A DNA stretch of 64,000 nt from Steinernema hermaphroditum. Its lineage: Eukaryota > Nematoda > Chromadorea > Rhabditida > Steinernematidae. The notes beneath the pieces are model-generated. The model saw only the letters and a program-made list of their open reading frames with translations, had not been told where the DNA came from and searched no databases. Of this stretch, positions 1-64,000 are shown one piece after another. Location: positions 1,240,001 to 1,304,000 of the forward strand of contig CM059622.1 in NCBI GenBank assembly GCA_030435675.1, written 5' to 3'. Position 1 is the first letter of the stretch, and each line of letters begins with the position of its first letter. Both the position numbers and the translations under genes were made by a program.

Positions 1-25
1 CTGAAATATTCCGATTTCCGTCGAA

Positions 26-3000
26 ATGTCTCTCCGGGCAGCGCGATGCCTCTCCCTCGCCATGGCCATCGCCACGCTGCTCATCTCGCTGTGCACCGGT
101 TCCCGCTACCGTAACGCCGTCCCGTCGCTGCACGACAATCCGGCCTACACGGACGAACAGAAACTCCTCTACCACTTGCTCAGGCAGTATGAGAAAGCTG
201 TTAGACCCGTCAGGAACGCTTCCCACACGATTACGGTTAAGCTCGGGATGACGATGACAAACATCTTCGACATGGTAAGTTGTTCTGATAGGCGATATAT
301 CTCAGCTATGGTCAAGGGATAATGTACCTGAGATGTACCTAAAGTACTTTCCATATGAGTCGTTGTCTGGATTATTTTTCCGCTATGGATTCGGTAACCA
401 CTTAAGAATTTTGATGTCGTATCACCTAAGATTGGACATCGCATTTGACTGACTTTAGTTGGTTTTCCCTGACCCTTGGCTCCCTGCCTGTCGCCTAAAG
501 ACCTAGATTCTAAAGAGTCTTCTAAACAGGGTCCAAAGCGAAGCGAGAAACTCATCAATAAGGCTCTTAGGCTCTCCTCCTCAGAGAAAATCGGTTAAGG
601 CTCTCCTCCTCAGAGAAAAACATTACAGGAAGATCGAACTATCGCTAGCAAACCTTCCGGTAGCATCTCGATTCTCAAAACTCAAATTTATAGATTCTGT
701 CCAGATGCTCTTGGCTGGATACTCCACCTTAGACTGATGTACTTTTTACACAGGTGAACGCTAAAAACGCGGAAATGCCCACACTAGCTACCTCCTTTCT
801 CTTTCTCCTTGTTTCGTCGCTAATCGCCTTTTTCGTTCTTTCACTCAAGTAGCCAATCCCGTCAAACTGACTTCTTTTCATTGATCCCTTTAAGACTACA
901 TCGACCAGGCCCTAAGACCACAGACCACGCCACAAAATCGCTTTTTTCAGGACGAAAAGAACCAAGTGCTCACCATCAACGTCTGGCTCGACCAGGTACG
1001 GAAACGTTTTGCGCACAAATCGCCGCGGGTGTTCTTCGGAATTGTTGTGACGAATAATGACTTTAGGAATGGAAGGACGAGTTGCTGCGGTGGGACCCGA
1101 AGGAGTTTGGGGGGATCGAGTCGATTCGAATTCCATGCGATCTCATCTGGCTGCCTGATATCGTTCTTTATAATAAGTAAGTGCAAGGGGTACAGTAAGG
1201 GGGCTTTTTTGGACAGCCTCTCTATTACAGTGCCGATGACTACACCGAAGGTTACATGCGTTCGCGCGCCATGGTCTTCTTCGACGGCACTGTATTCTGG
1301 CCTCCTCCAACTCAGCTTCGGAGCACGTGCAAGATAGATGTCACCTATTTCCCGTTCGATAGTCAGCGATGTTCCCTTAAATTCGGGTCCTGGACCTATC
1401 ATGGTAAACTGTCTACCTCCTATGGGTGGGTCTTGAGACGAAGACTTGATTCAGGGTTCCAAGTAGACATAACGAACAGGAGCGACAACGTCGATCTAAG
1501 CAACTACGTCGTTTCTGGAGAGTTCGAGCTGGTTAGGGTCCACCAGAAGAGGAGGGTGGTCAAGTACACGTGTTGCCCTGAGCCCTACCCGGATGTGACC
1601 TTCTTCATCCATATCAGGAGAAAGGTGGGTTTTACATCCAATAACGTGACCTGCCGCAGAAAGCCACAGGGTGGTTATTCAATCAAAACAACTACCATAT
1701 AAGGCAGAAATTAACGTCTAGACTACTGGCCGAGTGGTCTAGTGGTACGATGCCTGCTTCGGGTGCAGGAGGTCCCGGGTTCAAACCCCGGCTCGGCCCA
1801 TAGTTTTTCTCGTTTTTTTTCTCATCACCATATTACCGTTTTAGACTCTCTACTACCTCTACAACGTCGTCTTCCCGTGTATGATGATGTCCGTCCTCAC
1901 TCTGCTCGGTAAGATAACCTACCGTAATCTATCAAAACTGCTCAATTCAGTGTTCTTTCTTCCTCCGGATTCTGGCGAAAAGATTGCTCTGGGAATCACT
2001 GTTCTGCTCGCGTTTTCGGTAAGTATCCTGGGAAATTATGCACAAAACAGCTGGGTCGTATCTAAGACCACACACAGCGCTTTTCTAAAATTCGGCCACG
2101 ATCTGCATTCACTGTTTAGGTGTTCGTGCTTGCCATAGCGGAGAAGATGCCCGAAACGAGCGACTCGATGCCGCTCATCGGCATCTACCTTACCGTAGTC
2201 ATGAGCATGACGTCCGTCTCCGTTGTCATGACCGTAATGGTCCTCAACTTCCACCACCGGGGGCCTTTCAACAAGCCCGTCCCCGACTGGGTCCGCGTCT
2301 ACATCCTCGACAAGCTCCGTCGCATCCTCTACATGAAACTACCGTATACCGGCTACGGCGACTCAGTAACGTCGGCCATCTCCGCGACGGGTCTCATGCG
2401 GAAGATGAGTATGCGCCTCGCCATAGACGACATGCTGGCGGGCGACGTGTTCGGCAACAGCGATGCGGGTGGCCCTCACAGCAACGACTCTACCGTAACC
2501 TATGGGCACAATCATACGAATCACGTTGGGAATAATCACTACATGGCGTTGTCGAATAATAACTATCAGCCACCGGAGGAGGATCTGCTGAATCATCAGT
2601 TGATAGACGAGACGGCCATAGACGGACATGGAAAGACTGTGCAGCCGAGGAAGAGGAAAAGGCGATCGAAGGAGCTTAACTTGAGGCTATTTAGGACGTT
2701 AGAGGTGGGTAAATGTCAGTATCGTGGGAAATAAGGCAGGAAAAACTATGGGCCGAGCCGGGGTTTGAACCCGGGACCTCCTGCACCCGAAGCAGGCATC
2801 GTACCACTAGACCACTCGGCCAACTGTATCAATAGTATATTCTGCCATATAGGCAAGTCTCAAATGGGTAGCAAGACGTGTACTCTGTGGTCTAGTGGTA
2901 AGTGGTTAGCGCAGAGTGCAGCAGGCCACGGGTTCGAATCCCAGAACAGCCTGTTTTTTTTATTAATGTCTTTACTCACTTCTTCAGATGCTCATCAAAC

Positions 3001-3197
3001 GACAAGAAATCGAAGACCAATCGAACGCTCTAGCCAACGAATGGCGCCAAGTGGCGCAAGTCATCGACCGGCTCCTCTTCTGGATCTTCCTCGTGGCTAC
3101 CGTATTCATCACCCTTCTCCTTCTCATAATCATCCCTACCGTACATCGCGCCATGGAATCGGACGAATTCGACGAGTCGCAGTTCGGCAATCACTGA
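26..3197 (+). CDS. nicotinic acetylcholine receptor alpha-type subunit (cys-loop ligand-gated cation channel)
   Basis: Nine exons join in frame to 557 aa: 26-274, 951-995, 1067-1176, 1231-1403, 1455-1624, 1845-1908, 1951-2018, 2120-2704, 2988-3197. The product would sit in the plasma membrane as one subunit of a pentameric acetylcholine-gated channel. A hydrophobic N-terminus (about residues 8-24) looks like a signal peptide. The cys-loop is C168 to C182 with 13 residues between. Vicinal cysteines C232-C233 in YTCC mark an alpha-type subunit. TM1 begins [11 protein letters not shown]; the GEK motif precedes TM2, as in cation-selective members; TM3 and a long His/Asn-rich cytoplasmic loop follow; TM4 lies near residues 516-540. 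The family resembles alpha7/ACR-type subunits, but I cannot assign an ortholog. A tRNA-Pro gene lies in intron 5 and another, antisense, in intron 8. The start is the first ATG before the signal-like segment; an upstream exon outside the window is possible. Confidence 0.9.
1728..1799 (+). tRNA. tRNA-Pro (anticodon CGG)
   Basis: The 72-nt cloverleaf has a perfect 7-bp acceptor (GGCCGAG with CTCGGCC), a D-arm, anticodon stem CCTGC/GCAGG with loop TTCGGGT, and a T-arm around GGTTCAAACC. The anticodon is CGG. It lies inside intron 5 of the receptor gene, same strand. Nearly identical copies occur at 2750-2821 (minus) and 24139-24210. Confidence 0.93.
2750..2821 (-). tRNA. tRNA-Pro (anticodon CGG)
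   Basis: This is the reverse complement of the copy at 1728, with the same acceptor pairing and the same TTCGGGT anticodon loop. It lies antisense inside intron 8 of the receptor gene, about 1 kb from the sense copy. Confidence 0.93.
2881..2952 (+). pseudogene. tRNA-like relic
   Basis: An A-box-like GTGGTCTAGTGGT and a B-box-like GGGTTCGAATCCC are spaced as in a tRNA, but the acceptor ends do not pair and no sound anticodon stem forms. It sits in the same intron as the antisense tRNA-Pro, so it may be a decayed tRNA copy. Confidence 0.45.
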
Positions 3198-3269
3198 AAG
3201 TCCACCCCGTTTTGCTCAAATCCTGTATATTGACTCATAAAATCTCAACAATCTGCACACACATAGACA

Positions 3270-5495
3270 CTATCTGGACATCTGGGAGTTGGCCCGGGTC
3301 CAGTCGCTGCTCGTCTTCGACATCGCCGGCGAGTTGCGGACGGTCGAGGCGGCGCCGGAGCCCGAGTGGTAGCCGCTGGAGTGGAGCTGGCTCAGCTGGC
3401 GCGCCCACTGTTCTCCACCGCTGACGGGACTGTGGGGGAGGTTGGAGCAGCTTTCCGGGGAGAGGGGGACGGAGTTGACGTCTGTGTGAACGCTGCTGTT
3501 GAAGCTAGTGTTCTGGAGAGGATGAGGTAGTAGGAGAGATGGAAGACGTTATTACTTACCTCAATCATGGTCACATCGCAGGACTCCATCGGATTCCTGT
3601 GCACAAGAATGCTCGTGTTCGGGTCGACGAACTCATGTGGAAGCACAAACATCGGTTTCTGCGGGGCCACTGGCTGCTGCGGGTAGCGATGAGTCATCAT
3701 GTTAGTCCTCTGCACGTTTCCAAACGTCGACTTATTGACGATTCTTTTGGCCAAATTGGCCAACTCCTCGTTCGGATTTTGGCACACTTGAAGTACTGCC
3801 GGGCTGGTTTTGACGGCCTGGGCAGTGCTGTGATCGGCGTCGGCCAAGAAGTTCAGTATTCTAAGGGATCGTTTGATGATCTCCTCTGAATCCGTCTTCC
3901 CCAAGGTGTTCAAGACGTTCTTGACGATGCCCAGGCTTAGGATGTGGGCGCAGTATTGGCTGTAGTTCGTCCGAAGGAATTCTAGAAAAGGATGGCATAA
4001 AAAGGCATTTGAACAGGGCACCTACTCCCCAAATTCTCCAATATTCCCACAGCGATCTTGGCGACGTTCATCTTGGGATTGACTAGCTCGGAGCAGAGCT
4101 TCATGAACTCCTCGTTCTCGACGATTTCTTTGCGGTTCTCATTCGAGTGAGAGGAGAGGTTGAAGACGGCGCTCAGAGTCGCCGACAGACAGCGCGCGTC
4201 TTTCTCTTGGAAGGAGCGGATGGAGGCGTAGCAGAGGGAGGCGATGGTGGAGGAGAGGACTGTCTGCATTTGGGCATCTACTTGCCAGGAGAGGTTGCGG
4301 AGAAGCGAGGCGTAGTACTGAAAGAGAGGAAGGTGTTGGAAAGGGTAGGGAAGGAACCGATGTCCCTTAGTTCATGGTGTCCTATCATCGTAGAATTAAC
4401 AGGTCTGATCAGTACAAAGTCCATAGTGTCCTGTTATCATGGATTCAAGAGGTCTGGTATGTACAAAATCTGCTAAACTAACCTAATAGAGAACAGCTGA
4501 AAAGTAAATCGGACTCGACCGATGTGCCCTATCCTATCATTATAGAGGGCCACTACAAAAGCCATGGTAAACTAATGGAAAGGTTCCCTTATTGGTCCTT
4601 CAGATCTTCATCTTTAAGACACCTTTGCGATGACCACGATTCACCGTCTGTTGCGTCACTATTCAATGACTTAATAGTCGCGCGGTTCCTATGCACGACA
4701 GAGGCTATTCAAGGTCGAACTATTCGGAGGGTCATTTAAAATGGATGGGCGCCTCTAGGGTCTTTATGTCTCATGGGAGCAATGGGGCAAAGGGCTTGAT
4801 TCTACAAACCTAGAAGCACGTCTGACTTCTACTAGAACATGTTCCTTTTGGGGAATCCCTAATCTTATTCACCGTTCTTAACTATAAGGGACTTTTCGTC
4901 CCGTGCTCACCAGCGTCAAATTCTCGACATTTCCTTTGGGAGAGTTGATGATCTGCACAGCAGTGGCGATGAATCGGCCCTCGATACACAGCTTCCTCTT
5001 TATGTCCAGCGATCCGTAGGTCAAATCGATCAGAATCTTCGCCACCAACTTTCTGGCTTCTCCGTGTTCCTTCATCGTCTTTGCCTCTTCCTTACTCTTC
5101 TCTTCATCTTCTCCATCTTCCTGTTTCTTATAGACTCTGTCGAGGCCGTACTTTCCCACATCGCTCACAACCAGCTGTCTCAAGAGGTTCACAACGCCTA
5201 AAAGGGACTATTTTTCGGAGTTCGCCCGACTGGCCAACGCACCTAGATGACAGAAAGCGTCGCGATAAGAAGGACTATTAGAGTTTTTGAAGAGTTTCTC
5301 TAAGAGCTTCTTGATGTCGACGATGTTGTCCACCTCCTTGACATTCACGGCCTTCCTCAGCCCCACGGCGATGGGAATGGCGCTGATGAAAGCGTCTCGT
5401 TTGTCGGCGGGCAGCTGCTGGAGGAGTGCCGGCAGATCGGCGGCTTCGGGCCCCGACTGGAAGACGGCGGAAGCGATTCGACTTTGAATGGACAT
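3270..5495 (-). CDS. apr-1: APC/APR-1-like armadillo-repeat protein
   Basis: Five exons in transcript order join in frame to 498 aa: 5495-5243, 5197-4911, 4317-4026, 3981-3560, 3512-3270. The middle shows the APC armadillo signature: ILIDLTYG, then LLRNLSW, SAVFNLSSHSNENR, and VGILENLGKF. These match the order of APC armadillo repeats LTNLTFG, LRNLSW and LWNLSAHC. APC-family proteins act in the beta-catenin destruction complex and in Wnt and cytoskeletal signalling. A charged Glu/Lys-rich insert lies near residue 110. The C-terminal 80 residues are Ser-rich with SGYHSGSG. The protein is far shorter than vertebrate APC; I see no 15- or 20-residue beta-catenin repeats and no clear SAMP motif. 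The symbol is given by family resemblance. The start ATG is plausible, but an upstream exon cannot be excluded. Confidence 0.78.
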
Positions 5496-5669
5496 GGCGC
5501 GACGAATGGCAAATTTCCGAATGACCGCCGTCGTCGCATCGTCTTCGAAAAAGGGCGCGCATCGGTGCGACTTTGAAGTCGCCGATCAATCGATAGTGCG
5601 AGCAAATAAACCGTGCCCTGCGCGAGTGACCTTCGGATTGCATGGGACGGTAGTGGTCAGTTTGGTCAT

Positions 5670-5741
5670 GGCTGAGTGGTCTAGTGGTATGATTCTCGCT
5701 TCGGGTGCGAGAGGTCCCGGTTTCGATCACCGGCTCAGCCC
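5670..5741 (+). tRNA. tRNA-Pro (anticodon CGG), second sequence class
   Basis: The acceptor GGCTGAG pairs with CTCAGCC, and the anticodon stem TCTCGC/GCGAGA encloses loop TTCGGGT. The T-arm reads GGTTTCGATCACC, which differs from the class at 1728. The copy at 6402 is identical in its body. Confidence 0.88.
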
Positions 5742-5984
5742 AACTTTTTCTTTGAAGGGAATGTGAGAAATTTTGGCATTGCTACGATTTGAGATGTTTC
5801 AGAGAGATGAAAACACATGCCGTAATGGAACACATGCCGCAATACCGTAATAGCCGCTGTAAAGGCCAAAGATCACTGGAAGAGAAAGCAAGGCTAGTTT
5901 AGAGATCCAACTAGAAAGCCAGTTTAAGTGATAGAAAATGCAAAAAAAGGTCGTGATAAAGAAATAAAAAAAATAAAAAACTTT

Positions 5985-6056
5985 TGACCCCGACGTGATT
6001 CGAACACGCAACCTTCTGATCTGGAGTCAGACGCGCTACCGTTGCGCCACGGAGTC
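5985..6056 (-). tRNA. tRNA-Trp (anticodon CCA)
   Basis: On the minus strand the acceptor GACTCCG pairs with CGGGGTC (one wobble), the anticodon stem TCTGA/TCAGA encloses loop CTCCAGA, and the T-loop is TTCGAAT. It lies about 240 bp from a tRNA-Pro, an arrangement repeated in altered orientation at 6402-6702. Confidence 0.88.
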
Positions 6057-6401
6057 GTGTGCATCATGGCCAGACAAATAGATGATAAGATGGTGGGTCG
6101 ACTCATGCATTATCGATGTCTGTTTCTATAATTCTATTGCGTTTTTTTATCGAAAAACGCAATAGAATTATCTTAACTAACGTCTAATGTCTATTGTCTT
6201 TGGAAGGGAAGATGAAAACAGTCGAATAAGGGATAAGAGGGCTACGGTAATGTCCAAGAACCTTATGGATTGACCTGTTTCCTTTAACCTAGTTAAAGAT
6301 GATTGAAAAATTTCGGATAAAATGCCGGAGTAAATCAGCTTAAGACCCATCGAAACTATGAATCTCAATTCACAAACAGAGCCACTCAGCGGCCAAAACG
6401 T

Positions 6402-6473
6402 GGCTGAGTGGTCTAGTGGTATGATTCTCGCTTCGGGTGCGAGAGGTCCCGGTTTCGATCACCGGCTCAGCCC
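6402..6473 (+). tRNA. tRNA-Pro (anticodon CGG), second sequence class
   Basis: Same sequence as the tRNA at 5670, with full acceptor pairing GGCTGAG/CTCAGCC and loop TTCGGGT. The duplicated GTGGCTGAGTGG flank shows that the two copies arose from one another. Confidence 0.88.
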
Positions 6474-6630
6474 TGACTTTTTTTGTCCTCTTTACTCTGG
6501 TCATTCGTTTTTTTATCTCTGTTTTTTTTTTATCTCAAGACAACTTAATCTGCAAAAATGGTCGACTAAACAAACTACACATGAGAAGACACGTCACCAC
6601 ATGGTCGATAGTCCTGGTCGAGCTGGATGT

Positions 6631-6702
6631 GACTTCGTGGCGCAACGGTAGCCTGTCTGACTCCAGATCAGAAGGTTGCCTGTTCGAATCACATCGGGGT
6701 CA
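6631..6702 (+). pseudogene. tRNA-Trp copy, probably decayed
   Basis: It keeps the CTCCAGA anticodon loop and CCA anticodon of the copy at 5985 (minus), but has GCCTG facing CACAT in the T-stem, giving two mismatches, and changes in the D-arm. It is likely a pseudogene or a weakly functional gene. Confidence 0.6.
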
Positions 6703-9700
6703 GACATTTTTGTCCTCTTTTTCCGACCATATTACTCTTTTCCACTTCCACAGAAGATGATCTGATAATTTACATTCATCATTCTGTTCCTGATGTCCAA
6801 ATGCCCTAATAGGGAATCTACCTTTTCCCAAATATGTCCTTTCCACCGAACGTAGAAGAAGCGCGTGACTTAGGGTCATTAATTTGCAAATGACGTCTTT
6901 TCATGCCATCTTCCACTTGTTAGGCAATTTCCGCTGTTTTCGCGCGCTCTCGCCATTGTGTTCGAGCTGTTATTGGAAACTCATTAGACTCATTTTCTGC
7001 GTAAAGCGTTGTTTGCCATCTGGAGGTCTGTCATTGTGCCTGAACGTATGGTTATCTCGTTGAATGTCTATCGTTGTTAGTGTTTCAGGGTAACCGTCGA
7101 CTGCAGACTTGTTTTCTTCACAGATTCATGACATTCATATATATCGTCTTATGTCTTCGGATATCTTTTTGGGACTGTTTGCAGTTGACTACCACCACTG
7201 AAAAGTGAGCCACTCAACGTGTCCTACGCCAGTGGAACTTGCACTTGATGCCTTACCACTTGATGTTCTTTCTTACCCTGGGACTCTAGGGTTGGCATTC
7301 GAGTCGAAAAACGCCGAATCATCGCGTCGGGTCGAAAAAGGCGACTCGTAGTGCCAACCCTACCTGAGATCCCTAGGGTGGCATTTCGGGTCGGGTTTTC
7401 GGGTCGAGTACCTGGACAGCTCTGCCAGGGAACCACTCAAAGTGTCCATCGGGCTAAAACTTTAGCGATTAACAGATATAACCAGCAAATCCAAGAAAGC
7501 TTAACTGCCGATCAGGGAGCAGGAGATGGATTGGGCAACGCTTGGACGGCTTAGACTGCTCCTTTATTTGTCGCTGATGGTGTTCGAACAAGTCTTTTAT
7601 ATCGAACTTCAACTCAATATTCGAATCGCTCAACGTTGTAACATATTCGCATATTGTCTCCTATTCGGATCCAATCGGAGTCCTTGATTAAATTGAGTCC
7701 TCAATGACTGATTCCGACTGATTTGTTGACTCCGACTGAGATTGGATTCAGACCTTAGGTCCTGACACTATTAGACGATGTGCAGGTGCTTATTCTCGAG
7801 TTCGAGTTGAATGGAATCGGAGTCGTTTTTGGTTGAATAGGAGCCCTTGTGCAAATTGACTCGGAGGTCGTTGAGTACTCGACCTGCTGAAGGACTCTAA
7901 ATGTTCAGGCTCCCTGTAACTGGTTAGCTACCTGTCTGTGAGACTAGGTTTCTAAACTTCTTCTATCAACACTCTTTCACTACCTTGGTGAGGGTTAAGG
8001 TTAAGTGAGTGCTAAGCTTTCATTAGGGACAAACAAGCACATACATTCGTAGACATGCTATTCAAGAACCTACAATTCTCTCATCGTGATCTGCAGGTAA
8101 GGCATTTGACCAAAAATGCTCCAGCTCTACTCCAACACCGCCAAACAGCACCCTCTCTCGCCCTTGTGCCAAGACCCCAATCCATCAACCGTCACAAATC
8201 ACCTCAAAAGTACATCGCGCTCGTCACCCAAAGATCCGTGCACGCGAGGCGAACAACAAGCGGAGAAGAAGGAAAACACGAAACGATAAGCCCGCGAACC
8301 GTCTCCTTCTTCTTCTCCGCATTGCGCCAGACGCTCGCTCGGAATCGATCGTTGACACCCGTAAAAAGACCGTTCTCTGCTTGTTATTGTGGCCGCGACG
8401 CCGATCACTTTCTGGGTTCAACTCGTCTCCCTCCGCTACAGCCAGCACCGTCGGTGATCGATGGATCCGCGCACGCGCGCGCGGAAACCCGTCCCCGCTT
8501 CGGGAACACGCCGCTTTCCCCTAATCGCCGCGCGTTTATTAAGTCGCCCCGGGCGCGGCGGAATTGTTTGATTATCGTTTTATTATTTTGTGCGTGGAGA
8601 CTAAAGAGTGTTTTTATTAGTTTTTGCGAGTGTTTTGGAACATACGAGCAAATGAGAGTACTGTAGTTTGGTGCAGGAATGTTTTCGGCGAAGTTGAGTA
8701 AAATCGACCTGGACTTTAGTATGTCTTCAGGGTCTTATTCCGGGAATGTTTAGCCCTAAACTTCGGGCACTTATGACGTTGAAGATGCACTTTGAAATTA
8801 GTGGTTGCGCGGCTGTTTCGTAATGGAAAAATCGATTTGCTAACTGTCGTGTTGCTGTCAACACGGTTAGATTGCTTTCAATTTGCACAACCTGACTACC
8901 GTATTCAAGAGATTGACGTTCCTTTTTGCCATTTACTCTCATCTAGACCCATTTGATCCTTGTTGAATATTTTGGATTGTGGATTTCAATAAGTCAATTT
9001 CTATTGTATATCTCTCGCCATTCACGCCTATGCTCAGACTCAGGATTAATACGAGTAGACTCGACCCCTACTAGGAGATCGCTTTATATATTGAGGGCAA
9101 TTGAGGTTGTTCATGAAGAGATCCCACATGCCCTCTGTCTCTGAATTCCAGTAATCCGAGTCAGAACCGTAAAAAAGAATGATTGTTGACTTAGGAGGGA
9201 GCTTTTCTATGTCCCCTGCCAGGGTTTAACCTGAAATTTCGAGCCGCTGATGGTTACTTATAAGGTTTACCACTGAGTACGATCAATCTGCTTCTCACCA
9301 CGAAGATTCAAGATGAACCCCCCCCCCCCGGGTAGGTATAAAACATGGATGGACGGGAAAACATGGACAGGGTAATTGTGGCGGGACCCAATCCATGGAC
9401 AGCCTGATTTTTTGGTCTGGTGACTGGTGCACTGCTCTTGTAAAGTGTGGCAAATGCTCAAAAAAGAACGGTCCTGAGGGTATCTCCCCTTATTTCTTTG
9501 CCCACATGTCGCCGATTTTCTACAGGTCGTGCAGTCGTCGTTGTGTCAACAACAATTTGTTGTGCTTCGCCTACGGGCCGCAAATATTTTTCCACTGGTC
9601 CTACAACACCTATTAGCGTACAATAAATCAGTGGGAGCCATCTTTCAACTTTCATTCATATATGTTGGTTCTGATTAGATCTTTTTTTCCTTTTTCTCCT

Positions 9701-10016
9701 GATAGTCAGTGGCATATTCCATGTAAGTTTCAGGTGAAAACACCGTCTAGACGCCGAACAGCTTACGATAACCGCTATTTTCGGCTTTTTCAGTTTTCCG
9801 CACTTTTCCAATCGCCTTATGCATTCTTTGTTCGTTGATTGATGACTGAAAATTCGATCCACCGTATTACGCGCCCTTGGGTGTTTATATCAACAAGCCC
9901 CAAATAGGTTGTAATGACTCAGCCCCCTTCCTTCTGTCCTCTGTATTTACTGGACGTTCCTACGAGCCGGACCCTCCATTTCTCCTTCTTCAGAGTCCGC
10001 CCGACGCGTTTTCGCG
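6703..10016. other. gene-free stretch with short repeats
   Basis: No convincing exon chain was seen. A small foldback lies at 7287-7362, opening TAGGGTTGGCA and closing TGCCAACCCT, with pieces of a related GGGTGGCA/TCGGGTCGG sequence just downstream. A C-tract occurs at 9318-9330. Open frames such as the 203-codon one at 8055-8666 lack family resemblance and look like chance. The promoter of the TRPM gene is presumably near the 3' end. Confidence 0.5.
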
Positions 10017-13000
10017 ATGAACGCCGACGGCGTCGTCGCCGACCTCAACCGCTCGGGCTCGATCTCGTCGACGATCCTCTGCTCGGCGCCGCGTAACTCC
10101 CTCTGCGCCGGCTACAGCCACACCGTCGACTCGAGATCGCTGCCCGTTCCTTGGCTGGACGTCAATCCGAGACGGAAAAGGCGCCACTCCGTGGGTGGCC
10201 ACAGGAGCATCTCGATCGCCAGCGGGGCCGTTCGTTTCGCCGACAAGCCGGACCTATTCGCCAGGACGTTGGTGAGTGTTCTTCCCGTATTCAGAAAGGA
10301 GGGAAAAGGTCTGAATCTTGATGATGAAAGTGAAACAAGAAGTTGTCTATGTCCAAAAAATTTGGAATTTGGCGAAGGGTCAGAGCGTTGTGTCAATTCG
10401 ACAAAGACGGAACTTCGGAAGTGTAATCGACGTGCTTTCCGTGCAAAGACCGGTTCCGGTGACGTCTAGATCGGGGGTCGAGCGAAATGAGCTGAGAAGG
10501 AGTGTTTCCGAATTCAGACCGCCAACCTTGAGAACAAATCGTCCACCTCAAAAGCATGAATCATGCTTGACCCTGGATAGAAATCGGGACGATCGTCTGG
10601 CAGATTTATGACATTGGGCCCCGCTAAGAACGATTGAACCCTTAGAAATTATGTTTTTCTACATCACGCATGCCATCCAGGAGCGTTCGGCTCACCAACG
10701 CTTTGAAAATTACAAATTTGTACAGAAACACTCTACGTGGGGTCTCGAATGGGTAGATGGGTGAAATGGAGTGTTGACAGGACGTAGTCAGGGATAGTTT
10801 CGGACATCATGGTCAGCTCAGACAGGAAGCTGTCTGGCTGAAATGAGACTGAAAAAGCATGAGGCATTGAGCATGCTTTGAAGACAAAATCATAAAAACT
10901 ATACGTGAAGCGGCTAATGTCAGAACTAAAACGAATCCTTAAGATTCATCTGTATGGCTCATTGCAAATGTCTTTCACTCATAGATCGGTCGGGGTCGGT
11001 TCGATGCCGGCCGGTGTCCCTATTCTATTTGCTGTCTGGTTTGATTTGAAGACCCGTGTGGATCTTTTCTTAACTTCTATGTTCATCTCGATTCTAAAGC
11101 AGAAGGAAAATGCTGAGAAGTAACTTGTTTTTGATCCTATTAGATTGGGTTAATTGCTGACACGTTGTATGAGCTTTGATGCCAGTGGTTATGTTGCTAA
11201 AGGTTAGTGCACTAAGTTTTAATGGCCACCTTGCAACGCAAATATAATTTTCTTCGAGATTTGTTCTCATGATTGCTCTCGTTTGCGTAAACAGATCCAA
11301 ATATAGAGCGAAAGCCTGGGGGCATGCGTTGGACTCGCTGTAGGCGGCATTAAGCATTTACGACATCACTCATCGAAAGTAATTGGAAATTCACGTTTCT
11401 TTGTTTTTCCTAAAAGACTCTAATACCAGCTTCATAGAGAAGTTGGAAAATGGCTGGTCTGAATGGTATAGTGGCAGTGAATCGGTTGACACTTAGCTGT
11501 GTGCGTGGCTCATTGCAAAGGCTTTCGATTTGTAGACTTGTCGGTGCGGGTTCGACACCGGCCTGAGTCCCTATTTTGTGTGTTGCCTGAAACCGACCAG
11601 TCAGATCAGATGTTTAAAAAGAAGAAGGTTTTACTGCTTATCTTGACAGATACAATAGGAAAAGTCTATGCGCTGTATATGCAAAAAAACGACATTTCCA
11701 TCTGGCGTAAACACAATCTCATTTCTGTTTTTGGTGGACGATTGAATTTCCGTGTCCACAAGGGCATCCAAGAAACATGAACTGCTCAGAAAGGACATCC
11801 TTCACGAAAAAGGAAATCATTTATGAATTCCACTCTCCTCAACACGATGTTTGTTTTGTTTTCACTCCCCAAATTTGCCACTTTCGCCGCCTAGGCCCTA
11901 AGCGGCGTCCTCCACTTGAACTTCGGATTGTTTGCTGGCCAAACTGCACATGAATGTTTAATGCGTTTCTGGGTCGGGCGAACGCTCCGTGAGTGTTGAT
12001 TTCTTGATTTTGTGGACTTTCTTCAAAAGGCCGCTGAAGTCAGTGGCTAATGATATATAAGATCTTTTGGATTTTTGGTCGAAATGTCAGCAGCCGCCGG
12101 CTCTAAATTATTAAATCTGTTTTTCTACTAAAACACTTACGGAATCTCGAGAACCAATTGAACGTCTCAATTATTGTCGCGGCGAGGCTTCGAAAACAAA
12201 GCGCGTCACTTCGCTTCTTATTCACTTCCGCGCTTTGTTTTTCGTTTATCGCGCGTTATTTCGCCTTTGTCGGCTCGGGAGATTAGTTTATCGGTGAATT
12301 TGTTGGTCACTTATCTTGAGGGTTTCAGGTTAAGAAGATAATGATACGAATGGTGATAGGAATTAATGTCATAAAATAGAATGATTCTGGAACATTTCGA
12401 TTTCGAACCGGGTGTACCGCTAATAGGCTGTTCCGCCGAAAAAATTACTTTAATTGGGTGTCATATTCGTGTTCCGCGTTTCGTTTTTTCGGCGCCTATT
12501 TTGACCCAGAACAAAGGACCTAGAGTGCATGAGCGATAGCCAAAGCTTGGTCGGACTGTAGATGGGATGAACCATAAACAGGGCATAAGACATGGACCTG
12601 GAAAGCGATGGGGATGGGGCACACGAGAAGACCGGGAACAGACGGGCGTGGTGGATGGGTAAAATTGTCCCATTGGAGTGTAGACATAGACTGGGTCAGT
12701 TTCGAACATTATGATCAGCTCAGATCATAGAAGGCTGAATGCATTAAAAGCGGTAATAGTAAACAAAAAACGTTTTTCATGTTGGTGGATCCAACTTTCC
12801 GACTGGTTCCGGTTCATTCCGGTTTCGAACCGGGCACATCCCTAGTAGGACCGTCCCAGTGAAAATGTATCGGCGTTGGACAAGAATGGTCCATCCCCCT
12901 ATGTTCACAGTCCGAAGAATAATGAGTCATCTCCAACTGTTGGCCTCCTTTCTATTTCACAAATTCATTTCTCCTCCTTTCCAACAACATGTTGCCAATT

Positions 13001-16000
13001 CTCTCATAATTAACGATCGCAACAGGTGCCCCTTGACGTCATCGTGACTGCAAAGCCAAACAAACAGACCCGAAACCACTTGGCCCATCTCTTGTGCCAA
13101 TTAACACCTCCTCTGCCCCCTTATGATTACAAACATCACACCGTCTACTGACCGAATCAATCATTCATGCCCAGTGGCTCTGTTTACGTCGAAATGAGAA
13201 ATGAAAAATAGGCTGTTTGCCCTCCTATCTTCTATTTATTTTGAAGTCTCTGGACATGAACGTCGTTCAGTTCCTCTTTCTTTTTGGCGTGATTCGGTCA
13301 ATAGATCCTGGATGCGATCCTAGTCAGAGATGAGTGAGAGGATGTCCATCTCTTATCGTAGTATTCGACCAGTTCAACTCTGAGGCGCTGTGTAAGTGAG
13401 TGCCCCTTTCATCCCCAGACTGTCTCTTCTCTGTCTGTCCTCTCAAGCTGTCTTGCATAGCATTTCATTCGCGTTGGGTCGAGATCGGTTGATTCTCCTC
13501 ATTTTCAGAGTGAGTTATCTGTTTGTTGATCGCGAATTGCATGCGAGATGCTCAAAAAATTGATTGCCAACCATCCGATACAACTGGTAATAAACAACCA
13601 GATCGAATCTCATGTCTAGTGTTTCGATCGATGTCGATCTAGCCCAATTTTGAGATGCCTATTGGACTCTGCCTTTCCATACCTTTCTTTGAAACCGCAC
13701 CACGATTTCAGCTGCGAGACTGCTGCTCACCTACGTCGATGGTGCCAGCTTATGCCACCAACGGTGACGTGCATCCAGTGGCACCTCATCAATCATCACT
13801 AATTTCTTCTTTTTGCGGGGAAATTGGCTCAAAAATAAATTAATTTGTGGGTTCATATTCGCCGAATCGTCCTCTTTTCGGGCTGGGATAGAGGTTTATC
13901 CTATAAGTATACAAGAGGCACTTAAAGCTATTCGGCCAGTGAAGGATAGGCACCCTTCCAAAGCCGTTTCCAAAATGGACCTGGGATAACTTGTTGAGGA
14001 TTTGACCATTTGTGTTAGGAACGCTCTGGCCGACGAGGTTAACGTCGTTAGGAGCGCATCTGGATATCTTGACTATCACTTATTGTCGGGTCATCTAGAA
14101 TCCCCCCCAGAAGCGCCTCCAAACCGTCTCCATTTCAGTCGGAAAAGCTGACGACTCCGTGGATCGAGCAGGTGTTCCAGAAGCGCGAGTGTATCAAGTT
14201 CGTGCCGGAAGAGAACACGGACCGCTGCGGCTGTGGCCGACCGAACGCGGCACATTCCCAGGCGGCGCTATCGCGCTTCACCACTTCGATGATCAAGACG
14301 GGCGCCGACGAGCACCGGTGGTCGATTCGGGAGCACACGCTGGCGTCGCGGACGGACGCCTTCGGAACCATCGAGTTCCAGGGCGGCACGCACGCCCACA
14401 AGGCGCAGTACGTGCGCCTCGGCTACGACTCCGCGCCCGAGGACATCATGTACCTCATGGAGAAGGTGTGGAATTTGGAGAGACCACGGCTCGTGATTAC
14501 GGTACATGGAGGAATGAACAATTTCGAGTGAGTGACTGCACCAGGAACAGATCCGAAAAGACGTTTTAGAGTTCAAGACCGGCTAGGTCGGTTATTCCGC
14601 GAGGGTCTCCTTAAAGCGGCTCAGACTACGGGCGCCTGGATCATCACCTCTGGCGTGGACTCGGGCGTCGTCAGGCACGTCGCCCAGGCTCTCGACGAGG
14701 CGGGCATCTCCGCCCGGATGAGGTCGAAGATCGTCACGATCGGCATCGCTCCGTGGGGACTGGTGAAGAGGAGGGAGAGGTGGGTGCATGCACAATCTTC
14801 TGATCTAGGGAATGTTCCTAACCTCCAAGCACTAAGGATTCACCAAATGTTTTTCGTACCGTTTTTTTTGGTTCAGGAGCACAGAACTTTACGAAAAGAA
14901 GGCGGGACTGACTCAGAAACGATTGTGAAAAGTAGAAAATAAAAAAAAAACAATCGACAGGGATCGAACCCCTGCCTTGTAGTCAGACAGCCTACCGACT
15001 GCGCCAACCGCACATAGGAGGATTGTCTGGTCGTTCTTGGTGATATACAAGTGTCCCTCAGGAATGGATTTAAAAAGGTTAATTTCCCGCATGGATACTT
15101 CCTGAATTTCCTTCATATTTTGGAGCTTTACCAATTACATTTAGGCCTACTAATAACCAAAATTTTGAGAAAATGAGCTCTACGTCTTCTCACCTAAAAT
15201 ATAGTCAATCACTGAGTTTGAGATTCATAGAGTTTTCCAGGTTCATCGGGAAGGACATAGTCGTCCCTTATGACCATCACTCGTTTTCGTCCCGAAATCG
15301 CTATGCGATCCTCAACGATCGCCACTCCTACTTCCTGCTGGTGGACAATGGAACTGTGGGCCGCTACGGCGCAGACATAATCCTGCGCAAGAGGTTCGAG
15401 GACTACATCGCCCAAAAGGAGAGTCTGAGCTGCTTGGCGCGGAGAGTTCCCATAGTATGTGCCGTACTGGAAGGAGGCACCTGCACGATCAAGGCGATTC
15501 TACAGTATCTGTCCAGGTAGGTCGATTTCTGGCAAAAGTGTCATCTAATTAACCCGAAAGAAGCGCTAATAGTCGTTTTTGATAGACAAAAAGGGGGAGA
15601 GGGCCATTTTTTGAAATCACAAGAAGGACTGAAGTGCTTGGTCAGGAGTGTCAAGTCGCTTACGGCTGGAAGCGATGCTTAAGATGGCGACCAAAGATGA
15701 AAGAAGCAAATTACATTTACCCTGCAAAACACCATTAAAATTAGTGCATTACCCTTCAACAACCACTGGGATCGAAGCTTATACAATGATGAATGGGTAT
15801 AATGTCATGCCTTCTTTTTATGTGCGCTTCTTTTCGTTATGGCTTCAGACTATTGCTTCGGAATCTATTTTTGAGCGCTTAACATCAAAAATCAGACATC
15901 AGAGATGATCGTAAAAAGTCATAAAAAGTTAGAATCCTCGATCAGTCAAGCTTCGGACTATCGCAGAGTTGAGAAAGAACGAAGAAGAACGACTAGCTTA

Positions 16001-19000
16001 ATCTCTCATTGGCGCCCAAAACATACTTCTGGACCAGAGAGAACTCTGGAAGTCTCCTAGGCAGAAGTCTAGTATGTCCTTTCCGACAGCATCCAAACGT
16101 GAGCTCTCACTATTTTCTTTTGATTCCTGAGTGGCTTTCTAGACATTTGTTACTCTACGGTCTAGAGTGTTCTTTTTGGGACACTCTGCAGAATGTATCT
16201 TCATATGTGTCTACTGAAGGATCAGGCTGGTCGTTTCCAGAAAAGTCGCCAAAAGTGACTACGTAAACAGTCTAAAAACTGCCCCTTTTTCAAATGGTAG
16301 ACCCATAGACGAATATTTAATTTGTGTCGATGGCGATCGGTCGCATCGGGTTGTTCGATCGATGAGTTCGTCGAATAAATTGAGTGAGCGGTCGGTCTTG
16401 GCCGTCGTTATTGGCGCAATGATCGCCCTGTTCCAATCCGTCGTGAAACGTAAGCCGTCGCAATTCTATGGCCGTCGATGGTTCCGGCTCCTAGAAGTGT
16501 AAACCTGTAGACAGTCATAATCCATTCCATCGCATCATGTTCCGCGTCCTCTCCACTTATCTTGCAAAGCACCACTTCTGCAGAAACGATTATCGTTGTT
16601 AACGCGGAAGAAAAAGCCGAGAACCTGTTTGCTACACTGCCGAAGAGGTAGAAGCACGTGAAGAATTTATGAACGAGAAAAAGAGATTACAAAGTGCACA
16701 AATTCTCCTCCCTTGTTTTGTTTCTCATAGGCGCGTATAAGAAAGTACAGTGGTTAAGGGTTGTTGACCTGTCGGAAATTTTGCTCCCACGGGGACTCGA
16801 ACCCTAGACGGACTGACTGATGATCCGGAAGCACTACCACTAAATCAGATAGGCAAACTAAAAGGCGCTGTTTACAAGCATATAACTAGACCTAAGAATT
16901 CACTCCCTGGCCCCCGCCACTGACAGAACGTTTCTCCTCCCCCAAGAAATGAGCATTTCTAAATTCTTGTTTTTTAACATTCTAGTGCATTCAGTTCAGC
17001 AAAGACACATCCAGAAGCGGCCAAAACACAACGTGACTCACGGCCTATTCGTCCAACTGAACCAAACACCACCAAATCGGCAAATTAGGGAAGCCAGTTA
17101 GGAATGTGTAACATGTGAAAGGAACTCTTTTTGGCGAAAGATCTTGGCGATTGCAAGTGGTTAATGTGTATGAGATCGAGAGGTCGGTTTGAATGACTAT
17201 GGGTGCCCAATTTTCAAGTGTTTCGTTCACTTCTTGTCACGGAACTGTTGATCTTTTTGAACGCCTACGTGATGCCTACGTGACTTTTGCGATGTGCATG
17301 TGCACAGCTGATAAGTGCAATTTTTGATCTTTGATGTTGTTCAGCTGTTCAATGAATGTTCTTTCCTCGACTTCTTTATGTCCCAGTGTTGTTACATTGG
17401 CAGATCTGCAAGCTGCACCCCCTATCTTCTAGTCTAGTTGAGGGCGAATTCTATACCGCTCTGAGATGAGTGTTGCAGTCTAATGACCATTCAGAATGCA
17501 CTTGGATTTAAGCACTGTCCTTAGCTAACGAGGATTCACTCTAATGTTTCTTTACCTGGCAGACCTGCAGAAGGGCTCCTGGACAATAGGGGTGCACTGC
17601 CACACGACAACATGCACGCGCATTCGATCCAGCCTCCGACGTGGCCCTGAAAGCGGCTATCAGCTGCCGGAAGGGCTTAGCTCACTTCCAGGGTGTGCAG
17701 GCCTTGGAGGGACGTCCAGGCCTGCTGCACGACTTCGACTGGAACCTTTACGTCAGACAGAGGCCTACGAAGTCGTCCAAAGGTGTCGAGAGCTTACATA
17801 AAGTGGGCTCAGTCGTTCCTCTATTTTATATGCGACCCCTCCTACGTTTTCGAGTGTCTCCTTTAGGTTCTGTGACCCCGAAATCCTGAACCTCTGCTCT
17901 AAGACCAAGATTTATCCAACAGTCCAAAACTGAACTAGGACGCTTGAACACATATCGTCTTCCCAGTTGTCTTTATCGCCTATCCAAATATCGTGATTCA
18001 TTTGAATGTTTTATCCATTAGGCCAAAGACGAAAGGAGCTTAAAAAAGGTACCGTACCTTTATAGCCATTGTACAAAATCGCATAGAAAGAGTCGGCTAA
18101 TTTCAGCGTTATGTATGAACTGCATTTTTTGAGAAGAAAGCAGTCTTAATCAAAAGATAAACTCTATTTTTCCCAAAGCGTTCCGCCTGGATCTCCATTT
18201 CACACCAAGCGGCGTGTGGTCGACAGCGTACGTGACGTTTGGCCACTTTTTGATGCATTCTACTTTTATAAAATCTGGTCTTTTATCGGGAAATGGTGAC
18301 CATGTGATCTACGCGTCACAAAATCTCAAAAGTTGCAACTTTTGGCAAATATAGAGTCGGTATATAATCCATCCTGAACCACCCTCTAGGCCAGTACAGT
18401 AACCCGCACTGTTTCAGCGACCCTCCCGTTCCGGTGATCGTGTGCGACGGCAGCGGACGCGCCTCCGATCTGCTTTCGTTCGCCGATAAGTGCGTCCGGA
18501 CGCACGGGTAGGTAGCGCCCGCGGCGCTCCCCTAATCAGGGCGCTGTTTACTCTTCTTCAGCTCGCTGACAGACGAGGTGCGCGCCGAACTGCTCTCCCT
18601 GATCGGAAACCTCTTCCGCTACAGCGTCGAGCCCGCCGAGCAGATCCTCGACGATATCCTCAAGTGCATCGAGTTCAAAGACCTGGTGAGTGACGGCGGG
18701 GAACGGGTTCTGTCCGACGGGGTGGGCTTTGTGGCGGCGATTAGAGGTGATTAATGTGTGTGGTAACGATGTAGAGTAATGTTTCAGCTGTGTTATGGAC
18801 ATTGAACATGTAAGTTATGCGGATCTAGATTGAAGAGACTAATAAGGATACCCTCCGGAGGGGCCTATGTAACTTTCTTGATAGTACCGTATTATAGTTG
18901 CAATCTCTTATCCGAAAACAAGGCCTAAAGTTGAACCTGTTATGTTAAGTTATGTATTTGTCAGCAAGATATGATGGAATGGATCTCTTTTTGGATTCGG

Positions 19001-22000
19001 GTTGCATCTTCATCTTAGCTTGCACATTTTTAACACCATGGCGATCTTGATTTTCATCTCTACCTGAGCAAATCCATGTTTTTTCTTGGTCCGTCCAAAC
19101 CACTGCGGCCAGCCTTCTCGCGGCTATTCTAGGATACCTGGCCGCTCCTTCCCCCCTGGCAGGTCTTGAGGGGCCAAAGAAGGGCTCCCGACAGCTGATT
19201 GCCGCCCCATTCTTCCATTTCCCTTTTTTCCCTTTCCCTTCAGTCCAGGACACCTACCAACTTTTCATTTTTCACATCCCACTTCCCCTTGACCTCAGGT
19301 TCATGATATGCCCGCTCCATCCCTTACCCCATCATACGCCATCCTTTCCCTGATCCACAGCTTATCTCATCTGCGATCCACGATCCATTCTACACCTCAT
19401 CTCTTATCTGGTTCGTACCTCATCCTATGGTCCATGTCTTCTCGATGAAATAGTCTCCTTCGTATTGTGCCACATCCTAGGTTCTGGGTACCTAGAAAAT
19501 GGTCAGTTTCCAAGCTTGGTCTAGCTATGTGCGCCCTCAAACTTCCGGAGATCATCAGATCGGGACACATCCGAGACGCCAGAGCCTGCTCTTATAGCTT
19601 CCTTTCTGGCCTTCTTGACACGCTTCCAGCCAGTCAGTCAGGCCCGATCTAAAACGAAATTTCTAGAACTGTTTCTCCTTAGTCCATCGTATTCGAAATT
19701 GACCTTCAAATGAATATAGTCGACTTTGCCTACATCGCTGAACTGTCTATGTGGGACGGGATGCCCGGGATGCCTGTTGCCTTCCGGGTTAGACTCCCTT
19801 CCCAACCACTCCTTTTTTACTTTTCTCCGTTTCGACATAAAAGGACATATCCACCTAGTTTATCGTGTACTTGGCATTTTTGATCTAGATAAGTACCTAC
19901 GTAAGTCTATCATTCGCCTGGAAGCAGCTCTAACACGACAGGTTTTAGTGGACGTAGATTGGTCCGCAATGTAGTGGAAATGATAGCTGAGATGGTAATC
20001 GACCTTTTGTAGCTGTGTTATCAAATTGTAGCAATGTTAGCAAATTAGGCGCCTGAATCCAAGCTGTATGGACAGCTATAGTGGATGAATCATGTTGTAT
20101 GTCTGTCCATAACTGTTCACACCAAAATTGCAAAAAAAAAAATCCGAACAGTTCTTCACTCCGGACACATGGTAACGGCTTCTCTTTCAGCTGACAGTCT
20201 ACCGTCTGGGCGAAGAGAAAGACAAAGATGTGGACCACGCGATCCTGTCGGCCCTGCTGCGTGGACAGAACCTAACGCCGATCGATCAGGTACGTGTTTA
20301 CACCTTCGACGACGATTATTATTACATCGTCGCTAAAAATGATGACGCCGAACTCCGCCTCCGTCTCTCTAAATGTCCTTGTTTTTGTGCACAGTCATCA
20401 ATAACGGCGGCGACCTTTTATTTTCGTGACGTTTTGTTGCTACTTAGGATTTTCGGATGATTTTATGATTGTGGGTGGGAGAGCGATCTACACATGTTTC
20501 CCTAGATAGTGAATGCTTGGAACCGTCTGCTCATCAGACACTTTCTAAGATTAGACATCGATATTTCAGTCTAGACAGTTGGTGGGCGATTGCTCTGGAA
20601 GACATAGTGGGAGTGAACCGAACCATAGGAACTGTCTGTGTGGCTCATTGCGAACGTGTCTGATTAGCCGGTCGGTCTCGGGTTCGATGCCGGCCTCAGT
20701 CCCCATTTTGTCAGAAACCAATCTCTTTTTCAAAAGAAACCAGAAATTCAATCTTTTCGTGAGTGCCGGTCCCGACACGATCGGCTTGAAGAATCATGAC
20801 TGGCATGTCGGCTTTCGTTGTACGAGGATCTGAAAGCCCACATGAAGTCAAGCGGCTGATTTTCTGTAGACTGACCTTGAGAGCCTAAAATGTGACTTGT
20901 TTCTGATGCTACTAGACACAAATATCTCCCAGTTGCGAAAGCGTATAATCAAGCCCATGATTTTTAAATAAATCAGGAATTCTTTCCTCTAAAACTAGAC
21001 GAGGCAAATGTACACATTTAAGCTCTCCCTCACGCTGGCTTGGAACCGCGTGGACATCGCGCGCTCCGACATCTTCGGCGCGGCGCACAGCGTGCACGAC
21101 TGGCCGCCGCACTCCCTGCACAACGCCATGATGGACGCGCTGCTGCTGGACCGCGTCGACTTCGTGCAGCTTCTCCTGGAGAACGGCGTCTCTCTGCGCA
21201 AGTTCCTCACCATCGAGCGCCTCGAACAGCTCTACAACTCGAGCTACGGCACGTTGAGCACGCTGCACCACATGCTCGGAGACCAGATCAACAAGAACGC
21301 CCGCTCCATCACGCTGCCCGAGATCGGCGCCGTCGTGGAGAAGCTGATGGGGAATGCCTATAGATGCGCCTACACGTCTAGGTCGTTCAAGAGCCGCTAC
21401 GAGAAGATTAGGGGCAAGTCGCAGCTGAGGAAGATAGGCAGTTTCCACAAGAGACTGACCTCGAACAAGATCGGGGGCGACAAGCTATGTGTAAGTTGAT
21501 AGGACCTCAGTTAAGCCTCTTCTATGACCTAGATGGAACCTTATATTCTACTACCCTGACAGTTTAAGATCAAACCACTTTAGAGTAAGCGCAAAGTTGA
21601 TGAGACTGGACACCTTAAGCTTCTTCCATGGGCTTAGATAGAACCTTCCCTTCCAATTTAGAGCAAGCGCAAATACGGTCTCCGCCGACCCAAAGACCTC
21701 TCCGAATCGGAGTCGGACTTCAAGTACCCCTTCAACGACCTTATGCTGTGGGCGGTTCTGACACGGAGACATCAAATGGCCAAGTGCTTCTGGCAGCACG
21801 GCGAGGAGGCGACGGCCAAGGCCCTCGTGGCCATCCGGCTCTACAAGTGCATGAGCCAGCAGGCGGCAAACGACTATCTCGAGATGGAGGTCTCCAACGA
21901 GCTGAGACAATACGCCGAGTGAGACTACCTTTACAGGGGCCGGGGCCACTCTGAACATTCCAGAGAATTCCGGTGTCTCAGCCTGGAACTGCTGGATAAC

Positions 22001-25000
22001 TGCTATCAGCAGGACGACGGCTCCACCATGAGGCTGCTCACGGCGGAGCTACCCAACTGGGGTCACCACACGTGTCTCTCGCTGGCTGTTATCGGAAACC
22101 ACAAGCAGTTCCTGGCCCACCCGTGCTGTCAGATCCTGCTTGCGGAACTGTGGCACGGAGGCCTCAGGATAAGGAGGTAAATTCACGCAGACACCCTTTG
22201 TCTATGTCTACGCCTAAAGATCTCAGGTCTAGCCTTTAGTAAATAATCAAATTTAGCCAATCAAACCTAAAAGTCATCGTGGCCATCCTATTCCCGCCGA
22301 GCATTCTCCTTCTCAACTTCAAGACCCCGACCCTGACCGAAGGCAGAGAGCTAAAAGAGCGCGAAGAAGGCAGCGACTCCGAGGTAAGCTACCGTAACCC
22401 GTCGCCGTACCTCTAACGTCGTAGCGTTGAGGATTCTGAGCTGAGCTACGAGGAGAAGGAGCACCCCGACCACCACACCCTGATGGTGGCCAAGCAGATC
22501 AACTCAGTAGGACCTAGCATTAAGGCGTTGGATTACGGTACTTTTCAGCTCCTAAAATCGCGTAGGGCCATCGCCAATAAGCTACGGTCGTCTTCTAAGC
22601 ACAATGGGGAGTGTGCCGATCTGATGAACGACGTCGAGGCACAGAAGAAGAGCTCGTTTCCCAGTGAGCCGAGGTCGAGGGTGTCGAGTCATCATAGTAG
22701 ACATCACTCTGTAAGTTCTAAGGAAAAGGGAGATCTGGGGTACGGTGGGATATGATGGATATGATCCGAACTGAAAATAAGGGTAATTGTTTATGTTACA
22801 TCTGAACAATCAACTGTTCAATACCCTTTTAAACTGAAAAAAAAACAAACAGAAGACAAAAAAATAAACAGAAATAAATACTGGCAGCGGGGGGAGTCGA
22901 ACCCCGGTCAACAATCTGGTAGGCAAGAAACTTACCAGGTCAACCACATAGTCAGAAGTATTGGTTCGAAAATCATGCATATACCCTTGTCGGGGCGGGG
23001 AATTTGGAGAATCAAAAAATCACATCTCTCTAAAAAATCACAATCACAAAACACAGTAAAATCACATCTCTCATTGCACCACGACACCCTCATGCTCACG
23101 CAACTAATGATGGATATTTACATGGTCAGGTGTGTGTATAGGCCGACGCCCTTTTGGGGTTAACATTTACTAATAAAGGTCTTGCTGTGTGTGGATCTTC
23201 AGTTCGATCTAAGTCACTTAGGAAAGTTTTCTTGTGAGGCTGAACTGTGACACGTTCCAAAACTTAATAGTCTAAAGATATCTGCCAGAAATCAAATGAA
23301 TAAGCCACAATTTGAACTTTAAACCCACATCCATAGGCAGTGCAATACAATTTCTATCAACCATATTTGTATATGATATATCAAAGCCAGATGCGAGAAG
23401 ATAGTCGCACTTTACCTCCCTCTCATGATCGCCCTCACCCCAAATATCGAAAGATCCCTCTTGCTCAAATTGGCAATACCCCTTCCCAAGCCTAGTAGCC
23501 CCTCTTAAATAACACAATATGCAGCTTATGCCCCTCATTGGCCGCCCTATTCCATAAACACTTCCCACGATGGCACCATCCACGTGACCGCCACGCTCCC
23601 CTCCCTATTTGTCTCCAATTGCAGCATCTCCCACGGCGCTGCAACGCCCTCCCACCGCGGCGCATTCCATTAGGCAATTGCGTCGCCGAATAATTGCGTT
23701 TCATTAGCGGTTGCCATGGAAGAAAGAACACATTTCCGATAGAGTCCAAATTGGAGACTACACTACTAAATAACGAGACAGACGCTGCAGGAAATGAGAC
23801 TAGAGACATGTCCGAGACGCCCCTCATTTCAGCGCACCTATCAGTCGATGTGCTCGGCGTGGAACAAACTGTACATCTTCTACAAGGCGCCCATCACCTC
23901 CTTCTGGGTGTGGAGCCTCAGTTTCGCCGTCTTCCTCTTCTCCTTCATCTACGTCGTCCTCATCGAGTCGCCCGAGCAGCCCTCCAACATCGAGTGGTTC
24001 CTGTGCGCCTACGTCACCTGCATAGGGCTCGAGCACTTCCGCAAGGTACATCACCTCCTCCTCTTGCCGAAAATCCACTGAAAACTGCGAATTTCCCTTT
24101 GGTTAGTATATTAGCGCCTATGGCAACACTAGACCATTGGCCGAGTGGTCTAGTGGTACGATGCCTGCTTCGGGTGCAGGAGGTCCCGGGTTCAAACCCC
24201 GGCTCGGCCCTCAGTTTTTTTAACTTTTTCCCTTTCAGCTTATCACTCTCGAATCGTCGTCTTTTCTCGAGAAAGTGCGCGTTTTCTTCAATCGCTATTG
24301 GAACATCTTGACAGCCGTGGCCGTGTTGACCTTCTTCATCGGCTTCGCGTTCCGCTGTCAACTCTCTACGCGCCACACCTACGGAAGAGTCACTCTGGCC
24401 TGCAACTCGGTCCTCTGGCACATGAAGTTGCTCGACTTCCTCAGTGTACATCCGAAAATAGGTCCCTATATCACCATGGCAGCCAAGATGGTCCTCAACA
24501 TGTCCTACATTATCGTCATTCTCCTCGTCACCCTTATGGCCTTCGGTGTGGCCAAGCAGTCCATCACCTATCCCCACGAGAAATGGAGCTGGCTCCTGGT
24601 GCGGAACATCTTCTACAAGCCCTACTTCATGCTCTACGGGGAGGTCTACGCCGGCGAGATAGACACCTGTGGCGATGAGGGAGTGAACTGCGTGCCCGGG
24701 GGCTGGATTCCACCCATACTGATGACTATCTTCCTTCTTGTCGCCAATATCCTCCTTATCAATATGCTAATCGCCATTTTCAAGTCAGTTTCAAGGTCCT
24801 TAGACACTGGTTATAAGTTATTCGGTGGTTTAGTCACATCTTCAACGAGACAAATGCGATGTCGCAGCAGGTTTGGCTGTTCCAGCGGTACCAACAGGTC
24901 ATGGAATACGAGAACACGCCTGTCGTGCCGCCGCCATTCATTATACTGATCCATATGTACATGTTGGGACAGTTCTTGACTACGGTAGGTGCGGGAAAAA

Positions 25001-26166
25001 AAGATTTTTCAGTAATGAATTGAGTTAAAAAGTTCTGACCCCGATGTGATTTGAACACGACACTTTCTCATCTGCAGTCCGGCGCGTTACCGCTGCGCCA
25101 CCGAGATATTTCCTATCGATGTTTGCGAAGTCTGTAACTATCATTTCAGTGCGCTCAAAGACGGAAATATTCAATTCATCGCAAGAAAAACTGCAAAAGT
25201 GTTCTTGACTTCGCCATAAGTAAGTGTTCCCCGTGATGTCTCAGGCAAAGGCGGCCCTTAAGAGGTGCACCTCGACGAAGACGAACTAAGACAACTGCAC
25301 GACTTCGAGGAGGACTGCATGGACGACCTTTCGAGAAAGAAGCAGCACATCCGGACGATAGACACGGAGCAGAGGATCCACAGGACGGCAGAGAGGTAGA
25401 TGATCATGGCTGAGATGAGGAGAAATTGGGCGTTGGACTGTTCAGCACGGAGACGATAGCAATGAAGATGTCGGACGTAGTGAACGAGAACTGCATTATG
25501 AAGACACAAATGTGCGATCTGGAGACGCGCCTCGACTCGATCGAAAGGAGCCAGCAGCGCATCCTGGACATGTTGACGGCTTTGGTCGGGAAAGGTTTCA
25601 ATCAATCAATACCGTATTCAACTCCTTGACCTCTTTCAGAACCGGTCGACACTCGCAAACCGAGCGTCCCCAGCACTCACCCGGAGAAGGTCGATCGGCC
25701 CCGAATCGTCGTCGAGCCCTTGAGAGAGCCTCGTCACGACGCGCCGCCACACTCCCCAGACGCTACCGTACGCCTCAGCCGCGTCGACTCCTTCCCGAGT
25801 GCGTCCAGCTCGGCCTGCCGAAGCCGGAAGGCCAGCTATACGTCCATCACGGACCACATTCTCCTCCGCAACCTCAGTGCCATGCGGAACCTCTCGCCGT
25901 CGCCCTCAGCCAAGTCGAGCATCGTCGCGTTCGGGCTGCCGCCGGCGGTTGACAGCGTCGGCACCGACGACGACGACGGCGACGAGCACCTCGACTTCGC
26001 CTGCTCGCAGCGTAGTCGCCAGGCGTCGATGACCATCTCCGCCGACCTCAACCAGATGCGCAGCGACTTCGACCTCTCGGCGCACGAGCGCTTCGTCGCG
26101 CCCTCCGAACAGGGCTCGTTGCAGAGCAGCGAGGAGGACGACTCTACGGAACGCGAAAACGTGTAG
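10017..26166 (+). CDS. TRPM-family cation channel (gon-2/gtl-like)
   Basis: Nineteen exons join in frame to 1439 aa: 10017-10271, 14139-14527, 14570-14779, 15241-15516, 18418-18507, 18562-18685, 20191-20289, 21023-21490, 21662-21918, 21964-22176, 22257-22383, 22432-22710, 23833-24045, 24239-24783, 24834-24984, 25150-25219, 25263-25395, 25446-25594, 25640-26166. The N-terminal melastatin homology region begins near residue 86 (WIEQVF, then [22 protein letters not shown]). The channel part has TM helices from about residue 865, a pore segment near residue 1043 ([15 protein letters not shown]) and S6 [12 protein letters not shown] followed by NHIFNETN. Near residues 1205-1265 is a charged, probably coiled-coil stretch; the end is Ser-rich. 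TRPM channels pass Ca2+/Mg2+. No kinase domain is present. A tRNA-Pro lies in the intron after 24045. The exon at 22432 uses a weak acceptor. The first exon is the least certain. Confidence 0.88.
10940..11040 (+). repeat. tRNA-derived SINE-like element, partial copy
   Basis: It shares GGCTCATTGCAAA and the B-box-like GGTTCGATGCCGGCC with copies at 11456 and 20584. The 5' half is poorly matched. Confidence 0.5.
11456..11575 (+). repeat. tRNA-derived SINE-like element
   Basis: An A-box-like TGGTATAGTGGCAGTG is followed about 80 nt later by a B-box-like GGGTTCGACACC, wider than in a tRNA. The internal GTGGCTCATTGCAAA segment is shared with the copies at 10940 and 20584. Confidence 0.6.
14951..15012 (-). 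pseudogene. truncated tRNA-like sequence
   Basis: On the minus strand it has GGCGCAGTCGGTAGGC as a D-arm and GGGGTTCGATCCCT as a T-arm. The whole is only about 62 nt, and the anticodon loop GACTACA lacks U33. It sits in a TRPM intron, antisense. Confidence 0.45.
15517..18417. other. 2.9-kb TRPM intron with repeats
   Basis: It contains a dispersed repeat at about 16325-16450, related to those at 51480 and 58570 (GAGTGAGCGGTCG, GCGCAATGATCGCCC), and a tRNA-like relic at 16782. The open frame at 17544-17890 has no recognisable family. Nothing else is supported. Confidence 0.5.
16782..16855 (-). pseudogene. tRNA-like relic
   Basis: On the minus strand TTTAGTGGTAGTGC resembles a D-arm and GGGTTCGAGTCCC a T-arm, but the acceptor and anticodon stems pair badly. 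It lies antisense in a TRPM intron. Confidence 0.45.
20580..20705 (+). repeat. tRNA-derived SINE-like element
   Basis: GACATAGTGGGAGTGA, then GTGGCTCATTGCGAACG, then GGGTTCGATGCCGGCC and CAGTCCCC follow the same order as the copy at 11456. It lies in a TRPM intron. Confidence 0.55.
22711..23832. other. 1.1-kb TRPM intron
   Basis: Bounded by GTAAGT and TTTCAG. It holds a tRNA-Gly-like relic on the minus strand at 22883-22953 (anticodon-like GCC, unpaired acceptor). No exon or further element was recognised. Confidence 0.5.
22883..22953 (-). pseudogene. tRNA-like relic, GCC anticodon-like loop
   Basis: On the minus strand the T-arm GGGGTTCGACTCCCC is intact and the loop TTGCCTA would give anticodon GCC, but the acceptor strands do not pair. 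Confidence 0.4.
24139..24210 (+). tRNA. tRNA-Pro (anticodon CGG)
   Basis: Full cloverleaf, same class as 1728, including acceptor GGCCGAG/CTCGGCC and loop TTCGGGT. It lies in the sense orientation inside the TRPM intron 24046-24238. Confidence 0.93.
25036..25107 (-). pseudogene. tRNA-Trp-derived relic, GCA anticodon-like loop
   Basis: The minus strand resembles the tRNA-Trp at 5985 (GGCGCAGCGGTAACGCG, then TTCAAATCACATCGGGGTC), but the anticodon loop reads CTGCAGA and both the anticodon and acceptor stems contain mismatches. It lies in a TRPM intron. Confidence 0.55.
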
Positions 26167-26822
26167 AATTGTTGACGGTATTACGTGTACAAAAGGTTTA
26201 TTTGTTGCGAATTTTACGAGTATAAAGACGTGATTTCTCTCAAGCCTGGACAGTCCTATTCACAGACACAGTAGAAGCGCCTGCGTCAGATATTGAAATC
26301 GGTTGGACAGTGGAATGCTTTATTTCCTCCGTTATCTAGTTTAAATACACAAAACTGGAAAACATAGACAGAGGCGGGGAAGATCTGCCGCGGGGCTCTG
26401 GGCCGATGTCGATGACATCTTCTAGTTTCTCGCCATTCGGCGACAGATATAGTAGACATCGTCCACCGCCTAGACTGTTTGTCTACAAATTGAGACGACA
26501 AGTCTCATGGTGAAGCACGAATGTTTGCAAACCAGACAACCTCTATTTCTCCTCGACCCGAGGGACCAGACAATCGAATCCTGTCTAGACAGAAGACCAC
26601 AAGTATGTAGAAGCTAGAGTGGCCACTATGGCGAGAACTACTTGGATCCTGAGGCTCGGCGTCACCGACCACCACGAAGGACAAGCAAAAGAAGTGGAAA
26701 TCACGGATTTTAAACCTAAAAACAGAAACACAAGTGTGCGCAAGACGCGCACACACCAAATAATATGACAACGTATCAACTTTTACAAGACAACAACTAA
26801 TGTTAGACGGTCCTCTGGCACC

Positions 26823-28042
26823 CTATGCCTTTGCCTTCACCATCCTCTTCTTCTTAGGAGGGTACTCTCCAACGTACGGCTCCGGATACACGGCATTCTT
26901 GTCGATCTCGCTGATTTTCTTGGGAGGGTTTACAGCCATAAGATCTGGATCGAAGCTACCCTCGATGGCCTCGATGTCGCGGACGTAACCAGGATATCGA
27001 TCTCGGAAGAAGAAGGGAAACTGTAAGCACAATAAATCAGGATAGTCAAGGTGTGTAGACGCACCATGAAGTTGTCACCAGCGGGGGTGGAAATGAATGT
27101 ATTGCCGCCATAATACAGGATGCGTGGCTTCCCGATCTCTTTGATGCCCAGCTGTTCCTCGCGCAAACGACGAGGGTTAGGTCCAAGAGCCTAAATAAGT
27201 CGAAATCAGAAGATAAACCAGGACATTTCAGGCACATTCAGTTCGTCAAAGTGCTTATCCAGCAGAGCTTCCTTCTCCACGCGAGTCAGTTTCTTCTTCT
27301 CAGCCTGGGTGGATATCGGTGTAGCCGGTTCTTCGAGGGAGACCTGCTTCATACACTCAGTGATGCCGAAGGTGTCATGATCCTGTTCATAGGCAGGCTG
27401 CTCGGCGGCTTCATAGTACTGCGCCTCGACGATGTGTTCCTGTTGCGCGGCATCAACATAGTGCTGATCTTGAGCAACCTGGTACTGTTGGCCGGTCTCT
27501 TCGTAGTACTGCGCCTGGGGGCTGTGGTCCTGTTGGACAGGCTCCTCGTACCAGTGAGGCTGACCGTCCTGGTCGAAGTAATAGTACGCCTGGGAATCTT
27601 CATCAAAGTAGTACTGAATTTCAGGGACCACGTCATGATGCTGTTGCTCAGAGGACACCTCATGATGTTGCTGCTGCTCAGGGACCACCTCATGATATTG
27701 TTGCTCAGGGACCACGTCATATTGCTGCTCTTGTTGAGGTACAGCTAAAACGAACAAGATATAAAGGTCTCTACATCCATCATGCATACCGTCTTGAGCA
27801 GGTTCTTGCTCAGCAGCAACCTCTGTGGCTTGATAAAGCTGTCCGCTGGGATCCCAGATGTTGCCTTGGGCGTCACAGTAGAACATATGTTCATCGTAAT
27901 AGCCGCCGTACTCGTCCAATTCGTAGGTACGGAATGGGTTACCCTGCGCGTCTAGGACGGTACTTGGGACAGGGTGGCCTTGTTCATCGTAACGCTGGCC
28001 GATTTCGCCGCCGTCGAGAGCTACATTTGGCTGTTCAGCCAT
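26823..28042 (-). CDS. Q/Y-rich hypothetical protein with conserved-looking C-terminus
   Basis: Four exons in transcript order join in frame to 361 aa: 28042-27790, 27744-27236, 27190-27065, 27020-26823. Residues 1-80 carry repeated Asp/Gly/Tyr motifs such as YDEQGHP and YYDEHMFYCDAQGN. Residues about 85-210 are a low-complexity Gln/His/Glu/Tyr tract with repeats of EQQYHEVVPEQQ type. The C-terminal 110 residues are more complex, with GKPRILYYGGNTF and FFFRDRYPGYVRDIEAIEG. I do not recognise the family. A strong acceptor, TTATTCCAG, abuts the ATG, so the mRNA may be trans-spliced there or have a 5'-UTR intron. The gene converges on TRPM with about 650 bp between stops. Confidence 0.75.
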
Positions 28043-28559
28043 CTGGAATAACAGAAAAACATTAGAAAGCAAAACGACAGAAATCGGGTTATCGCGTCAC
28101 GTCACTAAGTTGCGCACAAAAGATCGCCACCAAAGAACGTTTTTTGAAAAGTGGACAAGAACAAAAATCAGCGCGCCAATCCAGCTTGCGACGATTGCAA
28201 CGTGTGCATCCACTCGATTCGATTCTTCGGGCACCGAGAGAGCGGTGTATGTCAAAACGGTTCGTCCATCTGAAAAGCTGAAACGTTTCCGATACGGTTT
28301 CACAAATATGTGCATTCCTGTTCATTCGGACTGACAGAAACAACAGACGAAATGAACCACAACGCCCAAAAAGCTGCGTTTCATGTCTGTATGAGGTATA
28401 AGGGGAACAATCGCGACGGGACCCCAATTTTCAATCGTGTTCCTCTCATCATTCAATCAATCGTCTCTCTATTTCTGGAGAAAATCAGACTAGTCTGTAA
28501 AGTGTTTCCCAACTGCTTCACAGCTTAGGACTGTCCTTAGTTATTTAAGGTTACGGGCG

Positions 28560-28720
28560 AGCCGCAGGCGAACCCCGTATTCATTTTTGCGCATGGGCTA
28601 ACATCCAGGCTTGGCTTAGGACTATGCCTAGTTATATAAAGCGAGCCCGAAGGGCGAACCCTGGTTTGGCTTAGGCCGTAAGGCTGTATTTGTTTGACCC
28701 CGCGGCGAAACGTCGTAGAC
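28560..28720. repeat. pair of GC-rich repeat units between two genes
   Basis: Two similar units each run from a CTTAGGACT...CCTAGTTAT-type segment into GGGCGAGCCGCAGGCGAACC or GCGAGCCCGAAGGGCGAACC. They lie between the Q/Y-rich gene start and the helicase stop. No coding potential or known RNA was recognised. Confidence 0.45.
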
Positions 28721-28907
28721 CGTGTCTACAGACGAATCGAAACTTTACAAGAAACATTGAGGGAAGCAAACTCGATCACGCCAGCGACCCATCTGCAGCG
28801 TAACAAACATTTGCTCAACACTTTTTATGTCAACAAGGTAATAACAATAACAAAAAGGGACAAGCTCCCACAGGTTAATAATGACAGCAAACATAATGCA
28901 CCTTCTT

Positions 28908-31900
28908 CTACCACCCCGCATTCATTTCTTCCATAGTCGGCCCCGCCTCGCTGAAGGCTGAGCATTCGGGCTGCTTGCCTTCAGAGATGTCAATGAGGAA
29001 CTGAGGCGCCTCCTGCTGCGACCCTCTAACGATCTAAACGATCAAGATCATTAAATGTAAGCGTTGAAGGCCTTCACTTACGTCAACGATCTCCTTGACA
29101 AGGTCTGAATTGTCGCTCTCCGGATCGACAAAGCTGGTGGCAGTTCCCTCGCACAGACGTCCGGTTCGCCCAATACGATGGATGTAGGTGGTAGCATCTT
29201 GAGGGAGGTCGTAGTTGACTACGTGCTCCAGATCATGAATGTCGATACCACGGGCGCAGACGTCGGTTGCAACCAACACATAGCACTGTCCCTCACGGAA
29301 GTCACGAAGCGCTTTCTCGCGAAGATCCTGAGATCGGTCACCGTTGATGCTGGTAGCACGAATTCCTTTCGTGGAGAGATAGCCAGCGACGAGATCCGTT
29401 GTGCGCTTCAGAGTCACAAAAACGAGCGTCCGCTTGACGTGGGCATCCTCGGCTGCAACAAAGACAATAAGAAAACTGAGATCAAGCAAATCACTTACGA
29501 TTCTCGCCTGCCTTGGTCATTCGCTCCTTTGTTTCTTCCAGTTCCTTTTCAAGGATCTCTTGGATTTTCTTGTTCTTGTCAAACTTCGAAACCGTCAAAA
29601 ACTTCTGCATGACTCTGCTGGATGCGTGCCCCGTTGTTTGCTTGTTGCTGACCATTACGCGTTTTGTGGGGCGCAGGATCTGGTTCGCGAGCTCTTGCAC
29701 AGCATCGGAGAAGGTGGCACTGAAGAGCAGCGTCTGCCGATTCTCAACCTAAACAATGCACTTATTACGTTTTGCTCAAGTTGACAAAATCGTACATCAG
29801 GGAAGCCCTCGAAACGGATGATCTCCAAGATGTCTTCCCAGAAGTTGCTCTCCAAGAGGTGATCGGCTTCGTCGAGCACCAAGTACCTCAAGTTCTCAAA
29901 GCGAATCTAGAAATGGAGATTAATTCGCACCTCGTATTTAAGCAACCGTGTACCTCCTTGTTGTTAACGAAGTGCTTGAGACGGCCTGGAGTGGCGCACA
30001 AGATGTCACAGCCAGCGCGGATTTCTCTCAGATTCTCCCGCACGCTGTACTGTCCATAGGCCTTCGCGACAGAAACGGGGGTTCCATGGGCAAACTTTCT
30101 TCCTTGATCCGACAGCTGCAGCACCAATTCTCTTGTAGGTCCGATGACGATGGCGACAGGACAACAGCGCGTCATTTTATCAGCTGCAGGTTGCTCGATG
30201 ATCTTCTGCATGATGGGGAGCAGGAATGCAGCGGTTTTTCCTCCTCCCGTCTCAGCGTGTCCCATGACGTCATAACCGCCAGTAATGAGTGGCATAACCC
30301 CAGCCTGGATCTTTCTTGGGCGGGCGTACTTGCAACGATTGACAATATTGTCGTGGAGCTGCTCGTTGAAGTTGCAGTCATTCCATGTCCTATAGAGCCA
30401 ATAAATTATTATCATGTTACGCTGAGCACCGGCACTCACTTGTAGACCACGACTTTGCTTTCATCAATGCCCTTCACGATGACGTCTTCATCGGTATCAG
30501 CAACGTCAGAGTAAACGGCACTCTGCTGGTCTTCCTTGAAGAGCTCATCAACTTCTTTGATGGTGGGAATATAGGTCGACGGAGGAGGATTTGTGTTCAT
30601 TTCGCCACCCTCGCCAAACCCAGGCCCTCCTTCGTTGTTCTCAGCTCCGCCCCGAGTACCACCTTAACATGAAAATATTACATTATGCAAATGCGAGCTA
30701 ATGCGAACCAAAGCCTCCACCACGGCCGCCGCCATGACCGAATGAAGAACCGGCGTCCACGCCTTCCTCACTGTTTCCGGCACCAAAGCCGCCACGGCCT
30801 CCGAAACCACCGCCACGGCCACCTCGTGTTCCAAATCCGCTGTCACCCTGCGTGTTGTCAGCTCCACCGCCAAAGCCTCCACCACGACCGCCACCTGAAC
30901 ATGACAACATTACATGTTTCGTCCAAGAGAGAGAATATCTTTACCAAATCCACCGCCACGGCCACCACCACGACCGAACGAAGAACCGGTGTCTGTGCCT
31001 TCATCGTTATTTCCGGCGCCGAAGCCGCCACGGCCTCCGAAACCACCACCGCGGCCACCTCGTGTTCCAAATCCGCTGTCACCCTGCGTGTTGTCGGCTC
31101 CACCGCCAAAGCCTCCTCCACGACCGCCACCTTAACATGAGAACATTACATGTTATGTAAAGGGATGGTATATTCTTACCGAATCCACCACGGCCACCAC
31201 CGCGACCAAATGAAGAACCGGTGTCTGCGCTTTCCTCGTTGCTTCCGGCGCCGAAGCCACCACGGCCTCCGAAACCACCTCCACGGCCGCCTCGGGTTCC
31301 AAATCCGCTGTCACTCTGCGTGTTGTCGGCTCCACCACCAAAGCCTCCTCCACGACCGCCACCTTAACATGAGAACATTACATGTTATGCCCAAGAAACA
31401 GTATACTCTTACCGACTCCACCACCACGGCCAACACCGCGACTGAATGAAGAGCCGGTGTCTGCGCTTTCCTCGTTGTTTCCGGCGCCGAAGCCGCCTCG
31501 GCCTCCAAAGCCACCGCCGCGGCCTCCTCGGCTTCCAAATCCGTTGTCACCCTGCGTGTTGTCGGCTCCACCACCAAAACCTCCTCCACGACCGCCACCT
31601 TAACATGAGAACATTACATGTTATGTAAAGGGATAGTATATTCTTACCGAATCCACCACGGCCACCACCACGACCGAATGAGGAACCGGTGTCTGCGTTT
31701 TCGTCGTTGTTGCTGGCGCCGAAGCCACCACGGCCTCCGAAACCACCTCCACGGCCGCCTCGGGTTCCAAATCCGCTGTCACTCTGCGTGTTGTCGGCTC
31801 CACCACCAAAGCCTCCTCCACGACCGCCACCTTAACACGAGAACATTATATCCGACGCCCAAGGAATAGTATATTCTTACCGAATCCACCACGGCCACCA

Positions 31901-32010
31901 CCACGACCGAATGAGGAACCGGTGTCTGCGTTTTCGTCGTTGTTTCCAGAGCCAAAGCCGCCTCGGCCTCCAAAGCCACCGCCGCGTCCGCCTCCAAAGC
32001 CAGCACTCAT
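28908..32010 (-). CDS. Vasa/GLH-type DEAD-box RNA helicase
   Basis: Twelve exons in transcript order join in frame to 856 aa: 32010-31881, 31830-31648, 31598-31413, 31362-31180, 31130-30945, 30894-30709, 30662-30440, 30389-29954, 29906-29796, 29748-29499, 29452-29082, 29033-28908. Residues 1-360 are Gly/Arg/Phe-rich FGG and RGG repeats, largely from five tandem phase-1 exons. The helicase core follows: motif I AETGGGKT 471-478, PTRELVLQ, TPGR, DEAD 583-586, SAT, GDRSQDLREKALRDF and HRIGRTGR 783-790. The end is acidic with a terminal Trp (EMNAGW). Family members unwind short RNA duplexes in germ granules, and FGG repeats tether GLH helicases to the nuclear pore face of P granules. No CCHC zinc knuckles were seen, unlike C. 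elegans GLH proteins. Motif I has GGGKT rather than GSGKT. Confidence 0.88.
30663..31880 (-). repeat. tandem exon-intron repeat array in the helicase gene
   Basis: Exon starts fall at 31830, 31598, 31362, 31130, 30894 and 30662, so units alternate 232 and 236 bp. The five repeat exons are 183 or 186 nt and both ends are phase 1, so whole units can be added without a frameshift. The introns are 46-50 nt. Introns 31599-31647 and 31131-31179 are nearly identical, and alternate units match best, indicating a duplicated two-exon block of 468 bp. Confidence 0.88.
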
Positions 32011-32715
32011 ATTTGAGGTTCTGCTGGAAAACAAAAAAGTCAACTTCCCTCGTGAATTCCGAGCAAAATTCACAGCACACACGAAAAAAAAATTCAGAAA
32101 AACGATGGTTAACCCGCAGCAGCTGTCCGTGCAAAGTAGGCGAAGTAACCAACCGTAGACAGCTGTCTGTACGCATCCGCTAAAGACCGACCATTTTGAA
32201 TATGTTTCCTGACGATAGAATTCGTAGGTTCAGTTCTGTCTTCTTTTTTGCGATTTGAAAATTCAGTTGCCCCTCGGCGGATCGGTTGTTCGTTGCTGGT
32301 GATTTTCAGGTTGGTCTTTTTCGTGACTAGGACGTACTATTGGCGCTCTATTTGCGCAGTTTGCGAGCTTCTGTCTCATGCGAGTTTGCGAGCATCTACG
32401 TTCGGTCATCTTTCGCATTTTTCAAAAGCTAGCAGCGTTCAAACTGTTAGATGGCACCTGTAAAACGTTGGAAGTGCCTATCAAACTGTTCGTAAACTGA
32501 AAGGGGAACTTTCACGACCGCTAATACACTTCTGCAAAATACAAATGAAATTTAAAATATATTGATCTTTTTAAAGACATTTCTGTTCATAATAGTCTGC
32601 TTTTTGCGGTAAATGCTGTTTATCTGTCTGTGCGAGATTTGCCTATTTCGTTCAATACACTTGTTGTAACATTGCAATTTTTAGTGTCCACCCGAACTCA
32701 ACCGGTCAACCAGCG

Positions 32716-34617
32716 ATGGATGACTTCTGCGAGGCACCCAACGCCATGGCTGTAATAGGCTTAAGCAACGCAGCAGCTTACTTCCAAAACTCGTGTCTGG
32801 TTTTCTGTCTCATGATACCGCTGCCTCTTGTTCTCTTCACTTACGTTATTTTTAAGCTGTACGCAGGTGGGAAGCAGTGGTTTTGGCATTCACATGTATG
32901 ATCAATGACATTCTAGGTGATAAGAAGAACGCAGTCCAGTCGCGCGCCATGCACGATTTGTTGACAACGATTCGCGAGCTGGAGGTGCTCAACGGGGAGC
33001 ACTGCAGCGAACTCAGCCGCATGAAGCTGCAGGTTGAAGAGCTGGCGGAAGTTCGACAGCAGCTGAAAGCGAATGATAAGGTTCTTTTGGATCCACTAGG
33101 CTTATTCTCATGTCATAAGTTCAGGAGCAACAAGAGCGTATTTTGTGCATGGAAAAGCAGTTAGCCGAGAAGATAGAAACTTTGAAGTCAACCGAAGCTC
33201 GTTTGGTCCAACTGCGCTCACTTCTTCACAACAGCGAAATGGAACGTGATCGCTTGAAGGAAGAACTTGCGGTTGTTGACGAACGTGTACAGGCCAGCCG
33301 AGAAAGTATTGACGATCTCGAAGCGCAACTGGAAAAGCTGAAGGCAGAAAACCGGAGTTTGTTCAAACAATTGAGCGAAGCTTGTGAAGCCAATCAGCTG
33401 AAGCCAACCAAAGAGGATTCCAGCCAAACCGACTCAAAAAAGGAGGATGTCGTCGATGTCACTCGTCTGCGAGTCGATATGCACAAGCTGGACAAAGAAG
33501 TCGAGCAAGCTCGGTAAGCAGACCGCTCTAGGAGTTGTGCAGACTTTTAAATGAGACGCCGATTGTCTGTTTCTGCAAGTGTAGGGCGCGGCAACCGCTC
33601 ACAGATTAACACGTGGTTCTGACTGAGTGAGCTTTCCAGACGGTTACACATCAAATGTAGACTGTCTGATTTTGCAGCCCTTTCCTTTGATGTTGCGGTA
33701 GATAGCCTAGCGGTCTCATTTGACAGGCATGAGTCGTATATGATTATTTTTTAACTTTCAAAAATGCACTTAGGCATCTAAAGTGGTAACTGTGTTAATG
33801 TAAGAGTCTGCGAGACCAGTCAACCGTTTTCAACCGCAATGCAATTGATTTTGAACTCTGGCAGCAGCATAATATATGTCATTAAATTCATTCCCTTTCA
33901 GCGCTGACCTTTGCAAGGCAAAGGATGAACTCACTCATCTGCGCAAGGAACTCGAACTCAAGGAAGGCGAACTCTGTGAGAAGAAGGACAAGCTTGATGA
34001 ATACAAAGACTTCGTCCAAATGTACAACGAAAGCCAAGCGGAGCATAAGAGGAAGGACGAAGAAAAGCACGCGTTGGATCAAGAGAACAAGCAACTTCTC
34101 AAGGAATTAGATGAGTCGAAGTGTAAAGCTGTCCATCTCGAGAGTACTCTGTCTTCGTTACAACAAGCTAATGCTACTCTGAAGGGAGAAATCGTGAAGC
34201 TGGAGCAGGAGAAGTTGAAGCTTGACAATGACAATTTGCAACTGATTGACCAGCTTCGCGATGCACTTCACGAGAAGGAAATTCTTGAGCAGGCAGTCCA
34301 AAAAGCCGTTGTATCTGTCGAGGATGAAGAAAACGTGGAAGCGCCTCGTGAGCCTGTTCATAGCGTTCGACCTCTTTGGAACCCTCCTGAAGATATCTGT
34401 GATGATAGGTAATTAGATGCATTTACAGAAATATTCCCTACACATTCTATTTAGCTTTGTGGCTCCTGAAGAAGCTGCCAATGAGAGCGGCTCTGAGAGT
34501 GTTCGTCACCGCAAGGTCTTAAAACTTGGAGAGCGTCCAACAGCTATTCCGTCACCTGTCAACAGCACTCGAAGGGAGCCGCGAAAGGAACTGCGCTTTG
34601 ATGATAGCTGGGCTTAA
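32716..34617 (+). CDS. membrane-anchored coiled-coil protein
   Basis: Five exons join in frame to 457 aa: 32716-32866, 32917-33080, 33125-33513, 33902-34408, 34455-34617. One hydrophobic segment lies at about residues 28-48 (LVFCLMIPLPLVLFTYVIF). From about residue 60 to 375 the protein is continuous coiled coil, rich in Leu, Glu, Lys and Gln with heptad spacing. The C-terminal 80 residues are polar, with Ser and Arg-rich patches. There is no signal peptide before the hydrophobic segment, so an N-terminal anchor with cytoplasmic coiled coil (ER- or Golgi-tether style) is likely. I cannot name an ortholog. It is divergent from the helicase gene with about 700 bp between starts. Confidence 0.8.
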
Positions 34618-35042
34618 GGCATTTTTGTTTTGTACCGTGAGTCTGTGCTATTTCTGTCTCGTTGTTACGTTATAAGGTGTGCATGTGATTATTTACTTAC
34701 AGTCTATGAAGTGTCGCAAGGTAAAAAAAAACTTGTTTGATGTGTTTGGTACTCGTGATTCTTTCTCGTTGTGTGTCGAACTCAATGCTGTACCTGATAG
34801 ACAGTTACTGATGGTTCAGAGGCATGAGATGTCTATACGATTTGGGGATGTACAGGTCGCTCAATATACTCTACTGTCTCCCATGTTGCACGAAGTGTCT
34901 GAAAAGCAATTGAAGCGACGTTTTTGTGTCTTCTAGATAAGAAGACGCCAACGCGAAACGTCTCCTCCGCAATGCACTTCATTTATTCAGTCCCATTCGC
35001 TTCCAATAAAGCGCCGCCGTCGACGCCTTCTACACATTCGCG

Positions 35043-37291
35043 ATGCGATCGTGTGCGTTTCTTCTCATCGGACTGTTCGCCCTCGGCGTCGCCGACTTCA
35101 ACACCTTCGACTTTCCCCACCGCTTCGGCGCCGAGCAGCTGAAATGCCAGGACTTCTACGCGGCGACGTGCAATTTCGCCACCAACCGCAACAAGTCCTT
35201 CACCGCCGAACTCCGTGACCGTTTCTACGACGACGTCTTGAAGCTTGTCCTCAACTACGACCTCGGCTTCAAGGATCCCATCTTCTCCTATATGCGCGAG
35301 GCGAGAGGGATGGAAGATTACGGTAAACCAAGGCGCTTCAGATCTTTATGCATGAGACCTACGACGCCCGCCAGTTCAACGATGGAGAAGCTCTCGCTCG
35401 CCAAGCCTACGAGGGAGAACGGTACCCGGTGATCACCGAGGACTACGAGCACAAGAAGCAACTCAATGTCCTGGCCAATGGGGGTCAGTTGGCCACCTCC
35501 TTCAAGTGGTCTCTCTACCTACCGCAATCCCATTTCCTCCTTCAGGCAAGGGAAAACTCATCAACGAGACCTGCGCCTTCACCAAGTGTCCCGCCTTCAT
35601 CCAGGGGATCGCTTACGGCTACAAGAAGCTCACAGATCGCCACAGCCGAATGGACATGGCGACGTGGACAGTGAAGGCCAGCTACCGTAACCCGGGCGTT
35701 GACTTCCTCGAAACGAAAAAGACCATGATCAAGGAATTTAAAACTCTCAAGGGCAATGTAAGTCCACCGTATCTTTGAGTACCGTAACCCACAAAGAGAA
35801 CTACAGAAGGACTTTCATCTTAAACTCCTCCGAAGCACAGAAATGGCACCCTACGTAAACATGGTCATCATGAAGCTAATGATCGAGAACAAAAAGCTCC
35901 TTTCGAAACAGAAACGAGCCACGCTCACAAAATTCTATGGCCTCATCCGCGATGAGTTCATCGCCAGCATCAAGGTATACTGTAGCCGCTTCCGATCGTC
36001 TATTTCGTGTCCACACAGAGTATTTCGTGGTTGAGCGAGAAGGACAAGAAGCAGGCCATGGACATGGTGAAGAAGCTCGAGACGAACGTCTATTTCTCTG
36101 ATAAAATCGACAATTTAGCCATCTACAAAGACGCCTTGAAGTTTTACCAGGACGAAGTCAAGAAGAATCTGGGCAAGATGACCTACAAGACGTTAGTTCG
36201 AAGTAGACGTCTTGAGACTTACAGTCCAATTTTTTCGAACTCCAAAAAGCGATCAATCACAGCGTGGCGAGACCCAGAATCTGATCTAGCCAATTGTCCA
36301 GCCAATTGCTCGCTGTTTTCAATGCGCTAGAGCAACTTCTGAGTCTCATCACGCGGTGATTGGTCGCTTTTGTGGAGTTCGAAAGAAAATAGACCATATA
36401 GTGCACAGGATAGACATTCAGTGGAAGTCAGCTAATCCAGCCATTTCTGTCTATGTCCAAAGTTCCTCATTTTAGACTATAAACAGTTTATCGTCTAGAT
36501 ATTTCATAGAGCACTTTTAGCGGAGTCACCACCTACGAAAAGCTCATGAATCATCTCCGCGTCGAAGTGCACAAAGCCTTCCGCCACTACCTGAACCGCG
36601 AGAAGTCGAACGGCTCTTTCTTGAGACATCTAAACGGCGAAAGACCGATCTACGAATTCAACCCACTCCACCAGAACGACCTCCAGCACATCGTAAGGCA
36701 TGTGCTGTACGTGCACACGTCGACAACCCCCTTCAGGCCTTCTACCCAGCCGTCTCGCACTACCTGCAGCAGAAGCTCCCCTATGGCATCCAGTTCGGCG
36801 CCGTCGGATTCGCCTTCGCCCGCGAGATGTTCGCCAGAATGGCAAAGGATTTCAAGCTCAACCCCACCGATGCGGAGAAGCTCAAGAAGGTTCAGCGCTG
36901 CTACGCCGACTACTACCAGTCGTTCGGGGTGAAGCAGCGTGACGGAGAGCTGCACTTCAACGAGCGCAACATCAAGGTGCGCGACGGAATTGCCGACGTC
37001 GAAGCCATGCGCATCGCCTACAACGCGCTGATCAAGTCCGACGTCTACCGAGGCTTCAAGTCGTCTATGTCTATGTCTGCCTTCAACGACGTCGAGTGGT
37101 TCTTCCATACGGCCCTTCTGGGAACCTGTGACGAGCGCGCCGATCTGGAGCAGTATGAAGCGTTGCGAGGCGATTCTCTGACGCGTCTCAATGCGATCGT
37201 TCGCCAGATGCCGCAGTTCTCGCGACTTTTCCGTTGTGGGGCTGGCGACAAGATGCGTGCTGTCGAGAAGATTTGCCAAGTTTTTGCCTAA
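35043..37291 (+). CDS. M13 (neprilysin-like) peptidase homologue lacking the zinc-binding histidines
   Basis: Seven exons give one frame of 559 aa: 35043-35300, 35342-35483, 35546-35757, 35807-35974, 36019-36191, 36521-36692, 36737-37291. The first intron needs a GC donor; a GT donor at 35323 would leave only a 19-nt intron or break the frame. A signal peptide (residues 1-17) is followed by CQDFYAATC, like the CDDFY...C of M13 ectoenzymes. Where M13 enzymes have HEXXH, the sequence reads REMFA (404-408): both His are lost, Glu is kept. The third ligand motif ENIAD reads DGIAD (458-462). The end, FSRLFRCGAGDKM...KICQVF, matches the M13 C-terminus. It is likely a secreted pseudoenzyme; the lack of a TM anchor and the short length fit that. 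A MITE lies in intron 5. Confidence 0.8.
36221..36400. mobile_element. MITE, foldback type, in an M13-homologue intron
   Basis: TTTTTTCGAACTCCA...AAAGCGATCAATCAC at the left pairs with GTGATTGGTCGCTTTTGTGG...TTCGAAA at the right. A better preserved copy of the same family is at 39917-40113. Confidence 0.75.
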
Positions 37292-37646
37292 ACCTGTGTG
37301 TTTTTCTCAAAAGTAAATGTGAAATGAGCATCAGAAATGGGGCAGTACTGAGGCTCAGATTGACCAGACAGAACCGGCCTTTAATAATTGTCTTCTTTAA
37401 ATGTTTGCAGGTGCAGACAACCAAGACACGACCGCTTCCGAGTATCTAAGAAGATAGAATGTCAATCACCGCTAAGCTACCAGAGACATAGACGTCTATC
37501 CCAAACCGCGAAATGACTCATTCCATTATTGTATAGAACCAGAGGAGACGGCACACTCGTGCTGAAGGAACACGTAAGACCAAATCTATAACAGCAATTT
37601 AATGCAAATATTCAAAAATAAACAAAATAATTTTTATTATGCAACC
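37292..37646. other. spacer between convergent genes
   Basis: 355 bp of AT-rich DNA between the stops of the M13 homologue and the AT-hook gene. No repeat or RNA gene was seen. Confidence 0.5.
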
Positions 37647-38164
37647 TCAAAGGTAGCTGCCTGCGAGCCTGAGGAGCTTCTTGCGCCAGCTGAAGCGCTC
37701 CTTGTCCATTCCGAAAGTGAATCGCAGTGTGACGTACTCGCCGAGAACGTCGCCTTCCGTTCTTTGTGACGTGTTCAGTAGTCCCATCAGGTTTGAAATA
37801 AGTGCAGCCAGCGTTGCTGTTGGTAGGGTCTAAATGGAAAGGTAAAGAACACCGAACAGTATGACATAAATACCACATGTGCTGGGAGTAGAGTCGAACC
37901 GGCGCGGACCGTAGCTTCTTGTTGGTGAGCCGGGGCGACACTCGCCTCTTCACTGACCACCCCGACTTCACGATTCACTGCTAAGTCGGCGGCGTTCGGC
38001 TCGATTTCCACGTGATTGACCGGCTCCGGATTCACGACAGCAGCTTCCTTGCGTGGGCGGCCGCGTCCACGAGGCTTCGTAGTTTGCACAGCAATGACTT
38101 GTGCCAACCTTTTCCTGCTAACTTGGCGCAGTGCACCGGAAGCTAATTGACGACGAGGAGCCAT
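37647..38164 (-). CDS. small AT-hook protein
   Basis: Two exons in transcript order, 38164-37874 and 37829-37647, join in frame to 157 aa. RGRGRPRK at about residues 32-39 is a canonical AT-hook, which binds the minor groove of AT-rich DNA, so a nuclear chromatin role is likely. The N-terminus is basic (MAPRRQ, VSRKRL); the middle is Ala/Val/Glu-rich; the C-terminus contains FGMDKERFSWRKKLLRLAG. The intron is 44 nt with a good acceptor (CCATTTAG). I do not recognise the full-length family. Confidence 0.65.
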
Positions 38165-39192
38165 GGTTTATGCTGAAAATAAAATGAACATTACAGTCAC
38201 ATCGCATGAGAATGAGAGCGCGACTATGCACGACCTTTCTCTTCTACCAACAGCCCTTGAATGAGAGCACGATATACAACATGCAAGTCTAAACAGTCTG
38301 CAAAGCAGAGTTCACATCAACGAAACACAACAATCCACAAAAGCTCCAAATCTAGAGATTCCGACTGACAGCGAAGTAGCAAATCACGACAACGGCTGAG
38401 ACAAGGCCCTGTCTCGTCAACCAATCCGAGAGCAAAAGGCAGACGCGCATAAAGTGAGACAGACACAAACCGCGACGACTGTCACCACTCCGCAACTTGT
38501 AAAATGTCACTTGAGAGTCGGTGGTAGAATGATACTCAGCCGAGCGTTTGAAATGTGAACGGAAAACTCGCACGTTGCGCGCTGCAATGTTTCCCAACCA
38601 ACGAAATCAACCGCAATGGCTCGCTGTTTCTATCGCACAACGTCTATTAGTGTGCGTACGAAACTGAATCCAAAAGACAGAGCTCTCACAGCCGACAGAA
38701 GCGGCTCGAACGGTGTGACCGACGCCACCAGTCGGCGAGAAAGAGAAGACGTCGCAAGCGTTTGTCGCTCTTCTGAGGTTTACGTGGTAAAAATACAACG
38801 TAGCAGCAGGTTCTAGGCGAGATAAATTCGCTCATTCCATCTCGATGGAGAAGTCTGCTGTTTCCTTGGATGTACTCATCGTGTACAGGTAGTGTTTCTT
38901 TCACGTTCAAAGGATCCACACTAAAGACAACTTTCCTCTGAAATCCTCTGCGCAAGTTCAACCAAAACTCAATAATCCGTTTCAGAAAGTTTACAGATAG
39001 ATTAGTGAGGTTTCGATTTTTGTCCACAGTCACTGATGACAATTTACGGCCATTTGTAAGAGTATCGAAAATGCAGTCTTCTAAATCGACTTCAGGGCGT
39101 TCAAAAGAGGTGTCGTGTACATTCAACGTCTACAGGGTGTTGCTCATAATGATGTGCTTCAGTCATTCTGCGAAATCGGAACCTGCAGTGAA
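38165..39192. other. upstream region of the AT-hook gene
   Basis: No supported gene. A 146-codon frame on the minus strand (39126-38686) has no splice support and no family resemblance; I rate it as possible but unproven. Confidence 0.4.
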
Positions 39193-39200
39193 CTCACACC

Positions 39201-39581
39201 TAGAGATGGAATACCACACGCAACGGCTGGAGCATACATGGCCAGAATAAGCACGGATATCGTTTGCCTAATTTGCTTCGCCAGTGCGCATAGAGTAGTT
39301 AAATAATTAATCTACACTTTCGTTACCGGATACCGCAACTTTCAATTCAAAAATTGAGAGAAAATCCAACGGCTGACTCCAACCGGCTGGGCCAACCGGT
39401 TGGAGCCAGCCGTTGGATTTTCTTCCGATTTTTGCATCCAAAGTTTCGAAATCTGAATTCGAAAGTGTAGATCAATTATTTAACTACTCTATGCACACTG
39501 GCGAAGCAAATTTAGCCACCGATATTCGTGCTTATTCTGTCCATGTATGCTCCAGCCGTTGCGTGTGGCATTCCATCTCTG
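39201..39581. mobile_element. hAT-like foldback element with 8-bp target duplication
   Basis: The 381-bp near-palindrome is flanked by CTCACACC on both sides (39193-39200 and 39582-39589). The termini read TAGAGATGGAAT and, inverted, CAGAGATGGAAT, close to the CAG-G type ends of hAT elements. It folds about GGCCAACCGG near 39390. No transposase is present. Confidence 0.8.
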
Positions 39582-39916
39582 CTCACACCCGTACATCGAT
39601 CTCGGCCACATAATGAGACAAAAAGTTCTTGAAACAACCATGCGCCCCCCATGCGAAATTTGACGAACTTGATATCCGTAGTTGGCGGTTGGTCACTGTA
39701 AGTCACTAGTAACGTTGGTCACTTGGTCACTGTCACTAGTAACGATCCAGACAAATCTGTAAAGCTGTCTAATGGAGTGCAACCTTAATTCTTTCTTTTC
39801 AGGTATTGCGCCGAACCGTCGCTTGAGTGATGGTCGAATCGAAGCACTTCGAAATCGACCTCAGCAAGGAACGGTCGGACTGGTCTTTTTTTTTCGATTT
39901 TCGTTTTCGTAAGTCG

Positions 39917-40113
39917 TATATAGTCCATTTTTTTTTCGAACTCCACAAAAGCGATCAATCACAGCGCGGTGGGACCCAGAATTTGCTCTAGCGCATTGAA
40001 AGGAGCGAACGAACGCACGAAATATTTGCCTTTCTTCAATGTGCTGGAGCGAATTCTCGGTCTCAACGCGCGGTGATTGATCGCTTTTGTGGAGTTCGAA
40101 AAAAATAGACTAT
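39917..40113. mobile_element. MITE, foldback type
   Basis: TCGAACTCCACAAAAGCGAT near the left end is matched in inverse by ATCGCTTTTGTGGAGTTCGA at the right, with TATATAGTCC/AGACTATATA outside. Same family as the element at 36221. Confidence 0.78.
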
Positions 40114-40966
40114 ATATACTCAGATTAAAAAAACTCTTCGGAGGCTCCTGCCGCGCCTTATAAAGGTCGTATGTTCGTGCAGCGCCGAAATTTCAATGGG
40201 ATTTTTGAGTTTGTGGATGAATCGCTTGTTTTCTTTGCGTACGAGGTGTGATTTCGAAGAAACTAAACATTATGTTGTAGATCTGTCTCTGGCGGATCGT
40301 TTGCGCCATCATTGAGCGCCAGAGGTAGAATTTCCACGGAGGAGATAGCTTTTTTCTCACCCCGACTTGTGTTTTTCCCTAGTTTCTCGCCTTCTACACT
40401 GCGCGTCTTGTCCAAACTGGCAGAACAGATCGCGCCGCCCGACCTTGTCATCACAGAATCCATTTGGACCGATATGAAAGCTATTCAGCGCAGATCAGAT
40501 CAATGCACTCAGAACATCGCATTTACACGCAGAGGTCTCGTACCGCGAATGTTCGGTTTTTATTCGCTTTCATTGTTCTTATTCAAATCGCTTTCATATC
40601 AGTCCAAATGGATTCTGTGATGACAAGGACGGGCTGCGCGATCTGTGGTGCCAGTTTGAGCAAGACGCGCAGTGTAGAAGGCGAGAAACTAGAGGAAAAC
40701 AGAAGTCGGGGAGATAAGAAAGCTATCTCCTCCGTGGAAATTCTATCTCTGACGCTCAATGATGGCGCAAACGATCCGCCAGTGACGGATCTACAACTTA
40801 ATGTTGAGTTTTTTTGAAATAACATCTCGTACGCGAAGAAAACACGCGATTCTTGCATAAACTCAAAAATCCCATTGTAATTTCGGCGCTGTACGAACAT
40901 ACGATACATATAAGTCGTGGCGGGAGTACTCGCCGTTTTGCCAAGAGTTTTTTTAATCTGAGTATA
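40114..40966. mobile_element. foldback element with TA-type ends
   Basis: The left TACTCAGATTAAAAAAACTC is inverted at the right as GAGTTTTTTTAATCTGAGTA, and most of the 850 bp is a long inverted repeat centred near 40540. A TA at each border fits a Tc1/mariner-type target. It directly abuts the MITE on its left. Confidence 0.72.
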
Positions 40967-41003
40967 CTCGCCGTCAAAAAAACAAAGTCCGCACGTTCGG
41001 TCA

Positions 41004-41719
41004 GCGTGCGTGTGGTCTCCCCGATTTACAAGGGAAAACCAGAGTTGAGCATCATAGAAGCTCGATTTCTCTGCGCCTGTGGCGTTTCGCCGAAATCCGT
41101 CAAATACAAATTGTTCGTTAGTGGCCAGAGCGCCGCTCGTGCCAAATTTCGCTGCGAACCGTGCACTCTTTTCGTGCGAAAAAGTGTCTTTTCTCCGTGA
41201 CTAAGTCTATTTTTCACGTTACAGGGAAATTTCAGGACAGGTTTCTGGGCAGAATGGTAACATTCCCCCGTATGTGATCGCAATCTATTGCAGACCTTCG
41301 CTTCTGCCGAAATCTGATAGTTCGGGATCATGCAAGATGAGCTCTACTTGTGCATTGTCGTAGAGAACGGACTATTCTTCGATTCTCATAGCATGCTCGT
41401 ACCTGTCAGATTCCGTAACCGTCACGATCGGTGATAGATTGTGATCGCATACAGAACGAATTGCTGCCATTTTGCCGATAAAACAGTTCCGAAATATCTA
41501 TGCAGCATCTAAATGAGACCTAGTCACGGAGAAAAGACACTTTTTCGCACGAAAAGAGTGCACGGTTCGCAGCGAAATTTGGCACGAGCGGCGCTCTGGC
41601 CACTAACGAACAATTTGTATTTGACGGATTTCGGCGAAACGCCACAGGCGCAGAGAAATCGAGCTTCTATGATGCTCAACTCTGGTTTTCCCTTGTAAAT
41701 CGGGGAGACCACACGCACT
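41004..41719. repeat. 200-bp inverted repeat pair with 300-bp spacer
   Basis: The segment 41004-41213, starting GTGCGTGTGGTCTCCCCGAT, returns nearly unchanged and inverted at 41518-41719. The arms share a 60-codon open frame in mirrored copies, which is a by-product of the repeat. It is probably a non-autonomous DNA element. Confidence 0.75.
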
Positions 41720-41959
41720 TTTTTGTGAACGTTTGTGAACGTTAATTAATCAACCATTATGAGACGCTTGAATGCCATTTGAAAGATGAATAGGTGTGAA
41801 AAAAGGGTCGTTGTAGTCAGATGGTCCGAAAATGGTAGTGGAAATTAGGGGTGAAAATGTGCAAAAAATCACCAAGAAGCACTATGATCGGAAACCTCCT
41901 TCCCAATATCAAGGATAGTGGTTCGACCGCCTTATAGCTCAGACATCGCTCCACCTGAC

Positions 41960-42666
41960 CAGAGCTGTTAGACGATTCAATCGGATATCCGATTTAACCG
42001 GTTGAATCGACTGATGTCAATCGGCCGATTAATCAATCGAATCGCCGATTACGATTCGATTGGTTTTCAATCGATTGGCCAATCGGCCCAATCGACTCGA
42101 TTGACGATTCAGCTGATTGGGCGATTCAATCGACTCATGAGTCGACTCAATCGACTCATCAATCGACACCTCAAATCAAGCGAAAACCGGCAGTCACATA
42201 TATACCCCAGGCAGTCCCAACCGTCTCTTTGCGTCGGTACAGAGCGGGCAGACGAACAGAGAAGTGACGCGTGTGTGCAAACTGGCATGCACCTTTTTCT
42301 CTGTTCGTCTGTTTCACTCCTACCGTTTCGCAGAGACGGTTGACCAAAGACGGGGTCAGCGAGTTTGCACACACGTGTCACTTCTCTATTCGTCTGCCCG
42401 CTCTGTACCGACGCAAAGAGACGGTTGGGACTGCCTGGGGTATATATGTGACTGCCGGTTTTCGCTTGATTTGAGGTGTCGATTGATGAGTCGATTGAGT
42501 CGACTCATGAGTCGATTGAATCGCCCAATCAGTTGAATCGTCAATCGAGTCGATTGGGCCGATTGGCCAATCGATTGAAAACCAATCGAATCGTAATCGG
42601 CGATTCGATTACTTCAATCGACTGACGATTCAATCAATCAATCGATTGAACTAATTAACAGCTCTG
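41960..42666. mobile_element. hAT-like foldback element, 707 bp, 8-bp target duplication
   Basis: CACCTGAC stands on both sides (41952-41959 and 42667-42674). The ends are CAGAGCTGTTA and its inverse TAACAGCTCTG. The arms are very rich in short AATCGA/TCGATT words and enclose a second inverted segment carrying AGACGGTTG and CAACCGTCT. No protein is encoded. Confidence 0.85.
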
Positions 42667-43987
42667 CACCTGACTACCACTTATTCCGGTCGATGCAGTA
42701 CTAGTTGGCAGAAAAAAACTTCAAAAGATGTGAGACAGTCGAAATTTGAGTCACAAAATTTTTCAAGTCCAAACCGGCTGAGTTTTTCGAGCAAGGCATC
42801 CGCTCTCTGCGTGGACGTTGGAGACAAGTCGTTGAGCATGATGGTAAATATATTCTGGATTGAGCCGTTGTACTTTTGTTTTTATGATGAATTTAATTTT
42901 TGACATAAACGACATAACTTCCTTGCCAACCTAATATGATGCGTAGCATGTGACTACAAGTGTACAGTACAGTACAGTGCAAGAATTCTGCAAATGAGGA
43001 AGAGGCGCTACAGAACTAGAGAACCAATTAACTTATTGTGCAATATGCGTTCGTGGAAGTAGAGAGATAGTTTGTTTTGGCCCTGGTACTTGAGCAGGGC
43101 AATACGGTAAAATTCAGTATTTCTCACGGAATTCACGTATTCCTTTGTGACAACAGAAGGCATCGTGTCGGTAACGTTCATCAGGTCCATGGGACGCTGA
43201 GCGGTCTGGCGCATAGTACCAGGAACATCCTTAAGGCCGGAGAAAAGTAGAAACCAGGCAAAATTCGGGACAAGCATTCCTGTGACTTATGAAATCAAAT
43301 CAAATCAGTTTATCCACAAATGCATGCAACAATAGCAATTGGGTGATACAACACTCACAAGGGAAGTGTCAAACATGGCCCCCGCCGATTTGGCTGAAAC
43401 TTTGCGTACTAATAGGTCTTGCCGAGAGTAGTAACCGCGCAAAAAATCAGCGGCCCATACCGGGTAGATTTCGAGAAAAATGTACTTTTAAATTTGGTAT
43501 TGTGGTTATGTTGTTCTAATGCAGGCGCATTGAGAGCGTACAGGTGGTCGAGTGGTAACACTTCGGAACCACGTATTTTTGGTTCCGGGTTCGAATCCCA
43601 GTGGAAACAGTTCCTTTTATCTTTCCTTTCCTTGTTTCTCTGGATGTAAATTTCACGTTAGCACAGTTCTCCCAATTCGAAAATGTGTTATTCTTTAAAT
43701 GCAAAGCTGACAGATGTCCAAATCGCAGCACTGAAATCCACAGCGCTACAGAAAGCGACCAAACATCAAGATGTGGTGTATCTCAATGTCCTGGGTGTCC
43801 TGATCACTTTCTCAAATTATTAGAGGACGTCGATAACATTATGGATAAAACTAGTCTCAAAATGATTCTTATAGTTGGCATAAAGACATGATATACGAAA
43901 AAAATTGATTCGTGATTTTCTCTTTTTTTGCGACGAAATGCAGTAAAAGGCAGTTAGATACAAATGATAAAATGAATGGAAAATCAC

Positions 43988-44058
43988 GACTCCTGACGGG
44001 AATCGAACCCGGGTTTACCGTCTGTCAAGCAAGACTGTTACCACTGAACTATTGAGAC
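43988..44058 (-). pseudogene. tRNA-like relic
   Basis: On the minus strand TTCAGTGGTAACAG resembles a D-arm and CGGGTTCGATTCCCG is a perfect T-arm, but the acceptor and anticodon stems are unclear. It lies in the spacer of a foldback element. Confidence 0.4.
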
Positions 44059-44456
44059 ACGGTCGATTCATCATCGTTGTCGTACTATTATACGTTTTTA
44101 CGTAAAGTTGATCATCTTGATGCCAGTTGTAGTCCCACTGTAACCGACGGCCGCTAATATTTTGAGAACGTGCTTAGGACACAATGCCTTCATGTTTGGT
44201 CACTTTCTGTAGCGCTGTGGATTTCAGTGTTGCGATTTGGTCATCTGTAATCCTTGCATTTCAAAAAGATTTTGCATTTCAACAATAACGCATTTTCGAA
44301 TCAGGAGAACTGTGCTAACGTGAAATTTACACCCAGAGAAACAAGGAAAGGAAAGATAAAAGGAACTGTTTGCACTGGGATTCGAACCCGGAACCAGAAA
44401 TACGTGGTTCTAAAGTGTTACCCCTCGACCACCTATACGTTCTCAATACGCCTGCA

Positions 44457-44807
44457 TTAGAACAGCATAACCACAATAGCAAATTTAAAAGTACATTTTT
44501 CTCGAAATCCACCCGGTATGGGCCGCTGATTTTTTGCGCGATTACTACTCTTGGCAAGACCTATTAGTACGCAAAGTTTCAGCCAAATCGGCGGGGGCCA
44601 TGTTTGACACTTCCCTTGTGAGTTGACAATTGAGGCGGGGAGTGCGTTCCAATCATTGATTACTCGGCTGGAGAAGAATCGGGATTCGATCGGGCGCGCT
44701 GCTGGTTTCGTAAGCGTGTAGCCGTGGTTTCTTGATCTTCGCTGGTTTCGGGAGAAGAAGTCCGTCACTGGGATTCTTGCATGACCGTGAATCATCTTGT
44801 ATACCAT
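44457..44807 (-). pseudogene. LINE reverse-transcriptase C-terminal fragment
   Basis: The frame reads MVYKMIHG, then RNQRRSRNHGYTL, then FFSSRVINDWNALPASIV. This is the recurrent tail of non-LTR retrotransposon reverse transcriptases (F..R..N.WN.LP). The downstream part crosses into unrelated repeat sequence. Confidence 0.7.
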
Positions 44808-45046
44808 AACTTATGTGACATATAAGCAGTAATATCACGAACATAGACCGGATGGTTGGGAGGACGAAGTGTCCGACACGCAAAAGGGGCCCCAGCGTCA
44901 AACCCATGGGGAACCACCTAGAACCGTAGAATCGGCGCGATTTGGGCCTGGCTGTGAATCTGGAAGAGGCAGTCAAAAGCTCTTCCACATTTGTAGAATT
45001 CTTGCACTGTACTGTACTGTACACTTGTAGTCACATGCTACGCATC

Positions 45047-45367
45047 CTAGACAATGGTTCCATTTGACTGCCGTTCATGGCCATGTCCGTAACAGTTATT
45101 GCGGCGTTCGAAACTTCTTGCACGCAAATTGACCGTCACAATGTCTCTCCACCTTGAGCTGAGAGATTCTCGTTTGCTGTTCATATAGCACTCCCTTAGC
45201 TCTATCTTACCCATACCTCTGCTCATCCATAACCGACGACATCAGTAGAAACCACTATGAATAAGATAAAGTGGTCGAAAATTGGACCCAAACCAATTTT
45301 TGACTCTAAAGCCCGCATATTCCACTAACAAGGAATCCGGATGTTGCCCAAAAAATCGGCTGATCTT
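45047..45367. repeat. spacer with a dispersed-repeat copy
   Basis: 45140-45290 resembles 55900-56140 (TTTGCTGTTCATA, then GACATCAG.AGAAACCACTA) and part of 60150-60270. The last 8 bases are the left target duplication of the Mutator-like element. Confidence 0.5.
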
Positions 45368-45627
45368 GGCAGCATGAACTTAGCGCGGATTTTTTTAGCG
45401 CGCGGAACTTAGCGCGCAGACCTTAGCGCGCGCGGAACATAGCGCGCGGAACTTAGCGCGCGAAATTTAGCGCGCCGAACTTAGCGCGCACGGAACTTAG
45501 CGCGGCGAACTTAGCGCGGCGAACTTAGCGCGCAAGGAACTTAGCGCGTGGAACTTAGCGCGTGGAACTTAGCGCGCCGAACTTTGGATCTCAGCACATT
45601 TTAAGTCACGCTATGATGTAAAACGAG
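45368..45627 (+). repeat. left terminal inverted repeat with subterminal motif array
   Basis: About 14 copies of a 12-16-bp unit around GAACTTAGCGCGC are followed by a unique part, GATCTCAGCACATTTTAAGT. The right end carries about 12 copies. Such arrays often bind the transposase; that role is inferred. Confidence 0.85.
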
Positions 45628-46010
45628 GTCGCACGTGGTCTTTCATTGATACGGCGATTGTCCACTCACTCTCTCGGTGTGTTTGGCGCCCCTTTTAGCA
45701 CATCTACTGCAGCAGTCCTTTGAATAACAAACAACACGCCCTCACAAGGATCGTTAGCCTCAGCGCTGTGTGTTTTGAATCAACAATAAGACATACAGAT
45801 AGACGAACCTTCCCGTTTTCGACGATGATCATCGCCATGTCGACGACAGCGCGCTTTTTATCGTCGTCATTGGCGCCCTTTTTGGCACATCCCCTTTGAA
45901 TAACAAACAACACGCCCTCACGAGGATCGTCAGCCTCAGCGCTGTGAGTCACATTTGATCAAAATCTTCTTGGCGGTAACTTGTGTTTTCTTTTAGTCTA
46001 TTGTCAAAAA

Positions 46011-48382
46011 ATGATGGAAATTGAACGCGTGAAGTCTAACTGTCGTTCTCGGAAGGCGCTTTTGGGAGCTGTCCCTGTTCCTATCAACCTTGAAGAAGTT
46101 CGCGAAAGTTTCACGGCGCCGAGATGGAACGACCGCTATTACATGTTCATCGCATTAAGAACGGCTAGAAAGAAACGCGCAAAAGAAGTCGACGACGCTA
46201 AAAAAGTCACCGAAGCATGTAAACTTCGAATTGAAAAAGCTGAGATTCTGGTAACTTCTCGAAAGATAACATCAGAAAAGATATTTTAGCGTCTTGAATC
46301 TACTCGTCCGCCAGCTATTCCCTTACCTCCACCGCCAATCTTCCTCAATGAACGGCTGGTTGGATTATTTCAGAGGTAGTGCTCTCAACAAAACTCTCTT
46401 GAAATTAAGCTCGTTTTTCAGAATCCATACTTTGGCATGTGGTGCAGGAAGTAGCGATTCAGACGTTGACGTTCAAGAAATTCAAGGCGTTCAAGACGAA
46501 GTTCTATTCTATGAATCGTCCACAAAAAGAACGCGCACAACTGAAAATGTGGGCACTGGAATCTTTTCATTTGACGATTTTTCTTACCGCGTCGAACGGA
46601 AACTGAAGAAACGGCCTGAGTACTATTCGTGCCGGTGCATTGATCGCCATTGCAAGGGACGGGCGATCATCAACACCACAACCAAAAAAGGTTACATACA
46701 ACATGACCACAATCATCCACGAAATTATACCGACCTAGAGGTATGTGAATCTCGAAGTTTTTATTAGAATCTTAATTCACACTTCACTATAAAGGTTTAG
46801 ATCAGAAAGTTCCGCGAAAAGTTTGAGCAAGAGGCACGGCAAGCCGCCACCAATCCAGCAACGTCGGATCGGTCTGTGAATCGGAACGTGATTACGGAAC
46901 TGCGCAGTGATCTGTCCGACGAAGCAATTGCGAACATCCCCTCCAGCTCTTCATTTACGCGTTTTTTCCAGAAAAGACGCCAAAAAATCAGATCTTGCCT
47001 AGGTGATGCAGAGGCGAATATTGGTGATGCAAACCTTTTTGAAGTTCCCGACCGTTTTCGGAATTTTACCACAGAGTCGACTTCAGGTAAAATATACGAT
47101 ATATGTATATTGTTAACAGTTTGCCTCTAATTTCAGAACAGTTTCTCATTGCAGACATTAACATTGCTGACAGAGGCCTCCGCGCATCTGTATTTATGTC
47201 TTCCTTTGGATTGCGTTTGCTGGAAAAGTACCGTACTATAGCGTTTGATGGTACCTTCTCCATCGTACCTTCACACATGCTGCAACTATTCACGGTGCAC
47301 GCATTTATCGATCCTACCGCTTCGTTACCTGTGGCATATGCTATTATGTCGTCAAAAACTACTGAACTCTATGAGTGAGTCAATTTTGAGCAAAAAAAAA
47401 CATTACATTTCTTATTATTGCAGAATGGTCTTCAGAGAAATCGATGGATGTCTTCATCACGAGAAGCGTCCAACTCGTTCAATGTCGGATTTTGAGCGGG
47501 CAGCATTTACAGCAGCCAAGAACGTCTGGCCAGCAATCGACATAAGCTTATGCTCCTTTCATTTGGGACAAAGTCTACACCGGTTTATACAAAAAGAGCC
47601 GACTCTTCTGCAGCGCTATGCTAATGCTGACGACCGCGCTTCCATGCGATCCCTTCATTCGTTGACGTTTGTTCCAGTACAACACGTTTATTCCTATTTT
47701 TGCCAATTGTGGGATGCAACATCAGGAATGGACACCTTGTTTCATTACTTTTTTAAGACGTACATCACAGCTCAAGGCGTGCCGAATGTACCAATCCGCC
47801 TTGGGCGACCAGGGTCTCATTCAGACCGTAATGAATTCACTGTTACCATAGATATACGCTTTTGCTTTTTAGGTTATGTTCGATCAGTACTTGTTCCCCA
47901 GTCCAGTCAGGGAGCACACTTTTTACCCGTGGAATGGAATTTAACGCAGCGATTATTGCAAAAGGACCCGAGGACCACCAATTCAATTGAAGCGTGGCAC
48001 TCGATTATAAACACCTACCTTACGCCGAATCCGACAATGACCAACCTATTAGAATTGATCAAAAACGAGGAAAAAAAGTCGTCAGGTGTATCGCGAGTTC
48101 ACTATAAATCCCGCGAAGGTATGTTTTTGAAGTGTAATTGAGGGTTCTTTAAAGGTTCTTATTTAAAATCATTTTCATCGCTCCAAAAACGCACGTAACT
48201 ACTACGCAAGAACTAATTAGCACACGCAATTGTATGCTTTATAGGGTCTTCGGCAGCTAGGGCCTCGACAAGAACGTTTACGCCATGAAGAACAGTTAGC
48301 AGCCCTCGTAAATGGTTTCTCGTTGAACGAGCTGGCGACTGACTACCTTCGCAAGGTTTCGTATCATCTCGCCTCCCCATGA
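46011..48382 (+). CDS. MULE transposase with FLYWCH-type zinc finger
   Basis: Exons 46011-46250, 46290-46375, 46422-46740, 46801-47086, 47137-47374 and 47424-48118 join in frame; a last exon from about 48246 to the stop at 48382 is likely, but the phase does not fit the obvious donor. The FLYWCH-like finger is at about residues 170-212 (YYSCRCIDRHCKGRAI, then HDHNH). The catalytic triad of the Mutator fold is visible: D348 in AFDGTF, D412 in SDFERAAF followed by C433-x2-H436, and E579 in TTNSIEAWHS. It would cut and paste the element by binding its terminal repeats. The phase problem at the 3' end could be a missed splice or a small frameshift, so activity is unproven. Confidence 0.85.
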
Positions 48383-48861
48383 CGCATCAAGACTAAGGAT
48401 CTGCGACTCACGACGCCTTTACTTGTACATTTCCACATATTTTTGAATTCCTAAAAAAAACTGAAAACGTTAAAAAAAATATTTTTGCAAATATATATAT
48501 TTTTAAATTCTTGAAAAAAAATTGAAAACGTTAAAAAAAGCAAAAAATAGACTTCGAAAAACATAAAAGAAAAAAAAAATAAACCCCTTTGATTGTTATC
48601 CATTTATCTGTGTACATAAATAAAAGAATTTAATTGAAGCGTTTGATATGATATCAGGTTAAACAATTTCCTGAGAATTATTGCATTTATGACGTGCATC
48701 GATTTCGTGTCCACTTTTCGAGTGAACTAATTTGTTGTTCTGGAACGTCTCCATCAGGGCTGAGCAAGTCTCGAGAAATTCTCCAGATTTCCAAGAGTTT
48801 TTGGTCATAACAAGAAAGACTTAAATCGTGTGGGTTTTCAGAAACGATCTTGCACAGCGCA

Positions 48862-49376
48862 ATGGCAGAAGTCGACGATGTGTTCGTGGTCGATCGCGCC
48901 GAGTACAAGTGCTGCTGGGGATATATGCACGTCAAGACAGGAGCTGTGGCGGTCGCCTTACTCGGCCTCGCAGTCATCATCATCAGGTTCTTCTACCTCA
49001 CCTGGATTCTATTCTTTGCATCGTACCCTATCTACTACTTCGAGGTATTCGAATACATCTCACATCCATTCTTGACCCTCTTCGTGCTCATCGCCATCGT
49101 GGGCATCTTCCGCCGGGAGAAGTATTATCTGTATGTTGACCACGTGTTTCATTTTTGTACTGAAACTACCCTTTCAGACTCCCGCTCCTCTTCGCTCTGA
49201 TGTGGATCGCCCTGTTCTGTTTTTTCACAGCGCTCTTCCGGCTTCTGACTGACTCCAGAGACGCGCTCACTTCGGAGCCGACCGTTCCTTTCCTCGCGAT
49301 TTTCCTGATCGCGTTCTACACGGTCATTGCACTCAATGTTTTTTTTAAATCTTATCTTTACCTGAGGGACTTGTAA
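48862..49376 (+). CDS. four-span LAPTM-like membrane protein carried inside the MULE
   Basis: Two exons, 48862-49130 and 49178-49376, join in frame to 155 aa. After a short acidic N-terminus, YKCCWGYMHVKTGA matches the Cys/His start of LAPTM4/5-like lysosomal and endosomal four-span proteins. Four hydrophobic segments follow at about residues 26-46, 50-82, 90-108 and 125-143; between spans 3 and 4 is a polar loop with TDSRDAL. The frame is open, the 47-nt intron has a normal donor (GTATGT) and acceptor (CTTTCAG), and the stop lies 106 bp before the right terminal repeat. Codon use looks like host genes. An acceptor (GGTTTTCAG) lies just upstream, so a 5' exon or trans-splicing is possible. 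It is probably a captured host gene. Confidence 0.78.
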
Positions 49377-49482
49377 ATTACTACTAATAAAATGTGACAA
49401 CTAGCCAACCAAACGGTAGACAAGAAAAGGGCAACTACGGAGGTAGACAGTGCACAGCGGGTGGCCATAGACGGCATCGGTT

Positions 49483-49728
49483 CTCGTCTTACATCATAGC
49501 GTGACTTAAAATGTGCTGAGATCCAGAGTTCGGCGCGCTAAGTTCCACGCGCTAAGTTCCTTGCGCGCTAAGTTCGGCGCGCTAAGTTCGCCGCGCTAAG
49601 TTCCGTGCGCGCTAAGTTCGGCGCGCTAAATTTCGCGCGCTAAGTTCCGCGCGCTATGTTCCGCGCGCGCTAAGGTCTGCGCGCTAAGTTCCGCGCGCTA
49701 AAAAAATCCGCGCTAAGTTCATGCTGCC
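49483..49728 (-). repeat. right terminal inverted repeat of the MULE
   Basis: The inverse of 45368-45627, with about 12 copies of the GCGCGCTAAGTTC unit and the same unique inner part ACTTAAAATGTGCTGAGATC. Confidence 0.87.
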
Positions 49729-49736
49729 CTGATCTT

Positions 49737-51601
49737 ATCACGTGCCAATGGTGAACACCTTGAGTGAAATACATGAGATTCACCTAGATAAACAATCGTT
49801 ACAAGAGTGACCCGTTTTCAACTTAACAACCCAATATTTACAACAGCATTTTGCGACAACCTATCAGAGGGACACGATTTTTAAACATCAAGAAAAACCT
49901 TTGAAGGACAGAAATGAACGTGTGACATTTGCTAAAGCCGCTCGGTTCTCATGCGAAAACCTGAATTGGGATCGCGTGGGGTATGCTCTGCGCCGAGCGC
50001 CTTGCCTCTCCGATTTTTTCGATAATCGTCGTCGAGGGACGTCTCTGTGTTTGACCGACGCATCTTCTGTTACAGATTTGCGGAAATGAGTTCTCCTTCC
50101 GCTACTAATGGTTCTGGCGCGCGCGGGCGGTACGCCTGACCGTTCGATTTAAAGATGATTCCCTGAATGATGGTCGTCCTGTTCTGCCGTTGCTTGTGCA
50201 ATGTGATCACTTCTATGTGATTAATAGAATGCGTTAACATCCCTTCATTTTGCAAGTTCCTACGATTGTTTTTGTTGTTCTGTTTCCCAAATACAGTATT
50301 GAAAGTATGGTCTCGACACGTTTTTCCTGAAAATTACTGTAGGCAGCAAATTTGGCTAAGCAGCAAATTTGGCTGCCACACCGTCCTCTGGAAACAGATT
50401 CGCGCGCCAGAGTTTCCGTGAACCGTTCGTCGCGTTCCCCTGGTAGTCGTAACCGGGGTGAGTAGTATAGTCCACGGTGACGTCCACACCTGCCGAGCTA
50501 GAATTATGAAACACCGGTTACGTTAACGGTGAAGCATTGCGCACCTTCTTGGAAGCCGGAGCAGGAAGTCGCCGTTGGTCATCCTGGTCGTCAATCTCGA
50601 CGATTGGAAGGGGGGAAACCACGATGACGAAGACGAAAATTACGTAGAGAGGATACATAGTGAATCTACGGCGACATTGTGTGTCCGCTTTTATATGCCG
50701 CTTCTCTTACAGCACTCTTACAGCGCCGAAATGAAAGTGCATTTTTTGCCGATGAAGATGTTGGTTCTTTTGCGGTCGGCGGAGGGCGTTATCGGCGCCG
50801 AAATGGGGAAGATGGTGGTTACATAATGCCTCCATTGGAAAGTTTCGCTGCTCTTGTCGCTGGTATTCATCTTCTGTTCTTCTTGCGCTGTTGTTCGCGT
50901 CGCTGTTCGTACTGACGAACCAACCAAAAAAACGTAAGACTTTATTCATCTACGCAAATAAGTAGTGTTAAAGAGATTGTGATAAAATACTTTTGGCCGC
51001 TCAAAATTAGTTTTGGCCGATATTTACTAATAGAGCCATGAATGAGGAAGAGCAGCCATGAATGTTAGGCCTTTTGTGTGTTTACAGGATTTAGGTCAAT
51101 TTCAGACATTTGCATGAGCACCAACTCACGAATATGAGTGACTAGAAAGGGGATATGGGGTATAACTGAGTGGTATAAAACGTGGAAATGGATGGGAGAA
51201 TATGGATCAATGTGATCGCGGCCAGCCAGCGATTACCCCCAGCGATCGGTCGGGTCGTCTTAAGACTCACTACCAATGGTACGACCCTCTATGAGAGGAA
51301 GAGCAGCGATTGTGGATAACCACTCTCGAGGAAATCCATGATTTTGAAAAAGATCTGCTCTGAAACACAAAAGGCACAGGCCCCTTACAGACTAGCCGCG
51401 TTCGCTGACGCGACAGAGCGCGCCATGGCTGCTTGTGTTCATCTGATCAATCGAGAAAGCAGTCATCTACTGGGTCTTTTATTTGTGTCCCCGACGATCG
51501 GTCGGGTCGTTCACTCGCTCTCTCTCTGAGGCTGTCTGAGCCGAATGAGTTGAGTGACCGGTCCTTTCCGGCCGCCGTTGGTGGAGCAATTGACCGTTAC
51601 C
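49737..51601. other. gene-free stretch right of the MULE
   Basis: No exon chain was found. The segment 51480-51600 belongs to a dispersed repeat also at 58565-58710 and 16325-16450 (ATCGGTCGGGTCGT, GTCTGAGCCGAATGAGTT). GCAGCAAATTTGGCT occurs twice in a row at 50343-50375. Confidence 0.5.
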
Positions 51602-51855
51602 CTTAGTTTTCTGACCCCACCAAATGCTGTTCATGTGCTACGCCGCGACAGATGGCAGACGAACATAGAATATTTGTAAACACAAGGGACACAAGGCCCA
51701 AAAATTTAATCTTTCGGGGATTTCGATCAGTTGTGAGGAGCCTACATCAACTGATAGACGCTCGATTCACAGTCAGAATGACATTTAATGTTGGGGTCGC
51801 TCATCGAGAAAACGCACTCTACCGTAGGTACATAGCACCTGCCTTCGGACCACAC
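51602..51855 (+). repeat. 250-bp direct repeat, copy 1
   Basis: The segment carrying GGCAGACGAACATAGAATAT and GTCGCTCATCGAGAAAACGC recurs in the same orientation at 53577-53822. Between the two copies lie a LINE tail, a small secreted ORF and a metallopeptidase-like gene. Confidence 0.75.
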
Positions 51856-51942
51856 CGCGCGTTTCTCTGTTTCTATTATGCCTTAGGAATAAGTTTCAAG
51901 TTTTTCAAGTTTATTTTGTGAAATCAACATTGATACAATGTG

Positions 51943-52272
51943 TCACACTCCATTATTTGCCCACTCTGGACGCAATTCTTCTCGGGCGCGCTGCTGCCAT
52001 CTTGTGGTGCCGAGTTTCTTCACAAAGTCATCTCGCCATCTTGTCCGCGGCCTTCCGAGTGGTCTTGTTACTGGTGGACGCCATTCTTCCAGTTGACGCG
52101 ACCATTTTTCCGGTGATTCATTGGCGAGCTTCCAAGAGTAGTTCCATTTGCGCTTCTTTACGGCTTCCACGACGTCGGTGAACTTCGTAACTCCTCGCAA
52201 CCAGTCGTTGCTCTTCTTATCGAGGAGTCTCACACCGACGACCCTGCGTTCCATCCGCTTAGGAATAAACAC
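51943..52272 (-). pseudogene. LINE reverse-transcriptase C-terminal fragment
   Basis: The frame reads RMERRVVGVRLLDKKSNDWL, then EKWSRQLEEWRPP, then GRPRTRWRDDFVKKLG. It matches, residue for residue in order, the LINE tail at the window end (63496-63985) and is truncated at both ends. Confidence 0.78.
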
Positions 52273-52498
52273 GGCGAAATTAAAGGATGTTTACCAAGTG
52301 GCCCATTTTCAATGCACCAACCCAATAGTTCCGAATCTGAACAGAGACTTTGTCCGATTCAATAGAGGTTTTGCGAAGCCATCGGAATTGAGTAACCAAT
52401 GTACTGAGTGTGCACTGATAAAAAGAGGAGTGCGTACGGCGGTGCTCGCCTCTAACTTCCGATCCGATCCGCAGGAATCGGAAACGCCACGCGGGGAA

Positions 52499-52711
52499 AT
52501 GCCCTTGAAGGCCGCTGTAGCGTACGTGACGTGCTTCTTCCTTCTCTTCTCCTCCTTGATCACTGCGTGTGATCCAAATCGCCCCTGGTGGCGATACGTA
52601 GTCCCAAGCGATTACCGACTTACGCGCTCTTCTGGCAGCGAAGTCCTTCCTGCTCTCAGCGAGACACGACGACTATATACGCGACTCGACGAATCCGGGA
52701 TAACCAACTAG
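52499..52711 (+). CDS. small secreted hypothetical protein
   Basis: A 70-codon intronless frame begins with a clear signal-peptide-like stretch (residues 5-23, AAVAYVTCFFLLFSSLITAC), then PNRPWWRYVVPSDYR and a polar end. No family was recognised. Its stop faces that of the metallopeptidase-like gene, 21 bp away. It lies between the two 250-bp direct repeats. It could be part of a longer gene whose other exons I did not find. Confidence 0.4.
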   Translation: MPLKAAVAYVTCFFLLFSSLITACDPNRPWWRYVVPSDYRLTRSSGSEVLPALSETRRLYTRLDESGITN

Positions 52712-52732
52712 GTTGCGTTGCGTTCTAGAAGA

Positions 52733-53390
52733 TTAGCTAAAAGGCAACAATTTATCAGCGCGATAAACAAAACAACCAGCAACACAATAAATGTTCACAC
52801 AAGCGATACAACAAACAACAACACGAAGAAGCGTGCTCTTCTGCGCGAGCGGGAACCACAGTCGAGCGAGCGGGAGGTCGTTTCGAGTTGGCACATCGAG
52901 AGGAGACTGCTTACCTCGAGAAATGGTTCCTGTTGAATAACGTCCTGTTGTCGGTGCCGCGGAGTGCCAGACATCGTCTTCGAAGGTCCTGGAACCCGTC
53001 GCCATGCGTGTCTTCTTTGTCGTCCAACTCGTATTTGTTCTGAATGCAGTGACAAAGTTCATGCATAGCGGTGCAGACCACCTGGCTCCAGAACACATCT
53101 GTTGGCGTGCCGTTTCGGTTGTTGTCATGGAAGCACTGCCGGAACGTTTCCAGGTGGAACACCATCTTGCGGGCGCTTCTTGGCGATCTCCATGTAGCTG
53201 AACCCCACCAAGTGGTTTCGGCCCACAGCACACCATCGGCGACCAACTCGCCGCTTCCATCTTCTGGTTCTTTCCACGAGAATGCCCGCCTTGGATCAGG
53301 ATCGACTGAAACCGGGTTCTTCTGTCTTAAATTCGGAAGACCAGCTCTTCGAAAGAACAACCGGTCTAGAAGAACCACAAGTTTTCTCAT
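52733..53390 (-). CDS. HExxH zinc metallopeptidase-like protein, possibly SprT-like
   Basis: Two exons in transcript order, 53390-52915 and a four-base terminal exon ending at 52733, give 159 aa from the ATG at 53390. The donor is GTAAGC and the acceptor GCCTTTTAG, and the second exon supplies only the stop codon. The motif HELCH (110-114) is followed at H129 by HGDGF, the HExxH plus distal His-Gly pattern of SprT/SPRTN-type proteases, which cut DNA-bound proteins. No SprT zinc ribbon is present, and the N-terminus may begin in an upstream exon. Other HExxH families are possible, so the family call is tentative. Confidence 0.5.
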
Positions 53391-53576
53391 GTTCTTTTGG
53401 AATGGAACCAAATCTAGCGAAAATGGGGTAAAAATCTTTGCCACTTTTCTGTGCAAAAGATTACGCGTAAGCGCAAGCCTCCTAATCTCGGCGTTCGTCA
53501 ACGGAAAATCAGTGTGCGTTCGCGCGTTCATGATTCAAGAATAGCTTCAAAGTATAGCAGTGATGAACGTCACCCT

Positions 53577-53822
53577 TGATCTTCTGACCCAATCAGAAGC
53601 CGACTGTTAGGAAGCAACGCCGCGACGCATGGCAGACGAACATAGAATATTTGTACACAAGGGACACAAGGCCCTAATTTAATGTTTAGGGGATTTCGAT
53701 CTGTTGCGAGAAGACTACATCAACTAATAGACGCTCGATTCACAGTCAGAATGACATTTAATGTTGGGGTCGCTCATCGAGAAAAAGCACTCTACCGTAG
53801 GTACATAGCACCTGCCTTCGGG
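53577..53822 (+). repeat. 250-bp direct repeat, copy 2
   Basis: It matches 51602-51855 through GGCAGACGAACATAGAATAT, then runs straight into the 187-bp tandem array, whose unit contains the same GTCGCTCATCGAGAAAACGC. Confidence 0.75.
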
Positions 53823-54790
53823 CCTTCTAGGACGTTTTCTCTGCAACCTCGACCATGTTTCTGTTTTGCAATCGACTTTCTATGTAATCCAGGAAAACGT
53901 TTTAAAGGATCTGATAGAGGCTCCATTCACAGTCAGAATGACATTTAATGTTGGGGTCGCTCATCGAGAAAACGCACTTTACCGTAGGTACATAGCACCT
54001 GCCTTCGGGCCTTCTAGGACGTTTTCTCTGCAATCTCGACCATGTTTCTGTTTTGCAATCGACTTTCTATGTAATCCAGGAAAACGGTTTAAAGGATCTG
54101 ATAGAGGCACGACTGACGGTCAGACTGACATTTAATGTTGGCGTCGCTCATCGAGAAAACGCACTCTACCGTAGTTACATAGCACCTGCCTTCGGGCCTT
54201 CTAGGACGTTTTCTCTGCAACCTCGACCATGTTTCTGTTTTGCAATCGACTTTCTATGTAATCCAGGAAAACGGTTTAAAGGATCTGATAGAGGCACGAC
54301 TGACGGTCAGACTGACATTTAATGTTGGCGTCGCTCATCGAGAAAACGCACTCTACCGTAGTTACATAGCACCTGCCTTCGGGCCTTCTAGGACGTTTTC
54401 TCTGCAACCTCGACCATGTTTCTGTTTTGCAATCGACTTTCTATGTAATCCAGGAAAACGGTTTAAAGGATCTGATAGAGGCACGACTGACGGTCAGACT
54501 GACATTTAATGTTGGGGTCGCTCATCGAGAAAACGCACTCTACCGTAGTTACATAGCACCTGCCTTCGGGCCTTCTAGGACGTTTTCTCTGCAACCTCGA
54601 CCATGTTTCTGTTTTGCAATCGACTTTCTATGTAATCCAGGAAAACGGTTTAAAGGATCTGATAGTGGCACGACTGACGGTCAGAATGACATTTAATGTT
54701 GGGGTCGCTCATCGAGAAAACGCACTCTACCGTAGGTACATAGCACCTCGCTTCGGGCCTTCTAAGACGTTTTCTCTACTCGTCCGCGCT
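53690..54790 (+). repeat. 187-bp tandem array, about 5.5 copies
   Basis: The motif TGCAATCGACTTTCTATGTA recurs at 187-bp steps (from about 53866, 54053, 54240, 54427, 54614). Neighbouring copies differ by single bases. Each unit has a long open frame, but 187 is not a multiple of three, so the frame shifts each time and no repeat protein is implied. Confidence 0.9.
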
Positions 54791-54943
54791 GTCTACTGCA
54801 GTGCCGATGAATCTTTCAGGTAATTAAGAACAATAGCTATGTGGCTTCTGTTAACGCTTCTGCACGCCCCGATGAAAATGCTCGGATCAAGCGTCGCGTG
54901 GCGCTGGATTCCTAACAAAGGGCGTCGGAACAGCAGCAACCTG

Positions 54944-55430
54944 ATGCTGATACTGTGGCTGTGCGTTTTGCTGGTGGAACCTGCAGGCGATACCATGGAT
55001 GCGAGGTACGTTCTTTTTTAAACTGGGTCCGACTTGAATTTGGTTCCTTTGCATCGTGATGCGGCAAAAAAGAGACCTCATGACCTGCCCTGTCCTTCCT
55101 TTCAGCCCTTCTTCGATAAACGATAAAGTACGATCGACAATCGAGGAAACCGTCAGTCAGAAACGGGTTGCTTCCTTAACTGGTCCTGGAAATTTGCACC
55201 TTGACGGACGAAGTCGACACGCGCATAAGCAGTAAGTGCTACTAACCCCAGAAACTGCCCCAGAAACTTCTTGCAGATGCAAACACGAAACCATTACCGA
55301 CAAGGACATCTTCATACGACATTTCCTATCCGCCTTCCGTCTTATCGTTGGGCTCGTCCTCAGCTTACAATCTTCCAGGAACATGTCACAAAAGAACGAA
55401 ATCTTTCTTTCATTGCATAGAGCTTATTGA
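54944..55430 (+). CDS. short secreted hypothetical protein
   Basis: Three exons, 54944-55005, 55106-55231 and 55277-55430, join in frame to 113 aa. The first 16 residues (MLILWLCVLLVEPAGD) look like a signal peptide. The rest is basic and polar, with a hydrophobic stretch FRLIVGLVLSL near residue 83. An in-frame ATG 105 nt upstream (54839) would add 35 residues. AATAAA occurs 17 bp after the stop, which suggests the gene ends here, but these exons might instead be the 5' part of the DNase II-like gene downstream. No family was recognised. Confidence 0.5.
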
Positions 55431-55664
55431 CTAAAAGAGAGAAGAAATAAACGTCGTTTATACAGCAATAGTATGGTCTCTTTACTTTCACGACTTTCAA
55501 TATGGGTGACAAAGGCATTTGTCTTCTACCTACACATACGCACTGTGCGATATCGTCTTGTATGACAGGAGAGAAGATACTTCGCCCTTTTCGTCCTTCT
55601 CTACAACGAATGCACAACTAATAACACATAATCAAGGGGTGTCTTAAGTAATTCCGTTTTGTAG

Positions 55665-57569
55665 GCTTTCGGAAGACTGGGCTTCGCTGTCGGAGTTCGA
55701 CGTGAGTATCCAGAACTTAGCCGTGTCTCCTTCTGGCGACACAGCTAATTTTCCAAAAAAAGAGAAAACTCCAAGAAGATTCTGATTTGGACGGCAGAAC
55801 CAACAAGAGGAATGCCGCTCTCACGACGATGTCAACAGGAAAGGATCGGACGGAGGAAGAAGGTGTGTGGATCTTTTCATCCTTACCACTAAATTAAGTT
55901 CTCTTGGGTTGGAGCATTGTTGGAGCACATTTACTTGGCGTTGGATTCCTCTTGATGTTGGAGGTTTATTCTCTTTTGATGGTCATTTTTCTGGCACATC
56001 GAGATGGCGAAATGCTGTGTTATATGCGGGAGCTGGCAGATTCCTGTTTGCTGTTCATACAACACTCTCTTCTGCCTATATTTCAGCAATCTGTGCTTTT
56101 CTACAAATGATGACATCAGAGGAAACCACTAGGAAAATGTATAAAGGTCAATTGGTCAAGGTCAATTATTATAAAGGTCAATTGTGTACAAACACCCAAA
56201 GTCGTACGCCGGCAATGTCTACACAAGTCTCGATAAAGAATGGATAGGCATCGGTGACATACGATCCGACGCTCTGAAGGCAACACTTGAGCAACAAGTA
56301 AGTTCAAATCTGTGTGATGTTTCTCGCACTCCACCGGCATTTTTAAGTATCACAATTTGGGATCGAGAAACAGAAAGAAATTCCTCGAGACATTTGAATG
56401 TCTTGAGGATGTACCACTACTTCAGTTTTACACAGCCTCTCTGTTTTAGGACATGGAAACGATTGCGTACAGTGATCAGCCTCCAGCTAAGAAAGTCAGC
56501 ACGGATTACGCCCATATGAAAGGCTTTTTCGGGTGGAAGGAACATGCTGATGTCGGATTCCACGTCCTTCACACATTTCCTTGTTTTCCAAACCTTGAAA
56601 AAGGAGGATTTTTCGATTACACGGGAAAGGACATTAGGAAGTCGAAGGGACAGCTGTTCTTTTGCACCACGCACGACGTCAAGGAGCTAGAATCACTCAG
56701 TAAGTGCCATTTGTTATATTAAAGAAGTATGAGCTGCAAAGATACTTCACATTTATCGAGACATTTGAGTCCCAGACGTAGAGCTCGGACGAGACAGAAC
56801 ATTTTTGATACAGTAGGAAACGACAGACACGACGTTTATGAAGTATCAAATTAGTGATTCATTCTCTCTACTGCTAAGTTTCAGTCGCAATAAAAAGTGT
56901 TTGAAAGATACATAATGAACGCCTTAAAGGCCAAATATAGTCTGCACGACAGTGTAGACTATATGACGACTATGCGTAGTTCCCCGTAGCTTTCTAACTT
57001 TCTCATCTACGAACTAGACCAACATTCGTGACGGCAACAAAGCCATTTTCAGAAGATGATAACTTATTTTGCCCAAATAATAGTTGAATGGGGATCAGCT
57101 GTGCTTTGGAGTGATGTGGTGAGATAAACTTTTTATGATAAATTTGTTTCAGGACACTCAGGCCTTGAGAGGCGCTCTTGCACTCGGAATTGAGGACGCT
57201 CCCCTGAACGAAATCTTTCGGTGCTCCACGATTTATGCCGACTTCGATTCTAACGGGCACATGGACATTTCTGTGGAGAAGATCGGAACATACTTCCATG
57301 AAAAACGGAAAGCGATCTTCAATGCTGTTTGCAAAGGATGCCCGGCCGACTCTGCGTGCTTTAAAACCTTCGGCGCCGTGAACTACAGTTTGGACAAGAT
57401 GATCGAGGACACCGAGAAGTACCGACATGACTACTACTCGAAGATCCGGAATTATGACGGTCCACTGAATGACAAGGCGCGCGAATTGCAAAGAGCCCAT
57501 CCGAAACCCGCCCTAAGAACATCAAAGCGCAAACAGGGAACAAGATCGAGTAGAGGATCGAAGCGCTAG
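55665..57569 (+). CDS. DNase II-like gene, partly resolved
   Basis: The best supported exons are 56177-56297 (IVYKHPKSYAGNVY, then GDIRSDALKATLEQQ) and 56450-56699 (AYSDQPP, YAHMKGFFGW, GFHVLHTFPCFPN, GQLFFC). Their order matches acid DNase II, a lysosomal PLD-fold endonuclease: YK.P, (Y/N)DQPP, the first catalytic HxK (HTKG, here HMKG), then (L/V)HS.P.FP and GQ..LC. Candidate upstream exons are 55665-55700 and 55765-55861. The last exon, 57153-57569 (RCSTIYADFDSNGHM, ending RSSRGSKR), does not join in phase with 56699 and shows no second HxK motif (DHxKW). So either an exon is missing from my model or the gene is degenerate. The intron 55865-56140 holds a dispersed repeat. Confidence 0.55.
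55865..56140. repeat. dispersed repeat copy
   Basis: GTTGGATTCCTCTTGATGTT and GGCACATCGAGATGGCGAAA have counterparts at 58110-58340 and 61480-61720; its right part (TTTGCTGTTCATAC) matches 45140-45290. Confidence 0.55.
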
Positions 57570-59071
57570 CAGGGAAGGACGTCGAACAGAAGATCAAAAC
57601 GGTGACTTTGTAAAAAGCCTTCTAACGTCATTGTTCGTCTCGATGTACTTTTAATTAAGACTGTTTAATGTTTTGTTCATGTGTTTAAACTTTGCGATAT
57701 GCGTGAAACAGCCCTGAGCATTTTAGGCATTAAGGACTTTAAGCAGTCTCACTCATGTCGTGCTGGTAATCTCCAAAGGATATGCGAGCTGATCTGGCCG
57801 TTCAGTTGAGATGCAGAGAGGGTGTGACATCGGTCTTCTTTTACAGAGGGTCTTGCCACGCGGGTCTTCCAGAGCGGTCTTCCAAGTCTTCCACAGCCAA
57901 ATTGATTGGAGCCTTCGTGAGTACGGTTAACTAACCTCAGGCGGGAATGTCGTGATCACGACAAAACCGGCATCCCCCCTATGCAGACAGTGTAATGATC
58001 TGGCGGATCTCCAGCCACTTTTATGTTATGTGCATGATAGTATTGGGTTGCCTGATAAACATTCATTTTTCTCGTCATGTTTAGACTTGTGGCAAAATGG
58101 ATGGGTGATTTGTGGAGTGCAGTGAACTCTCACCCCACACTATGATTCGACACTTGTCCATTGCATTCCTCTTTATGTTAGAGGTCTTTTCATTTTTATG
58201 GTCTTTTTTTGGTACCTTGAGAAGGCAAACTGCGAAGGGATGTACGGGCTTCCTATGGTATTAATTGTATGATGGACGGTGACCGCTTTTAACCACGAGC
58301 ATCCTTGGGTCTAATCTACCAAATGCACCTATCTATGTGGTCGTCATACAGGGTGCGGCATAAATACTGTTACACATTTTAAAATTGCATTTTTCGTGGA
58401 ATTTTTGCCTCCTTTCACCTGTTTTTCGTACGCTAATCGTGTTCTGCATGATATTTTAATACTGTAATGGCATTTACTCTTATATTTTTTGCTTTTAACT
58501 AGAATATCAGAACATGGGCTGATCTCAAAAAGATGGTCTTTTCGGATCATCGGTTTTTCATTTGTGCCCCCAGCGATCGGTCTTTCATTTGTGCCCCCAG
58601 CGATCGGTCGGGTCGTCCACTCGCTCTCTCTCTGAGGCTGTCTGAGCCGAATGAGTTAAGTGAGCGGTCGTTCTCGGCCGTCGTTGTTGGCGCAATGATC
58701 GCCCCGGCTCCCAGAAGGCCTGGAACACCAGGGAGCCGTAGTTCCACCGTCTCGCCAAGAAGCCCGTCATGACTGCCCGACTCTACCTGCGCCGCCAGAG
58801 AAGCCGAAAAAGCGTTGCAACTCTGAAGTCCACGCCGCCAGCCGAACCGAAGATGACTCTCCGCTCCGTTGGCTCTGCTCCACCGCTATTCCACTTCCGG
58901 AATCCGCTCTTCACGACTTCGATGCCCGCGCAAACTAATGGGAACGCTGCATTCTATTCGGATTCGTCTGCTCCACCGAAATCAGAAGAAAATCAGCGAC
59001 AACGGTGTAACTATGTTCTTCTTTGTGCATATATGAGACGTTCTGCACGGCGTAAGCCGTTGATTCGAGAA
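57570..59071. repeat. gene-free stretch with dispersed repeats
   Basis: 58110-58340 is a copy of the repeat at 55865 and 61480. 58565-58710 is a copy of the repeat at 51480 and contains AGCGATCGGTC twice. The frame after 58769 has no recognised family. Confidence 0.5.
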
Positions 59072-59470
59072 TAGGGTTGGCAACCGAGTCAGTTCGAGTC
59101 AGTCGAAATAGGTGACTGATCAGTTAAATTTATTAAGGTTGATTCCAGCTTTCTTCATTATAATATCGGCGGAAGATTTCTAGCCCGGGTTCGTATGAAA
59201 TTCTTTTGAGACCGAAACAAAATTGACACCAAAAGTCGACCTGACTCGAAAAATGACTCGAGCCTTTTCGAGTCGAGTCGGTTCGAGTCACTTTTCGAGT
59301 CAGGTCGACTTTTGGTGTCAATTTTCTTTTATTTTTCTAATTTTTTTTGCGGGCCCGGGCTAGAAATCTTCCGCCGATATTACGTTGAAGAAAGCTGGAA
59401 TCATCCTTAATAAATTTAACTGATCAGCCGCCTATTTCGACTGACTCGAACTGACTCGGTTGCCAACCCT
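59072..59470. mobile_element. foldback MITE with 9-bp target duplication
   Basis: ATTCGAGAA stands on both sides (59063-59071 and 59471-59479). The arms, from GGGTTGGCAACCGAGTCAGT to its inverse, fold about a GAGTCGAGTCGG core. A 9-bp duplication fits a Mutator-type non-autonomous element. A shorter relative with GGGTTGGCA ends lies at 7287-7362. Confidence 0.85.
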
Positions 59471-59479
59471 ATTCGAGAA

Positions 59480-60278
59480 GATAAATCGTGTAAATCGTGT
59501 AAATCGGATTTGATCATGTTTTGTTAACTCCAACATTTCTAATTGGTTAAGTACCGTAACAGAGAATGGGGATATAGAGCAGGTAGCCCTCACTCACAGC
59601 TATCATGCACGCATAGTGACTCCACGAGTTCACTTCTACTTCAAGGAAATAGAGGCCAAATGTTTAAAAAAAGCACACTTCAGGAATGGTGCCTGAAACC
59701 TAATGTTTGTACGAAAGGGGGTGGTTGGGATAAGAAGACGAAGTCGTTGATTGCTGTCGTCGTTGCTCGCTGAGTTGCCACGCGGGACTTGTGTGTTAGC
59801 AGCGAAACCTCAAACTTGGGTTCTTTCTCTTCGGTTCTTCTGAGTAGACTGAATGGTCGTTTTTAGCCTTCGCAGAGTGTGATTAGGAGGCGGGATCCAG
59901 ATTCGATGCGATGCTCTTCTCACATCTGGTTGCGGTTCTTCTGAGTTCCCTCTCAAGAGGTTCTTCACACGATTATCCGCTTGGGTCATCTTGATAGTCC
60001 TGTCTGGTAAACAGACGGACGGTTACTTGATACCTGAATCTTCGCAGCAGATCTGATTTGTTATTAGTTATAGCTTATAAGATTATACACACGCAAAGTT
60101 TAGAAGACAAACAAATTATAAGTCGCTTCGCGACAATATTTTCAAGTTGACCCCAGAATGGCTCTCCATTTTGAGCTGCGATATTCTTTTTTTACTATTT
60201 ATCTAAAACTCTCTTAGCTCTATCTAATCGTTATATGTGTTCGTCCACAAAGGGTGACACCAGAATAATCCACTCCAA
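59480..60278. other. gene-free stretch
   Basis: No exon was supported. 60150-60270 partly matches the repeat at 45140-45290 (TTAGCTCTATCT). Confidence 0.45.
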
Positions 60279-60800
60279 TTAAGACAAAGAGCTTGCAATT
60301 GATGGTCCGTGGTTCGGGAGTTGCGTCTTCGATGGTCGATGGTCGACTCTCACTCGTGTCGCGGTGGTGAGCGGTCGGTCCCTCTGGTCGCTCTCTGAGT
60401 GTCTGGTTTGGTCTGATGGCAAACCCTGTGGCATGTATGAGTTTTCCGGCTTCCAGAGGGAATTGGGACACCCGGAAGCCGTAGTCCCACCACCGCTGAC
60501 AACAAGATGTCCGACGTCAAGAATCCGGCCACGTGACGCTCTATGGACGCCACCACCATCGAAGACGCAACTCCCGGACCACGGACCATCAGATTCGAGC
60601 ACAGAAGCGTGCGCTGTGCCGCAAACGATGTTCCGCTCCTGAATCCGAAGATTTGCCGATTCCCAGAAGCCCCATGAAGCTCTCCGCCACCCACCTGTTC
60701 GACATGAACGCCACGCCAGGGATGAAGCCGTCTTCCAGACAACCTCTGTTTGTTTATTTTCGGTGTCGCGCAAGGCATAATGCCTTTGATTCGTGAAATA
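60279..60800 (-). repeat. 0.5-kb repeat, inverted partner of 61745-62250
   Basis: The minus strand carries GCGCGACACCGAAAATA, then ACTCAGAGAGCGACC, and a long open frame. The plus strand at 61745-62250 is a diverged copy with the same landmarks. Confidence 0.75.
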
Positions 60801-60920
60801 AAGTCAAAGTAAGACAAAGAGGTCGAAAATTGCACCACAACATTTTTTGACTTGAAATCCCTTGTATTCTATGAATGAAAGATTTGGCTTTTGCCCGCGA
60901 AGTGGTCTGTAGTTGTCCAG

Positions 60921-61337
60921 TCAAATGGTGAATAACCTGAAGTGAAATGGTTGAAAAAATGCAAATAAACAATAAGTGTATAAGTGTCCCATTTCCACTG
61001 CTCCAACCCAATACATCTGATACGTTCTTGTAGTCCTTTGTCTTCCGCTTCGGGGACGGTCCTTGACGTCGCCAGTTTCCCAGAATCGGTCCAGCACACG
61101 TTTGACGCCATTTCGGCGAAGTTTGAGGGTTTTGCAAATCTCGGGATTCGACCTTCCGCCGCAATGGAGCTCAACGATCGCGGAACGCACACCTTCGGAG
61201 ACCATTTTTACCCTGAATAACAGCAAATACAGCATAATTAACAGCGAATACAGGGTAAAGAGAGTCGTGCAACACGAATATAACAAGCAACACGCGCAAA
61301 AACTCCGAAAAATTGCGAAAATTAGCATTGCAAACAC
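60921..61337 (-). pseudogene. Tc1/mariner transposase N-terminal fragment
   Basis: The frame reads VRSAIVELHCGGRSNPEI, KTLKLRRNGVKRVLDRFWET, then DRPRSGRQRTTRT. This is the paired-like helix-turn-helix and basic GRPR-type linker of Tc1/mariner transposases. The catalytic DDE part is missing; the frame ends in unrelated sequence. It lies between two inverted 0.5-kb repeats. Confidence 0.75.
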
Positions 61338-61479
61338 CGTTCCAGAACATCCGATAACCGTGTAGAGTAAAGTCGTGTGCTAATTCCTCTGTCCCTGAGT
61401 CTTACACTACACTCACAAGGTGGCGCTCTATTGAGTGTCTCTAGCACTGAATTACTACACAGCAAAACTGATTGGCGCC

Positions 61480-61720
61480 TTATTGAGTACAGTGAACTAT
61501 ACACCCCACACTACGATTGGCGGCTTGTCAGTTGCATTCCTCTTGATGTCAGAGCCCTGTTTTGTTTTTATAGTGCTTTTTCTCGCACCTCGAGATGGCG
61601 AAATGTGAAGTGCTACTTCCTATGGTAACATTTGCGTAATGGACGGTCACTGCTTCCAACCATGTACATCGTTGGGTCTTGCTTACCGGGTGCACCTATC
61701 GATGTGTTATATCGGCACAT
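61480..61720. repeat. dispersed repeat copy
   Basis: GTTGCATTCCTCTTGATGTC, then CACCTCGAGATGGCGAAATG and CCTATGGTA, in the same order as at 55865 and 58110. Confidence 0.55.
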
Positions 61721-61744
61721 ATCACAGCATGAACTAATCTCAAA

Positions 61745-62250
61745 AAGGTGGCCTTTTTGGATCACCACGACTTTCACGACTTTATTTCGCGAATCAAAAG
61801 CATTATGCTTTGCGCGACACCGAAAATAGACAAACAGAGGATGTCTGGCAGACGACTTCATCCCTGGCGCGGCGTAGATGTCGAACCGGTCGTAGACGGC
61901 GCACTTCACGGGGCATCTGGGAATCGGCAAATCTTCAGCTACGGCAGCGGAATATCGTTTGCGGCACAGCGGACGCTTCTGAGCTTGCATCTGATGGTCC
62001 GTGGTCCGGGAGTTGCGTCTTCGCTGGTCCTCAGAGCGTCGGCGACCTTCGGGATGACTTCTCACGTGGCCGGATTCCTGGCGCCGGACATCTTGTTGTC
62101 AGCGGTGGTGGGACTACGGCTTCCGAGTGTCCCAATTCCCTCTGGAAGCCGGAACAGTCACAACCACGGGGTTTGCCATCTGGCCAACCAGACACTCAGA
62201 GAGCGACCGGAGGGACCGACCGCTCGCCACCGCGACACGAGTGAGAGTGT
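61745..62250 (+). repeat. 0.5-kb repeat, inverted partner of 60279-60800
   Basis: A plus-strand copy of the segment above. The long open frames differ by substitutions and small indels, so protein coding is not supported. Confidence 0.75.
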
Positions 62251-62336
62251 TCACCATGTTGGATCACCATGTTCGATAAACTCCAACGCTATAGGTAGGT
62301 GCTTGACTGCCATAGTAATTGCCCCGATGCCTTAGG

Positions 62337-63495
62337 CTACAAGTGGAAATTGGATGCTCCGATTTCCCATAACTTCTCCGACCCCTGTATCCGCCACCGT
62401 AACACATTGACCCATGTTTTTACCTGTAGTTCTAAATGAAGATATTTCCCTTTATTTTTCGTAGCTGCTACGATCAAGGGGGTTCTAACCGTGTGATCCA
62501 CTGGACAGCTTGATACTATGGATAAGAGAGAATTCGAAGATTGAGTTGTGGTCAGAACCAGGTCGAACAAGTGATATGTCACTATGCTGTATGCGATATT
62601 ATACAAGCACGGGGACGAAAAGTGTTCATGAGATAGGTCAACCTCTATGCTACAGTTTGCGCGTAATATGTAGGAAAATCTCCTTTTCTTATTCAAAATA
62701 AGAAGGAACTAGGGAATGGTTTCGGGGTTTCACCAGATCCAAGGAGAGCACCCAATTTTTTATATTTTAGATCGCCCTCAAAACTGCAGCTCATCTTCAG
62801 CTGGGACTCAGTTACTTATTGAACGTGTAGGCCTTCCACAGCTATATCTAAGACGGGACTGTTGGAAACATTAACAACTAAATTGAGTAAAAGACTGCAA
62901 GGTCAGAAACGGGCAAAATGGAGTTTTTCGGCCTGGAACCTTTCCTGTTCTGCAATGGAGTGGCCAGGCTTCTCCTCAAAAGGCTTCTCGTCACGAAAAG
63001 CTCTAAGGCTGTGTAGTTAAATGTTGTATACCTCTGGTGAAATATTTGTCTGTTTGGCAATAAATACACACCTTTTAAATCCGCCATTTTCAATGTTTCA
63101 ACGCAATATTAAGTTCAAATGATGTCTCATTTGTTGCAGTTAAGATAGCTGTTTCGGCTATTGCCTTGTAATCTTGCAAGCGCAAAGGAGAGAGGAATTC
63201 ACCGGATCAGACATGAGGAAAGAGCGGAGCATAGGATAACGTCGGGAAGGGATGGGGCATGAACGGTAAAGAACATAAGAATGAACGGAAGATGAGTTTG
63301 CGCTGAGGAAGAGATTGTCGCCCGCAGGGCTATGGTGTCTCCATCCGAAAGGCCGTCACGTCAAACACACAAACGGACAGACAGACCAACGAGGTTCCAG
63401 GTCATAATGGCCAATGCTGGAAAATGTCCAAAACGATGGTATCTTTTCTGGAGCCGCTACCGCGCATTACGAATTTTATTACGATATCAAGCATA
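62337..63495. other. gene-free stretch
   Basis: AT-rich DNA with no supported exon, RNA gene or clear repeat. Confidence 0.4.
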
Positions 63496-64000
63496 TTACA
63501 TGTTGTCGCACCCCATATTTATCCAATGTCCTTTGGCTTCTTGTCGCGCTCGGTGCTTCCATCTTCTGCTGCCTAGCTTCTTCGTGAACTCATCACTCCA
63601 TCGGGTCCGTGGTCTTCCGAGGGGCCTCTTCACGGGGGGACGCCATTCCTCTAGTCGGATGGACCACTTTTCCAGGCTTCCGTTCGCCATCTTCCAGGCG
63701 AAGTTCCACTTTCTTCTTCTTGCGGCTTCGTCGATGTCCTTTACCTTCGTGACGCCCCGGAGCCACTCGTTGCTCTTTCTGTCTATTAGACGGACTCCGA
63801 CCATTCGCCTCTCCATCCGTCGTTGAGCGGTCGCAAGCCTCTTCCTCGCTGACTTCGTGAGGGACCAGGTTTCGGATCCATAGAGCATGGCGGGAAGAAC
63901 GCACTGGTCGAATAGTCTTCGTTTCCATCGCATCAGAACGCTTCTGGAGGTCAGGAAGTCCGTGTATCGTCTGAAGACGTTCCATCCGCTTTGAATTCTT
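63496..64000 (-). pseudogene. LINE reverse-transcriptase C-terminal region, running off the window
   Basis: The minus-strand frame reads LPAMLYGSETWSLTKSARKR, RRMERRMVGVRLIDRKSNEW, then GRPRTRWSDEFTKKLGSRRW. These are the classic tail motifs of non-LTR reverse transcriptases. A second frame overlapping 63593-63985 covers upstream residues, so the copy may be frameshifted. The body of the element would lie to the right. Confidence 0.82.

Follow-up and report, generated by a model that had tools for sequence, protein, structure and literature searches.

A recently transposed nematode MULE carries an intron-bearing gene apparently captured from its host

A MULE-type element of 4.36 kb, which has transposed recently as a whole unit, occupies positions 45368-49728 of the window (the entire 64,000-nucleotide stretch of DNA analysed here), and within its ends it carries, beside a transposase, a second spliced gene that appears to derive from the host genome. 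We consider it very probable that this is a recent Phantom/Muta-like MULE whose ancestor captured a genomic host gene for a four-span protein, and that the cargo was subsequently trimmed, kept its frame and has been co-transposing with the element. Gene capture by MULEs has so far been a plant story. In the literature searched, outside of which lie most subscription journals, a captured gene with an open frame was not found in any animal MULE; the animal cases there, as far as the available texts go, are either fragments, as in Turmoil-1, or host-like motifs carried by Tm1 elements devoid of a transposase. Here the transposase, the ends and an open, intron-bearing gene of apparent host origin have recently moved together as a unit, and the same genome contains older relics that seem to record both the capture and the later trimming. 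Two questions become testable with such a system: whether selection maintains a cellular gene in an animal DNA transposon, and whether a promoterless gene inside a nematode transposon can be expressed by way of a splice acceptor captured along with it.

The ends of the element consist of the following features:

45360-45367, no strand: left target site duplication (TSD), CTGATCTT, read in the sequence
45368-45628, plus strand: left terminal inverted repeat (TIR), with ends GGCAGCATGAACTTAGCGCGG
45395-45584, no strand: subterminal tandem array in the left TIR, 13.1 copies of the 14-bp unit TTAGCGCGCGGAAC
49483-49728, minus strand: right TIR
49729-49736, no strand: right TSD, CTGATCTT, read in the sequence

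The TSD is a perfect 8 bp, and both ends of the element, read inward, are GGCAGCATGAACTTAGCGCGGA. The TIRs are about 250 bp long and are built largely from the 14-bp repeat unit; 243 of their 261 aligned columns are identical and 15 are gapped, and one ungapped pair of arms within them spans 208 nt with 98% complementarity. Long TIRs together with TSDs of 8-11 bp are expected of the MULE superfamily, and 8-bp TSDs were found in all four full copies described below. Short tandem repeats in the subterminal part of the TIR, here 14 bp repeated 13.1 times, are described for Muta1 and point to the Phantom/Muta group.

A search of the 90.6-Mb genome with the left end returned at least 22 matches, a count to be taken as a lower bound, and eight of these represent both ends of four full copies: the one in the window, C2:4334821-4339183, C5:6149956-6154318 and C5:16118972-16123333. 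Their TSDs (CTGATCTT in the window, then CTTCCCAG, GAGAAAAA and GATTATTG) are each a perfect 8 bp and differ from one another. Only six columns vary among the four aligned copies, comprising four substitutions and two changes in the length of A runs, and the 1-kb flanks are unrelated, with a single 16-bp chance match in 12 flank comparisons. Since near-identical copies lie between different perfect TSDs and in unrelated surroundings, the whole 4.36-kb unit has transposed recently. The original prediction of a perfect 8-bp duplication with long inverted repeats was therefore correct, and the search for further copies with the same ends that it had proposed yielded three more full copies, each with the cargo. 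Absence of the cargo from all other copies, the outcome named there as speaking against the idea, was looked for and did not occur.

The transposase is encoded on the plus strand. Its exon borders are a model built from GT-AG sites and reading frame:

46011-46250, plus strand: predicted transposase exon 1
46290-46375, plus strand: predicted transposase exon 2
46422-46740, plus strand: predicted transposase exon 3
46801-47086, plus strand: predicted transposase exon 4
47137-47374, plus strand: predicted transposase exon 5
47424-48118, plus strand: predicted transposase exon 6
48071-48077, plus strand: A run, with seven A in the window and eight in the other three copies
48245-48382, plus strand: putative last transposase exon with a stop

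The predicted introns measure 39, 46, 60, 50, 49 and 126 bases, and the predicted product has 617 residues in the C5 copy. It matches the Pfam MULE transposase domain (PF10551) with 52.8 bits against a cut-off of 27.6. In all four copies a single reading contains FDGTF, SDFE and SIEAWH, which we take to be the D-D-E catalytic motifs of MULE transposases; the catalytic codons would be D 47247, D 47488 and E 47989, and the exon reading of 46011-48118 stays open beyond the third motif. These results bear out the multi-exon transposase with three catalytic residues that had been expected. A FLYWCH-like finger near 46630-46721 scored 22.0 bits with PF04500 (E 1.9e-4), under the cut-off of 23.6. The FLYWCH finger is absent from some Phantom/Muta members.

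Soon after the A run, beyond the third catalytic motif, the transposase frame stops, and in none of the four copies are the frames upstream and downstream of the run joined into the C-terminal exon. A segment homologous to 48245-48382 is present in three of the five relatives examined, and in one of them (L044) it lies in a different frame from the preceding match. The transposase may end early, may use another splice, or the homopolymer may have been misread in the assembly. The description of the element as autonomous is weakened: the unit has clearly been moved and the frame is open past the E motif, but autonomy is unproven because every exon model built stops short of the putative final exon in all four copies. 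Many transposase relatives are among 107 exon-level matches in the genome; viral contigs gave five pattern matches, none of which was confirmed.

The cargo lies downstream of the transposase on the same strand, with the following features:

48755-48832, plus strand: end of an unrelated dispersed repeat, immediately next to the captured DNA on its left side, 78-82% identical to three loci read
48835-48841, plus strand: TTTTCAG splice acceptor 5' of the cargo start codon, marking the left edge of the capture
48862-49130, plus strand: cargo exon 1
49131-49177, plus strand: cargo intron, GTATGT...TTTCAG, at the position of intron 1 of the homologous gene on C1
49178-49376, plus strand: cargo exon 2, with the stop TAA
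49386-49391, plus strand: AATAAA shortly 3' of the cargo stop, with a probable poly(A) role

We presume that the dispersed repeat is hAT-like, judging by its CAGGG end. The cargo frame comprises 155 codons without a stop, has four hydropathy peaks and is base-for-base identical in all four full copies, as expected of a second spliced gene that travels with the transposase inside the same ends.

Outside the element, the best homologue of the cargo lies on the minus strand of C1, at 14242228-14242851, and has a product of 191 residues. The two genes match at 334 of 405 and 67 of 84 bases; TTTTCAG, 27 bases upstream of the ATG, is precisely where the homology starts. Since the C1 homologue shares both this 5' splice acceptor and the position of intron 1, the comparison identifies the cargo as a captured host gene that came with introns. 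Relative to the C1 product the cargo is without some 24-30 residues (gaps around the third luminal part), without intron 2 and without the last 12 residues. The expectation of a complete, intact-looking gene is therefore borne out for the reading frame, which is unbroken, but not for the gene as a whole, because the luminal segment, the second intron and the C-terminal tail of the parent are missing.

Three diverged derivatives of the element, all on C2, appear to hold part of its history, and cargo remains are found in two of them. L013 consists, in order, of an N-terminal transposase fragment, the end of cargo exon 1 with the start of intron 1, a C1-like stretch, the 3' region of the element and the right TIR. 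The C1-like stretch (193 columns, 85% identity to the C1 gene) runs through intron 2, so that L013 retains the second intron and the loop segment of the C1 homologue, neither of which is present in the active copies; its cargo remnant contains stops. In L012 the cargo survives as its final 36 nt, with the early stop at the identical position, and L014 gave no cargo match. Over the 66 bp common to the cargo, the C1 gene and L013, unique changes number nine, five and four, respectively, and on this count of nine against five the cargo is apparently evolving faster than its C1 parent. Because L013 still holds intron 2 and the loop segment, these observations are most simply explained by a single capture of genomic DNA with both introns before L013 split off, followed by trimming, although in L013 a related element may have made a capture of its own.

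Under the reading that we prefer, capture by an ancestral MULE, the captured span would have run from the splice acceptor upstream of the ATG into the last exon of the host gene, and would have been taken up as genomic DNA. The cargo would since have kept its place, with the transposase on one side and the right TIR on the other, and transposed along with them. The active lineage would have lost the second intron together with the luminal segment next to it, as well as the C-terminal tail, and retained a spliceable open frame. Movement would be by cut and paste, driven by a MULE transposase, either the element's own or a related one. Transcription of the element would probably give rise to the cargo RNA, which would be processed at the captured TTTTCAG acceptor and at the AATAAA at 49386. 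Trans-splicing at the acceptor is a proposal; the SL1 RNA family gave no match in the genome nor in 14 controls, a result that is uninformative on this point. The product would be a shortened four-span protein.

Whether anything beyond chance has kept the cargo frame open is where the strongest alternative enters. The captured gene may be a passive passenger, useless to element and host alike, its frame open by luck and multiplied from one master copy, an explanation that we take seriously while leaning away from it. As the four copies descend from one recent source, a single lucky frame would be enough, and in a simulation with substitutions alone 22%, 17% and 11% of frames were still open at 49, 60 and 75 changes. 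Two of the three old derivatives have the cargo broken (stops in L013) or missing (L014), and the transduplicated fragments of C. elegans Turmoil-1 are described, in the available text of the report, as being without purifying selection (PMC2572040). Against this, the joint chance of an open frame falls to 0.010, 0.004 and 0.001 at the same numbers of changes, that is to 1% or less, once a rough indel rate is added (14 gaps per 148 mismatches, from 10 matches, some overlapping or partly coding). The splice sites, the start and the poly(A)-like signal are also all preserved. This estimate from drift favours a kept frame, short of proof.

The dN/dS check of the cargo against its chromosomal homologue that had been suggested was also run, and it too argues against a useless passenger. 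Over 155 codons, dN is 0.178, dS 0.531 and dN/dS 0.33 (bootstrap 0.21-0.52, with no bootstrap value of 1 or more), a low ratio, but one that includes the host gene's own constraint. In the extreme case, with all amino-acid changes placed on the cargo branch and half of dS, the ratio is about 0.67 with a bootstrap limit of about 1. The four copies are too alike for selection to be compared between them. Taken with the drift estimate, we infer that some selection has probably preserved the cargo frame.

Change is unevenly spread along the cargo. Codons 1-50 have synonymous changes at 7 of 33 sites, compared with 35 of 77 in the rest (Fisher p 0.019), and amino-acid changes at 4 of 117 sites, compared with 52 of 238 (p 1.7e-6); they include runs of 17 to 27 bases identical between cargo and host gene. 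This pattern could result from constraint on the protein, from gene conversion at a late stage or from a benefit related to silencing. We raise only tentatively the rather unlikely idea that the cargo is a working accessory gene kept for the benefit of the element, acting through a shortened, possibly dominant protein or as an RNA self tag. If the self-tag form were true, small RNAs against the element would also target the host gene, since the identical runs of 17 to 27 bases fall in the first 140 or so coding bases, where synonymous change is lowest.

Arrival by horizontal transfer, with the capture made in another nematode and a recent entry into this genome, is improbable. The donor would then have been an orthologue of the C1 gene in that other nematode, in keeping with a large cargo-C1 dS (0.53) and with four near-identical copies for which intermediate full copies were not found. 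Older, diverged derivatives of the same element are nevertheless resident, two with cargo remains, and in the shared 66 bp L013 is nearer to the local C1 gene (9 differences) than to the cargo (13). The reverse direction, in which the four-span gene was originally the element's and was later domesticated on C1, is very improbable indeed: nothing speaks for it directly, the C1 gene possesses an intron and a tail that the cargo lacks, and further distant relatives of it lie at other places in the genome (E 2.6e-6 and 6.1e-4; identity of 31% over 84 residues). Besides the cargo match, no element sequence or element ends were found around the C1 gene. Nor did the five other transposase relatives examined for cargo (C3:7018k, C2:3361k, C3:6462k, C2:7958k and C4:5583k) give a cargo match, either there or in genome-wide cargo searches. 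An artefact of assembly or annotation is hardly credible, for although two of the six variable columns are A-run length changes, the usual kind of sequencing error, four copies sit at unrelated sites within exact TSDs.

The protein had been called LAPTM-like, and this part of the original prediction has to be given up. Four membrane spans, as in LAPTM4, are predicted from the hydropathy peaks of both cargo and parent, but neither the cargo nor the C1 protein has a match to the LAPTM4 family (Pfam Mtp, PF03821), and neither has any Pfam match above cut-off. A search of the genome with the Mtp profile gave one match, of 16.5 bits and under the cut-off, and the distant paralogue L028 scores 15.3 bits with Mtp against a cut-off of 25.2. 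L028 belongs instead to DUF7807 (60.5 bits), and is 31% identical over 84 residues. MerC was also considered and rejected (14.8 bits against a cut-off of 27.6), other Pfam hits being sub-threshold too, and a PDB sequence search with the cargo returned a single chance match (E 0.68). As far as the evidence goes, the cargo encodes a four-span membrane protein with a DUF7807-like relative.

In its features, the element comes close to the Phantom and Muta1 MULEs of animals, which have a MULE DDE transposase in several exons and 8-bp TSDs (PMC5225508, PMC6446971). According to the available text, Muta1 of Aedes has TSDs of 8 or 9 bp, a short end motif with a subterminal repeat of 12 to 15 bp present about nine times, comparable to the TIRs here, and few near-identical full copies, again as here (PMC5225508); the Phantom group is given TSDs of 8-10 bp and one or two ORFs (PMC6446971). 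These descriptions of Muta1 mention no gene besides its transposase, whereas the present element carries a captured four-span gene. The nearest nematode case in the accessible accounts is Tm1, a Mutator/Foldback element of root-knot nematodes with FLYWCH and a MULE transposase, foldback-like TIRs with repeats of about 14 bp, and non-autonomous members carrying host-like sequence (PMC3169594). Tm1 differs in its 9-bp TSD, in being described as inactive, and in having the transposase and the host-like histone-hairpin motif in separate elements, the latter described without obvious coding potential (PMC3169594).

Turmoil-1 of C. elegans is likewise a nematode DNA transposon that gained host coding sequence and an intron, by transduplication (PMC2572040). 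It is, however, a Harbinger and not a MULE, and according to the part of the report available the fragments, 205 and 131 bp long, lie inside the TIRs, have a broken 5' splice site and are not under selection (PMC2572040). KI-MULEs and plant ULP1-type MULEs carry an extra, probably host-derived gene, several of them beside a transposase, but in the available accounts they are plant elements with a protease domain and no membrane protein, and the extra gene of KI-MULEs is in reverse orientation to the transposase, whereas the cargo here is on the same strand (PMC2528002, PMC6446971). Pack-MULEs share captured host gene sequence between MULE ends, but are described in the texts at hand as having lost the transposase and carrying fragments (PMC6446971, PMC13317346), while transposase exons are present here.

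An ORF at 44457-44810, considered as a LINE remnant, had no Pfam match and the idea was dropped. The expectation of an animal host is supported, the genome being probably that of a nematode: PF10317, presumably a nematode-specific chemoreceptor family, has 128 matches in the genome against matches in 0 of 14 control genomes.

The captured four-span membrane-protein gene carried by the MULE-type element is unusually similar in its 5' part (window 48862-49001) to its chromosomal homologue, the host gene L023, silent sites included. On its left side the captured gene is bordered directly by the end of a dispersed repeat (window 48755-48832; CAGGGCTG...), which is presumably hAT-like and has 78-82% matches to loci on C3, C1 and C4 of the same genome.

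Within the transposase, the frame break coincides with a run of A at window 48071-48077, and this run comprises 7 or 8 A depending on the copy of the element. The variation in its length may reflect a sequencing error, a real mutation or frameshifting. An open frame of 117 residues on the minus strand (window 44457-44810), which by eye resembles the C-terminal region of a LINE, had no Pfam match.

Two MULE relatives (L046 627-3635 and L045 1-2702) have long inverted repeats that are unlike the element's in sequence, and a match to the captured gene is absent from both. The loci L015, L016, L017 and L018 carry foldback-like inverted-repeat pairs, ~71% similar to the TIR units of the element, that represent either an older related family or miniature derivatives of it; short transposase-like pieces are present in two of these four loci.
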